48,739 nt of DNA from assembly GCA_020851635.1 (NCBI GenBank), contig JADZCJ010000093.1, positions 1-48,739 of the forward strand, in the 5' to 3' direction. Made by a program: the position numbers and the translations under genes. Positions 1 to 48,739 of the stretch are shown piece by piece. The stretch comes from Anaerolineae bacterium (lineage in GTDB: Bacteria; Chloroflexota; Anaerolineae; UBA4142; SHND01). The notes beneath the pieces are model-generated. The model was given only the letters and a program-made list of their open reading frames with translations, was not told the DNA's origin and did not search any database. Each line of letters opens with the position of its first letter. Position 1 is the stretch's first letter.

Positions 1-36
1 CCAGCAGACCGTGATTTGCTGAACTTGGCAGAGTGA
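1..36 (+). CDS. Possible C-terminal end of a gene that starts outside the window
   Basis: Frame 1 from the first base reads PADRDLLNLAE and then a TGA stop at 34-36. The eleven residues look protein-like, but the piece is too short to identify or to prove coding. From 37 to 131 I see no gene on either strand. Confidence 0.2.
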   Translation, partial: PADRDLLNLAE

Positions 37-131
37 CAAAAAGATGCGGATTCAAGCGCAGATTTGCCACTTTTCTTCGCTGACCCTAATTTGACAGTTG
101 AGCATGACCCTTAACTTGTGAGTAATGCTGT

Positions 132-157
132 TAGGGGTGTTCAATTGAACGCCCCTA
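132..157. repeat. Palindromic intergenic repeat, copy 1
   Basis: The arms 132-144 and 145-157 pair around the centre TTCAATTGAA with one G-T mismatch. It is the same family as the perfect 30-bp palindrome at 3401-3430. It lies 14 bp beyond the stop codon of the minus-strand methyltransferase gene and could fold in that gene's mRNA 3' end. No U-tract follows on the minus strand, so it is not a classical terminator. Confidence 0.75.
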
Positions 158-170
158 CAAAATGTTCCTT

Positions 171-3100
171 TTATTCTTTGTACAATTTTTCGACCATATC
201 GTCCAACGTTCGTTCCCATTCAGACACGTTATCCGCGGAAGGTTTCGGCAAAGGATAACCGTATTGTTCATATTCCCGCAAAATCTGATCAACCAACTCA
301 ACGAATGGTTTTTGCTGCTCTATCGAAATGGGTGCAATGGGCAATTTCTTCCAATCGTCTGGGTAAACGTGCATTTTGCTGCGGCGTTTCCTATTCAGCC
401 ATTCACGCGCAAAGGATGAGTTCATAATTGCCAAAACATATTTCAGCTGAAATTGTCTTGAAATTTCCTCGCGGGTCTCACGGTCGCCCAGGGGATCTTG
501 ACGATGATATTTGGAGGTCTTGCTAATGGATTTGTTGACTACGGCTTTCAAAAGATGCCAAGGGACAAATCCAACGGAACTTGCGTCAAAGTGTAAAGAA
601 TCACTATCATAAATCACTTTTGGAATTGCCCCTGGCGTTCGAACGGCAACCAGTTTCTCCTTTGCCTCCTGAAATTCTTTGAACGTTGGGCGACTAAACT
701 TGCTTGGAGCTCTTGATGTTCCCCATTCAAGGAATCGCACCTTTCGCAAATACCATTTCAAAATATCTTTTCCCAAAACGAAACGCTTGGGATGTGATTT
801 GTCTTTGTGTCCAGACAAGACATCTTCTGTTGAGAAGAGACCTTGGTACAAGTCGTCATCCGAATGGATGACCATGCCCTTACTGATATAGCAAATACTG
901 TCGAGCGCAGTTTGACTATCGAATCTTGGTTCGTCACCGATAATCAAGCGGAAAACGTCAGCGTTGATTACATTCTGGCGTTCGCTTTCCAAGTATTGAA
1001 CATTTTCGTCAAACTCATCGCGCTTTCCCCATCTCCGCACGCGCACGGGTTTATGGGTCTGCATTGGTTCCTCCTTTGCAAAATGCAGAATCGTGTTGTT
1101 CACCCCCGCATTGAAGAGGTTGATTTCGGAACAAAAATCAATCCGCTCGACGCGGGTGTGGGCAAGAAAAAACTGATGTGATTTATTTGCGTATTTCGCG
1201 GCGTTGTAAGCATCGGGAATGATGAACACCATTTGACCGCGAGAATGCAGGAGCTGGTAAGCGCGTTCGAGAAACGGAACATACAAATCCCATTTCTCGT
1301 GAAGCGTTGTGTAGATTTTGGAGTCTTTGAGCTGTGCTCGATATTTCTTCCAATTCGCAATTTCGCGTTGGCGTTTCTCTTCGTTTTTGATATGTTTGAA
1401 TTGTGCGTCGGCACGCACATAGGGCGGATTTGCCAGCACAATATCAAAGCCAATTTGACCGTCCGGCACGGCTGCCAGTTCCATTTGCCCCGCTGTTGTA
1501 TTTACGAGTCCCGCCATTGCCCCGCGCACAGTTGTACTGGGCGTCGGCTGCACAAAAATTTCTGCAAACTCGACCGTCCAATCGAAATCTTGTGCGTGAG
1601 CGGCGCGCCCCGACCACAGCTTGATTTCTGACCGTAATCGTTCAATGTCCTCATGCAGCTTGGCTTTGCGTGTGTGGTGTGCGGTCAAAAACTCATTCTT
1701 GCATCGTAAAAAGTCATCTACCAGCTGGCTCCGAAAGCCAATTTCCAAGCCACCCGATGGGTCAGGCGCAGTCAAGCTATCACCGACTTCAATTTTATAA
1801 TTCAAGTTCGGTAATGGAGGGGGAATCGCGCCCCCAAAATCCACAATCAGCGACAGCCATAAACGCAGGCGCGCGATATTGACGGCAAATTCGTCCTTGT
1901 CTACGCCGTACAGGTTTCTTTGGATGATTTCGAGTTTTCGCTCGTAAACAGTTCCTGCATCCAACTGCTTGACGGTGAACAGTGCCGCCCTCAAATCAAG
2001 CAGTTCATGGAGCAACCCAAGCAAATACGCACCAGAACCGCAGGCCGGGTCACAGGCTTTGACTGTGCGCAGCGCCTCCAATACCTTTTCAGGATTTTTG
2101 AGCTGCGCGGGATTGGCTTCATCCACAAACGTCTCAATTGCTTTGGTATTTTCATGAGGGAGCGAAGTAACGAGGTATCCTTTCAACGCTTCACGGCACA
2201 TGAACGATACGACGGGCTTGGGTGTATAGTACGAACCTGATTCGTGCCTTCCCGTCACCAGTCCCTCAAAAATTTTGCCGAGCATCTCGGGGTCAATTGC
2301 CACTTCGATGTCGAACGGTGTTGATTCCGTGATTGTGAAATTGTAGCGGCGAAACAATCCTTCTTCACCCAAAATCTTGTCAAAGATTTCGTTACTGATT
2401 TCCAATCTGCCCCGCACATCCCAATCGTCAAATTGCTCAAAGAGACCGCCATTCAGAAACGGCACCTGCCCAATGCGATGATCCAATTCGGTCTTTGACA
2501 TTCCCTGCGGCGGCGTGTGGTCCGGGTTGTTCAAGCCTGCGAACAAGACATAAAACAGATAATCGTCATAGAAATAGCGTTCGCATTGGTCATAGAGGTC
2601 AAAGAGGTAGTTTGGATTTCCATTGAGCCATCGCTTTTTCTGCAAAAAGCACAGGAACAACAAGCGATTCATCAGACGCTGTGTAAATTCGTGCCGTATC
2701 TCGTCGGTCAATCGTTTGCGCGCGTCACGCGAAACTCGCAGTTCTTTCTTGATCCATTCGAAAACCTCGGCATATTCATCATAGAAATCTGTTGTGACTT
2801 TTTCGACATCGAACGCTTCGTCATGGCGCGCTTGAATTGTAATTGGCGCCAATCCGAACAAATCGCGTTGGATGGTTTCTGCATCCAAAAGCGCGACACG
2901 TTCCGCCGCCGTCCGTAACCCTTCGTCTGCCGCCACCGTGATACGGCGAAAGACGGTTCGTTTGTGCGAATCCTTGTCGTATTTGACGTTTACAAAATGC
3001 CAGCGCGCGCGCGAGTGGTTGGAAAAGACAAAGAGAGCATAGGGGTGCTCGCGCAAGAGGCGCGCAATCACGGGGCGTTCGTCGCCGAGACGCAGTTCAT

Positions 3101-3332
3101 TCGAAGCAAGCCGCGCGTACAGGATGTGGAACGCGTTGTCGCTTCCGCCGGAGGCAAACAGTAACGGATTTTCGGCAAGCGCGGTGCGCGCGGCGTCGTT
3201 CCAATCTGCGCGCGACAATTCTTGATTCACCCGGTCATAATTGAGTTCGGACCAAAACAACGTTTTGATATTGTCGAACGTGGGATTTTGGAGCAGGTCG
3301 AGGATGGTTTGACGCAAGTCAGAGGATGCCAT
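171..3332 (-). CDS. Eco57I-type DNA methyltransferase, putative type IIG restriction-modification enzyme
   Basis: This 1053-residue protein should be an adenine-N6 DNA methyltransferase using S-adenosylmethionine. It has the GSYYTPKPVV stretch (about 366-375) that precedes the catalytic domain in gamma-class enzymes, motif I DPACGSG (428-434), the RLRLWLSL helix (about 488-495) and motif IV NPPY (635-638). The last 250 or so residues match a TaqI/Eco57I-like target-recognition region. The first 350 residues would be where a nuclease sits in type IIG enzymes, but I cannot pick out a certain PD-(D/E)XK motif, so cleavage is inferred only from architecture and length. The start is ATG at 3332, with AAAGGA just upstream. 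No separate restriction or specificity gene adjoins it, which fits a single-chain system. The frame is intact. A BREX-type PglX relative is a less likely alternative, because no other BREX gene is present. Confidence 0.85.
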   Translation of the reverse strand: MASSDLRQTILDLLQNPTFDNIKTLFWSELNYDRVNQELSRADWNDAARTALAENPLLFASGGSDNAFHILYARLASNELRLGDERPVIARLLREHPYALFVFSNHSRARWHFVNVKYDKDSHKRTVFRRITVAADEGLRTAAERVALLDAETIQRDLFGLAPITIQARHDEAFDVEKVTTDFYDEYAEVFEWIKKELRVSRDARKRLTDEIRHEFTQRLMNRLLFLCFLQKKRWLNGNPNYLFDLYDQCERYFYDDYLFYVLFAGLNNPDHTPPQGMSKTELDHRIGQVPFLNGGLFEQFDDWDVRGRLEISNEIFDKILGEEGLFRRYNFTITESTPFDIEVAIDPEMLGKIFEGLVTGRHESGSYYTPKPVVSFMCREALKGYLVTSLPHENTKAIETFVDEANPAQLKNPEKVLEALRTVKACDPACGSGAYLLGLLHELLDLRAALFTVKQLDAGTVYERKLEIIQRNLYGVDKDEFAVNIARLRLWLSLIVDFGGAIPPPLPNLNYKIEVGDSLTAPDPSGGLEIGFRSQLVDDFLRCKNEFLTAHHTRKAKLHEDIERLRSEIKLWSGRAAHAQDFDWTVEFAEIFVQPTPSTTVRGAMAGLVNTTAGQMELAAVPDGQIGFDIVLANPPYVRADAQFKHIKNEEKRQREIANWKKYRAQLKDSKIYTTLHEKWDLYVPFLERAYQLLHSRGQMVFIIPDAYNAAKYANKSHQFFLAHTRVERIDFCSEINLFNAGVNNTILHFAKEEPMQTHKPVRVRRWGKRDEFDENVQYLESERQNVINADVFRLIIGDEPRFDSQTALDSICYISKGMVIHSDDDLYQGLFSTEDVLSGHKDKSHPKRFVLGKDILKWYLRKVRFLEWGTSRAPSKFSRPTFKEFQEAKEKLVAVRTPGAIPKVIYDSDSLHFDASSVGFVPWHLLKAVVNKSISKTSKYHRQDPLGDRETREEISRQFQLKYVLAIMNSSFAREWLNRKRRSKMHVYPDDWKKLPIAPISIEQQKPFVELVDQILREYEQYGYPLPKPSADNVSEWERTLDDMVEKLYKE

Positions 3333-3600
3333 GGGTTCCTTTCAAACAAAAGACAAACAAAATGGTGGTCGCGTCGGGGCGTTCGATGGAGGGCGTTTGG
3401 TGTAGGGGCGTTCAATTGAACGCCCCTACAATGACGCTCCTCGTCGGTGTTCATTTGAACGCCCCTACGGGTGTACGCGTGGGATTCCAGGCATTCAATT
3501 GAACGCCCGTACATCCGCATCGGTTGGATGACGTTAACGGAATTATACCTACACCGGACCGATAATCAACCGCCTATTTCTCCCACGACGCGACAATAAC
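3333..3600. other. Intergenic region without a gene
   Basis: Apart from the palindromic repeat copies and the ribosome-binding site of the methyltransferase gene, nothing supported is present. Short frames here run through the palindromes and have no protein-like character. No convincing promoter for the methyltransferase gene was seen. Confidence 0.6.
3401..3430. repeat. Perfect 30-bp palindrome, family type copy
   Basis: The left arm TGTAGGGGCGTTCAA is followed directly by its exact reverse complement. Half copies follow at 3455-3468 (TTGAACGCCCCTAC) and 3493-3512. More degenerate copies lie at 132-157 and 24341-24363. The cluster fills the gap between the methyltransferase gene and the terminator of the glycan operon. 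Confidence 0.9.
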
Positions 3601-3605
3601 CACAA

Positions 3606-3636
3606 CAAAAAAGCGGACCCCGCCATCGAGTCCGCC
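3606..3636 (-). terminator. Intrinsic terminator of the minus-strand glycan operon
   Basis: On the minus strand a GCGGAC stem (3635-3630) pairs with GTCCGC (3618-3613) across an 11-nt loop and is followed by six U residues (3612-3607). It lies 69 bp past the stop codon of the last gene in the array, beyond a heptamer repeat array. Confidence 0.75.
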
Positions 3637-3702
3637 AATCGAAAATCGAAAATCGAAATTCGAAAATCAGCAATCAGCAATCAGCAATCAGCAATCCCCA
3701 AT
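3637..3702 (-). repeat. AATCAGC / AATCGAAA short tandem array A
   Basis: Read on the plus strand there are several copies of the octamer AATCGAAA, then four copies of the heptamer AATCAGC. The array begins next to the terminator and ends 2 bp before the stop codon of the minus-strand gene at 3705. It matches arrays B (5728-5780) and C (39450-39480), which also sit directly after minus-strand stop codons. Confidence 0.85.
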
Positions 3703-3704
3703 CC

Positions 3705-5675
3705 CTACTCTTCCACCCACACCCTCACATCATCCACCCAGCTCGTCGGACCCAGCGCGGCGGCATAGTCCCGGAACGCAAACTCTACCCGCGCCGTCGC
3801 CGCGCCTTCCGGCACAATCCCGTCCGCCACCATCAGCACCCATTCCGGGTCCTCTGTCGGCACGATCGTCGCCAGCCGCGTCCGGCGCGGCGCGCGTCCC
3901 GTCGCATCGCTGAAATTCACAAACAACTGCGGCGACACGGTATAAAAACCCACCGTCGGATTCTTGACCCGCGCCGTCACCCGGTAAAATTTCTCCGGCG
4001 TCGCAGCGAACGGGTCCGAGATCAACGTCGTAATCTCCGGGCGCGCCAGCGTCAATTTCGCCGCCACCCCCCCCTCCTGCGCTTCCGCCGCGTCCGTCGC
4101 CCATTCCAGCGCATCGCTCGAACGGTTCCACCCCTCGAACCCCTTTTCGAACCCCGCGTTCGGCAGCGCAAACTCGCGAAACGTCCCGCCGTGCTCCAAC
4201 CTCTGCACCACCAGGTTCCCGAACTGCTCCTCGTCCCGCACAAACGGCGCATTCGTCGGCGGCACATCCTCCGTCTCGCTCACCCACCATGCCGTCGTGG
4301 TCGGCGGCGCGCTGTAGAGTTTTCTCAAAAACTCGCCCGAAAAATAAGGCACGATCGAACGCGCCGTCAGCGCTCGCGCCTCCAACGGAAACAACACAAA
4401 ATCTCCCGCGCCCGCCTGCGCCGTCACATAGTTCCCCGCCGCCCGCCACTCTTTCCATTCGTCCACGACCGCCCAACCCTTGCCCGTAAACACCGTCTGC
4501 GTCCCATTCCAATACGGCATGTTCGGCGCCGCCGCCAGCGCGACCAGCCCGACGAGCGCGAGCGTCGGCGCATAGACAAAACGCTCCGAGCGCAGAAACC
4601 GGGCAGGCGTATACGCCAACACAAACTCCGAAATCGCCGCAATACCATACGCCACAAACAACAAATACGCGGGCAGCACATAGATCAAATACTTGGCGGG
4701 CAAACGACGCGGCGCCAACAGCACCGTCACCAGGATCGGCAGGAGGATTGCAATCCCGAACCAAAACAACGGCGCCCGTTTTCCATCCCGCCACGCCATC
4801 GCGATTCCCGCGACCGCCAGCGCGGCGACCAGCACCAGCCCCCACGACGAGTCCCCGCCAAAATCCTTGAGCAGGCGCGGCGCATCCGCCAGCGTCAACG
4901 CCGTCTCCTCCTCCTCGTTCGCCGATTCGCGCGTCAACTGTCGGTCCAAAAACGCCGACCCGACCGACGGCGTCCACGGCAGATACAACGCCACAATCGC
5001 GATCAGCGCCGCCAAAAACCACCGTGCGCTCACCAGCGCGATCCCCCACCACTTGCCGAAATTTTTCCACCCCCCTGCCTTGCCCATCGCGTCCGCAATC
5101 AACTTGATCGCCACCGCCAGCGTCGTTCCCGCCAACGGCAGCACAAACAGATAATGCGTATACAGCCCCGCCGCGCCCGCCGTCACAAACAAGACCCACC
5201 AGCGCGCCGCGCGCGGTTTCGCCTCCGTCGCCCGCACCGCGCCATAGAGCAGAAAGATCGTCAACAGCACAAAGAACGCATAATTGCGCGCGTTCTGCGA
5301 AAAAATCACATCCAACGGCGAAAACGCCATCAGCGCCGCCGCAATCACCCCGACCTGCGTGGTCGTCAACCGCTTGCTCAACACATAGAGCGCGGGCACG
5401 GACAACACCCCCGCAAACGCGGCGGGATAGCGCAGCAGGGTCTCATTCCACCCTCCCGCAATCACGAGCTTGCTCAACGCAAACCACAACGGCGGATGCG
5501 CGCTAAACGTGCTCACGCTCTGAAAGAAAACGGACCAATCGAATTGCGCAAAGAGCAGCGTAAAAATCTCTCCATCCCACACGCTCTCGCGCCCCAACTG
5601 ATAAAACCGAAAAAACGCCCCCACGAGCGTTATCACCGCCATCAACACCCACACGCGCTTGCGAGATAGAATCAT
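3705..5675 (-). CDS. GT39-like membrane glycosyltransferase with a C-terminal carbohydrate-binding-like domain
   Basis: This is a 656-residue multi-spanning GT-C protein, predicted to transfer a sugar from a polyprenyl-phosphate donor on the outer face of the membrane. After the first helix comes the acidic loop VWDGEIFT with the Asp/Glu pair expected of GT39 enzymes, then HPPLWFALS and about ten further hydrophobic segments. The last 150 residues are soluble and begin NAGFEKGFEGW, the opening pattern of CBM4/9-type beta-sandwiches, and end SWVDDVRVWVEE. I chose ATG at 5675 because GAAAGGTTAGGA lies directly upstream, whereas an in-frame start at 5729 runs back into repeat sequence. It is the last gene of the operon. 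The sugar and acceptor cannot be read from sequence. Confidence 0.85.
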   Translation of the reverse strand: MILSRKRVWVLMAVITLVGAFFRFYQLGRESVWDGEIFTLLFAQFDWSVFFQSVSTFSAHPPLWFALSKLVIAGGWNETLLRYPAAFAGVLSVPALYVLSKRLTTTQVGVIAAALMAFSPLDVIFSQNARNYAFFVLLTIFLLYGAVRATEAKPRAARWWVLFVTAGAAGLYTHYLFVLPLAGTTLAVAIKLIADAMGKAGGWKNFGKWWGIALVSARWFLAALIAIVALYLPWTPSVGSAFLDRQLTRESANEEEETALTLADAPRLLKDFGGDSSWGLVLVAALAVAGIAMAWRDGKRAPLFWFGIAILLPILVTVLLAPRRLPAKYLIYVLPAYLLFVAYGIAAISEFVLAYTPARFLRSERFVYAPTLALVGLVALAAAPNMPYWNGTQTVFTGKGWAVVDEWKEWRAAGNYVTAQAGAGDFVLFPLEARALTARSIVPYFSGEFLRKLYSAPPTTTAWWVSETEDVPPTNAPFVRDEEQFGNLVVQRLEHGGTFREFALPNAGFEKGFEGWNRSSDALEWATDAAEAQEGGVAAKLTLARPEITTLISDPFAATPEKFYRVTARVKNPTVGFYTVSPQLFVNFSDATGRAPRRTRLATIVPTEDPEWVLMVADGIVPEGAATARVEFAFRDYAAALGPTSWVDDVRVWVEE

Positions 5676-5727
5676 TCCTAACCTTTCAACTGACACATGA
5701 CCAACGACGAATGACGAACGATTCCCC

Positions 5728-5780
5728 AATCGAAAATCGAAAATCGAAAATCAGCAATCAGCAATCAGCAATCAGCAATC
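5728..5780 (-). repeat. AATCAGC / AATCGAAA short tandem array B
   Basis: Three AATCGAAA octamers are followed by four AATCAGC heptamers on the plus strand. The last base is the final base of the TAG stop codon of the next upstream minus-strand gene, so the array starts exactly at the stop codon. A neighbouring phrase rich in GACGAATGACGAACG (about 5703-5720) resembles sequence read into the C-terminus of the flippase-like gene at 11550. Confidence 0.85.
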
Positions 5781-7381
5781 TATCTCCTCACCCACACATC
5801 CGTCTCCGCCTGCGTCCCACCTTCCAAAGCGGTGTAGGACGCCTGCAGCGTATATTCCGTCTCGATCCAATGATACAACGGCGCCGCCCATTTTTTGGTC
5901 TTGGCGCGACTTAATGTGATCAGGCGCGGGTTAGCTTGGTCCAGCTGCTGCACCAGGTCCGCGATGCTGATCCCTTCGGCGGTCAAAATCCCAAGCCCCT
6001 GCTTTTCGCCCAGATGTACAAAGCGCGTGGCATTCTCCCGCCGTGTCATGACCAAAAACACCGTGTCGCCAAACTGCTGCACGCGGTCGCCCGGTCCCAG
6101 CTGCTGCTCCAACGTTTGCGCCAGTTCGCGCTGTTGGTCCAACCGGTTTTGTCGCGGCGCGCGAAACGCATCCGATGCGCCATACGCCAAAAGAAACACG
6201 AGCAGCGGCACACCGACGATGATTGTCTGCCGGACCTTTGAGTGTCTCTTGGCGGACGTGGTCTGTTCGCCCGACCTCAAAGGGCTTGACGCGCGGGCAA
6301 TCAATCGCGCGGCGAAAAATGTGACCGGCGTCAGCACGAATGCCGAACCGAGCGCGAGAAATGGCAAAAGCGGCACCACATCCGAGCACGCCTGTAAATC
6401 CAACAGCGAAAAGCCAAACAACGCAGCGCCGCTCAAAAGCAGCGGTCCCGCGCTCAGCAGCAGCTCTGCGTCGCGCCTTTTCCACATCCGCCACAGCAAA
6501 AACGCGCCCCCGCCGATCATGCCGAGAAACCCGAGCGCGACCAGCGGCGTTTCCGTCGCCGAGCACGACATGGAAATGTCCCAAACTTTGGTCACGTTGC
6601 CCGCCACGACGCCGAGAATTCCCGCCGCCACCTTTTTCTCGCCCAGATAATTGGCATTCGCGCCAAACGCCTGCCGCAGCATCGAGGCGAACGCCCCGTT
6701 CAGCGCGAGATAGACCCCGATCAGGACGGGCGGAATCGCCGCTCCCGCCAGCGCGCGCATGAGCGAGCGCGCTCGCGGCTGCGCGACCAACGCGCACAAA
6801 AACGCGGCGACGACAAAGATCAACCCCGGCTGCCACGCCATGAACGACAGCGCCGCCGCAAGCCCCGCCCAAAAGAATCTGCGGTAGGCGAGCAGCACGG
6901 CACACACCATCCCCGCGCAAATCATCGGCAATTTCGCTTCGGGACCCTCCGCCACCTGCACGCCGAGCGCCTGGAACGATGACAAACTCGCCGCCGCAAA
7001 ACTCCCCGCCAAAAGCGCAAGCGCGTTTGGGGGTTCGGGCGTCAACACCTGCGTCACCCGCGCGCCGAGCAAAAAGACCGCGCCCACCGTCGCCGCCGCG
7101 CACAGCGCAAATGCGAACCGTCCCGCCAAAATATCATCCACTCCAAACAGCCGTCCCGCGCCAATCCCCCCCGCGGCGACCAACGGCGAGACGGGCAGTT
7201 TTACAATCCCCACCCCCACATACGGCGCATATCCCCGCAAAATTTGCTGTCCCGCGTACAACATAAAACTCGCATCCGCATCCAATTTGCGCTGTACGAG
7301 ATCATACTGCCAAAAGATGACGAACGCGACCACGCTCCACAACAAGGCGAGCAAAATCAGCAATCGTTTTGCGGAAAACAT
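5780..7381 (-). CDS. Polytopic membrane glycosyltransferase-like protein (GT39-like)
   Basis: This 533-residue protein has about eleven hydrophobic segments and the GT-C layout: helix 1, then an acidic loop (KLDADASFMLYAGQ) and a long series of Ala/Leu-rich helices, with a soluble tail of about 110 residues. Its similarity to the three smaller neighbours is weaker than theirs to each other. The start ATG at 7381 gives a protein opening MFSAKRLLILLALLW. The frame is open further upstream but would overlap the gene at 7384. Only 2 bp separate it from that gene, so translation is probably coupled. The likely job is sugar transfer from a lipid-linked donor in surface-glycan synthesis. The exact family assignment is less certain than for its neighbours. 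Confidence 0.7.
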   Translation of the reverse strand: MFSAKRLLILLALLWSVVAFVIFWQYDLVQRKLDADASFMLYAGQQILRGYAPYVGVGIVKLPVSPLVAAGGIGAGRLFGVDDILAGRFAFALCAAATVGAVFLLGARVTQVLTPEPPNALALLAGSFAAASLSSFQALGVQVAEGPEAKLPMICAGMVCAVLLAYRRFFWAGLAAALSFMAWQPGLIFVVAAFLCALVAQPRARSLMRALAGAAIPPVLIGVYLALNGAFASMLRQAFGANANYLGEKKVAAGILGVVAGNVTKVWDISMSCSATETPLVALGFLGMIGGGAFLLWRMWKRRDAELLLSAGPLLLSGAALFGFSLLDLQACSDVVPLLPFLALGSAFVLTPVTFFAARLIARASSPLRSGEQTTSAKRHSKVRQTIIVGVPLLVFLLAYGASDAFRAPRQNRLDQQRELAQTLEQQLGPGDRVQQFGDTVFLVMTRRENATRFVHLGEKQGLGILTAEGISIADLVQQLDQANPRLITLSRAKTKKWAAPLYHWIETEYTLQASYTALEGGTQAETDVWVRR

Positions 7382-7383
7382 GA

Positions 7384-8766
7384 TCAGAGACTTTTGAGCA
7401 TCAACAATACAATCAACGCCAGCAGCCCTCCTCCCACATACGCGCGCGGTCGGCTGAACCATTCGCGCACGGGGACGCGCCGTCTCGCCAACTCGACCGC
7501 AGAGGCGATGCCCAGCGCCGCATAGGGCATGAATACGACAAACAGCGGTTCGCGATACCGCGCTTGAAAATGCGTGACGATAAAGATTGCCAGCACATAC
7601 AACAGATACAAAGTGACGAGCAATTTTGCCGCATCATCCCGCGCGACAACGAGACCCACCACCGCGCCCACCAGAAAAAGCGCGTGATAACTGCCGACGA
7701 CCCAATTGAACAGATTGCGCCCCGCATCGTCGAGCGTCTTGGCGCGAAAATAATGCAGCTTCCAGTTCGGCGGCGCCCACAAGAGCGTCAGTGGTTCCAG
7801 CTTGGCATTCAACCAGGCAAACGGATACTTGGCGACCACTTGCAGCGCGCCGTTCACCGCCGCGCGCATTCGCTCGCCTTTTGGCGCGCCGTTGAGGATT
7901 TCGCGCGACATGACGGCAAACGGGATACATTGGATCACCGCCGCATCGGGACGATTGGTTTTGGTGCCACATTCGACCCGCGCCATCGCTTTTAGATTGT
8001 CCTGCAAAATATTCTTTTCGCCTTCCGTCGCAATCGGCACGAACCGTCCTTCGAGAGTGTAATTGCGCGCCGTCCATGGCAGCAGCACCAACAAAAGACC
8101 CGCGCCAAACACGACGGTCTGTATCAACGGCGCGCGCTTGAACCCGCCCGCGCCGATAAAAAACCATACGGGCACCACGAGCAGCGCAAAATAGAGGACC
8201 AGTTCGCGCGTCAGCGCGGCAAACCCCAAGGCGACCCCCGCGGCAAACAGCGGCGCCCGCGCCCGCGTCGGCGCAAAACGCGCGAGGAGATAAAAAGTCA
8301 TCAGGACCAGAAAATTAAAGAGCGTTTCGGTATAAAACTGGCGCGTCAGCGCGACCGCTTCGGGATAAATCGCATACAGCCCCGCCGCCAACAACGCGAC
8401 GCCGGAACGGTGAAACAGCCGCCGCGTCAGCGCATAGACCAACGCCACACTCGCCGTGTCGAGCAGCGCCTGCATCAGCCCCACGCCAAAGCGTTCCGCG
8501 CCGCCGAGCAAGAACGCAAGCGCGACGAACGCGGGATACATCGGCGGGCGATAGATTTCGGTATAGGCAAAAATATCGCGCGCGCCAACAGCTGCGAGCA
8601 GTTGGCGCGCAAACTTGTCGTACTGTGCTTCGTCCCGCACGATCGGCAGATCAACCCCCTGCATCAATACGGCGACGCGCAGCGCGAACGCGCCCAACAG
8701 CGCCAGCGCCGCCAAATACTGCGCGGCGCGGAACGGGCGGGCGGCGGGAGCGGTCACGCTTGTCAT
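7384..8766 (-). CDS. GT39-like membrane glycosyltransferase, tandem paralogue 1
   Basis: This 460-residue GT-C membrane protein has an acidic first loop (IVRDEAQYDKFA) followed by the motif YRPPMYPAFVAL shared with the next two genes. A later soluble loop holds EGRFVPIATEGEKN, and the C-terminal third holds HFQARYREPLFVVFMPYAALG. These three blocks recur in the same order in the genes at 8775 and 10101, so the three arose by tandem duplication. It should transfer sugars from a polyprenyl-phosphate carrier outside the cytoplasm. The start is ATG at 8766, 8 bp from the upstream gene, with no clear ribosome-binding site. Confidence 0.85.
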   Translation of the reverse strand: MTSVTAPAARPFRAAQYLAALALLGAFALRVAVLMQGVDLPIVRDEAQYDKFARQLLAAVGARDIFAYTEIYRPPMYPAFVALAFLLGGAERFGVGLMQALLDTASVALVYALTRRLFHRSGVALLAAGLYAIYPEAVALTRQFYTETLFNFLVLMTFYLLARFAPTRARAPLFAAGVALGFAALTRELVLYFALLVVPVWFFIGAGGFKRAPLIQTVVFGAGLLLVLLPWTARNYTLEGRFVPIATEGEKNILQDNLKAMARVECGTKTNRPDAAVIQCIPFAVMSREILNGAPKGERMRAAVNGALQVVAKYPFAWLNAKLEPLTLLWAPPNWKLHYFRAKTLDDAGRNLFNWVVGSYHALFLVGAVVGLVVARDDAAKLLVTLYLLYVLAIFIVTHFQARYREPLFVVFMPYAALGIASAVELARRRVPVREWFSRPRAYVGGGLLALIVLLMLKSL

Positions 8767-8774
8767 TTCAAGGA

Positions 8775-10082
8775 TCAGGACGCTTGCGTTTGCGAAACGC
8801 GCGATTCATTCTGTCCGCGGCGACGCGATACGACCAGTTCCGTCAACCGCACCATGCCGTATGCGGCATACGGCAGCAGCAGGATCGTCAGCGGCAGACG
8901 GTAGCGCGGTTGATAGTGCGTAATGATAAACGTGCCGAGATTGAACAGGACATACAACAGAATCAACAGTTTGGGCGCATTATCGCGCGCCATGACCATG
9001 CCGAGCGCAGAAAACAATAGAACGCCGATCACAAAAAAGACCGACATGGCGTCCAGCCAGAATTCCCATTCGGGCGCAAGCGTGCCGAGCCGCACATAAC
9101 GCACATCGCTCGCCGTCGGCGTCAAAAACGAGCGAATGCTGTCCAGCTTGGCAAAAAACCACAAAATGGGCGCATGTTGAATGACCGTCATGCCGCGCCG
9201 GAACGCGTACGCGCCGCGCTCTGACGGCGGGGTTTCGCGAATCTCTTTGAAAATCTGCGGCTGGTAATGCACGACCGTCTGCCCGTTCTCGACTGAGGTG
9301 ATCGAATTGGCGAGGTCGGGCACAATCCCCACTTGCGTCTCGACCCGCGCCTGGTCGCGCGCAAAGTTGTGTTCGCCCGACGTGCTGATGAGAATAAAAC
9401 GCCCTTCGATGGACACATTCCGCAGCGCCCACGGGACCAGCACAATCGCAAGACCCAACCCCAAAAACGCGCTCTTGAGGACTGCTTGTTTCCACTGCGG
9501 CGCGAGCACGATCAAGAGCCAGACCGGGACAACCAGTATGGCAAACAGCCCGATCACTTCGCGCGTCAACGCCGCCAGCGCGACGACGAGCCCCACAATC
9601 AGCCAGCGCCATGGACGCGGCGCGCGCACCCATTTGAACATCAGCCAGAACCCGACCAGCGAGAGCATGAAAAAAAGCGTTTCGGCGTAAAACAGACGCG
9701 TCAGCGCGACCAGTTCAAATGAAATCGCATACAAGAACGCGGCGAGCAGCGCGACGCCCGTATGCCGGAACAGCGTCTGTGCCAGCGCATACATGACCGC
9801 GATGCTGACGGCGGCGAGCAGCGCCTGTGCGACTGCGGTCGCATAGCGCGATTCACCGAACGCGATCTGTGACAGGGCAAGAAACGCGGGATAGAGCGGT
9901 GGGCGGAAAACGTTCGTATAAGCGAGAGGGTCCCGGACCAGTTCTTGCGCGAGGGTAGTGTAATCGCGCTCGTCTCCGCGAATCACCTGTTCGAGGTCCA
10001 GATGCGCGAGACCGAGCCGCAGGAAAAATCCCAGCAGAATTACGAGGAGAATCGCATAGCGTTTCCGGGCATTGGAAAACAT
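8775..10082 (-). CDS. GT39-like membrane glycosyltransferase, tandem paralogue 2
   Basis: This 435-residue polytopic protein has the first-loop acidic motif VIRGDERDYTTLA, then FRPPLYPAFLAL, EGRFILISTSGEHNFARDQ and HYQPRYRLPLTILLLPYAAYG, the same blocks as its two neighbours. The GDERDY loop fits the catalytic Asp/Glu of GT39-type enzymes. The start is ATG at 10082 and the gene follows the upstream paralogue by 18 bp. Sugar specificity is unknown. Divergence in the loop between helices suggests the paralogues act on different acceptors or donors, but this is inference. Confidence 0.85.
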   Translation of the reverse strand: MFSNARKRYAILLVILLGFFLRLGLAHLDLEQVIRGDERDYTTLAQELVRDPLAYTNVFRPPLYPAFLALSQIAFGESRYATAVAQALLAAVSIAVMYALAQTLFRHTGVALLAAFLYAISFELVALTRLFYAETLFFMLSLVGFWLMFKWVRAPRPWRWLIVGLVVALAALTREVIGLFAILVVPVWLLIVLAPQWKQAVLKSAFLGLGLAIVLVPWALRNVSIEGRFILISTSGEHNFARDQARVETQVGIVPDLANSITSVENGQTVVHYQPQIFKEIRETPPSERGAYAFRRGMTVIQHAPILWFFAKLDSIRSFLTPTASDVRYVRLGTLAPEWEFWLDAMSVFFVIGVLLFSALGMVMARDNAPKLLILLYVLFNLGTFIITHYQPRYRLPLTILLLPYAAYGMVRLTELVVSRRRGQNESRVSQTQAS

Positions 10083-10100
10083 AAGAGAGAAAAAAGATAC

Positions 10101-11477
10101 TCAGGACGCTGCGGCTTGCGCCATCAAAATCAGCGACAGCGTCAGCGGCACAAGCGCCAGCGCCACCCGCCGCCTGCTCAACTGTGGCACAATCAGCGTG
10201 CGCCGCCGCGCCATTTCGCTCACAACCCACATGCCATACGCCGCATAGGGCAGCATGAATGTCTGCGGTGGAAAGCGATAGCGCAGCTGATAGTGCGTCA
10301 AGAGAAAAAGCGCAAACGAGTATAACAAAAACAGCGCAACCAACAATTTCGAGGCAGGGTCCGGCTTGGCGACAAACCCCACGATCGCAAACAACAACGC
10401 CGCCGCCCAATAACCGCTCACCACCAGCGAGACCGTCGGAATCCAACTTGCGGGCAGACCGTTGATGCCGAGGTTGGTTTTTTCAATTTGAAAAGGATTC
10501 CAGAACGCGCCGAGCGACTCGGCTTTGTACAAGAGCCACGCGGGTCCTGTCGCCGCAATCGCTTCCAGACCGCGCCGGTACGCATACGCCGCGCGCGCAT
10601 TGGGCGGTTGGGCGTCCAGCTCGCCGCGAATCTTTTGATTCAGCGCATTGTTGGATGCGGCAGTTTCCGACACCGCGCCCAAAAGCATCGCCACACGCAC
10701 ATTGTCGCGCGCAAAATTAAATTCGCTCGACGACGAGAGCAGCAAGAACCGGTCCGCGACGATCTGATTGCGCGCGACCCACGGGACCAACAGCGCGCCC
10801 ATGCCGACCAGCAGCGCCGCTGTTTGCGCCACCCGCGTCCATCGCGGCGCGGCGGCAAACACGAGCCACCAGACCGGAATCACCACCAGCGCAAAATAGG
10901 CGATCACCTCCCGCGCCAGCGCAGCGAGCGCAAAAAACAACCCCGCCAGCGCGGCGAGCAGGATGGACGCCACTTTTTTGGGCGCGCCATGTGGCGTCGT
11001 CCCTGTCCATGCGATGGGTTTCCATGCCGCCGCGCGCAGCGTCAGCACAAACGCGGTCAGGGTGAGACAAATAAACAGCGTGTCCGAAAGAAGCGAGCCG
11101 ACCAAACCGAGCGCCGTGGGCGAGACCGCATACAGCAGAGCCGCAACGAGAGCGACGTTGCGCCGCCGCACGAGCGCGCCTGTCAGCGCATACATCAGCG
11201 CCACGCTGATCACATCGGCGAACGCGTGAAACGCGCCGACAAGAAAACGCGCTTGCCCCAGGGTGTTGAACACCAGCGCAAGCGCATACGGATACAACGG
11301 CGGACGAAAAATCGCGCGGTCCGCCCAAATATTTTCTGCGACCCGCACCGCGCGTCCCAAATACTCGCGTTCGTCGGGCGCCAGCGCCGTGGTGAGATTG
11401 TTGTGCGCGACCGTCACGCGCAGAGCAAACGCGATGAGGAGGATGAGGAGGACAAGGACGCGGGAACGGGATAGCAC
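10101..11477 (-). CDS. GT39-like membrane glycosyltransferase, tandem paralogue 3
   Basis: This is the first transcribed of the three close paralogues, 458 residues, opening with a strong hydrophobic helix and then ALAPDEREYLGRA, FRPPLYPYALALVF, ADRFLLLSSSSEFNFARDN and HYQLRYRFPPQTFMLPYAAYG. The start is GTG at 11477. The 72 bp up to the flippase-like gene hold no gene. It has the GT-C topology with about ten transmembrane segments and probably uses a polyprenyl-phosphate sugar. Confidence 0.85.
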   Translation of the reverse strand: MLSRSRVLVLLILLIAFALRVTVAHNNLTTALAPDEREYLGRAVRVAENIWADRAIFRPPLYPYALALVFNTLGQARFLVGAFHAFADVISVALMYALTGALVRRRNVALVAALLYAVSPTALGLVGSLLSDTLFICLTLTAFVLTLRAAAWKPIAWTGTTPHGAPKKVASILLAALAGLFFALAALAREVIAYFALVVIPVWWLVFAAAPRWTRVAQTAALLVGMGALLVPWVARNQIVADRFLLLSSSSEFNFARDNVRVAMLLGAVSETAASNNALNQKIRGELDAQPPNARAAYAYRRGLEAIAATGPAWLLYKAESLGAFWNPFQIEKTNLGINGLPASWIPTVSLVVSGYWAAALLFAIVGFVAKPDPASKLLVALFLLYSFALFLLTHYQLRYRFPPQTFMLPYAAYGMWVVSEMARRRTLIVPQLSRRRVALALVPLTLSLILMAQAAAS

Positions 11478-11549
11478 GAAAAAAGGGGACCGGAGACGAA
11501 TGACAGCCGGAGAGGAATCAGGCAGGTCTCGAGCCGCGAGTCTCTGGCG

Positions 11550-12614
11550 TCAAACGTTGGGCGAATCTGCAGCAGGTTTTGGTCGTTCGTCACTCGTCGT
11601 TCGCCGCGCGTCATCGCTCGGCATCCGTCGCTCGTCGGTCTGCCTTTCGCTGCTCCGCGTGACGTCCAGAATCTTGACGCCCTCGCGATTCAGGAAAACA
11701 TAACCGAGCAAAATCGGACCGAGCTGCGCGACGCGCAAAAGAATGGGGAACAGGACGGCGGTATTCTTGTCCACGCCAAACAGACCGAGCACAAACACGC
11801 TAAAGAGTTCGAGCGTGCCAAAACGACCGGGCAGGGACGGAATAAAACTCGCCATGTTGGTCACAGCCACGATCATCACATAACCATACAACGGAATCTC
11901 CAGACCGAGCGCATTGCCAATCAGCCAGAAATTCAGCGTGGTCATTAACCAGATGACCAGCGAGAGCGCCAGCACCATGACGATGCTCGAGCCATGATAC
12001 AGGACGGCGAGACCATCCACAAACGAATTGGTGATGCGCGCGACGCGTTCTTTCCACCAGGGAAACACAAATTGAAGCACGCGCACGATCAGGTTCGAAG
12101 CGTGCCGCCCCCGCGCCGCAAGCAGCAGCATTCCGCCGAGCATGACGACCAAAAAGATGGCGGCGATGGGCTCTATATTCGCCACCTCTTCCGGCAGGGG
12201 CACTGCCCACAGGGTCGCCAGCAAAATGACAAACAGGATGAGCGTGTCCATCGTTTTCTCGACGGCGATACTGCCGAGGATCGCGCTCTTGCTCATCGTT
12301 TCGCGTTTGCCCAGCACATACGCGCGCACCAGTTCACCTGTTTTTGCGGGCAGGACATAGTTGCCAAAAAAACCGATCAAGACCACCGAAAACAACCCGC
12401 GCCATGCCAGACGCTTGATCGGACGCAGCAGCCAGCTCCATCGCATCGCGCGCACGGCAAACGCTGCCAGAATCACAATCGCCGCCAGCGCAATATACAC
12501 ATAGTTCGCGGTGCGGAGCGCCGCGCCCACTTGCGCCCAATCCAACCCCCGAAAGGTGAAATAGAGCAACACCACGGAAATGGTGAGACCGATCAATAAG
12601 CGAAAACGACTCAT
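11550..12614 (-). CDS. Flippase-like integral membrane protein (LPG-synthase transmembrane domain family)
   Basis: This 354-residue protein has seven or eight transmembrane helices and the family signatures GNYVLPAKTGELVRAYVLG (about 84-102) and ASFIPSLPGRFGTLELFSV (about 255-273). It belongs to the UPF0104/AglD-type family related to the membrane half of lysylphosphatidylglycerol synthase. Members beside glycosyltransferases are thought to move or modify lipid-linked sugars. No soluble aminoacyl-transferase domain is attached, so it is not MprF itself. ATG at 12614 overlaps the upstream stop codon as ATGA. Residues 319-354 are an Arg/Ser/Asp-rich tail encoded by repetitive sequence like that found between genes near 5703-5720, so the natural end may once have been earlier. 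Confidence 0.8.
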   Translation of the reverse strand: MSRFRLLIGLTISVVLLYFTFRGLDWAQVGAALRTANYVYIALAAIVILAAFAVRAMRWSWLLRPIKRLAWRGLFSVVLIGFFGNYVLPAKTGELVRAYVLGKRETMSKSAILGSIAVEKTMDTLILFVILLATLWAVPLPEEVANIEPIAAIFLVVMLGGMLLLAARGRHASNLIVRVLQFVFPWWKERVARITNSFVDGLAVLYHGSSIVMVLALSLVIWLMTTLNFWLIGNALGLEIPLYGYVMIVAVTNMASFIPSLPGRFGTLELFSVFVLGLFGVDKNTAVLFPILLRVAQLGPILLGYVFLNREGVKILDVTRSSERQTDERRMPSDDARRTTSDERPKPAADSPNV

Positions 12615-14284
12615 GAGATATACCCGAGGTCCGCCAGACGCTGCGTGACCTCTTCTTCTTCCTCGTCCGAATACGTGCCGCCAAAATCAGTCCGCACGGC
12701 ATTGACCGTATCGTACTGCATTGTCGTCTGATTGACAAAGTCGGGTTCGAACGCTTCGGTCAGCACACGCCCGTCCATATCGGGCGGAATCGGCAGTCCG
12801 AGCGCATATAGAATCGTCGGCGCGAGATCCATCAGCGACGCGTTTTGAATCGCCGCGCCCGCGCAGATATGCGGTCCGCTCAATGCGCCCACGCCTTCGA
12901 GGCGGTGATGTCCGGTGTGCCCGAGCGCCGGACCGACCAGTTTGTTTGACGCAAATTCCGACTCGCCAAACGCGAGATATTTGAAATCGGCGGGCAGCAG
13001 CAGCATATCGGGGGTATAGTCCAGCAGCTCGCCGTGATAGATCTCTTCGCGGTTCAGCACGCGCGCGATCAATTGTTCGCCCGTGTCGGGATGCTTGAGC
13101 TTGCAGAGCTCGGTCCGAATTTCATCGCGCAGGTCCTCGTATTCCGCGCCCGGGCGGACGACCCCGTTCGGTTGGCGTCCCTCGAGATTGATATAGATTT
13201 GACCAATGTGCCCCAGCGCAAAGGCGCGCGTCCGCGTCCAATCCACATCGTCAAACGACAAAAAGAACCGCCGAAGCATCCCGTACGCGCGCCCGCGATT
13301 CACGCGGCGGCGCAGGTCGAGTTTCAACGCCTTGAGCGTGAGATGCACGTTTTGCGGCGTCACGCCCGCGCGAAACATCGCGCGCTTGAGCGTGCTCATG
13401 GCGCCCTGTTTCAACACCAGGTAGCCGCGTTCGAGCAAAAAGTTGTTGACGTGCATGAACCCCTTCATGGGTCCAAAGCCGTGGTCGGACATGAGCACGA
13501 CGGTCGTATTTTCGTCCGCCTGCTCGAGCATTTTGCCTACGCCGTCATCCACTTGCCCGAAAACTGCGATCACCTTGTCGCGGATGACGCGGTCGCTTTC
13601 GTTCAGCGTTTTGGGGTCCGCTTCCAACAAATACCAGAACTGGTGTTGGAGAATGTCCGTGATCCCAAAAACATACATGAAAAAGTCGTAGGGTTCCTTC
13701 CGCAGTAAATACAGCGCATAATCGGCGGAACCCCTTACATCCGCGCGCACCTTGTCCAAATAAGTCAGCGGCTGGCTCGGGTTTTCGCCTTCGCCGGGGG
13801 TAATGACAAACGGACCGACCTTGTCCAGCAGTTCTTGTTTCAGTTCGGGGGGATAGGTGTATTGCGCCTGCGCGTTTGGTGTCATCATGTCCGTGACCAT
13901 GACGCCGTTCACGCGTTCGGGCGGATATGTCATCGGCACGCTGACGACGCCGACGCGCATGTCCCGGTCGCTCAACAAATTCCAGATCGTCGCCGCCGCG
14001 CGTGTGGTCGAGTTGGCGATGGTCACGCGATACCCATGCTCGGGAAAATAAACAAAGTCCACCAGCCCATGCTTGCCCGGATTTTTACCCGTCGAAAAAC
14101 ACGTCCATGCTGCTGCCGTGACGGGCGGGATCGAAGACATCAAAACGCCCTGCGCGCTCTTGGCGAGGAGTTTTTTCAAATGGGGCAGCTTGCCGTCGCG
14201 CATCAGTGGATTCAACACATCCCACGTCGCGCCGTCGAGACCAATGACGAGGACGCGCGGTTTATTTTTGATCGGGGTATTCAA
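12611..14284 (-). CDS. Alkaline-phosphatase-superfamily phosphodiesterase, paralogue A
   Basis: This 557-residue soluble protein belongs to the type I phosphodiesterase/nucleotide pyrophosphatase family. Visible signatures are VIGLDGATWDVLNP near the N-terminus (metal-binding Asp), PPVTAAAWTCFSTGKNPGKHG around the nucleophilic Thr, VVLMSDHGFGP (metal-binding Asp/His) and the tail EEEVTQRLADLGYIS. There is no signal peptide, so it is probably cytoplasmic. The start must be TTG at 14284, because the next in-frame ATG falls well inside the conserved domain. The TTGA overlap with the upstream stop codon indicates coupling. Paralogue B is at 15656, and a PhoD-like gene lies between them. A phosphodiester or pyrophosphate substrate linked to glycan building is likely but not shown. 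Confidence 0.85.
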   Translation of the reverse strand: MNTPIKNKPRVLVIGLDGATWDVLNPLMRDGKLPHLKKLLAKSAQGVLMSSIPPVTAAAWTCFSTGKNPGKHGLVDFVYFPEHGYRVTIANSTTRAAATIWNLLSDRDMRVGVVSVPMTYPPERVNGVMVTDMMTPNAQAQYTYPPELKQELLDKVGPFVITPGEGENPSQPLTYLDKVRADVRGSADYALYLLRKEPYDFFMYVFGITDILQHQFWYLLEADPKTLNESDRVIRDKVIAVFGQVDDGVGKMLEQADENTTVVLMSDHGFGPMKGFMHVNNFLLERGYLVLKQGAMSTLKRAMFRAGVTPQNVHLTLKALKLDLRRRVNRGRAYGMLRRFFLSFDDVDWTRTRAFALGHIGQIYINLEGRQPNGVVRPGAEYEDLRDEIRTELCKLKHPDTGEQLIARVLNREEIYHGELLDYTPDMLLLPADFKYLAFGESEFASNKLVGPALGHTGHHRLEGVGALSGPHICAGAAIQNASLMDLAPTILYALGLPIPPDMDGRVLTEAFEPDFVNQTTMQYDTVNAVRTDFGGTYSDEEEEEVTQRLADLGYIS

Positions 14285-15633
14285 CGATTCACCATCATGT
14301 TCAAACGCGTAATGCCGTTGTTGTCCTTGACCGAGAGCTCGACCCGTGCGGGGCTGTCACTCACGGTAATGAGACCATATCCGTTGCACGGTGGTCCGTT
14401 TGGCTCGCCCGACCAATAATAGCCGTGGCTCCACTTGCCGGGGCGGCTTGCCGTCGCACAGCGCCACAGGTTCGGTCCCGGCACGAGCATTTCGGGAAAA
14501 TCCGAATTGGTCCCATCGTCCAATCCGCCAATGTGCGCGTCGCCGGAAATCAGAATGACCCCTGTGATGGAATGACTCTTGATAAAATCAACGAGGATGC
14601 CACGCTCATAGCGAAAGCGACGCCAGGAATCCGGTTTTTTCAAACTCGTGTTGAACGTCACAGGCGTAACAATAAACTTCCACGCCGCCGTCGAAGTCGC
14701 CAGCCCCTGCTCCAACCATTCCAACTGTCCTGCGCTTCCCAGATTGTTGCCATCCAGCATAGATTTCAACGGATCGTTCGGGTCACCATTGGGGTCGCGC
14801 TGGCTGCGCGAATCCAGCAGAAAGAAATCGGCGTTGGCATACGAAAACTTTTGCCAGTCACCATATGGTGTGAGCGGATACACGGGAAAATATTCGTTCA
14901 GCGCTTGATAACTCAACTGCTTGAACGGATAGTTCTTGTCACTGTTGTTATCGCCAAAATCGTGGTCATCCCACATATGCACGACCGGATACTTGAACAA
15001 AATCTTGCGGACAAATTCGGTATAACGTCCGGCGGGACTGGGAATCGAGTAGAGGTTCTTGAACTGCTGCCGTTTGTCCTCGAGCGTGCTCATGTTGTGG
15101 TGCCCAAAATCGCCGCCGATGATGACAAAGTCCGGATTCTCGGCGGCGGCATGGGTAAAGGTGTGAACTTTTTCCGACACAGGACGCTTGCTGGAGCCGT
15201 TCTCGCCAAAATCGTTCAAGACAACTACCCGGAAGGAAGCGGGCGCATTGGACGCCGGAAATGTCTTGAAGCGGGGATACGACGGACCGGATTGGGACAC
15301 GCCGTTGACCAGGACTTCAAGATAATACACGGTGGACGGTTCAAGCCCCGTGAGCGGGATCATTGTCGTAAAATCGTGCTCGCCTGCTGTCTGCTGCGTC
15401 ACGCTTGTTTGTGCCGCAGACCAGTCCAACGTCGAGCTGTAGCGCAGCGCGACCTCAGCCGGTTCGCTCGTGCGCGCAAACACGCGCGCGCCGGTGGCAG
15501 TAACCGCGCCCACGACAGGGCCATGCGTCAAGCGCGCGCTCGAGGCGGCGAGCCGCGCGGGATGAGAGAGTGTGAGCAACCCAAGAAATACGCAAAAACA
15601 AATTCCGATGGCGAGTGCATTGTAAAATCGCAT
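14281..15633 (-). CDS. PhoD-like metallophosphatase, exported
   Basis: This 450-residue alkaline phosphatase D family protein starts with a signal peptide (hydrophobic stretch about 5-25, then HPARLAASS). A PhoD N-terminal beta domain (about 32-130) is followed by a metallophosphoesterase core: VVLNDFGENG, FVIIGGDFGHHN, VHMWDDHDFGDNNSDKN and ILISGDAHIGG, which supply the Asp, His and Asn metal ligands. It should cleave phosphodiesters or monoesters outside the cytoplasm. I chose ATG at 15633 because GGAGG lies 9 nt upstream. A TTG 21 bp earlier has no such site. Its stop overlaps the next gene's TTG by 4 bp. It sits between two related cytoplasmic phosphodiesterases. Confidence 0.85.
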   Translation of the reverse strand: MRFYNALAIGICFCVFLGLLTLSHPARLAASSARLTHGPVVGAVTATGARVFARTSEPAEVALRYSSTLDWSAAQTSVTQQTAGEHDFTTMIPLTGLEPSTVYYLEVLVNGVSQSGPSYPRFKTFPASNAPASFRVVVLNDFGENGSSKRPVSEKVHTFTHAAAENPDFVIIGGDFGHHNMSTLEDKRQQFKNLYSIPSPAGRYTEFVRKILFKYPVVHMWDDHDFGDNNSDKNYPFKQLSYQALNEYFPVYPLTPYGDWQKFSYANADFFLLDSRSQRDPNGDPNDPLKSMLDGNNLGSAGQLEWLEQGLATSTAAWKFIVTPVTFNTSLKKPDSWRRFRYERGILVDFIKSHSITGVILISGDAHIGGLDDGTNSDFPEMLVPGPNLWRCATASRPGKWSHGYYWSGEPNGPPCNGYGLITVSDSPARVELSVKDNNGITRLNMMVNR

Positions 15634-15655
15634 GAGGCGCTGCCTCCAAGTCAAG

Positions 15656-17323
15656 TTATCCCAAATATCCCAACGCCCGCAGTCGCTCTTTTACTTCCTC
15701 TGATTCCTCTTCCGTGTAATCGGGAATCAGTTGGTCGCGCGCCCCCAGCGCATCGCTTTGCATGATCTGCGACGCCATGAGCAGTTCCTCGCGCAGCGGC
15801 GCGGTCAAGACGTGACCGTCGAGGTCGGCGGGGATGGGCAAGCCCATCAAATACAAAATCGTCGGCGCCACATCCATAATGTTGGCATTTTCGATCTTGA
15901 CGCCCTGCCGAATGTTCGTGCCGAGCATGCCGACGAAACCATCCATGCGGTGGTCGCCCGAGTTGCCGAATGCCGGTTCGACGACCTTGTTCGAAGCAAA
16001 TTCGAGCGTGCCGAGCGCCTTGTAATTTTCGGTCAGCGAGAACACGACATCGGGCGCATCGTCAATAAATTCACCCCAGAACACATCGGACCGCTTGTAT
16101 ACTTTTGCGACCACCGGCGCGCCTGTTTGCAAATCGCGCAGCTCTAACAAGCGCGCGCCGATCTGCTCGACCACCCGGTCGAATTCGCTCGCGGGGACGC
16201 TGCCATACGGTTCGCGTCCTTCCAGGTTGACGAAAATTTGCCCATAGTTGCCGCTGGAAAACGCGCGGGTGCGTTTCCAGTCCACGTTGCGAAACGACAA
16301 AAAGCCGCGCCGCACCAGGTCCAGAATCTGATTGCGATTTGTCATGCCTTGCGAGAGCCGCAGATTCGCAAAACCAAAATTCATCGAAAGTTTGTAACCG
16401 AGCGACGGGGTGAAACCGAGACTAAAGAGCGCGTGTTTCAACTGCGTGGGAATATCCTGCTTGAGTTTGAGAAACCCTTCGCGCAGCAGCCAGATGTTGA
16501 AATTTACAAATTTGTGAATCGCGCCAAAGCCGTGGTCGCTCATCAAAATCACTTGCGTGCTGGGGTCCTGCGACTGTGCCAGTTCGACGAGTTGGCGCAC
16601 GTCATTGTCCAGCTCGCGATAATAATTGCGCGTGCGCTCGCCATATTGTGCTGCTTCTTGGGGGTCGTGCATCGGACTCGTCGGGTCAATCACGTGCCAC
16701 AGTTCGTGCTGCAGGCGGTCGGTGCCTTCAAAATACACCATCGCAAAATCCCACGGGTCGCGCTTTAATAAATATTCTGCGACGCGCTGGCGATACGCCG
16801 TATGTTCTTCGAGTTCGGCGAGCACGTTCGCCACATTGTCTTTGGTATAGACTTGTTTGTGATAGAGGAGGTATTCGCCGAATTTTTCTTCGACTTCATT
16901 TAACAGTTCGGGGGGATATGAAAGGTCGCGCGCGCCCATTGGGGCGAGAAAATCGGACATGAGCGTGCCGTTGACGGGAAACGGCGGATAACAGAGCGGC
17001 ACACTGACGACCACCATGCGCTTGCCCGCCTTGCTCATGATTTCCCACAGCGTTTCACTGCCCAACATGCCCGCGTTGACGGGAATTTGTTCCAACGTGC
17101 CGCGCTTGCGGTGCAAAAATTCATAAACCCCGTGCTTGCCGGGGTTCTTGCCCGTCATGAACGAGGACCATGCCGGCGCCGTCACCGGCGGATAGATCGT
17201 TTCCAGCGTGCCGAGCGCGCCGCGCCGTTCGACCTCGGTCAAGTAGGGCATATAGCCCTGCTGCATCAAGGGACGCATCAAACGAAAGGTTGCCCCGTCA
17301 ATGCCGATTACAAGCACGCGCAC
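15656..17323 (-). CDS. Alkaline-phosphatase-superfamily phosphodiesterase, paralogue B
   Basis: This 555-residue paralogue of the protein at 12611 begins MRVLVIGIDGATFRLM, has PPVTAPAWSSFMTGKNPGKHG around the candidate nucleophile Thr, VILMSDHGFGAIHKF with the metal-binding Asp/His, and the tail EESEEVKERLRALGYLG. There is no signal peptide. The start codon is GTG at 17323, and its G is also the last base of the TAG stop of the Wzt-like ABC gene, so the two overlap by one base. All catalytic motifs look intact. The substrate is unknown. The place in the operon suggests handling of phosphate-linked sugar or lipid intermediates. Confidence 0.85.
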   Translation of the reverse strand: MRVLVIGIDGATFRLMRPLMQQGYMPYLTEVERRGALGTLETIYPPVTAPAWSSFMTGKNPGKHGVYEFLHRKRGTLEQIPVNAGMLGSETLWEIMSKAGKRMVVVSVPLCYPPFPVNGTLMSDFLAPMGARDLSYPPELLNEVEEKFGEYLLYHKQVYTKDNVANVLAELEEHTAYRQRVAEYLLKRDPWDFAMVYFEGTDRLQHELWHVIDPTSPMHDPQEAAQYGERTRNYYRELDNDVRQLVELAQSQDPSTQVILMSDHGFGAIHKFVNFNIWLLREGFLKLKQDIPTQLKHALFSLGFTPSLGYKLSMNFGFANLRLSQGMTNRNQILDLVRRGFLSFRNVDWKRTRAFSSGNYGQIFVNLEGREPYGSVPASEFDRVVEQIGARLLELRDLQTGAPVVAKVYKRSDVFWGEFIDDAPDVVFSLTENYKALGTLEFASNKVVEPAFGNSGDHRMDGFVGMLGTNIRQGVKIENANIMDVAPTILYLMGLPIPADLDGHVLTAPLREELLMASQIMQSDALGARDQLIPDYTEEESEEVKERLRALGYLG

Positions 17324-18537
17324 TAATCTCTATTCTCCAGTCTTTTCTCGCTCAAATCTCCATTCGTGCGCGCGCTTTTTGCGGGCAGCACCTGCACCGT
17401 AATCTGCGGTCCCGGCTTGCCGTGCGCTCCGAACCAGCCCATGCCTTCGGCGGCGATATCCAGCTCGAGCAAATACGTCCCGGGCGCAGAGGGCGGCAGG
17501 ATGAAATTGGTGATGGTGATGTCTTCGCCCGGGGCAAGGTTGCGCGGCAGGATTTTACGGGGACCCATAAAGGTGTGCATGTTGGCGTGGCGATCGAGCC
17601 AATGATAGCTTGCCGAAACCAGGCGGGTGCCGGACCCCTGTTCGCCGTTCCACACTTCATGCGAACTGTTGCGGATGGTCACGCTGAATGGCGCGCGCTC
17701 GCCTACGCGCATTTCATCGGGCACCTGGTAATGCACATATTCGACGTTGTAAAAATCGGGCGTATCGGTGCGCTGGCGCTTGGTGAGGTCTTTGTAGAGA
17801 TTGGCGGCGTCGGTGGGCGTGCCGTCCGCCAACAGATTGCCCTTGATGATCAACAGCGCGCGGTCGCAGTGACGCTCGATGTCGCTCATTTGGTGCGAGA
17901 CGAGCAGCATGGTTGTGCCGCGCTCGCGGATTTCGGCGATGCGCTCGAAACATTTGCGCTGGAAATTCGAGTCGCCCACGGCGAGCACTTCGTCAATCAA
18001 CAGAATCTCGGACTCGATCACCGTCGCGATCGCAAAGCCGAGCCGCATGTGCATTCCAGACGAATAATGCTTGACCGGAGTGTCAATAAATTTTTCCAGC
18101 TCGCTGAACGCAATGATCTCGTCCAGATGCTTGAGAATTTCCGGGCGCGACAAACCCAGCAGTGCGGCGTTCAAAAAGATATTTTCGCGGCCCGTCAGTT
18201 CTTCGTGAAAACCCGCGCTCAATTCGATCAGGGCATTCAAACGCCCGTTCACGCGCACGTGACCCCGCGTCGGCTCGATCACGCGGGCGAGCAGTTTCAA
18301 CAGCGTGGACTTGCCCGCGCCGTTGGGACCGATCAGCCCCACCATCTCGCCCTGTTTGATTTCAAACGACAGATCGCGCAGCACCCAAAAATCTTCGGAC
18401 GCGGCGCGCGGTTTGTTGGAGAGCTCGGGCGTTTTGCCGCGCGACAGTTTCTGAACAAACAGGTCCTGAAAAGAGCGCGAGCGGTTGTGATGGATCACAT
18501 AGCGCTTGCTGACATTCTCAAATTGAATCGCTGACAT
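17323..18537 (-). CDS. Wzt/TagH-like ABC transporter ATPase with C-terminal sugar-recognition-like domain
   Basis: This is a 404-residue ATPase of the polysaccharide export type. Walker A GPNGAGKST is at 70-78, the signature is YSSGM rather than LSGGQ, as is common for the Wzt/TagH group, and Walker B is ILLIDEVLAVGD. After about residue 260 a separate beta-sandwich follows, with VTIRNSSHEVW, LVSASYHWLD and LPPSAPGTYLLELDIAAEGMGWFG. Comparable tails on Wzt proteins bind the finished glycan chain. The partner permease (Wzm/TagG type) is not adjacent and not elsewhere in the window, so it must be encoded elsewhere. ATG start at 18537. Confidence 0.85.
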   Translation of the reverse strand: MSAIQFENVSKRYVIHHNRSRSFQDLFVQKLSRGKTPELSNKPRAASEDFWVLRDLSFEIKQGEMVGLIGPNGAGKSTLLKLLARVIEPTRGHVRVNGRLNALIELSAGFHEELTGRENIFLNAALLGLSRPEILKHLDEIIAFSELEKFIDTPVKHYSSGMHMRLGFAIATVIESEILLIDEVLAVGDSNFQRKCFERIAEIRERGTTMLLVSHQMSDIERHCDRALLIIKGNLLADGTPTDAANLYKDLTKRQRTDTPDFYNVEYVHYQVPDEMRVGERAPFSVTIRNSSHEVWNGEQGSGTRLVSASYHWLDRHANMHTFMGPRKILPRNLAPGEDITITNFILPPSAPGTYLLELDIAAEGMGWFGAHGKPGPQITVQVLPAKSARTNGDLSEKRLENRD

Positions 18538-18560
18538 ATTGGCAAATTGAAAAAATCATT

Positions 18561-18640
18561 CCGGGCAACGGGATAGAAACGCGAATTTTGATGTATGGAA
18601 ATTCCTTTCGCAAAGATTCGCGGAAATTCGCGTTTCCCGG
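18561..18640. repeat. Long inverted repeat between the epimerase and ABC genes
   Basis: GAAACGCGAATTT (18576-18588) has an exact inverted partner at 18624-18636, and CCGGG/CCCGG (18561-18565, 18636-18640) extends it with an internal bulge. The 35-nt loop holds further near-repeats of TTCGCAAAGATTCGCGG. It fills most of the 116-bp gap 18538-18653. No gene is present there. It may be a mobile palindromic repeat or an RNA processing hairpin. Confidence 0.7.
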
Positions 18641-18653
18641 CGCGGGTCAATCG

Positions 18654-19634
18654 TCACTCTTTAGAGTAAACCATATCTCGCTGCCATTCATACTGGCGGC
18701 GCAAACCCTCTTCCAACCCTACGGTTGGTTCATAACGTAAATCGCGGCGGGCGCGGGAAATATCCGCCGCGCCATGACGATGGTCTCCCGCCGCGCGTTC
18801 CACATAGTCCAGCCGCGGCGGCGTGCCCGCGATTCCGCCCAGCGTCTCCAAAATGGCGTTCAAGGTGGCGCGCGAACCGCCGCCGATATTGTACACCCGT
18901 GGCGCGCCATCGGGCACATCCAGAGCGAGCAGGTTGGCGTTCACAATATCGTCCACATAGGTCATTTCGCGCGTTTGTTCCCCGTCGCCAAACACGCGAA
19001 TTGGATTTTGCCGCAAAAGCGCCGAGATAAAAATGTTCATCGCCATATCGGGACGCTGGCGCGGACCATAGACGCTGAAATAGCGGAGGGCGATGACGGG
19101 CAAGCCGTACTGTTTGGCATACAGCATACACAAGTGCTCTGCCGCCAGTTTCGTCACTCCGTAGGGCGAGATGGGACGCGGCAGGGCGTCTTCACCCGTC
19201 GGCAGGGTCTCGGCATCGCCATACACCGATGAGGACGAGGCAAAGACGAATTTTTGAATCTGCGAACGGTCGGGCAGATTCACCACGGCTTCGAGCAGCG
19301 CCTGAGTCGCCAGGATATTGCGCTCGACATACGGCTGGAAATCGCGTCCCCAGCTGGGCCGCACGCCCGCCTGCCCCGCCTGGTGAAAAATGACGCTCAC
19401 GTTGTGCCGCGTGAGCAGACCGTTCAGGTCGGCAGAGCGCAGGTCCGCCTCGACAAAAGTAAAACGCGAGTGTTCGAGGGCGGCGCGCAGGTTTCGCTCT
19501 TTAATTTCCCGCGCATAATAGTCGCTGAACGAGTCCAGACCGAGGACGGTATAATTTTCGCGGAAAAGACGTTCTGTGAGGTGCGAGCCGATGAAACCGG
19601 CAGCTCCGGTGACCAGCGCGGTAGGTTGAGACAT
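18654..19634 (-). CDS. NAD-dependent sugar epimerase, UDP-glucuronate 4-epimerase-like
   Basis: This 326-residue extended short-chain dehydrogenase has the Rossmann motif [11 protein letters not shown] (about 8-18) and catalytic YGVTK (Tyr and Lys), with the Ser/Thr site in FASSSSVYG. The segment LDSFSDYYAREIKERNL followed by HQAGQAGVRPSWGRDFQPYVERN is closest to the UDP-glucuronate 4-epimerase group, which makes UDP-galacturonate. UDP-glucose 4-epimerase or dTDP-glucose dehydratase activity cannot be excluded. I use ATG at 19634. A TTG 12 bp upstream is possible, and neither has a good ribosome-binding site. It is the promoter-proximal gene of the minus-strand glycan locus and may share its UDP-GlcA precursor with the UDP-xylose synthase at 27214. 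Confidence 0.85.
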   Translation of the reverse strand: MSQPTALVTGAAGFIGSHLTERLFRENYTVLGLDSFSDYYAREIKERNLRAALEHSRFTFVEADLRSADLNGLLTRHNVSVIFHQAGQAGVRPSWGRDFQPYVERNILATQALLEAVVNLPDRSQIQKFVFASSSSVYGDAETLPTGEDALPRPISPYGVTKLAAEHLCMLYAKQYGLPVIALRYFSVYGPRQRPDMAMNIFISALLRQNPIRVFGDGEQTREMTYVDDIVNANLLALDVPDGAPRVYNIGGGSRATLNAILETLGGIAGTPPRLDYVERAAGDHRHGAADISRARRDLRYEPTVGLEEGLRRQYEWQRDMVYSKE

Positions 19635-19688
19635 GGAAAATTGCAAACAAGACGTCCGTCACGCACGCGCGTGCCGCACAACACTGAT

Positions 19689-19694
19689 ATTATA
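19689..19694 (-). promoter_or_regulatory. Candidate -10 element for the epimerase/glycan operon
   Basis: On the minus strand this is a perfect TATAAT, about 55 bp before the epimerase start. The expected -35 region (about 19712-19718) is T-rich but only weakly like TTGACA. Confidence 0.45.
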
Positions 19695-19748
19695 GGGGAA
19701 AATGGGGAAAAGCTGAAAAAGGAACCAACGAGCATTTGTGAATTCTCA

Positions 19749-19777
19749 TTGACCCTCACACCTGCGGATGCTACAAT
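19749..19777 (+). promoter_or_regulatory. Sigma-70-type promoter of the toxin/antitoxin-like pair
   Basis: TTGACC (19749-19754), a 17-bp spacer and TACAAT (19772-19777) form a near-consensus promoter about 43 bp before the first gene's ATG. Transcription should begin near 19784. Confidence 0.7.
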
Positions 19778-19788
19778 GTACGCGTACA
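19777..19788. promoter_or_regulatory. Operator-like palindrome at the transcription start
   Basis: TGTACGCGTACA is a perfect 12-bp palindrome that shares its first base with the -10 element and covers the expected start site near 19784. A dimeric repressor bound here would block the promoter, as in autoregulated toxin-antitoxin operons. Binding is inferred from position and symmetry only. Confidence 0.5.
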
Positions 19789-19819
19789 ACGCCTCCACCG
19801 GGTTACTTGATCGGCGCAT

Positions 19820-20122
19820 ATGGAACAATTCGCCCTCTCTATCAATGGTGTCCCGATCCGCTTGACCGATGAGCGCTGGAATCACATTGCACAAGAACAT
19901 GGAGAACTTGGAGATCTCCAAAGAACGGTGTTGGAAACGGTCTCGAATCCGGAACGCATTTTGGACGGCGGACAGGGCGAATTGCTTGCAGTCAGCCAAA
20001 TCGAGCAAGGCAAATGGCTGATTGTTGTTTACCGGCAGGGATTGGCCGATGGATTCATCATCACCGCCTTTTTTACACGCCGTTACAGTTCTTTGCGACG
20101 GAGGAATCAAGTATGGCCATAG
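19820..20122 (+). CDS. Small BECR-fold-like protein, candidate toxin
   Basis: This is a 100-residue basic-tailed protein. The pattern LTDERWNHIAQEHGEL, then VLETVSNPERIL, then KWLIVVYRQ, then DGFIITAFFTRR resembles small proteins of the Barnase-EndoU-ColicinE5-RelE (BECR) class, in which His, Arg and Ser/Thr residues act on RNA. Here H22, H27, R72 and T82 (approximate numbering) are candidates. It is the first gene of a two-gene unit with a DUF2283 protein and overlaps it by 10 bp. ATG at 19820 has a poor ribosome-binding site, while the downstream gene has an excellent one. That fits lower toxin than antitoxin output. Toxicity is an inference. Confidence 0.6.
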   Translation: MEQFALSINGVPIRLTDERWNHIAQEHGELGDLQRTVLETVSNPERILDGGQGELLAVSQIEQGKWLIVVYRQGLADGFIITAFFTRRYSSLRRRNQVWP

Positions 20123-20343
20123 CATCACCAAGAGATTATATGAAACTGGTGCCCACCGTTCAGGCAACGCCACAGAATTCCGTTTGGCTGACGTATGATG
20201 CCGAAGCGGATGTGCTGTACGTCAACTTTGACAAGCCCGGCATTGCCACTGACAGCGACCTGACCGACGACGATGTCATTATCCGATATCAAGGCAGCGA
20301 TATTATCGGATATACTATTTTGCACGCGAGCAAGCGCAAGTAG
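20113..20343 (+). CDS. DUF2283 family protein, candidate antitoxin
   Basis: This is a 76-residue protein whose core is WLTYDAEADVLYVNFDKPG, then DDDVIIRYQGSDIIGYTILHASKRK, the DUF2283 pattern. ATG at 20113 follows GGAGGA at an 8-10 nt distance, a near-ideal ribosome-binding site lying inside the end of the previous gene. DUF2283 proteins are commonly paired with small BECR-like or DUF4258-like partners. The family's biochemical role is not well defined. Stronger initiation than the partner gene and the operator-like palindrome upstream suggest that it is the antidote and possibly the regulator. Confidence 0.7.
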   Translation: MAIASPRDYMKLVPTVQATPQNSVWLTYDAEADVLYVNFDKPGIATDSDLTDDDVIIRYQGSDIIGYTILHASKRK

Positions 20344-20386
20344 GTGAATCAAGAGCTGCTTCCAATTTTGCGCCCGTTTCCCCACA

Positions 20387-20395
20387 TGTTATAAT
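20387..20395 (+). promoter_or_regulatory. Extended -10 promoter upstream of secG
   Basis: TGTTATAAT is a perfect extended -10 (TG-N-TATAAT). Upstream, TTGCGC at 20368 is a weak -35 with a 16-bp spacer. A transcript starting near 20402 would include the hairpin at 20412-20440 in the secG leader. Confidence 0.6.
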
Positions 20396-20411
20396 CTTTT
20401 CCCGCCGATCC

Positions 20412-20440
20412 CCCCTCCGCCCGTTGGAGGGGATGTTTTT
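20412..20440 (+). terminator. Hairpin plus T-run in the secG leader (terminator or attenuator)
   Basis: CCCCTCC (20412-20418) pairs with GGAGGGG (20426-20432) across a 7-nt loop, and five T residues follow at 20436-20440. It could end transcripts from the DUF2283 gene. Because it lies downstream of the extended -10 promoter, it could also attenuate secG. Confidence 0.65.
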
Positions 20441-20477
20441 GCCCGTGCCGCTGCGTGCGGGGTCCAAAGGAATCTTT

Positions 20478-20708
20478 ATGGTCACAGTCATCAATATCGT
20501 TCAAATCATTGTCTCGGTCACTCTGATCGTCATCCTCCTCATCCAAATCAAGGGGGAGGGTCTTTCCGGAGCGTTTGGCAGTGACAGCCCCGTCGCGCAC
20601 CAGCGGCGCGGCTTGGAAGCCACGCTCTATAACATCACCATTGCCCTGGCGACGATCTTTATGCTGCTCTCGCTCGCCAGCGCGCTCGCGCCCCGCTTTC
20701 TCCAGTAA
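20478..20708 (+). CDS. secG: Preprotein translocase subunit SecG
   Basis: This 76-residue inner-membrane protein is the small helper subunit of the SecYEG channel. It has two hydrophobic helices (about 2-24 and 50-70) linked by the typical polar loop IKGEGLSGAFGSDSP, including the GLSGAFG signature. ATG at 20478 is preceded by AAAGG at good spacing. The frame is open further upstream but there it runs through the leader hairpin. Length and topology match the family. It is followed at 76 bp by the solute-binding protein gene, with an inverted repeat between them. Confidence 0.9.
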   Translation: MVTVINIVQIIVSVTLIVILLIQIKGEGLSGAFGSDSPVAHQRRGLEATLYNITIALATIFMLLSLASALAPRFLQ

Positions 20709-20712
20709 AAGC

Positions 20713-20769
20713 GCGTATCGTTGAACGTTTTCACGTTTCGCGTTTGACCCGTGACGTTTGACGATACGC
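20713..20769. repeat. Inverted repeat between secG and the solute-binding protein gene
   Basis: GCGTATCGT (20713-20721) has an exact inverted partner ACGATACGC (20761-20769). The pairing extends inward through AACGT with two mismatches. The loop is rich in CGTTT/GTTTGAC phrases. No T-run follows, so a simple terminator is unlikely. Confidence 0.6.
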
Positions 20770-20784
20770 CTTTCGCTCTTTTTC

Positions 20785-22467
20785 ATGGTCCACATCCGCT
20801 GGCAGGCGTTGATCGCCCTCCTCGGTATCATTTTTCTCGGCGCCCTTCTCGCATACTTTGCATTCGGTCTTTCCACAGTTGCCCAAGCTGATTACGGCGG
20901 CACTTATATCGAGGGTATTGCGGGCTCGCCCAATATCGTCAATCCCCTATTCAACCAATTCAACCCCGTTGACCGCGACCTTTCGGCGTTGATTTTTAAC
21001 GGTCTCACGCGCGCCGACGAACGCGGCGTCATCAAGCCCGACCTCGCGCGCAGCTGGGAGATCTCGCCCGACGGCTTGATCTATACCTTTACCCTCCGCA
21101 GTGACGTCACCTGGTCGGACGGCGTGCCGTTCAGTTCGGCGGACGTCATCTATACCATCCAGACCATTCAATCGTCGGACTATCCGGGTTTGACCGACAT
21201 TGCATCGCTCTGGCGCACGGTCGCCATCACGGCGGTGAATCCCGGCACCGTGCGGATGCAGCTGTCCCAGCCGTTCGCGCCTTTTCTTGATTACACCACC
21301 ATCGGGCTTTTGCCCGCACACTTGCTCCAGGATGTGAGCGCGGCAGATTTGCCCACGACCCGGTTTTCGCGCCAGCCCGTCGGCACGGGTCCGTTTATCC
21401 TGGACGAGCTGACGACCGATGGCGCGACGCTCACGCCAAACCCCCGTTACTTTGGACCACGCCCATATCTCGGCACGCTCCAATTTCATTTCTATCCCGA
21501 TCATGAATCGCTTTTGGCGGCGTTCGAGCGCGGCGAAATCGAAGGCATTTCGCAGGTGACGCCCGAATTGCTCGAACGCGCCCGCGGGCTGCAAAACGTC
21601 GAACTGACGAGCGCGCAGTTGGCGGGCATGACGCTCGTCTTGTTCAACACGAGCAAGCCACAGTTCGAGGACAAGCAGGTGCGGCAGGCGCTCTTGTATG
21701 GCATGGACCGCCAAAACATCATTGACACGATCTTGCAGGGACAGGGCATCCAGGGCGCAGGTTCCATTTTGCCCAATTCGTGGGCGTTTGACGATGCGAT
21801 CAAGAAATACCCCTATGACCCCGCCCGCGCGATCGAATTGTTGGAAGCGGCGGGCTGGCACGATCTCAACAACGACGGCGTGCGCGAAAAAGGGGAACAT
21901 CAACTCGCGTTCACGTTGTTGACCAACACCGACGCCCCGATCCGGACGCGCATTGCCGAACAACTGGCGGCGGACTGGGCAAAAATCGGCGCACAGGTGA
22001 ATGTCGAGTTGGTGCCTGTGCCCGTGCTCGTGCAGGATGTCCTGCGCCCGCGCGAGTTTGATGCCGTGCTCACCGCCATCACCGATTTGCCCGCCGACCC
22101 CGACCCCTACAACATCTGGCACAGTTCGCAAACACCCGACAAGTCCGACGCAGGACGCAATTACACCGGCTGGGAAAATCCAGACGCCGATGACCTGCTT
22201 CAGCAGGCGCGCGGCACCACCGACCTCGCCCAGCGCGCCGAACTCTATCGCCAGTTTCAACGCATATTCATGGAAGATGTTCCGGCAGCCATCCTGTATT
22301 ATCCCGTCTATACCTACGGCATTGACAAGCGTTTGCATGGCGTGCAGTTGGCTCCGATGCTTGACATGAGCGACCGCTTTCGCAACATCTCGCAGTGGTA
22401 TATCAATACGCGCCGCGTGATTCTGAGCGAAGCGCAAGCGCGTCCCGCGCCGACGCCCCTGCGCTGA
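20785..22467 (+). CDS. Family 5 extracellular solute-binding protein (peptide/nickel type)
   Basis: This 560-residue protein has an N-terminal hydrophobic anchor (about 7-28) without a lipobox Cys, then GGTYIEGIAGSPNIVNPLF, LARSWEISPDGLIYTFTLRSDVTWSDGVPFSSADV and QALLYGMDRQNIIDTILQGQG, all characteristic of SBP_bac_5 proteins that bind oligopeptides or other small ligands outside the membrane. I use ATG at 20785. TTG at 20758 is the alternative. No DppB/DppC-type permease or ATPase gene is near, so the transporter partners lie elsewhere or the protein acts as a sensor. The next gene starts 60 bp on and also encodes an exported protein. Confidence 0.9.
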   Translation: MVHIRWQALIALLGIIFLGALLAYFAFGLSTVAQADYGGTYIEGIAGSPNIVNPLFNQFNPVDRDLSALIFNGLTRADERGVIKPDLARSWEISPDGLIYTFTLRSDVTWSDGVPFSSADVIYTIQTIQSSDYPGLTDIASLWRTVAITAVNPGTVRMQLSQPFAPFLDYTTIGLLPAHLLQDVSAADLPTTRFSRQPVGTGPFILDELTTDGATLTPNPRYFGPRPYLGTLQFHFYPDHESLLAAFERGEIEGISQVTPELLERARGLQNVELTSAQLAGMTLVLFNTSKPQFEDKQVRQALLYGMDRQNIIDTILQGQGIQGAGSILPNSWAFDDAIKKYPYDPARAIELLEAAGWHDLNNDGVREKGEHQLAFTLLTNTDAPIRTRIAEQLAADWAKIGAQVNVELVPVPVLVQDVLRPREFDAVLTAITDLPADPDPYNIWHSSQTPDKSDAGRNYTGWENPDADDLLQQARGTTDLAQRAELYRQFQRIFMEDVPAAILYYPVYTYGIDKRLHGVQLAPMLDMSDRFRNISQWYINTRRVILSEAQARPAPTPLR

Positions 22468-22526
22468 GATTGGGACCGCCCACCCCTGCGCCGGGACAGG
22501 GAACGCTCATCGCAGCGTTCCCCTCT

Positions 22527-24344
22527 ATGCAAATATTTCGCCCCGTGTTAACGAGCTCAATCGCACGCATCCTTCACAACGGGTCCTCTTGCGCTGTTGT
22601 GTTTTTCTTGTCCCTTCTCGCGCTTGCGACGATCGGCTGTTCCTCCAACAAACGCGTCGTCGTGCTGGTGGATGGCGAGCGCCGCGTGATCGAAACCCGC
22701 GCGACCACAGTCGGCGATGTGCTCCGCCAGCAAAATATCGTGCTTGGCGACCAGGACCGCGTCGATCCGCCCGATTACACCCCCATCGAGCGCACCGCGA
22801 CGATTCAGGTCGTGCGCGTCACCGTCGAGACCGAAACCATGCGCGAGCCACTCCAATTCGAGCGCATCTATACGCGCCAGGAAAATTTGCCCGAAGGTCA
22901 GGTGCGGGTCGCGCGTTTTGGCGTGAACGGTCAGGCGGAAATGGATTATCAGGTGACTTTTGAAGATGGGCGTGAGGTCTCGCGGCGCGAGATCGCGCGT
23001 CGTGTTCTCCAAGAACCGGTCACCGAGCTCTTGCAAATTGGCACACAGGGGACCGTTGCGCCGGTCAATCTCGGCGGCACGCTGGCGTATCTCGGCAATG
23101 GGAATGCATGGCTCGTGCGCGGTTCCACTGCCGACCGCCGTCCGTTGACGACCGAAGGTGATTTGGACGGGCGTGTGTTTGACCTGTCGCCGGACGGCAA
23201 ATACTTGATGTTTTCGCGCGCGTCGGCGGACGGGCTGAATACCCTTTGGGTGATTGATACCGTGCCGTTCAGCGCCGAAGCGCGGCGTCTGCCGATTGAA
23301 AATGCGTTGTATGCCCAGTGGGCGCCCGACGGTTCGGCGCAGGTGGGTTATACCACCGCCGAACGCACACCGGGCGCGCCCGGTTGGAAGGCATACAATG
23401 ACCTGATCGTGGCGACGCTGTACGGCATCACCGAAACTCTTCAGGTCACGGACACAAATATCCAGACGCAGACCGTGACGATCTATCCGACACCGCGTCC
23501 CAGCGATACGCCCCCGCCGCTCTTGATAGACCCCAATGCGCCGCCCCCCCCGCCGCTCCCGACCTACACCCCGCGTCCTCCCGCCAGACCGTTTACGCGC
23601 ACTGTCTATATTACCGATACACTGATGACGACACTCTCGCAAACGGCCAGGGGTCCCATCACGGCGACAACCAACGTCATTATTCCGCGCAGCGCGCCCG
23701 CGCCATACAGCTGGTGGGGCTGGAATCTCGCATGGTCCCCCGATGCGACGACGTTTGCATATGCGCTGGCGAACCAGGTGGGGTTGGTCGCGCCCGGCGC
23801 AGGCGAACGCCATCCCATCAGCCATTTTGCCTATTACAATACGCGCGCGGATTGGGTGTGGGTTCCGCAGCTTGCCTGGTCCCCCGACAGTCAATTTGTC
23901 GCCGCAACCATTCATGCGCCGCCGAACGGCGCCGAACGCAGTCAGGATGCGACGGGCTTTGATTTGTGGCTGCTGGCGCGCGAGGGCGAGCTCTCGATGC
24001 CGCTGGCGCGCAACACGGGCATGTGGGCGTTCCCCGCCTGGTCCCCGCGCGACGCGCGCGGCGAGAGCAAGCTCGCCTTTGGCGTCGCGCAGAATCAAGC
24101 CAACAGCGAACGCTCGCTCTATTCGCTGTATATCATGGACCGCGACGGCAGCAACCGCGAACGGATTTATCCGCAATCGGAAAACGCGCTAGAGGGGGTC
24201 AAAGTGGCTCAGCTTACGTGGTCGCCCGACGCCGGGCAATTGATTGCGCTGCGCGACAATGACTTGTGGCTCTATGATCTCGCCTCCGGGACGTGGACGC
24301 CTTTGACCGCAAATGGGAATTCAAGATTGGCGCGGTGGCGGTAG
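22527..24344 (+). CDS. Lipoprotein with DUF348-like and G5 domains and a WD40-type beta-propeller
   Basis: This 605-residue exported protein has a lipobox LATIGC, with Cys38 as the lipid-modified residue. Residues about 42-100 (VVVLVDGERRVIETRATTVGDVLRQQ, then DQDRVDPP) match the ubiquitin-like DUF348 repeat. About 105-190 matches a G5 domain. The remainder is a TolB/WD40-like propeller with recurring LSPDG, AWSPD and TWSPD blades, interrupted near 330-380 by a Pro-rich linker. DUF348-G5 usually occurs in cell-wall proteins such as RpfB/YabE types ahead of a lytic domain. Here a propeller replaces the enzyme. I chose ATG at 22527, where a signal peptide follows directly. The TAG stop lies inside a palindromic repeat copy. 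It may be a cell-surface binding scaffold. Confidence 0.8.
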   Translation: MQIFRPVLTSSIARILHNGSSCAVVFFLSLLALATIGCSSNKRVVVLVDGERRVIETRATTVGDVLRQQNIVLGDQDRVDPPDYTPIERTATIQVVRVTVETETMREPLQFERIYTRQENLPEGQVRVARFGVNGQAEMDYQVTFEDGREVSRREIARRVLQEPVTELLQIGTQGTVAPVNLGGTLAYLGNGNAWLVRGSTADRRPLTTEGDLDGRVFDLSPDGKYLMFSRASADGLNTLWVIDTVPFSAEARRLPIENALYAQWAPDGSAQVGYTTAERTPGAPGWKAYNDLIVATLYGITETLQVTDTNIQTQTVTIYPTPRPSDTPPPLLIDPNAPPPPPLPTYTPRPPARPFTRTVYITDTLMTTLSQTARGPITATTNVIIPRSAPAPYSWWGWNLAWSPDATTFAYALANQVGLVAPGAGERHPISHFAYYNTRADWVWVPQLAWSPDSQFVAATIHAPPNGAERSQDATGFDLWLLAREGELSMPLARNTGMWAFPAWSPRDARGESKLAFGVAQNQANSERSLYSLYIMDRDGSNRERIYPQSENALEGVKVAQLTWSPDAGQLIALRDNDLWLYDLASGTWTPLTANGNSRLARWR

Positions 24345-24363
24345 CGGCGTTCCATTGAACGCG
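24341..24363. repeat. Degenerate copy of the palindromic repeat
   Basis: GTAGCGGCGTTCCATTGAACGC matches the 3401-3430 family at most positions. The repeat supplies the TAG stop (24342-24344) of the lipoprotein gene. Confidence 0.55.
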
Positions 24364-24382
24364 TTGCAACAATAACGATCTG

Positions 24383-27052
24383 ATGCGTCGTCTCGTCGTT
24401 CTCTTGTTTTATCTCGGACTCGTCCTCGTCTCGCTCGGCGCGGCGGCATTTGCGGTTACGCGGTATCGCACGCTCGCGCGCGGGATCGAAACTAATTTCC
24501 CCGATACACCAAAAATTTTTGGCGCGAATGTGGCGCTGGAACAATACGAAACGGATGAGGAGCTCGAGCGCGCCCTGGCACAGCTCAAAAGCGCGGGCTT
24601 GACGCACGCGCGCCAATATTTTTCATGGCGCGCGATCGAAGCGGAACGCGGGACCTATGATTGGGCAAAATGGGACCGCATCGTGGACGCGGCGCGCGCC
24701 GATGGGATTCAACTGGTCGCGGTCCTGAATACCGCCCCCGCGTGGAGCCAGCGCGCGCACGAGCGCGCCATGCCGCACGCCCCCCCCGATGATTTTGCCG
24801 AGTACGCGCGTTTTGTCGGCGATTTTGCCGGACGCTATGGTGATGCGGTCGAGTATTACCAGATTTGGGATGAGCCGAATGTGGAACCGAACTGGGGCGA
24901 ACGCAACGCCGACCCCGTCGAGTACGCGCAGCTGTTGATTCCCGCCGCGCAAGCGGTTCGCGCAGACGATGCGGACGCAAAAATTGTGCTTGCAGGACTG
25001 GCGATGAATCTGGAGCTGCATCGCCCGCACCCTAACTATTCCGAGATACTCTATTTGCGCGGCTTGTACGAAATCGGCGCACAGAACAATTTTGATATTG
25101 TCGCGGCAAAACCGTATGGCATGTGGACGGGACCCGAAGACCGCACGGTGAATTCGGGTCTGCTCAATTTTTCACGCTTGATTCTACTGCGCGATGAAAT
25201 GCTCCACTATGGCGATCAAAACAAACCGGTGTGGGCGGTCGAGATGGGATGGAATGCCCTGCCAACCGACTGGAAGGGCATTCCATCGCCGTGGGGCACA
25301 GACACGGCGGAAATTCAAGCTGACCGTCTGGAACGCGCGCTCGAACGAATTGATGCGGAATGGGATTGGGTGACCGGCATCTTTCCGCTGTATTTACAGC
25401 CAAATGTCGCCGCCGAGAATCCGCGCTGGGGTTTTGCGCTGCTGAATCGGGACGGACAGCCGACCGAGTTTTTCAATACCCTGCGACGGCACATTCTGTC
25501 GGATGTCACTGTTACAGATTCGGACGCGCCACTCCCCGCCGCGCCGGTCTTGCCCGTCGTCCTGCTGCTCGGCGTGGCGGTCGTTTCAGCATGGCGCGCG
25601 TGGCGCTATAGTCATGCGCTAAAATTGGACGAACGCTGGCGCGCCTTGAAAACGCGCGTCAACGCGCTGCCTGAATTCGCACAAGTTTTCGCCATTCTGG
25701 TCGCGGCGGCTGGTTTCTATTTTTCGCCGAGCACGCCGTTGAACTTGGTCATGTTTGGCGTGTTGATTGGTCTGTTTGCCCTGCGGTTGGATTATGGGAT
25801 TGCGCTGACGATTTTTGTGATCCCATTTTGGAATTTTCCCAAACGATTGTTTGGCGGGTTTGAACTCTCTCCGGTGGAGGCGTTCACCTGGATCGCCGCG
25901 GCGGCGTTCCTGATTGATGCGGCATTGAGCGGATTTGGCGCGCGGGCGTTTGCGGCGGCGCGCAAACCTGCTTTTTGGCGGACAAACATTCAACCGCTCG
26001 ATTGGGCGGCGTTGGCGTTTTTGGCGCTGGGTCTGCTCTCGACGCGCTGGGCGGGCAATTTTGGCGTGGCGAGTCGCGAGTTTCGCATCATTTTGCTCGA
26101 CCCCATTTTATTGTATGCGTTGATTCGTCTGGGCGCATACGGTGGGGCGCAAACGCGCTTGTTTGTGAATGCGCTGCTCGCTTCGGGTGTTGCCGTGTGC
26201 GCGATCGGGCTGTATCAATACGTGACGGGCGATGTGATTCTTGCGGATGGGATTGCGCGGTTGACTGCGGTGTGGGGTTCGCCCAACAATGTGGGCTTGT
26301 ATCTCGGTCGCTTGCTGCCGATTGCGCTGGCGTTTGCGCTCTTGCCGCATCCTCCGGCGCACAGCGATCAGACCTGGGTTCTGCCCATCAACCCGCGTTG
26401 GGTGTATGCCGCGCTGGTCGGTCTCTTTGGCTTGACTATGTTGTTGACCTATTCGCGCGGCGCATTGTTTTTTGGACTGCCCGCCGGCGTGATTTTTGTG
26501 CTGGCGGTGTTGGGCACGCAATCGCATCATCTTTCGCGGCGCGCGTGGCTGGCGATTGGCGCGGCGGCGCTGTTTGGGGCGATTCTGAGCGTGCCGTTTC
26601 TCTTTTCCGAACGGCTCAGGTCACTGTTTCAAACGGGGACGGGAACAGGATTTTTTCGCATAGCGGTCTGGACGAGCGCGGTGAACATGATTCGCGATCA
26701 CCCGTTATTGGGCGTGGGGCTGGACAATTTCTTGTACGAATATCCAAAATACATTTTGCCCGAGGCATGGCGCGAGCCGAATCTTTCGCACCCGCACAAT
26801 GTGCTGCTGGATTTCTGGGCGCGGCTGGGGATCGGCGGGGTGCTGATTTTCGTTTGGATGCTCGTCGGTTTGTACCGCCGCGCGTGGACGACCTTTGTGA
26901 CGACAAACAGCAGTTATACGCGCGCGCTCATGTTGGGGCTGATGGCGAGTGTGGCGGCGATGCTGGCGCACGGCTTGATTGACTCGTCCTATTTTGTGAT
27001 AGACCTGGCATATGTGTTTTTGGTCACGCTGGCGTTGGCACAGACAGAGTGA
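24383..27052 (+). CDS. Glycoside hydrolase fused to an O-antigen ligase (WaaL/Wzy-like)
   Basis: This 889-residue protein combines two functions. After a membrane anchor (5-27), residues about 45-370 form a clan-A (GH5/GH39-like) TIM-barrel: FSWRAIEAERGTYDWAKWD, a candidate acid/base Glu164 in IWDEPN and a candidate nucleophile Glu287 in WAVEMGW. From about 390 to the end, ten or more hydrophobic helices follow, with the O-antigen-ligase landmarks YSRGALFFG, DHPLLGVGLDNFLYEYP and SHPHNVLLDFWARLG (His/Asn near 803-806). The hydrolase part would be outside the cytoplasm, on the same side as the ligase active site. It heads a plus-strand unit with UDP-xylose synthase, a second ligase and GtrA. 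There is no frameshift at the junction. One function could be trimming chains before or after ligation. The linkage is unknown. Confidence 0.85.
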   Translation: MRRLVVLLFYLGLVLVSLGAAAFAVTRYRTLARGIETNFPDTPKIFGANVALEQYETDEELERALAQLKSAGLTHARQYFSWRAIEAERGTYDWAKWDRIVDAARADGIQLVAVLNTAPAWSQRAHERAMPHAPPDDFAEYARFVGDFAGRYGDAVEYYQIWDEPNVEPNWGERNADPVEYAQLLIPAAQAVRADDADAKIVLAGLAMNLELHRPHPNYSEILYLRGLYEIGAQNNFDIVAAKPYGMWTGPEDRTVNSGLLNFSRLILLRDEMLHYGDQNKPVWAVEMGWNALPTDWKGIPSPWGTDTAEIQADRLERALERIDAEWDWVTGIFPLYLQPNVAAENPRWGFALLNRDGQPTEFFNTLRRHILSDVTVTDSDAPLPAAPVLPVVLLLGVAVVSAWRAWRYSHALKLDERWRALKTRVNALPEFAQVFAILVAAAGFYFSPSTPLNLVMFGVLIGLFALRLDYGIALTIFVIPFWNFPKRLFGGFELSPVEAFTWIAAAAFLIDAALSGFGARAFAAARKPAFWRTNIQPLDWAALAFLALGLLSTRWAGNFGVASREFRIILLDPILLYALIRLGAYGGAQTRLFVNALLASGVAVCAIGLYQYVTGDVILADGIARLTAVWGSPNNVGLYLGRLLPIALAFALLPHPPAHSDQTWVLPINPRWVYAALVGLFGLTMLLTYSRGALFFGLPAGVIFVLAVLGTQSHHLSRRAWLAIGAAALFGAILSVPFLFSERLRSLFQTGTGTGFFRIAVWTSAVNMIRDHPLLGVGLDNFLYEYPKYILPEAWREPNLSHPHNVLLDFWARLGIGGVLIFVWMLVGLYRRAWTTFVTTNSSYTRALMLGLMASVAAMLAHGLIDSSYFVIDLAYVFLVTLALAQTE

Positions 27053-27114
27053 TTATGGAAACAAAAATGTTCCGGCGTGAAACGGCAAAATTTTTGTATT
27101 TGGCTGACCGCTCT

Positions 27115-27120
27115 TATAAT
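27115..27120 (+). promoter_or_regulatory. Possible -10 element before the UDP-xylose synthase gene
   Basis: This is a perfect TATAAT, about 94 bp before the gene, with only a weak TTGTAT 15 bp upstream. The gap 27053-27213 holds no gene. An imperfect A/T-rich hairpin (about 27061-27099) lies just before it. Confidence 0.35.
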
Positions 27121-27213
27121 TCGCGGCGCAAACAAATGCCGCCTGTCGCGGGCGCGGAACTGCCGCGCCGGTGAGCGGCATTCTATACGCAAGCCAACCC
27201 ATTCGAGGACATT

Positions 27214-28152
27214 ATGCGTCTATTTATCACGGGGGGCGCCGGTTTTATCGGCTCGCATTTGTGTGACTATTTTTTGGCGCGCGACCATCGCGTGATTGCG
27301 ATGGACAATTTTATTACCGGCAGCCCCGACAATATTGCTCATCTCGCCACCGAGCCCCGTTTCGAGTTTATCGAACAGGATGTGACAAAACACATTCATG
27401 TTCCGGGTGAGGTGGACGCCGTCTTGCACTTTGCTTCACCGGCGAGTCCAAAATCGTATCTGGATTATCCGATTCAGACGATGAAGGTCGGCGCGCTGGG
27501 GACGCATAATGCGCTGGGTGTGGCGCGTGCCAAAGGCGCGCGCTTTTTGTTGGCTTCGACTTCGGAGGTGTATGGCGACCCGCTGGTGCACCCGCAGCGT
27601 GAAGACTATTGGGGTAACGTCAATCCCGTCGGACCCCGCGGCGTATATGATGAGGCGAAACGTTTTGCCGAAGCGTTGACTCTGGCATATCACCGCCAGC
27701 ACGGCGTCCAGACGCGGATCGTCCGCATATTCAACACCTATGGTCCGCGCAATGCGCTGGATGACGGGCGCGTGGTGCCAAACTTTGTCGGACAGGCGCT
27801 GCGCGGCGAACCGTTGACGGTGCATGGAGATGGTTCACAGACGCGTTCGTTCACCTATGTCAGCGATTTGGTTGAGGGCATTGCGCGTCTTCTCATGTCC
27901 GAGGAAAATCTGCCCGTCAATATTGGCAACCCGAACGAAATGACCATCAAGACTTTTGCCGAACGCATCAACGCGATTACGGGCAACAAGGCGGGCATTA
28001 TTTTTACTCATCGCCCCGTTGATGATCCGTCGCGCCGCAACCCCGATATCACCAGGGCGCGCACGCTGCTGAATTGGGAACCGGTCGTTTCGTTGGACGC
28101 GGGTCTGGAAGAGACTATCGCGTATTTTGCAGAACGGATGCAAAAAGCATGA
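27214..28152 (+). CDS. UDP-glucuronate decarboxylase (UDP-xylose synthase)
   Basis: This 312-residue SDR enzyme converts UDP-glucuronate to UDP-xylose with NAD. It has [11 protein letters not shown] at the N-terminus, the family hallmark [34 protein letters not shown] with the catalytic Ser/Thr and Glu, and [10 protein letters not shown] with the Tyr/Lys pair. Length and motifs match bacterial UXS proteins. ATG at 27214 is preceded by GAGGA. It sits between two O-antigen-ligase genes, so xylose is a likely component of the local glycan. It would share UDP-GlcA with the epimerase at 18654. Confidence 0.92.
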
Positions 28153-28196
28153 TACGGGTCCTTGATGGACCGCTGTGTCACAAGAGTTGAAAGCGC

Positions 28197-29729
28197 GTGT
28201 CTTTTCTGCGAATCGAACGACGCACCACCCTCGCCCTCGCGGTCATTGTCTTGCTTGTCGCGTTCCTCTGGGCGCTGCTTTCCCTGACAAACGCGCTGCT
28301 CCTTGCGTTCGCGCTCGTTCTGGTGGGCGCGCTTGTCGCCGCCCCCGAGCTCGCTGTATATCTTTTGGTGTTTGCGGTCCCGTTCGGTTCGCTCCTGCCT
28401 CTGAATGTCGGCGGCGCAAACGTAACTGCGGCGGATGGACTCTTGCTGCTGGCGTGGGCGTTGTATTTGATGCGCGGCGTAGCCCGTCGAAAAATCGAGC
28501 TGCGCCCGCCACCGCTTGCTCTCCCGTTTCTCGCTTTTATCTTTGCTGCTGCGCTTTCCCTGACGGTTGCGCGCTCTTTGGCTGACAGCGTGCCCGAGCT
28601 GACCAAATGGATCGAATTGTTTGCCGCCTATTGGCTCGTCGCCCAATTCTTTGATGAAACGCGCGTCGAGCGCTTGCTGGCGGTCATGTTTTGTGCGGGG
28701 TTGGCGCAGGCGTTGTTGGGCGCATACCAGTATTATTTTCGCCTCGGACCCGAGGGCTTTTTGTTGTTTGGCGGCGCAAACCTGCGCGCCTTTGGAACGT
28801 TCGAACAACCCAACCCATTTGCGGGCTATCTTGGTCTGATTCTCCCATTGGCGCTGGGAACGGGATTGGGTATTCTGGTGACGTTTCTGCGCGGCAAACG
28901 CGGGACGGCGCCGGAGCGCCCGACAAACGCCCTTTCCTCACAAGGCATCACCTCCCGTCATCTGTGGTTGTTTGTGCTTGCAAGCGGTTCGTTGTTTGTC
29001 ATGCTCGCCGCATTACTCTTTTCGTATTCACGCGGGGCGTGGATTGGCGTCGCGGGGGCGCTGGGTGTGACGGCTGTGATGGTCCTGGTGCGCTCGAAAC
29101 GCGCCGTGACGCTGGCGCTGGGAATGGGGCTGGTGGGCGTAATTGTGATCGGGCTGGGCGAAATCAATCTGGTGCCCAACATCATTAGCGAGCGCTTTGC
29201 CACGGTCGGCGATTACTTGTCTTTTGAGGATGTGCGCGGGGTGCGCGCCAACGACGAAAATTTTGCGCTGGTGGAACGGCGCGCGCACTGGCAAGCGGCG
29301 CTGGGCATGTTCGAGGACTCGCCCTGGCTGGGCGTAGGTTTTGGAAATTATGCGGCTGCCTATCCCGCGTATGCCCTGCCCAGGTGGGATGATCCGTTGG
29401 GACACGCGCACAATTATTATTTGAATGTGCTGGCAGAGGCGGGCGCAATCGGGTTTATAATATACGTTGTTTTGTGGCTTGCCGTCTTTTGGAATGTGGG
29501 ACGCGCCGCGTTGGCGACCGGTGGCTGGCAGCAAGGTGTCGTGGCGGGCGGCTTGGGCGTTCTGGTGGCTTTGTCAATTCATAATTTCTTTGATAATCTG
29601 TTTGTCCATGCCATGTATCTGCAAGTTGGCATGACGTTGGGGCTGGTGGCTGTCTTGAGCGCAAATACATCCGACACGCCTGACAGGGGAATCGCCGGAG
29701 CTGACGTTTTGGAGGGATCTTTTGAATGA
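28197..29729 (+). CDS. O-antigen ligase family membrane protein
   Basis: This 510-residue polytopic protein has about twelve helices and Wzy/WaaL landmarks: GTFEQPNPFAGYLGLILPL, YSRGAWIGVAG, then in the large periplasmic loop RAHWQAALGMFEDSPWLGVG and GHAHNYYLNVLAEAG with the conserved His. It should join or polymerise lipid-linked glycans outside the cytoplasm. The start is GTG at 28197, 44 bp after UXS, with a weak ribosome-binding site. Its 3' end overlaps gtrA as ATGA. It resembles the ligase half of the fusion protein at 24383 but lacks a hydrolase domain. Confidence 0.85.
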   Translation: MSFLRIERRTTLALAVIVLLVAFLWALLSLTNALLLAFALVLVGALVAAPELAVYLLVFAVPFGSLLPLNVGGANVTAADGLLLLAWALYLMRGVARRKIELRPPPLALPFLAFIFAAALSLTVARSLADSVPELTKWIELFAAYWLVAQFFDETRVERLLAVMFCAGLAQALLGAYQYYFRLGPEGFLLFGGANLRAFGTFEQPNPFAGYLGLILPLALGTGLGILVTFLRGKRGTAPERPTNALSSQGITSRHLWLFVLASGSLFVMLAALLFSYSRGAWIGVAGALGVTAVMVLVRSKRAVTLALGMGLVGVIVIGLGEINLVPNIISERFATVGDYLSFEDVRGVRANDENFALVERRAHWQAALGMFEDSPWLGVGFGNYAAAYPAYALPRWDDPLGHAHNYYLNVLAEAGAIGFIIYVVLWLAVFWNVGRAALATGGWQQGVVAGGLGVLVALSIHNFFDNLFVHAMYLQVGMTLGLVAVLSANTSDTPDRGIAGADVLEGSFE

Positions 29730-30262
29730 CCGCCTTTTTTGACCGCGTAAACGCATTGGCGCCGCAGCGCATCAAAGCAGCGCATCCCGAAGTCAAACGC
29801 TTTATCAAGTTTGCCATGGTGGGCGGCTTTGGCGCCATTCTGGATGTGACCGTCTTGACCCTGCTCGTCTTTGCCTTTCATGTGCCGGACTATTTGGCGA
29901 ACCTGATTTCTGTCGGCTGCGCGGTGGTCAGCAATTTTACGTGGAATACTCTTTGGACCTTTCCCGAATCGCGCGGACAAAATAATCTGCACAAACATTT
30001 TGCCCAATTTCTTTTGGTGAACCTTGTCGGTCTGGGCATCAACGAATTGGTGTTTGTGCTGACGGACAAATTTCTGTTTGAACCCATCTTTGTGGCGCTC
30101 GGAATAAACCCATCTCTGGCAATTTACCCCTCCAAAATCTTTGCGATTGGGGTGGTGTTGTTTTGGAATTTTGGGATCAATCGCATTTGGACATACCGGC
30201 ATATCGAATTTGGCTCAGAGACACAGCACAGTCATGCGGAAGATTCCATTCCGCCGTTGTAG
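29726..30262 (+). CDS. GtrA family membrane protein
   Basis: This 178-residue protein has four transmembrane helices and the GtrA pattern RFIKFAMVGGFGAILDVTVL near the N-terminus and NFTWNTLWTFPES after the second helix. GtrA proteins are thought to flip or deliver polyprenyl-phosphate sugars. ATG overlaps the ligase stop codon by 4 bp, so translation is coupled. It closes the plus-strand glycan unit and is followed after 10 bp by an intrinsic terminator. Confidence 0.9.
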   Translation: MTAFFDRVNALAPQRIKAAHPEVKRFIKFAMVGGFGAILDVTVLTLLVFAFHVPDYLANLISVGCAVVSNFTWNTLWTFPESRGQNNLHKHFAQFLLVNLVGLGINELVFVLTDKFLFEPIFVALGINPSLAIYPSKIFAIGVVLFWNFGINRIWTYRHIEFGSETQHSHAEDSIPPL

Positions 30263-30272
30263 CGGAAAACAG

Positions 30273-30303
30273 AGAGCGTCCGACAACGGGCGCTCTTTTT
30301 TTT
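30273..30303 (+). terminator. Intrinsic terminator after gtrA
   Basis: A nine-pair stem (AGAGCGTCC with GGGCGCTCT, one G-T pair) and a 6-nt loop are followed by at least seven T residues from 30297. It ends the plus-strand glycan unit. Confidence 0.85.
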
Positions 30304-30328
30304 GTTTCACCCGAAATGGGCCGGGTTC

Positions 30329-30796
30329 TCACGGTAACACCTCAAAGGACGTTACCCGCCAGGAAATGTCATCGTCGGTGACGTTGGCTTGGTCGCGCGA
30401 AATCGTGGTCGGGTAGTGGTATTTCTCGTCAAAGGTGACCTTGAGTTGATATTTCGCGCTGTCGGGCGCATATGCGAGCGCCGTGTCAAACAGACCGTCT
30501 ACGGTAAACTTGTTGGGGTCAAATTCATTCACCTTGCATTCGCGCCCCTCAAACGGTGCCGGAATACACACCGCCGATTGTTCCGTGACAACGCCATCGC
30601 GCACCGTAACGGTGTTGGTCTGGGCGTGCCAGATAGAATCGACCTTGAGCACCGCGATGCGATAGTTGCGAATTTGTTTTTCGCCCCATTGTCTTTGTTT
30701 GGACGCGATCAATAAATCCGGTTCGGATGGTCCCGGCACTGTACAGCCGGCGAGCATTAAAATAAAGAGTAAAATCAACGGCACTCTATTTTGCAT
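30329..30796 (-). CDS. DUF6174-like lipoprotein
   Basis: This is a 155-residue exported lipoprotein: MQNRVPLILLFILMLAGC, with Cys18 in the lipobox. The mature part has IRNYRIAVLKVDSIWHAQTNTVTVRDGVV, then TVDGLFDTALAYA and a stretch ending in FDEKYHYPTTISRDQ. This pattern is seen in DUF6174 proteins of unknown function. I chose ATG at 30796 because the signal peptide starts there. A TTGCCT(16)TACAAT promoter-like sequence (30803-30830) ends only 6-7 bp before the ATG, so the mRNA may be leaderless. It is divergent from the MFS gene. Confidence 0.7.
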   Translation of the reverse strand: MQNRVPLILLFILMLAGCTVPGPSEPDLLIASKQRQWGEKQIRNYRIAVLKVDSIWHAQTNTVTVRDGVVTEQSAVCIPAPFEGRECKVNEFDPNKFTVDGLFDTALAYAPDSAKYQLKVTFDEKYHYPTTISRDQANVTDDDISWRVTSFEVLP

Positions 30797-30802
30797 AATG
30801 GG

Positions 30803-30830
30803 ATTGTATCGGGATGAACCGTTCAGGCAA
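30803..30830 (-). promoter_or_regulatory. Promoter-like sequence of the DUF6174-like lipoprotein gene
   Basis: On the minus strand TTGCCT (30830-30825), a 16-bp spacer and TACAAT (30808-30803) lie immediately before the ATG at 30796. The predicted start site falls on or next to the ATG. It overlaps the 5' end of the divergent MFS gene. Confidence 0.45.
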
Positions 30831-32136
30831 ATCGAATATGGCGCTGCGGGTCGAGTCATTACAACGCACGCTCAAACCACGACGCATCCTATCGTCCTGG
30901 ATGCCGATGGGTCAGGATGTCCAATCACAAAATGTCCGACGGGTATTGATTGACGGCATCGGCGTTGGCATTGCGGCGGCGGCGGCGCCCTATCTGCCCG
31001 TCTTTTTGGCGCGCTTGGGCGCGGACAATTTTGCGGTTGGGCTGCTTACCTCCATGCCCGCGCTGGCGGGTCTGATCTTTGCCATCCCGCTGGGACAATT
31101 TCTGGCGCGCCAAAAAAATATTGTGCCCTGGTATTCCCGTTCACGCTTTTTTGTTATATTGTGTTATGCGCTGACCGGTTTGGCGCCATTCTTGGTGCCA
31201 AACCAGGTGGTGTTGGGCATTTTGTTGATCTGGTTGTTTGCGACGGTTCCGCAGACGATTGTCAACCTGGGTTTTACGATTGTGATGGGCAGTGTGGCGG
31301 GACCGGAGGGGCGCTTGTATCTGATGAGCCGCCGGTGGTCCACCCTGGGGATCACGACGGCGATTGTGGTGGTGTTTGCCGGGATTGCGCTGGACCGGCT
31401 GCCCTTTCCATATAATTATCAGATCGTTTTCATTGTGCTCTCGCTGGGTGGTGTGCTCAGTTTTGCATTTTCAAGCCGCATCGAGCTGCCTGACCAGAAA
31501 ATGCCGCCGCGCCCGGTAGAGCGTCCTTCGCCGCTCAAAAACCTCAAGCGACTCACCGAGCAGCTGCGCGGCGAACCGCGCTTTATGCGGGTCATCAGCA
31601 GTCAGGTCGTCTACCGGTTTGGGTTGGCGTATGCGATTCCGCTCTTTCCGCTTTACTATGTGCGTGTTCTGAATGCAAGCGATGAAGCCATCGGACTGAT
31701 TGTCACCGTGCAGGGCGCGGTCCTTCTGGTCGCCTATTATGTCTGGGCGCGTGTGACCAAATTGCGCGGGGTGCGCTTTGCGCTGCTCGTAACCACGCTC
31801 GCCGTCGCGTTTTATCCGATCATCCTAGCGTTTACGACCCAGATCCCCGCGGTCATCGTTCTGAGCGGGCTGGCGGCGATCTTTGCGGCGGGCATTGACC
31901 TGATCTTTTTCGATATCGTGGTGTCGAGTTATCCTCAGCAAGAAGCAGCTACATTTGTCGGCGTCCAGCAGGAGACCGTGTATCTGGTCTCGTTCATCGC
32001 GCCGTTTGTGGCGACCGCGGTGGCGACGGCGGTCAGCATCCCGTTTTCGCTGGTGGTCGCGGGCTTGATTCGCCTTGCCGGCTTTGGCATGTTTGTTGTT
32101 TTTTCAAGAGACGAAAGCAATTTACCCAATCCATGA
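30814..32136 (+). CDS. Major facilitator superfamily transporter
   Basis: This 440-residue protein has about twelve hydrophobic segments in the MFS 6+6 arrangement. The N-terminal half holds DGIGVGIAAAAAPYLPVFLARLGADNFAVGLL and the central cytoplasmic loop is RIELPDQKMPPRPVERPSPLKNLKRL. The substrate is unknown. ATG at 30814 lies only 17 bp from the divergent lipoprotein start and has no clear ribosome-binding site. ATG at 30838 or 30901 would leave more room for a promoter and would keep all helices. Its stop overlaps the following channel-like gene as ATGA, so the two are co-translated. Confidence 0.8.
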   Translation: MNRSGKSNMALRVESLQRTLKPRRILSSWMPMGQDVQSQNVRRVLIDGIGVGIAAAAAPYLPVFLARLGADNFAVGLLTSMPALAGLIFAIPLGQFLARQKNIVPWYSRSRFFVILCYALTGLAPFLVPNQVVLGILLIWLFATVPQTIVNLGFTIVMGSVAGPEGRLYLMSRRWSTLGITTAIVVVFAGIALDRLPFPYNYQIVFIVLSLGGVLSFAFSSRIELPDQKMPPRPVERPSPLKNLKRLTEQLRGEPRFMRVISSQVVYRFGLAYAIPLFPLYYVRVLNASDEAIGLIVTVQGAVLLVAYYVWARVTKLRGVRFALLVTTLAVAFYPIILAFTTQIPAVIVLSGLAAIFAAGIDLIFFDIVVSSYPQQEAATFVGVQQETVYLVSFIAPFVATAVATAVSIPFSLVVAGLIRLAGFGMFVVFSRDESNLPNP

Positions 32137-33272
32137 GTGTCCCCGAGCAACCCCCGCCTGCGCCCAAGAATCCGTCCCGCTGGTATGTGGGTTCGGCAGT
32201 GGTCGCGCTGGTTTTTCTCGCGCTGATTATCATTGTGTGGAATCGCGAATACAACACGCCTGCGCCGCTCTTTCCCGGCGAAAGCGTAATGCGCCGTCAG
32301 GAGGATGTGACGCGCTTTATGCGCGAGAATTTGCCGCCGGATGTTGCCGGAGACGCGTTGTTCATTCCGACCGGCGTCGTCATCCAGACCCTTGAATTCA
32401 AAGGTCCCTATACGGTGCAGGCGGGCGGGTATATTTGGCAAAAGTATCCGGACGAATATCCGCCCCTGGATCACGGGTTTGTGTTTGCAGAAGCCGAGTC
32501 CACGACTTTTACCAAGGTGTACGAGACCCATCAGGATGGAGAGACCCTGGTCGGCTGGAATTTCAAAACAACTCTGCGCGAAAAGTTTGACTATTCCAAA
32601 TATCCGCTGGACCGCCAGCTCTTGTGGCTGCGCTTGTGGCATGTGGAATTTGAAAAAGATGTGTATCTGGTTCCGGACATTGCCGGATACGATTCGTTAG
32701 CGCCAGGCGCGACTCCCGGATTGGACGAGGGGCTGGTGCTGGAAAATTGGGAACTGGGCAGCAGTTATTTCAGTTTTCGTCTCAATGCCTATAATTCGAA
32801 TTTTGGCATTCAAGGGTACAACAGCGCCGAGAGTCTCCCCGAGCTTTATTTCAATGTGCCCATCCAACGCTATATCCTCAGCCCGCTCGTCGCGCGCGGG
32901 ATTGCGCCGCTGGTCATCCTGATTCAACTGTTTGTGATTGTGATGGTGATCGGGAGCAATTCCAAGCGGTTGGAGCAATTTGGGGTCCGTCCGGGCGCCG
33001 TCATCTTTACGTGCGCGGCTTTCTTTTTTGCCATTCTGCTGGCGCAAAACGCGCTGCGCGATGAGGTAAAGTGGTATGGGGTGGTATATTTGGAAATGGT
33101 GCATGTGCTGACTTATTTTGTCATTCTTGCCGTCGCCGCCAATTCCGTCGCGCTGGTCGCCAATCCCGATTGGGGCTTGTTTGGACAGGACAATCTGTGG
33201 GTCGAAGTGCTTTACTGGCCCCTGATCCTTGGGATTCTATTGGTGATTACCTTGCTGATCTTTGGATGGTAG
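32133..33272 (+). CDS. Pentameric ligand-gated ion-channel-like (Cys-loop-fold) membrane protein
   Basis: This is a 379-residue protein of no obvious annotated family. The layout is one N-terminal helix (17-36), an outside beta-rich region (40-245) and four closely spaced helices (about 248-273, 285-306, 313-340, 355-378). The end of the outer domain reads LVGWNFKTTLREKFDYSKYPLDRQLLWLRL in two parts. YPLDRQ (157-162) matches the YP(F/L)DxQ Cys-loop signature of prokaryotic channels such as GLIC. Helix 1 follows PIQRYILSPLVARGIAPLVIL with the expected Arg and Pro259, and helix 3 begins WYGVVYLEMVHVLTYFV, like GLIC M3. There is no Cys pair in the loop, as in bacterial members. Odd points are the extra N-terminal helix with a 60-80 residue insertion that may be Cache-like, and a Phe-rich helix 2. 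It overlaps the MFS gene by ATGA. The channel role is inferred. Confidence 0.65.
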   Translation: MSVPEQPPPAPKNPSRWYVGSAVVALVFLALIIIVWNREYNTPAPLFPGESVMRRQEDVTRFMRENLPPDVAGDALFIPTGVVIQTLEFKGPYTVQAGGYIWQKYPDEYPPLDHGFVFAEAESTTFTKVYETHQDGETLVGWNFKTTLREKFDYSKYPLDRQLLWLRLWHVEFEKDVYLVPDIAGYDSLAPGATPGLDEGLVLENWELGSSYFSFRLNAYNSNFGIQGYNSAESLPELYFNVPIQRYILSPLVARGIAPLVILIQLFVIVMVIGSNSKRLEQFGVRPGAVIFTCAAFFFAILLAQNALRDEVKWYGVVYLEMVHVLTYFVILAVAANSVALVANPDWGLFGQDNLWVEVLYWPLILGILLVITLLIFGW

Positions 33273-33393
33273 TTGTGGAGCGAGCGCACGCGATTTTGCG
33301 CGCATATCGGGCGCTTGGTTTGCGAAATGTTTGCGCAAGCGGCGGACGCATTGTGATTTGGCGGTGATGCAGTTTTATGTTAATCGCAATACG
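33273..33393. other. Gap before the dnaN promoter
   Basis: No gene, repeat or terminator-like hairpin with a T-run was seen here. I found no cluster of DnaA boxes beside dnaN. Confidence 0.5.
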
Positions 33394-33422
33394 TTGTCAT
33401 TCATACCACAATGTTGTAAAAT
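33394..33422 (+). promoter_or_regulatory. Promoter of dnaN
   Basis: TTGTCA (33394-33399), a 17-bp spacer and TAAAAT (33417-33422) match the sigma-70 consensus at ten of twelve bases. Transcription should start near 33429, giving a leader of about 55 nt. Confidence 0.75.
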
Positions 33423-33484
33423 GACGCACAAGTTTCATCCGGCGATGCAAGTTGTTTTAGGCGCGTCGCTCATCGAGGTCTGTC

Positions 33485-34618
33485 ATGAAAGTTAGTGTGC
33501 TCCAGGAAAATCTCATGCGCGGCATTTCAATCGTAAACCGCGCGGTCGCCACGCGCTCGACCCTTCCCGTGCTCGGCAACATTCTGCTTGCCACCGAAGG
33601 CGGTCGGCTCAAACTCGCAGCGACCAATCTGGAAATTGGCATCACGCACTGGGCCGGCGCGCAGGTGCAAAGCGAGGGCGCCATCACAGTGCCCGCGCGG
33701 CAGCTGGCGGACTATGTCAATGCTCTGCCGCCCGACCGCGTGGATATGGAATTGAATCTCAAAACGCAAACCCTCCATCTCAAATGTGCGCGCTATGACG
33801 CCAACATCAAAGGGGTGGACGCGAGCGAATTTCCAATCATCCCGACCATCGGCGACAATAATAAAATTCTGGTCGAGCCCGATATTCTCAAGGAATTGAT
33901 CGCTCAGGCGACGTTCTCGGCGGCACAGGATGATTCGAGACCCGTTCTGACGGGTATCCTCGCCAAGTTTGACAAGGATGTGGTCACGTTCGCCTCTGCC
34001 GACGGGTTTCGTTTGTCGGTCCGCAGCGCGGCGCTCGATACGAAATTGGCGGCGCCCGTGAGCGTGATTATTCCCGCCAAGGCGCTGCAGGATGTGGCGC
34101 GCGTGATTGGCGACCAGGAAGCTCCGGTGGAAATTGCCATTACCGACAATCGCTCGCAAGTGTTGTTTCATCTGGAAAACACCGACATTGTCTCGCAATT
34201 GATTGACGGCAACTTTCCCGATTTCAATCAAATCGTGCCCAAGACTTATTCGACCCGTACGATCATGAACACGCAAGAGCTGCAAAACGCGGTCAAAGCG
34301 GCGAGCGTGTTTGCGCGCGAAGCGTCCAACATTGTGCGCTTGAATATTTCGAGCGGCAATGATATGGGCGGCGGCAAAGTGATTGTCGCGGCGCAGAGCG
34401 CCGAAACCGGCGACAATGTGGGCGAGATTGATGCGACGGTGGACGGGGAACCGATCGAGATTGCCTTTAACGCGCGGTTTCTCTCGGATGTGCTCGGCGT
34501 CTTGAATTCGGCGCAGGTGGCGTTGGAGACGGTTTCCGCCGCCGCGCCCGGTGTAGTCAAGCCGGTGGGACGCGATGACTTTACGCATGTGATTATGCCG
34601 ATGCATATCGGGCGATAA
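33485..34618 (+). CDS. dnaN: DNA polymerase III beta subunit (sliding clamp)
   Basis: This 377-residue clamp forms a ring dimer of three-domain subunits that tethers DNA polymerase. MKVSVLQENLMRGISIVNRAVATRSTLPVLGNILL is a typical start (two adjoining blocks), ISSGNDMGG and the terminal VIMPMHIGR are characteristic of domain 3, and the length matches the family. ATG at 33485 has GAGG 8 nt upstream. It has its own promoter and a strong bidirectional terminator. No dnaA or recF gene adjoins it, so this is not a classical origin region. Confidence 0.97.
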   Translation: MKVSVLQENLMRGISIVNRAVATRSTLPVLGNILLATEGGRLKLAATNLEIGITHWAGAQVQSEGAITVPARQLADYVNALPPDRVDMELNLKTQTLHLKCARYDANIKGVDASEFPIIPTIGDNNKILVEPDILKELIAQATFSAAQDDSRPVLTGILAKFDKDVVTFASADGFRLSVRSAALDTKLAAPVSVIIPAKALQDVARVIGDQEAPVEIAITDNRSQVLFHLENTDIVSQLIDGNFPDFNQIVPKTYSTRTIMNTQELQNAVKAASVFAREASNIVRLNISSGNDMGGGKVIVAAQSAETGDNVGEIDATVDGEPIEIAFNARFLSDVLGVLNSAQVALETVSAAAPGVVKPVGRDDFTHVIMPMHIGR

Positions 34619-34638
34619 CGGGAATCGAATCGCGGAAA

Positions 34639-34670
34639 CAGAAAAGCGGCGCACTGCGCCGCTTTTTCTG
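34639..34670. terminator. Bidirectional intrinsic terminator between dnaN and RNase D genes
   Basis: AGCGGCGC (34645-34652) pairs with GCGCCGCT (34656-34663) around a 3-nt loop, flanked by an A-run on the left and a T-run on the right. It therefore works in both directions for the convergent genes ending at 34618 and 34681. Confidence 0.9.
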
Positions 34671-34680
34671 TTGGTTTGAC

Positions 34681-35820
34681 TCAGCTCTCATTCAATACCC
34701 GGAGCAGGTCGGGTCCATACTCGCGCGCTTTCCATTCTCCCAGCTCGCTTATCCCCTCCAGCTCCTGTTGTGATTTCGGATGCGTCCGGGCGACCTGGAT
34801 CAGCGCATCGTTTGACATGATGACGTCGGATTCGACCCCGCGGCTTTCGGCGCGCGCTTTGCGCCATTCTTTGAGTCGGGCGTATCGTTCGCGCGAAGCA
34901 TTGTCGGGCAGCGCCGAATCGCCGCGCGGCGCTTTGGGCAGGCGCACCTGTGGGCGCGCCCGCCCCCGTTCGACGGCCCGCAGCGCCTCGCGCCCGTGCC
35001 GCCGGACAAACCACTCGCCAATGCCGGGCAGCGCCGAGAGCTCTGCCAGCGTGCGCGGTTGGGTGCGCGCAATGCGGAGCAGCGCCAGGTTCGACATGAT
35101 TTTGAATGGCGGACGGTCCTGCTTGCGCGCCAGCTCTTCGCGCAGCGCATACAATTCGCGCAGGGCGCCCAGACTGACCGGGTCGAGTTCCTTGGCGCCT
35201 TCGAGCGTGCGATAGCGATCGGGGTCAAACTCGCGCTCGCTCCAACTCACCTGCGCCAGCCGGTCAAAATCGGCGCGCGCTTCAGCCAGACGATGCGCCT
35301 TTGCCAATTCCGCCACCTCCAGATCGTGCAGGCGCAGCAGCGAGTGTGTGTCATCGCGCGCATATTCGATCAATTCGGGCGCGAGCGGGCGTTTGCCCCA
35401 GTCGGCGCGCTGAAATCGTTTGTCGAGTTTGACGCCGAACTTTTCTTCGAGGATGCTCCCCAGCCCCACATGTTTCCAGCCGAGGATGCGCGCGGCCACC
35501 ATCGTGTCGAACAGGTTCTCGAACCTGAAATTGTAGTCGCGTTTCAGCGAGAGGACATCATACTCGCAGGCATGAAACACTTTTTCGATGTGAGGGTTGG
35601 CAAAAATTTCGCCGAGCTGCTCAATGTTTTTGAAACTGAGCGTATCGAGGATGAAATCGTGGTCGGGAATGGAAAACTGCATGAGGCAGACTTTTTCATA
35701 ATATGAGTAGAGCGAATCGGCTTCTGTATCTACCGCGATGCGCGGCTGCGAACGCAAATGTACGATCAACGCTTGAAAGCTATCGGCATCGGTGACAAGC
35801 CAGGGGGGACGATGTTTCAT
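34681..35820 (-). CDS. rnd: Ribonuclease D-like 3'-5' exonuclease with HRDC domains
   Basis: This is a 379-residue enzyme of the DEDDy group that trims RNA 3' ends. Catalytic residues are visible as D31 and E33 (AVDTEADS), D88 (ACEYDVL), and Y153 with D157 (YARDD). Two HRDC-like nucleic-acid-binding domains follow at about 205-280 and 300-375, the usual RNase D layout. I use ATG at 35820 because it overlaps the upstream gene's stop as ATGA. An in-frame ATG at 35841 would give a longer overlap. It is the last gene of a minus-strand series and ends at the bidirectional terminator. Confidence 0.92.
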   Translation of the reverse strand: MKHRPPWLVTDADSFQALIVHLRSQPRIAVDTEADSLYSYYEKVCLMQFSIPDHDFILDTLSFKNIEQLGEIFANPHIEKVFHACEYDVLSLKRDYNFRFENLFDTMVAARILGWKHVGLGSILEEKFGVKLDKRFQRADWGKRPLAPELIEYARDDTHSLLRLHDLEVAELAKAHRLAEARADFDRLAQVSWSEREFDPDRYRTLEGAKELDPVSLGALRELYALREELARKQDRPPFKIMSNLALLRIARTQPRTLAELSALPGIGEWFVRRHGREALRAVERGRARPQVRLPKAPRGDSALPDNASRERYARLKEWRKARAESRGVESDVIMSNDALIQVARTHPKSQQELEGISELGEWKAREYGPDLLRVLNES

Positions 35821-36860
35821 GCTGATTGAGAGTTTCTCCATTTCAAAGCTTGGGCGCGCTCGCGCGAGCGCACGGACCGCATACGCCCATACACGAGCGC
35901 AACGCCCAAGATCAAGAATAACAGATCAAGCCACTGGTCTGCGCGCAGCCCGTTCCATACGAGCGTTTCATCGCCGCGCCAAAAACCAAACAGGAAATTC
36001 GCGATGGCTGTAACCAGAACATAGACCGCAAACAACAGCCCCCGCTCCGCATAGGGTGAGCCGTCGGCGGCGTTTTTTTTGACGGCGAGTAGCGCCATGA
36101 CCAAAAATAATGCAAAATAAAAGACGGCATACAACAATTGAACGGGAATGCGGAACGCAATGAGATTGTAAGCGTCGGGCAGGTCCTGGACAAAATTATA
36201 ACCGAAAGCGCGAATCATTTGCGCGAGCGGCGCAAGCGGACCTGTGGCGGGCGGCGCATCGAGCGAAATGCCATAATGCAGATGAGTGAGGGCAGCGCCA
36301 TACCATCCGATACTTGACGCAAGCGCCAATCCTATCACGGCGGCGTCTGCGAGTCCCCAGAACGAATTACCGGTCAGCCGGGCAAACAGCAGCAGCGCGA
36401 GAAATCCAAACAGTAGCGCCCCTCGAATCCCCAGTCCCCCGTGCGCGAGGTCCGGGACCAAGTCGGGATTCTCGGCATAGAAACTCCAATTCGTCAATAC
36501 CTGGTGCGCGCGTCCGCCGATGCCGCCGGCAATCACACACACCAGCGCCGCATCCAACACCGCCGTCACGGACAAGCCGCGCCACCGCGCATACAAACAC
36601 GCTGCCGCCAACCCGACTGCGGCAGCTGTCAACAACATCACCGAATAGAGCGAAAAATCAGAGGGGAGGTTCGACCCGGGACGCTCGACAAACTCGGCAA
36701 GGGCATGTGCGAGCCAATCGAGGACAAATAGTCCCGCCAGCCCCAGCAAAACGCGCGGGTAGGGGACGCGCTGCAGCCATCCATACGCCACCCAGCCGAG
36801 CGCGAGCGCAAGCCAGAACCAGCGCAGGGCGTCGGCAATCTCGCCGAAAGAAACCGTCAT
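35817..36860 (-). CDS. Divergent Lgt-like membrane protein lacking key catalytic residues
   Basis: This is a 347-residue, seven-to-ten-helix protein clearly related to prolipoprotein diacylglyceryl transferase: GGRAHQVLTNWSFYAENPD (115-133), HGGLGIRG (140-147) and the late segment GLRADQWLDLLFLI match Lgt blocks. From SFWGL (166 on) it aligns without gaps to the E. coli Lgt stretch SFFQV...GRLGNF. At the positions of Arg143, Asn146 and Glu151, reported as essential or important there, it has W186, A189 and L194, while Gly154 is kept (G197). It is thus unlikely to be a normal Lgt. The start is ATG at 36860. In-frame ATGs further upstream would overlap the neighbouring gene. It overlaps RNase D by ATGA and follows the nucleotidyltransferase gene by 7 bp. 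Confidence 0.75.
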   Translation of the reverse strand: MTVSFGEIADALRWFWLALALGWVAYGWLQRVPYPRVLLGLAGLFVLDWLAHALAEFVERPGSNLPSDFSLYSVMLLTAAAVGLAAACLYARWRGLSVTAVLDAALVCVIAGGIGGRAHQVLTNWSFYAENPDLVPDLAHGGLGIRGALLFGFLALLLFARLTGNSFWGLADAAVIGLALASSIGWYGAALTHLHYGISLDAPPATGPLAPLAQMIRAFGYNFVQDLPDAYNLIAFRIPVQLLYAVFYFALFLVMALLAVKKNAADGSPYAERGLLFAVYVLVTAIANFLFGFWRGDETLVWNGLRADQWLDLLFLILGVALVYGRMRSVRSRERAQALKWRNSQSA

Positions 36861-36867
36861 AAGCGCG

Positions 36868-39384
36868 TTACGTGCGCATCCCTTCGACAATGCGCGCATA
36901 GCGGTCGGCGTTGGCATTGGCGCTCTCGCGCGAGTTGCCTTCGGCGTGAACGTGGAAAAAAGGTCCGTCCGGGTCCGGCGCGATCAGCACCCACTCGGTC
37001 GGGTTCAAGGCGACTTTGACCCCGTCTGCGCTGCTGAGGAGACGGTCATGATATTGTTCGTTGAGCCGCCGCAGGACGCCCCCCTTGTTTTCCCAGGCGC
37101 AATAGACATGCCGCTGCGCCATGTGGAAACCGGGCAGCCCGTGTACGACCTGGTGCAAGCTGGTTTGATGCACGGCGAGCAGTTCGAGCAATTTGACCAG
37201 CGCCAGCATGCCGTCCATGGTCGGCTGGAATGAAGGGAAAATAAAATCGCCGGCGCCGCTAAAGGCGAGACGCACATCCGACAGCTGCGCCGCTTCCATC
37301 AGCGTCTGGTGATCGTTTTTGACGCGCATGACCCGTGTGTTGTATTTTTTGGCGAGCGGCTCAAAGAGGTTGGGCAGATTGACGGGAAAGGCAATTGCCC
37401 CGCGCTGCAGTTTGTCATCGCGCAGCAGCAAATCGGTGAGGGCAGCGGCAGCCATGCCGCCCGAAAGTTTGTTGCCCTTGTGGTCCACCAGCCAGATGCG
37501 TTCGCCGCCCACGTCAATCCGCACGCCCAGATGCGCGCCGACGGCGGTGGTGATCGCGCCGAGACGGTCCAGGGCGCGTTGAAATTCCTGCTGTTCCAGC
37601 GAAATCTTGGTTTCGTCGAGCCGCTCGTTGAGGGCGATCACGTCCACGTGCAGTCGCGTCAGCAGGGATGGCAGAACGGTCGAAGCGGGACCGTTCGCAT
37701 AATCCACGACGATTTGGAATTCGGCGTCTGAAATGGCGTGCGCGTTGAGCGTTTTGAAAAAATCGTCGCTGTAGGTCTTTTCGGCAGCGCCCGGCGCGTC
37801 CTCGATGCGTCCGATTTCGTCCAGATACACACGGCGAAAATCTTCGCGAAAGAAAATATTCTCGACCGCGCGTTCGGTGCTTTTGGACAGGTTCAAACCG
37901 TCGTGCGAGAAAAAGCGAATGTCCACCGTGCGCGGGTCATACGGGGAAAGTCGCACGTGCACGCCGCCGCCCGCGTTCATGACACGCGTAAAATAGCGCG
38001 CCACCGGAATCGGCGCGGTCTTGATGTCAATTACATCCACGCCGGCAGAGGGCAAGCCCGCAATGATGGCGCGTTTGATCATGCGCGGACTGCGGTGCGG
38101 GTCACGATTGATGATGACCTCTTGCTTTTTCGCAAGAGTCGCGCCAAATGCCGCGCCGAGCCGCGCGGCAAATTCTGGCGTCAAGTCCACATTCACCAAC
38201 CCCGTCACCCCATACCGTCCAAAGAGCGTGCGGCGCGCTTGCGAGCCCCAGATCAACGACGAGCGCATGGTCGCGCCGGCTTCGACGCGCTTTTGGGGCC
38301 AGACTTTGACGTTGGGATGGATGACCGCGCCTTCGCCCACCGTGACCTGTTCGCCCAGGACCGCGCCTTCAAAGAGGACGGCGCGCGCGCCAATGCTTGC
38401 GCGCGCCCCGATGATGGCGCCGCGCAGTTCCGCGGCCTGTCCGATATAGACGTTTTGCCAGACGATGCTGCGGTCGAGGTGCGCGCGATTGTCCACGATC
38501 ACGTTGGGCTGGATGACGGCGGGTCCGTGAATGACCACTTCACTGCGGATGCGCGAACCGCTCCCGATAAAAATGGGCGGATACAATTCGGCGTCGCTCG
38601 CAATTTCGACGTCGTCCTGAACATAGATGCCCGGACGGTATTGATAGCCGAGTTTCCCCACGTCCACCTTGCCCTGCAAGATATCCGCGCTCGCTTTGTG
38701 ATACTCTTCAAAAGTGCCGACATCGGTCCAATACCCGTCGGCGACATAGCCATACAACGGCGCGCCGCGCGCCAAGAGTTTGGGAAAAAGATCGCGCGAA
38801 AAATCAAAGGGCACATCGGGTTCGATCTCGTCCAGAATTTTGGGCGAGAGCACATAGATGCCGGTGTTGACCGTGTCGGAAATGACCTGACCCCAGGAAG
38901 GTTTTTCGATAAACGCTTGAATGCGCCCGTCTTTTTCGAGCGTAATCACACCGTATTCGAGCGGATTGGAGACGTGGGTGAGGGTGAGCGTGGCGAGCGC
39001 GCCGACGCGTTTGTGAAACGCAACGAGTTCGCGGAGGTCGAAATCGGTCAGCGCATCGCCGCTGATGACCAGAAAGGGTTCATCGCCGAGCGAGTCAAAT
39101 TGTGATCCGGCATAGCGGACTGACCCTGCCGTGCCGAGCGGATGCGGTTCGACCGAGTAGCGGAGGTTGACGCCAAAACCGTGCCCTTCTCCAAAATAAT
39201 TTTGAATATCCTCTGCGCGGTATTGAAGGGTGGCGATGACATCGGTGAATTCGTGTTGACGCAAGAGGTCAATGATGTGCGCGGCGACGACACGGTTGAC
39301 GAGCGGAATCATCGGCTTGGGGCGATTCAGCGTCAACGGTCTGAGCCGCGAACCCTCGCCTCCCGCCATGACAACGGCTTTCAT
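36868..39384 (-). CDS. Sugar nucleotidyltransferase, left-handed beta-helix and degenerate phosphohexomutase fusion
   Basis: This 838-residue protein resembles two-domain mannose-1-phosphate guanylyltransferases. The N-terminal domain (1-240) has AGGEGSRLRPLT and RPKPMIPL, so NDP-sugar synthesis is expected. About 250-375 is a hexapeptide beta-helix. The rest has a phosphohexomutase-like fold, but its four active-site loops are changed: the Ser loop TASHNP is VHVRLSPYDP (about 475-484), the metal loop DxDxDR is RIDVGGER (622-629), and the GEESGH and phosphate loops (near 811-821) are also unlike the consensus. The mutase half is therefore probably structural or regulatory. ATG at 39384 opens directly on the nucleotide-binding motif. 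An upstream in-frame extension only translates repeat sequence. Confidence 0.85.
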   Translation of the reverse strand: MKAVVMAGGEGSRLRPLTLNRPKPMIPLVNRVVAAHIIDLLRQHEFTDVIATLQYRAEDIQNYFGEGHGFGVNLRYSVEPHPLGTAGSVRYAGSQFDSLGDEPFLVISGDALTDFDLRELVAFHKRVGALATLTLTHVSNPLEYGVITLEKDGRIQAFIEKPSWGQVISDTVNTGIYVLSPKILDEIEPDVPFDFSRDLFPKLLARGAPLYGYVADGYWTDVGTFEEYHKASADILQGKVDVGKLGYQYRPGIYVQDDVEIASDAELYPPIFIGSGSRIRSEVVIHGPAVIQPNVIVDNRAHLDRSIVWQNVYIGQAAELRGAIIGARASIGARAVLFEGAVLGEQVTVGEGAVIHPNVKVWPQKRVEAGATMRSSLIWGSQARRTLFGRYGVTGLVNVDLTPEFAARLGAAFGATLAKKQEVIINRDPHRSPRMIKRAIIAGLPSAGVDVIDIKTAPIPVARYFTRVMNAGGGVHVRLSPYDPRTVDIRFFSHDGLNLSKSTERAVENIFFREDFRRVYLDEIGRIEDAPGAAEKTYSDDFFKTLNAHAISDAEFQIVVDYANGPASTVLPSLLTRLHVDVIALNERLDETKISLEQQEFQRALDRLGAITTAVGAHLGVRIDVGGERIWLVDHKGNKLSGGMAAAALTDLLLRDDKLQRGAIAFPVNLPNLFEPLAKKYNTRVMRVKNDHQTLMEAAQLSDVRLAFSGAGDFIFPSFQPTMDGMLALVKLLELLAVHQTSLHQVVHGLPGFHMAQRHVYCAWENKGGVLRRLNEQYHDRLLSSADGVKVALNPTEWVLIAPDPDGPFFHVHAEGNSRESANANADRYARIVEGMRT

Positions 39385-39449
39385 TGGATTGATGATTTTG
39401 GATTGCTGATTGTTGATTTTCGAAAGCTCGTCCCGGATTACAATGATAA

Positions 39450-39480
39450 ATCGGCAATCAGCAATCAGCAATCGGCAATC
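39450..39480 (-). repeat. AATCAGC / AATCGGC short tandem array C
   Basis: AATCGGC and AATCAGC heptamers directly follow the stop codon of the small membrane-protein gene on the minus strand. An oppositely oriented partial copy (GATTGCTGATTGTTGATT, about 39399-39416) lies between it and the nucleotidyltransferase start, so the two can form a hairpin. Confidence 0.8.
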
Positions 39481-39742
39481 AATCTTTTCCCGCTTCTACC
39501 GCGGCGGTCGCAATCGCCCAGGCGATCAAGCCCCACGAGCCGCCCGCAATGATGACCACCAACAAAAAGGAGCGCAGGTTGAGCGGCACGGCGTTGGGGT
39601 TGGTCAACATGCCATACAGCGACAAGCCGATTGCCAAAAGGGCGGCGACGACGCCGACGAGAACCGGACCGCGCAGGATTTTGCGCGCGCGCGTTGCTGC
39701 CGTTTCGGGCGCGGGGGGGATTGAAGTAGACTCGTTTGCCAT
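39479..39742 (-). CDS. Small two-helix membrane protein, unknown function
   Basis: This is an 87-residue protein: a polar N-terminus (MANESTSIPPAPETAATRARK), then two hydrophobic segments (about 29-48 and 58-80) around a LTNPNAVPLNLRS loop. I do not recognise a family. ATG at 39742 is preceded by AAGGAA at about 11 nt. The frame is open further upstream but that part overlaps the neighbouring glycosyltransferase gene and looks non-coding. It lies 43 bp after the glycosyltransferase gene, in the same direction, and ends in repeat array C. Confidence 0.6.
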   Translation of the reverse strand: MANESTSIPPAPETAATRARKILRGPVLVGVVAALLAIGLSLYGMLTNPNAVPLNLRSFLLVVIIAGGSWGLIAWAIATAAVEAGKD

Positions 39743-39785
39743 AAAAGAAAATGTTCCTTGCAGTGAAAACGGGACCTCACACCGA

Positions 39786-40928
39786 TTATACACTATTGTC
39801 CACAAGGCGAGCGATTTCCTGCGCGATTTCGATGGCGGCATTGGGGCGCGCGCTGCGTTTGGCGTTTGCCTGCATCTCGAGCAGCTGCCCATGTGCCCCG
39901 TCCAGCCAGGCGCGCAGCTGCCGCACAATTTTTTGTGCGTTCGGGCGCAGGACGCCGATGCCCATTTCCTGCACAAAGTGGACGTTGCCTTCTTCCTGCC
40001 CGCGCAGATAGCTGCTGAGAATCATCGGTTTTCCTGCCGCCAGCGTTTCCATGATGGTGCCCGGCCCGGCTTTGGTGATCACCAAATCGCTCGCGCGCAT
40101 CCAATCGGGCATATTGGTCACAAAACCCTGAATGCTGACGGGAATTTGCCAGGAGAGCTCCTCGAGCTGGCGCTTTAGTTTTTCGTTGCGTCCCGTAATA
40201 ATAACGAGTTGAATCAGCAAATGTGAGTGGTTGAGCGCGCGGGCAATCGAGCGCAGCGGACCCATGCCTTCGCCGCCGCCGACGAGCAAAACGGTAAAAT
40301 CATCACGGCGCAGCTTCAAGCGCGCCCGCAGTTCGTGCATGGTTTCTGCGGGCGCTTGAAGCGCAAACTTGAGCGAGATCGGCTGTCCGATGACGCGCAA
40401 TTTTTCGCGCGGGAATTTCCAGCGCAAGCCGCGTTCATACGCGCCCTGTGTAGGTACAATCACCAGGTCCGCGGCTGCGGAAAACCAAAGCCCGTGCGCG
40501 TCAAATAAATCGGTGACGACGGTCACAAAGGGGACGTCGGGATTGATATTTTTTAGGGCGTTACAGGGAGCGCGATTGATGAGCGGGTGGACGCTGATCA
40601 CCAGGTCGGGGTTGTATTTGCGCAGCACGCGGGCGCAGCCCGAGCGCAGAATGAAATCGTCAAAGGTCGCAGAAACGGGCACCGAGGCGCGCGCGTTGCT
40701 GGTATAAAAGAGCGCGCCCCACAGCCACGGCGCATACGTGGTGAGCGGAAAGTAGGTGTCGGGGATGTGGTTGAACGGAAAGGGCGCACATTCTGTGAAC
40801 CCGTCCACCAGCTTGATTTCAAAGCGGTTGGGAAACGTGTGTTCAAACGCGTCGCACAAGGCGTTTGCCGCCGCGCGATGTCCGCCACCGGTGTCGGAAA
40901 AGAAAATGAGGATGCGGCGCCGTGCCAT
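39786..40928 (-). CDS. MGDG-synthase-type glycosyltransferase (GT28-like)
   Basis: This 380-residue, membrane-associated GT-B enzyme is probably a glycolipid synthase that adds glucose or galactose to diacylglycerol. The N-terminal MGDG-synthase motif FFSDTGGGHRAAANAL (about 9-24) is followed by the central VVTDLFDAHGLWFSAAADLVIVP stretch and a donor-binding half: VGGGEGMGPL, then KAGPGTIMETLAAGKPMI. Bacillus UgtP and plant MGDG synthases share these features. ATG at 40928. It is placed between an MFS gene and a small membrane protein. Sugar donor and number of additions are unknown. Confidence 0.88.
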   Translation of the reverse strand: MARRRILIFFSDTGGGHRAAANALCDAFEHTFPNRFEIKLVDGFTECAPFPFNHIPDTYFPLTTYAPWLWGALFYTSNARASVPVSATFDDFILRSGCARVLRKYNPDLVISVHPLINRAPCNALKNINPDVPFVTVVTDLFDAHGLWFSAAADLVIVPTQGAYERGLRWKFPREKLRVIGQPISLKFALQAPAETMHELRARLKLRRDDFTVLLVGGGEGMGPLRSIARALNHSHLLIQLVIITGRNEKLKRQLEELSWQIPVSIQGFVTNMPDWMRASDLVITKAGPGTIMETLAAGKPMILSSYLRGQEEGNVHFVQEMGIGVLRPNAQKIVRQLRAWLDGAHGQLLEMQANAKRSARPNAAIEIAQEIARLVDNSV

Positions 40929-40995
40929 AAGAGGATGGATGAGGGCGCGAACGCAACCCGACGCGCCGATGCGCCGTTTGCGTCCGGTTCAATGT

Positions 40996-42420
40996 TTATT
41001 CGGCAGGATACGGGCGCGTGGGCTGGGTGCGCTCGTTCGTTTCCTCGACCATTGCAATACTTTCGCCCACGATGGGAATCGGTTGGGAATGAAACGGCGT
41101 GGCGGGTGGCGGTGGCGGCAAACGGCGCGCATACAACCAGTTTGCCAACGCCATCGGAAACAGGATGGCGCCCAGAAAAATTACGATTTGCGGTATCCCA
41201 AAAATATCCGAAAATCCGCCCGCCGCGAGGAGCAGCGGGATGCTCAATGCGTTGGCGAGTGTGAGCTGGACGGTGAGCACACGCCCGCGCACCTCGTCTG
41301 TGGCGCCTTCCTGAATCGAGGTTTGCGCGGGAATCAGCACGAGCGCAATGCCGACGCCGATCAGCGGCGCGGCGACGCCGACGAGCCACACCGTCGTGAC
41401 CATTACGCCCGCAATATAAATGGTATGGGTCAGGGCGTTTTCGCCGCCCAACCCGACTGCGCCCAGCCCCACAAGCCCGAGCCCCATGACAAGCATTCCC
41501 GCAATCGGCAAGATATAGCGCGGCAGATTCTGCCCGAAACGAATGACAAACATGCTCGCCACCACGATGCCGATGCCCGCGGGTGAAAAGACATAGACCG
41601 CGTCCTCGGTTGCCAGCCCCAAAACGCGGTTGGCATATCCCGGCGCCTGCTCGCCCAGCACGGAAACGATGGTAAAGACGAGCGAGAATTGTAATATAGC
41701 AATAAAGAGGGGTCTGTGCTTGATCGCATAGCGCCAGCCCTCATCAATTTCGCGCCACCCGCGTTGTAGCGCCGACTCGCCCTCGTTCCTGACGCGGTGG
41801 GCGACGGGATCGTGCGGCAAGAACATGAGCAGGACGGTAGCCGCCAGATAAAAGACGCTGAGTGAAAGGAGCGCGCCGACGATGCCTGCCGATTTGACGC
41901 TGATGGGCACATAGAGAATCAGCGCGATCACCTGGATGCCCACAATCGTCAGGGTAAAAAGAGAATTGGCGGCATAGAGCTCGTGACGCTTGACGATGAG
42001 CGGGATGGTCGCGCCTTCGGCGGGGGCGAAAAATTGTCCGATGGCGGAGGTGATAAAGATAATGAGATAGACCAGCCCGACAAACAAGAACGGGTCTATC
42101 GCGCGGACGAGTCCCAGATAGGCGACGAGGGCAAGCGCGCCCTGGCTGACGACGCGCGCGGCGTTCGAGACGACCAGAATAGTTTTCTTGCTGACGCGGT
42201 CGAGCACGACCCCGGCAATGGGTCCAAAGATGACGGCGGGCAGACTAAAGGCGACGATTGCCCCTGCAGTTTGAATGCTCGACCGCGTGACTTCTTCGAT
42301 GAGGATGACGGCGAGGAGGAGCAGACTTTGCAAGCCCAGCAAAGACAAGATTTGCGCGACCCATAATTTTAGGAAATTGGCGTTGCGGAGTACGGGGACG
42401 ATCCCCTGCGTTTGGTTCAT
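40996..42420 (-). CDS. MFS transporter (MFS_3-like exporter)
   Basis: This 474-residue polytopic protein begins MNQTQGIVPVLRNANFLKLWVAQ, the usual opening of MFS_3-type exporters (NxxFxxLWxxQ), followed by about twelve helices. The cytoplasmic loop FGPIAGVVLDRVSKKTILV corresponds to the MFS GxxxDRxxRR/K motif. A Pro-rich C-terminal tail is cytoplasmic. I chose ATG at 42420. The open frame further upstream overlaps the DUF951 gene and is not protein-like. The substrate is unknown. Confidence 0.85.
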   Translation of the reverse strand: MNQTQGIVPVLRNANFLKLWVAQILSLLGLQSLLLLAVILIEEVTRSSIQTAGAIVAFSLPAVIFGPIAGVVLDRVSKKTILVVSNAARVVSQGALALVAYLGLVRAIDPFLFVGLVYLIIFITSAIGQFFAPAEGATIPLIVKRHELYAANSLFTLTIVGIQVIALILYVPISVKSAGIVGALLSLSVFYLAATVLLMFLPHDPVAHRVRNEGESALQRGWREIDEGWRYAIKHRPLFIAILQFSLVFTIVSVLGEQAPGYANRVLGLATEDAVYVFSPAGIGIVVASMFVIRFGQNLPRYILPIAGMLVMGLGLVGLGAVGLGGENALTHTIYIAGVMVTTVWLVGVAAPLIGVGIALVLIPAQTSIQEGATDEVRGRVLTVQLTLANALSIPLLLAAGGFSDIFGIPQIVIFLGAILFPMALANWLYARRLPPPPPATPFHSQPIPIVGESIAMVEETNERTQPTRPYPAE

Positions 42421-42466
42421 AACTTTGTCTTGGCAACGAGCAAAAGACGCACTCTTTGCTGATGCA

Positions 42467-42697
42467 TCAAGGTTCTCTTTCCGAGGCGCTCTGGGATGTG
42501 TGTTCGCGCGGCGCTTTGAACACGAATTTTTTGACCCGTTTTTCCAGGTCGCGCCGCGAGAGCAGAACGCGATGCCCGCAGGTGTTGCACGTGATGCCGA
42601 TATCCGCGCCGAGTCGAACGACGGTCCATTCCAAGCCGCCGCAGGGGTGCGGCTTGCGAAGCCGGACCACATCCCGGAGTGCGATATCCAATGGCAT
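42467..42697 (-). CDS. DUF951 family protein
   Basis: This is a 76-residue protein with the clear family pattern [26 protein letters not shown], then [24 protein letters not shown]. Cys19, Cys37 and Cys40 with a nearby His suggest a zinc site. Basic residues suggest nucleic-acid contact, but the function is unknown. ATG at 42697. A perfect extended -10 ends 10 nt upstream, so the transcript is nearly leaderless, and no ribosome-binding site is seen. It heads the minus-strand series and is divergent from ruvB. Confidence 0.85.
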
Positions 42698-42707
42698 ACC
42701 GCAAGCG

Positions 42708-42717
42708 ATTATAGCAT
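42708..42717 (-). promoter_or_regulatory. Extended -10 promoter of the DUF951 gene
   Basis: On the minus strand TGCTATAAT is a perfect extended -10. No good -35 is visible. The start site would fall about 4 nt before the ATG. Confidence 0.55.
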
Positions 42718-42750
42718 ACAGAACTGATACTCGTTCAAAATCCGAATCTG

Positions 42751-42759
42751 TGTTAAAAT
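42751..42759 (+). promoter_or_regulatory. Extended -10 promoter of ruvB
   Basis: TGTTAAAAT fits TG-N-TANAAT. A -35 is weak or absent. Transcription would start near 42766, giving a leader of about 58 nt. Confidence 0.55.
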
Positions 42760-42823
42760 TCGCACAATTGTTCTGTTTGTGGGTCTATGCTCCAACCCGA
42801 TTGATTTCTACCCAAACCGCGCC

Positions 42824-43846
42824 ATGTCTGACCGAATCGTTTCGCCTGCTGTAAAACAAGATGAACTCGCCCTCGACCAGTCGCTGCGCCCGAAAAAATT
42901 GGCAGAGTATATCGGGCAGGACCAGGTCAAAGAGAATTTGAAAATTCTGCTCGACGCTGCCAAACATCGCAGTGAGGCGGTGGACCATATTTTGCTATAC
43001 GGACCTCCGGGTCTGGGCAAGACGACGCTGGCGAACATTATTGCCAACGAAATGAGCGCGGCGATTCGGATTACGGCGGGACCCAGCATCGAGCGTCCGG
43101 GCGATCTGGCGGCGATAGTGACAAACCTGCGCGCGGGCGATATTCTGTTTATTGATGAAGTGCATCGGCTGAACCGCGCGGTCGAAGAGATTTTGTATCC
43201 CGCGATGGAGGATTTTGCGCTCGACCTGATTACCGGCAAGGGACCGAGCGCGCGTTCGATTCGGTTGAAACTGCCGCGCTTTACGATTGTGGGCGCGACG
43301 ACGCGGTTTGCCATGCTCTCGGCGCCGCTGCGCGACCGTTTCGGCGCGGTCTATCGGCTGGACTATTATGACCTGGCGGCAATGGAGACAATTGTGGACC
43401 GCTCGGCGCGGATTTTGGGCGCCGAGATCGAGCCGCGGGCGGTGACGGAAATCGCGCAGCGTTCGCGCGGCACGCCGCGCGTGACCAACCGTCTGCTGCG
43501 GCGCGTGCGCGATTTTGCGCAGGTGCGCGCCGAGGGCAAGATCACCGAAGGGGTCGCCCATCAGGCGCTGGCGTTGATGCAAGTGGACGATTTGGGGTTG
43601 GACGAGATTGACCGCAAGGTCCTGCGCACGATCATTGAAAAATTCGGCGGGGGACCCGTCGGCTTGGACACGATCGCCGCCGCCATCAGCGAAGAAGCGG
43701 ACACGATCATGGATGTATACGAGCCCTATTTGCTCCAGTTGGGCTTTTTGGACCGCACCCCGCGCGGACGGATCGCGACCCGCAGGGCGTATCAACACCT
43801 CGGGCTGACGCCGCCCGAACAAGCACAGCAAAACCGGCTGTTGTGA
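42824..43846 (+). CDS. ruvB: Holliday junction branch-migration ATPase RuvB
   Basis: This 340-residue AAA+ motor drives Holliday junction migration with RuvA. It has [15 protein letters not shown] near the start, Walker A GPPGLGKT, Walker [10 protein letters not shown], the arginine-finger region APLRDRFG, and the C-terminal winged-helix stretch [21 protein letters not shown]. Length and order match the family. I chose ATG at 42824, which gives the conserved N-terminus. A longer start at 42779 is non-ATG. No ruvA or ruvC is adjacent. It converges with the ABC ATPase gene with 2 bp between stop codons and no room for a terminator. Confidence 0.97.
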
Positions 43847-43848
43847 CC

Positions 43849-45195
43849 CTATTTTGCGCTTGCCGTCGAACCGCCGACGGCAGCCGGTGTCGAACCATTG
43901 GTCAAATACAGTTCGTCGCGGTCATCGTCAAATTCAAATAGTTCGGCGTAACGACCCCAATTGATCGCGGTGTTGAACTGGCGTTCGGCTTCTTTGGCTG
44001 TAAATTCGCTTTCCAACACGTTCAGGAAAAAGTCGAGCGGCAGGCGGTGTTGTTCGGCGCGCTGCAATTCATTCATAATCCAGCGAAACATTGGCAAGGG
44101 GCGGATGTGCTGCGCGAAAATTTCTTTGCGCGCGAGAATCGTCGCCGCCGCAAAAGTTCCACCCAGCGCGGTGAGCGCAATGTCGCCGCCGGTCACGGTC
44201 GCCATTTCCAAAAGTTCCACCGCCTCCACTGCCGGCAGCAATTCGTCCAGTTCCATGCTCAACTTTTCACCCACGTAATACAAGTCCGCGCGCTTGCCTT
44301 CTTCCGCCAGATATTCAACCAGCCCCGCGATGGCGCTGATGGGCGCATGTGGCAGCATCTCGGTCTTGCCGGGTTCGTTGGGCGCGGTGCCCATACGCAC
44401 ATAGGGTTCGACCGGCGTCTCGCCTGCGACTGCCGCATAGACGCGGTCCACCAGCGCCAAAAAGTGTATCTCTTTACGATGGCGCGGCTGGGGCAGCGCG
44501 ACCTGGATTTCCGTCACCACCCGCCCCGGGTCCTTGTCCATCACAATAATGCGGTCTGCCATCAGCACCGCTTCTTCGATATTGTGACTCACGAGCAGGA
44601 TCGCGCGTGTGGGGAGCGTGTGACTGGTCCACAATTCCATCAACTCGCCGCGCAGCGATTCGGCGGAAAGCACATCGAGCGCGCTAAAGGGCTCATCCAG
44701 ACACAAGAGTTCGGGTTCGACGGCGAGCGCGCGGGCAAAGCCCACCTTTTGTCGCATTCCGCCCGACAGTTCGCGTGGGTATGCGGACTCGAAACCATCC
44801 AGCCCCACCAGATCAATCAGTTTCAAGGCGCGCGCGCGGCGTTCCGCGGGCGCGACGCCGCGCGCCTGCAGCGCCACCTGAACATTCGCCTCGACGGTGA
44901 GCCAGGGAAACAACGCAAAGGTTTGAAAGACGATTGTCGCGTGTTCGTTCACCCCGCGCAATGGTTTGCCGCGATAGAGCACCTCGCCCGCGCTCGGAGG
45001 CATCAACCCCGTAATGATTCGCAGCAGCGTAGACTTGCCGCAGCCGGAGGGCCCGAGCAGGGCAACAAATTCACCGTCGCGAATTTGAAAACTCACATTC
45101 TCGACCGCGCGCGTTTCGCGTTGACCGCGCCCGTAAAATTTTCCGATGCCGCGCAGTTCGACGAGAACGTTGTTGGTGTGATTTGTGGTGTTCAT
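43849..45195 (-). CDS. ABC transporter ATPase, nitrate/taurine type, with AAA-associated C-terminal domain
   Basis: This 448-residue ATPase has Walker A GPSGCGKST, signature LSGGM followed by RQKVGFARAL, Walker B LLCLDEPFSALD and the H-loop LLVSHNIEEAV. After the 250-residue ABC domain comes an extra domain of about 160 residues (EMLPHAPISAIAGLVEYLAEEGKRADLYYV onward, in two parts) typical of AAA-associated C-terminal regions on such ATPases. ATG at 45195 follows GAGAGGA. It lies 14 bp downstream of its permease gene. The substrate may be an oxyanion, sulfonate or small ion, but no binding protein is present to decide. Confidence 0.9.
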   Translation of the reverse strand: MNTTNHTNNVLVELRGIGKFYGRGQRETRAVENVSFQIRDGEFVALLGPSGCGKSTLLRIITGLMPPSAGEVLYRGKPLRGVNEHATIVFQTFALFPWLTVEANVQVALQARGVAPAERRARALKLIDLVGLDGFESAYPRELSGGMRQKVGFARALAVEPELLCLDEPFSALDVLSAESLRGELMELWTSHTLPTRAILLVSHNIEEAVLMADRIIVMDKDPGRVVTEIQVALPQPRHRKEIHFLALVDRVYAAVAGETPVEPYVRMGTAPNEPGKTEMLPHAPISAIAGLVEYLAEEGKRADLYYVGEKLSMELDELLPAVEAVELLEMATVTGGDIALTALGGTFAAATILARKEIFAQHIRPLPMFRWIMNELQRAEQHRLPLDFFLNVLESEFTAKEAERQFNTAINWGRYAELFEFDDDRDELYLTNGSTPAAVGGSTASAK

Positions 45196-45209
45196 GAAAC
45201 AAAATCCTC

Positions 45210-46949
45210 TCAATCCATGCGATAGCGTTCCTGCGCCACGCGATAGAGCCGCCGCCAGAAAAAGCGATTGAACGCAACGACAATCGCAATCATGGTCAGG
45301 GTCGCCGCGAGGAGCAGGGGATAATTTCCGACTGCCGTCGCCTGCGCGATTTCCGCGCCCAGACCCGTCGCAAAATAGGTTTGTCCGCCGAACGTGACAT
45401 ATTCGGCGACGATGGTGGCGTTCCAACTGCCGCCCGCCGCGGTAATCATGCCGGTGATCAAATAGGGAAAGATGGCGGGCAGAATCAGCGTGCGCCAGCG
45501 CTGCCAGCCGCGCAGCCCCAGCGTCTGGGAGGTATAGACCAAATCGCGGGGAATCGCGGCTGCGCCCGCGATGATGTTAAACAACAGATACCATTGTGTG
45601 CCCAGGAGCATCAACAGGATCGCGGCAACGTTCAAGCCGCCCGTGAGCTGCACAAAAATCAGGACGATGATGGGAAAGAGCGCGGTGGCGGGAATCGCCG
45701 CCGTCACCTGGACCACCGGCTGGAGCACGCGCGCGAGCCGCGGGTTCATGCCGATGGCGACGCCCACGGGCAGGGTCCAGCCGAGCGCAATCGCAAGCGC
45801 AAACAGCACACGCAAAAATGACGCGCCCGCGCCGACGGCAATGGCGCCCCACTCGTCCATCGAAACCTGCGCCAAAAAAACGAGCGCGCTGTATGCGCCC
45901 CACAACAAGACGCCCGCAAACAGCGCGAGGAGAATCAGCCGCACAAAGCGCGGCGCAGACGCAGGGGGCGCGGCGTTTTCATTTTGGGCGCGCATCCGAC
46001 GCGCGGCGCGCACATCGAGCCACTCGACAAATGGACTCTGCACGCGCGTGGTCCACCAGCCCGCCGCGCGTGATCGCTGCCACACATCATAAAACCACGA
46101 CGTCGGCGGTTCGTCCGCTTCCACCATTTCAACTTTGAAACGGTCCGCCCACGCAAGCAGCGGACGCCAAATGAATTGGTCGAGCGCGACGATCACGCCG
46201 ACCAACACGGCAAGCCCCCAAAAGATCGAGCGCATGTCCGCCGTATCTGCCGCCGCCTGCAAATAGGAACCCAAGCCCGGAAGTCGAAAATCGCGTGACC
46301 CGACGGTAAAGGTCTCGGCTGCCATCAAGAAAAACCAGCCGCCCGCCCAGCTCATCATACTGTTCCAGACGAGGGGAATGCCGCCGAATGGCAGTTCCAT
46401 GGTCCGAAAACGCAGCCACGGATTGAGTCGGAAAATGCTCGATGCTTCGCCGAGATCGTTTGGCACGGTCTTGAGCGCCTGATAAAAACTAAAGGTCAGG
46501 TTCCACACCTGGCTGGTAAAAATCAACACGACCGCGCCGATTTCCAGCGCGAGCTCTTCCGGCAGGATTGCGGTGAGGGACAGGACGACGACGGGCAGAA
46601 ATGAAAGGATGGGCACCGACTGTAAAATGTCGAGGATGGGGAGAATGATCTTTTCCGCCGCAGGAATGTGCGCCGCCGCATAGGCGACGACGAGCGTAAA
46701 CAACAGCGACAGGAAATAGGCGGCTGCCATTCGCAGGACGGAAAAGGTGGTGTACCACGGCAGATAGACCGGCGCGAGACGGATGTCGGGTCCGGTCAGG
46801 TCGGCGGGGGCATCGAGCGCCAGAAATACGCCAAAAGCGAGCAGCGCAATGACGCCGCCGACAATGAGCACGTCGGCCGCGTTTAGCGCAGGACCGGGAA
46901 TAACAGAGGGGGTAAGGGTACGTTGGCGCACGAGACCTCCGGCGGACAC
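45210..46949 (-). CDS. ABC transporter permease with two fused membrane domains
   Basis: This 579-residue protein holds two BPD-type permease domains of about 250 residues, each with an EAA-like loop (EASSIFRLNPWLRFRTMELP and LGLRGWQRWRTLILPAIFP), joined by a soluble linker with PTSWFYDVWQRSRAAGWW. Two fused copies replace the usual homodimer. It pairs with the ATPase downstream. The likely start is GTG at 46949, which sits in the loop of a 9-bp hairpin. An in-frame ATG at 47072 is separated from it by a single TAG (46986-46988). No substrate-binding protein gene follows. Confidence 0.85.
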   Translation of the reverse strand: MSAGGLVRQRTLTPSVIPGPALNAADVLIVGGVIALLAFGVFLALDAPADLTGPDIRLAPVYLPWYTTFSVLRMAAAYFLSLLFTLVVAYAAAHIPAAEKIILPILDILQSVPILSFLPVVVLSLTAILPEELALEIGAVVLIFTSQVWNLTFSFYQALKTVPNDLGEASSIFRLNPWLRFRTMELPFGGIPLVWNSMMSWAGGWFFLMAAETFTVGSRDFRLPGLGSYLQAAADTADMRSIFWGLAVLVGVIVALDQFIWRPLLAWADRFKVEMVEADEPPTSWFYDVWQRSRAAGWWTTRVQSPFVEWLDVRAARRMRAQNENAAPPASAPRFVRLILLALFAGVLLWGAYSALVFLAQVSMDEWGAIAVGAGASFLRVLFALAIALGWTLPVGVAIGMNPRLARVLQPVVQVTAAIPATALFPIIVLIFVQLTGGLNVAAILLMLLGTQWYLLFNIIAGAAAIPRDLVYTSQTLGLRGWQRWRTLILPAIFPYLITGMITAAGGSWNATIVAEYVTFGGQTYFATGLGAEIAQATAVGNYPLLLAATLTMIAIVVAFNRFFWRRLYRVAQERYRMD

Positions 46950-46973
46950 GCGCCGAGTGCGCGCGGTCTCGTG
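46929..46973. promoter_or_regulatory. Hairpin enclosing the permease start codon
   Basis: CACGAGACC (46929-46937) pairs exactly with GGTCTCGTG (46965-46973). The loop contains the GTG start codon (46947-46949). It may limit translation of the permease. Confidence 0.45.
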
Positions 46974-46985
46974 TGTCAGGGAGAG

Positions 46986-47072
46986 CTAGCTGAGGATGCA
47001 AGACCACGCGCTCAAATACGCGCGCTGCGGAATGGGACTATCGGGTTCGGATAAATTGGCTTGATCGTTCAT
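46986..47072 (-). CDS. 28-codon leader frame in phase with the permease
   Basis: ATG at 47072 opens a frame that reads MNDQANLSEPDSPIPQRAYL, then SAWSCILS and a TAG stop. The next codons continue in the same phase into the permease. It could be a leader peptide, the true permease N-terminus cut by one stop, or chance. A TTGACA lies at 47077-47082 on the minus strand, too close to the ATG to serve as its -35. No ribosome-binding site is seen. Confidence 0.3.
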   Translation of the reverse strand: MNDQANLSEPDSPIPQRAYLSAWSCILS

Positions 47073-47129
47073 GGTTTGTCAAAACCTTTGCGATTTTACT
47101 CGCTTTGGGCGGGGGGTCAAATCAGAATG

Positions 47130-47196
47130 TCGCCAAATGAGGTCGCCAAATGAATTTGGCGTCTGAGGAGGTGAAAATCGGTTGTAAACCGATTTT
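47130..47196. repeat. Two short palindromes, part of the intergenic repeat patch
   Basis: TCGCCAAATGA occurs twice (47130-47140, 47143-47153). The second copy forms the palindrome CGCCAAAT/ATTTGGCG (47144-47161). AAAATCGGTT (47174-47183) has an exact inverted partner at 47187-47196 with a 3-nt loop. Confidence 0.8.
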
Positions 47197-47224
47197 GCCA
47201 GCGGGATCAAATTGTGAGGCGCAG

Positions 47225-47345
47225 CATAAGGTGGGATGGCGAAGGGTGATTAAATGTAGGGCACGCTCGCCGCAGCGTGCCGGACATAAGGTGGGATGGC
47301 GAAGGGAGATTAAATGTAGGGCACGCTCGCCGCAGCGTGCCGGAC
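47225..47345. repeat. 60-bp tandem duplication with hairpins
   Basis: Two adjacent 60-bp copies (47225-47284, 47285-47344) differ at one base (47247 T, 47307 A). Each holds an 8-bp stem, GGCACGCT/AGCGTGCC. A partial third copy of the opening ATAAGGTGGGATG lies at 47398-47410. Confidence 0.9.
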
Positions 47346-47346
47346 G

Positions 47347-47370
47347 GGGAACGAAACAGCGTTCGTTCCC
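47347..47370. repeat. 9-bp stem palindrome
   Basis: GGGAACGAA (47347-47355) pairs exactly with TTCGTTCCC (47362-47370). Confidence 0.75.
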
Positions 47371-47539
47371 TACCATCCAAAATTGTGATGTGCAGGATAA
47401 GGTGGGATGTACCGCAGTTTAGCGCCGGTCGTCAAGCAGGAGTTCGGCGACGGTTTTTGTTCCGCGTGTAGAGACTCTTTTGATTGCCAGGACAAATTTG
47501 CTGGTGATTACCTACATCGCGTACAAGAGACTTGCGCTC

Positions 47540-47574
47540 AAAACCTTCGAGGTCTCCGAGACGTCGAAGGTTTT
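47540..47574. repeat. 35-bp palindromic hairpin
   Basis: AAAACCTTCGA (47540-47550) pairs with TCGAAGGTTTT (47564-47574), and the inner GTCT/AGAC continues the stem after one mismatch. No gene is supported in 47073-47669. Confidence 0.85.
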
Positions 47575-47603
47575 GAATACGGGAAATCACCGCAATTTCG
47601 TCG

Positions 47604-47632
47604 TTGACGCCCCCCCTTGCGCGTGCTAGAAT
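47604..47632 (+). promoter_or_regulatory. Promoter of the Mod-like methyltransferase gene
   Basis: TTGACG (47604-47609), a 17-bp spacer and TAGAAT (47627-47632) preceded by TGC form a strong extended -10 promoter. The predicted start near 47639 leaves a leader of about 31 nt. Confidence 0.75.
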
Positions 47633-47669
47633 CCCCGCGCGTCAATACTCGATCGGAGCATACTCTTTA

Positions 47670-48734
47670 ATGGATGGAAAATCTCTCGACCTCACCGCTG
47701 AAAAAATCGCCCAACTGCGTTCCCTGTTCCCCGAAGTCGTCACCGAAGACAAAATTGATTTCGCGCGCCTCCAGGATTTTCTCGGCGGCAATCTCGCTTT
47801 TCCCGGCGAGCACTATGAGCTCTCCTGGGCAGGCAAAGCGCAAGCGCGCAAAGAAATTCAAAAACAAACGACCGCAACCCTCGTTCCCGACAAAGCCAAC
47901 AGCATAAATTTCGACGCGACCGAAAACATCTTTATCGAGGGCGAAAACATGGAGGTATTACGCGTCTTGCAGCGTTCTTACTTTGGCAAGATCAAGATGA
48001 TCTACATTGACCCGCCATACAACACGGGTAACGATAGTTTCGTTTACCCTGACGATTACGCCGAACGTCTGGCGGACTATCAAAAGCGCACGGGAATCAC
48101 TGACGAAGAAGGCTTTCTCAACAAGCAAGATCTCTGGCGAAAGAATACGCGCGAGAACGGACAATTTCATTCCGTCTGGCTCTCGATGATGTACCCGCGC
48201 CTCTATCTCGCGCGCAACCTTTTGCGCGAGGATGGTGTTGTTTTTGTTTCGATTGATGATAATGAGGCAGCAAATCTAAAAGTGTTGATGGATGAGGTAT
48301 TTGGAGAAGAAAATTTCATCGATTGTGTGATCTGGAAAAAACGATACGGAGGAGGAGCAAAGGAAAAATATCTTGTTACCCTTCATGAATATGTTCTATT
48401 TTATGCAAGAGACATTAATTTCGTTGACCCGATATTTGTCGCTAGTTCTGAAGAGTCCATTGAAAAGTACTATAAGTTACAAGATGAAAACTTCGCCTTA
48501 AGAGGAGGTTACCGAACACATCCTCTCGAAGCAACAAAGAGTATGGGGGATCGTCCTAACTTGGTTTTTCCCATCATTTCCCCAGATGGTACCCCGATCT
48601 TGCCTAAGCGACAGTTCTCAATAATCACGACATCGTGCAGTGGTTTTTGTCTGTTTTCTAGCCGGGCAAGTACTCACGACATCGTGCAGGATTTCGACGA
48701 AATGCAGGTAAAAGCGATGCCACTGGTTCTTTGA
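47670..48734 (+). pseudogene. Type III restriction system Mod-like DNA methyltransferase, truncated
   Basis: This open frame of 354 residues has the N-terminal half of a beta-class adenine methyltransferase: NIFIEGENMEVLRVLQRSYF, motif IV DPPYNTG (114-120), FHSVWLSMMYPRLYLARNLL and VFVSIDDNEAANLK. Family members run to 600 or more residues and carry the SAM-binding motif I (FxGxGT-like) near the C-terminus. That part is absent. Resemblance stops at ILPKRQ (about 310-315), after which about 40 unrelated residues and a TGA follow. Two 16-bp direct repeats lie exactly in this tail. It may be a gene broken by an inserted element, or an assembly artefact at the sequence end. ATG at 47670 has GGAG about 11 nt upstream. 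No Res subunit is in the window. Confidence 0.75.
48625..48689. repeat. Pair of 16-bp direct repeats at the break in the Mod gene
   Basis: TCACGACATCGTGCAG occurs at 48625-48640 and 48674-48689, 49 bp apart. Each contains the inverted pair CACGA/TCGTG with a 2-nt centre. Two copies are too few for a CRISPR array. Paired sites like these occur at ends of some mobile elements. Confidence 0.6.
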
Positions 48735-48739
48735 TCCGA

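Follow-up and report, generated by a model that had tools for sequence, protein, structure and literature searches.

A divergent Pro-loop receptor homologue with an extra N-terminal membrane helix in Chloroflexota

Does a protein that no family model recognises belong to the pentameric ligand-gated ion channels (pLGICs), and if so, does it act as a channel? The question is raised by a gene at 32133..33272 (+ strand) of the window, the whole 48,739-nucleotide stretch of Anaerolineae DNA analysed here. A first-pass annotation had given its 379-aa product a Cys-loop-type receptor fold and offered two interpretations: an undescribed branch of ligand-gated channels, or a sensor that reuses the fold. 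Searches against Pfam and NCBIfam returned no credible match to the protein, and the Pfam Neur_chan models do not match it. CclA_1 and similar weak Pfam matches (E 0.019) failed the cut-off and were set aside as chance. A PDB search with the single sequence gave two matches only, both to GABA-A beta1 at the Pro-loop and not significant (E 0.5). The gene is under purifying selection (dN/dS 0.11-0.32 among five genus members), and we therefore regard it as real and functional.

Relatives, homology and predicted fold

A tblastn search recovered four Chloroflexota loci at 58-65% identity, from the genus of the window; four of five other genomes of that genus carry the gene. Two further groups, from another Chloroflexota class, share about 30% identity: f26, with proteins of ~720 aa, and f79, with proteins of about 440-480 aa that often occur as two per genome. 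Among plasmids we found a homologue in Acaryochloris marina (30% identity over 93% of the query), annotated 'hypothetical protein', and another in Vibrio sp. (25% identity). Viral contigs, also searched, held no relatives.

Profiles tie this family to known pLGICs. Among the 60 PDB matches listed for profile A2 there were pLGICs only (best E 0.005), and profile A4, to which the plasmid relatives had been added, reached a best E of 0.0019. Aligned by hhalign with 13 canonical prokaryotic pLGICs including GLIC (the Gloeobacter proton-gated channel), A4 scored a probability of 99.2 and E 1.2e-19 over 284 columns (residues 76-378), which span the whole extracellular domain (ECD) and membrane domain. 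A bridging protein in genome G326 matches both A2 (E 9.2e-7) and the NCBIfam model LGIC_1 (E 1.8e-12). Two PBP-I-fused pLGICs, L034 and L035, were reached by profile A1, and L034 is itself matched by Neur_chan_memb (2.2e-5), TIGR00860 and LGIC_1. The GLIC sequence in our direct GLIC alignments should be taken as approximate; the PDB profile searches are independent of it. By the hhalign alignment, the PDB profiles and the G326 bridge, the protein is homologous in sequence to known members of the superfamily.

We built an AlphaFold2 model of the single chain on alignment A2 (28 relatives), with pLDDT 88.6 and pTM 0.82. Behind an N-terminal helix, TM0 (residues 14-41), it has the topology of a pLGIC: an extracellular beta-sandwich (residues 76-246, 32358..32870, delimited by the model and hhalign) and the four closely spaced C-terminal helices that had been expected. 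These are M1 (249-274, 32877..32954), M2 (287-312, 32991..33068), M3 (319-343, 33087..33161) and M4 (355-376, 33195..33260), all on the + strand. GLIC headed the VIA-align ranking with Z 20.1, model residues 69-377 aligning to GLIC 9-315 over 272 residues at 2.7 A; GluCl, GlyR, GABA-A and ELIC were also among the matches. All 1000 aligned chains had Z >= 8, and the top ranks were pLGICs only. The best Foldseek match was the GABA-A rho1 receptor (E 7.5e-14). The receptor fold proposed at the outset is thus borne out by the GLIC match and, independently, by the profiles: the structure search put a pLGIC on top and no other family as best match, and the four helices correspond to those of pLGIC subunits along the full length. 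We are close to certain that the protein is a divergent pLGIC by homology and fold, and the proposal of a channel branch or a fold-reusing sensor is supported to that extent. The ligand-gated ion channels of animal synapses are distant relatives of its family.

Signature residues and the predicted pore

We counted conservation over 29 sequences and compared it with the signature table of PMC4795631. The Pro of the beta6-beta7 loop motif [F/Y]PxD is absolutely conserved in the superfamily (PMC4795631); here the motif is YPLD (residues 157-160, 32601..32612, + strand), with F/Y and P in 29/29 sequences, D in 28/29 and E in 1/29. The longer string YPLDRQ (residues 157-162) had been placed at the end of the outer beta-rich region. 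It is present, but lies mid-ECD in the beta6-beta7 Pro loop, and the domain runs on to about residue 246. The beta-9 core Trp, found in 71% of pLGICs with F/Y otherwise (PMC4795631), is W206 (32748..32750, + strand; 29/29), and the pre-M1 Arg, found in 94% (PMC4795631), is R246 (32868..32870, + strand; 29/29); both align to their GLIC counterparts. A conserved Arg and Pro had been noted at the start of the first C-terminal helix, and R246 and P251 (28/29) confirm this. Further, family-specific invariants include W142, P181, G196, F213, R309, E321 in M3 (29/29) and W362-P363 in M4 (29/29).

Other hallmarks are shifted or missing. The M1 14' Pro, frequent in pLGICs (77%) and not strictly defining (PMC4795631), has its nearest counterpart in P259, which follows R246 by 13 residues where the GLIC equivalent follows by 12. 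It is thus displaced by one residue, and a Pro in M1 is not general in the family: 5/29 sequences have it in the P259 column and 9/29 in the neighbouring one. The M2-M3 loop Pro is present in 88% of pLGICs and absent from 12%, and so is not defining (PMC4795631); the aligned position here is V312/K313, with Pro in at most 1/29 sequences. The Cys pair that flanks the loop in strict Cys-loop receptors, which prokaryotic members generally do not have (PMC4795631), is likewise missing, the sole Cys being C294. Because of this, the label 'Cys-loop' should read 'Pro-loop'.

M2 is very hydrophobic and, as the first-pass annotation had noted, Phe-rich, with Phe at 292 and 297-299. This places a Phe cluster, within about one residue, at the expected position of the hydrophobic 9' gate. 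The register is approximate and varies with the aligner: 9' falls at residue 295 with HMMER, at 294 when hhalign compares GLIC only, and at 298-299 when it compares the 13 pLGICs with the M3 acidic residue as anchor. The helix ends of the model (287-312) and the M3 acidic residue E321 favour F298 or F299 as the probable 9' residue. These two columns hold F/L in 28/29 and 29/29 sequences, respectively; in known pLGICs, 9' is Leu in 75% and Phe in 13% (PMC4795631). It would follow that the invariant R309 (33057..33059, + strand; 29/29) lies at about 19' or 20'. At the inner mouth we see no obvious charged ring of the type usual in pLGICs.

The N-terminal helix and its variants

Two additions to the canonical plan had been claimed, an extra N-terminal helix and an insertion of 60-80 residues at about 40-110. 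The helix is there: TM0 (32172..32255, + strand) is seen in hydropathy and in the model. The insertion is absent, since the GLIC match begins at residue 69-72, equivalent to GLIC 9-12, and residues 76-110 form the ordinary first ECD strands. The sole large addition relative to GLIC is what precedes about residue 69, namely TM0 followed by a linker of ~30 residues that contains one helix (together about 14-72). We drew the linker at residues 42-75 (32256..32357, + strand); it is mostly unmatched in GLIC and has its short helix at 56-66 in the model.

We considered a cleaved signal peptide for TM0 and ruled it out. In f26 and f79 the aligned helix is internal, always behind two earlier helices, and TM0 is therefore very probably a retained membrane helix. 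With two helices before it, the ECD stays outside, and in family members the ECD is preceded by an odd number of membrane-spanning helices. A single helix is found in the window's genus and also in Acaryochloris; f79 proteins have three, and f26 and Vibrio share the arrangement TM-dCache-TM-TM0. Within Chloroflexota, each of the three architectures forms one clade with 99-100% bootstrap support, in a tree whose arbitrary root leaves the order of change unfixed; loss of the Cache domain is no more than plausible. An AlphaFold2 model of a full Cache protein (P0003) reached pLDDT 57.9 with only eight alignment rows, and we did not rely on it. One Cache-pLGIC gene (L013/L014, G198:C12:146837-147903) has a frameshift between M2 and M3, either a pseudogene or an assembly error.

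Compared with GLIC, the window protein shares the ECD beta-sandwich, the four-helix membrane domain, [FY]PxD, the beta-9 Trp and the pre-M1 Arg. The two proteins are 14% identical, and the window protein differs in having TM0, in the greater length of its M1-M2 linker and of its loop F (PD..Y..PG motif), and in lacking the M2-M3 Pro. DeCLIC also has an extra N-terminal part; that addition is two soluble beta lobes (PMC9897478), whereas here it is a membrane helix. Prokaryotic pLGICs fused to Cache, MCP-N and PBP-I domains were described in 2004 (Tasneem et al. 2004, PMC549065), among them Cache-fused proteins from Methanosarcina, Cytophaga and Microbulbifer. Like the Cache/MCP-N-fused ART-LGICs of that work, the f26 and Vibrio relatives carry dCache_1 before the same channel module, with a TM-TM0 pair between Cache and ECD; the window protein differs in that Pfam finds no Cache domain in it. 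The PBP-I-fused proteins (PMC549065; L034 and L035 here) have the channel module in common with the family. They differ in that L034 is detected by the standard models named above and in the lack of a TM0 to separate sensor from ECD.

Cache fusion to pLGICs is thus already known, and the protein described here adds a variation to that type. In the open-licence literature we found no pLGIC with an extra N-terminal membrane helix and no Chloroflexota pLGIC, although subscription papers may hold one. We know of no solved structure with a fifth membrane helix per pLGIC subunit. The TM-dCache-TM-TM0, three-helix and single-helix forms make up a natural series in which one may ask how a channel of neurotransmitter-receptor type gained, or lost, a chemoreceptor sensor. 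More tentatively, and with somewhat less than even confidence, we suggest a separate pLGIC branch (Chloroflexota, a cyanobacterial plasmid and Vibrio plasmids) with 5, 7 or Cache+7 helices per subunit and a cytoplasmic N-terminus. Its pentamer would contain 25 or 35 helices, the extra ones as a further layer, and input would reach the pore from the helices at the N-terminus or from a Cache domain of chemoreceptor type. One lineage would be tied to K+/H+ homeostasis. Pfam and NCBIfam models miss the branch entirely, so counts of prokaryotic pLGICs are too low.

Channel or sensor, and the gene neighbourhood

We favour, with a probability of roughly 0.7 (0.72), the reading that the window protein is a subunit of a homopentameric ligand-gated channel, from a divergent pLGIC/Pro-loop branch with TM0, gated through the ECD. 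Homology, fold, conserved coupling residues and the internal place of TM0 in relatives were computed here; five-fold assembly, ligand gating and conduction we infer. In such a channel, TM0 would take the chain out across the membrane, and the outer beta-sandwich would sense a small molecule or ion. Motion could be relayed through D160 of the Pro loop, pre-M1 R246 and the M2-M3 region (R309, E321) to M2, where a ring of Phe/Leu side chains would open and ions pass. The dCache before TM0 in relatives probably adds a second ligand input, which the window's genus, without dCache, would not have.

The lack of the M2-M3 Pro in at least 28/29 sequences, the hydrophobic, Phe-rich M2, the want of the usual charged ring and the shifted M1 Pro count against a channel. 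The first two of these are also grounds for the main rival, a non-conducting sensor with its pore shut that reuses the pLGIC fold and, by way of TM0 or its membrane part, hands ligand binding on to another protein, for example the MFS protein encoded close by. The added TM0 fits such a sensor, as does the Cache domain of relatives with its TM hairpin, as in chemoreceptors. We nevertheless think it unlikely: the main coupling residues are retained, small residues near 6' with F/L near 9' resemble a normal closed gate, the cytoplasmic side has no attached output domain, and at locus L004 no MFS gene adjoins. That locus also tells against a role as accessory subunit, or regulator, of the MFS transporter, in which the pLGIC fold would be a membrane scaffold only. 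The 4-nt overlap in the window and the MFS -> pLGIC order in most genus loci speak for this role, but the partner is not constant, as other families have different neighbours, K+/H+ antiporter and TRAP transporter genes among them, and we consider it very improbable. Least credible is a superficial resemblance, in which a convergent beta domain and four helices mimic a pLGIC. The miss by the Neur_chan models and the E of 0.5 in the single-sequence search would suit it, yet profile, profile-profile, bridging sequences and structure are all concordant. The PDB profile matches, the GLIC structural match and the hhalign alignment exclude chance resemblance, and the full-length alignment (E 1.2e-19) together with Z 20 effectively refutes this explanation.

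The MFS transporter gene lies at 30814..32136 (+ strand; MFS_1 8.8e-18), and the channel start codon overlaps its stop (ATGA, 32133-32136). Co-translation with an MFS carrier, claimed earlier, is compatible with this 4-nt overlap in the window; the MFS gene precedes the channel gene in four of the five genus loci examined, L004 being the one without it, and the overlap is not universal. In f79 (four species) a gene for a KefB/C-like K+/H+ antiporter (CPA2) with an RCK domain/TrkA_N comes after the channel gene, a neighbour that suits an ion-handling role. The physiological roles of prokaryotic pLGICs are mostly unknown; the K+ transporter genes alongside the channel in this one family point to such a role, which can be tested. 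In G214, TRAP transporter genes lie downstream of the channel. The neighbours differ by lineage, and so hint at ion or solute physiology and fix no ligand.

Several minor features of these loci may be recorded. Two f79 loci (L055:19-5376 and L056:783-6537) hold the antiporter, a permease whose only PDB match is a weak one to KimA, and a divergently placed adenine deaminase-like gene. An HTH_67/SCO6745-like gene (L060:6097-6987) adjoins the channel gene in three genus members and is not adjacent in the window. On Vibrio plasmids, the gene for an ABC amino-acid-type permease-like membrane protein without a Pfam match (L073:3277-3900) overlaps the Cache-pLGIC start by 4 nt. A tandem pair of canonical pLGIC genes (L075:126-2319, G476) possibly encodes heteromer subunits, and one channel with two solute-binding proteins was noticed in passing. 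Upstream in the window (27214-30859) are NAD-epimerase, O-antigen-ligase-like, GtrA-like and DUF6174 lipoprotein genes, in an order kept in several genus members.
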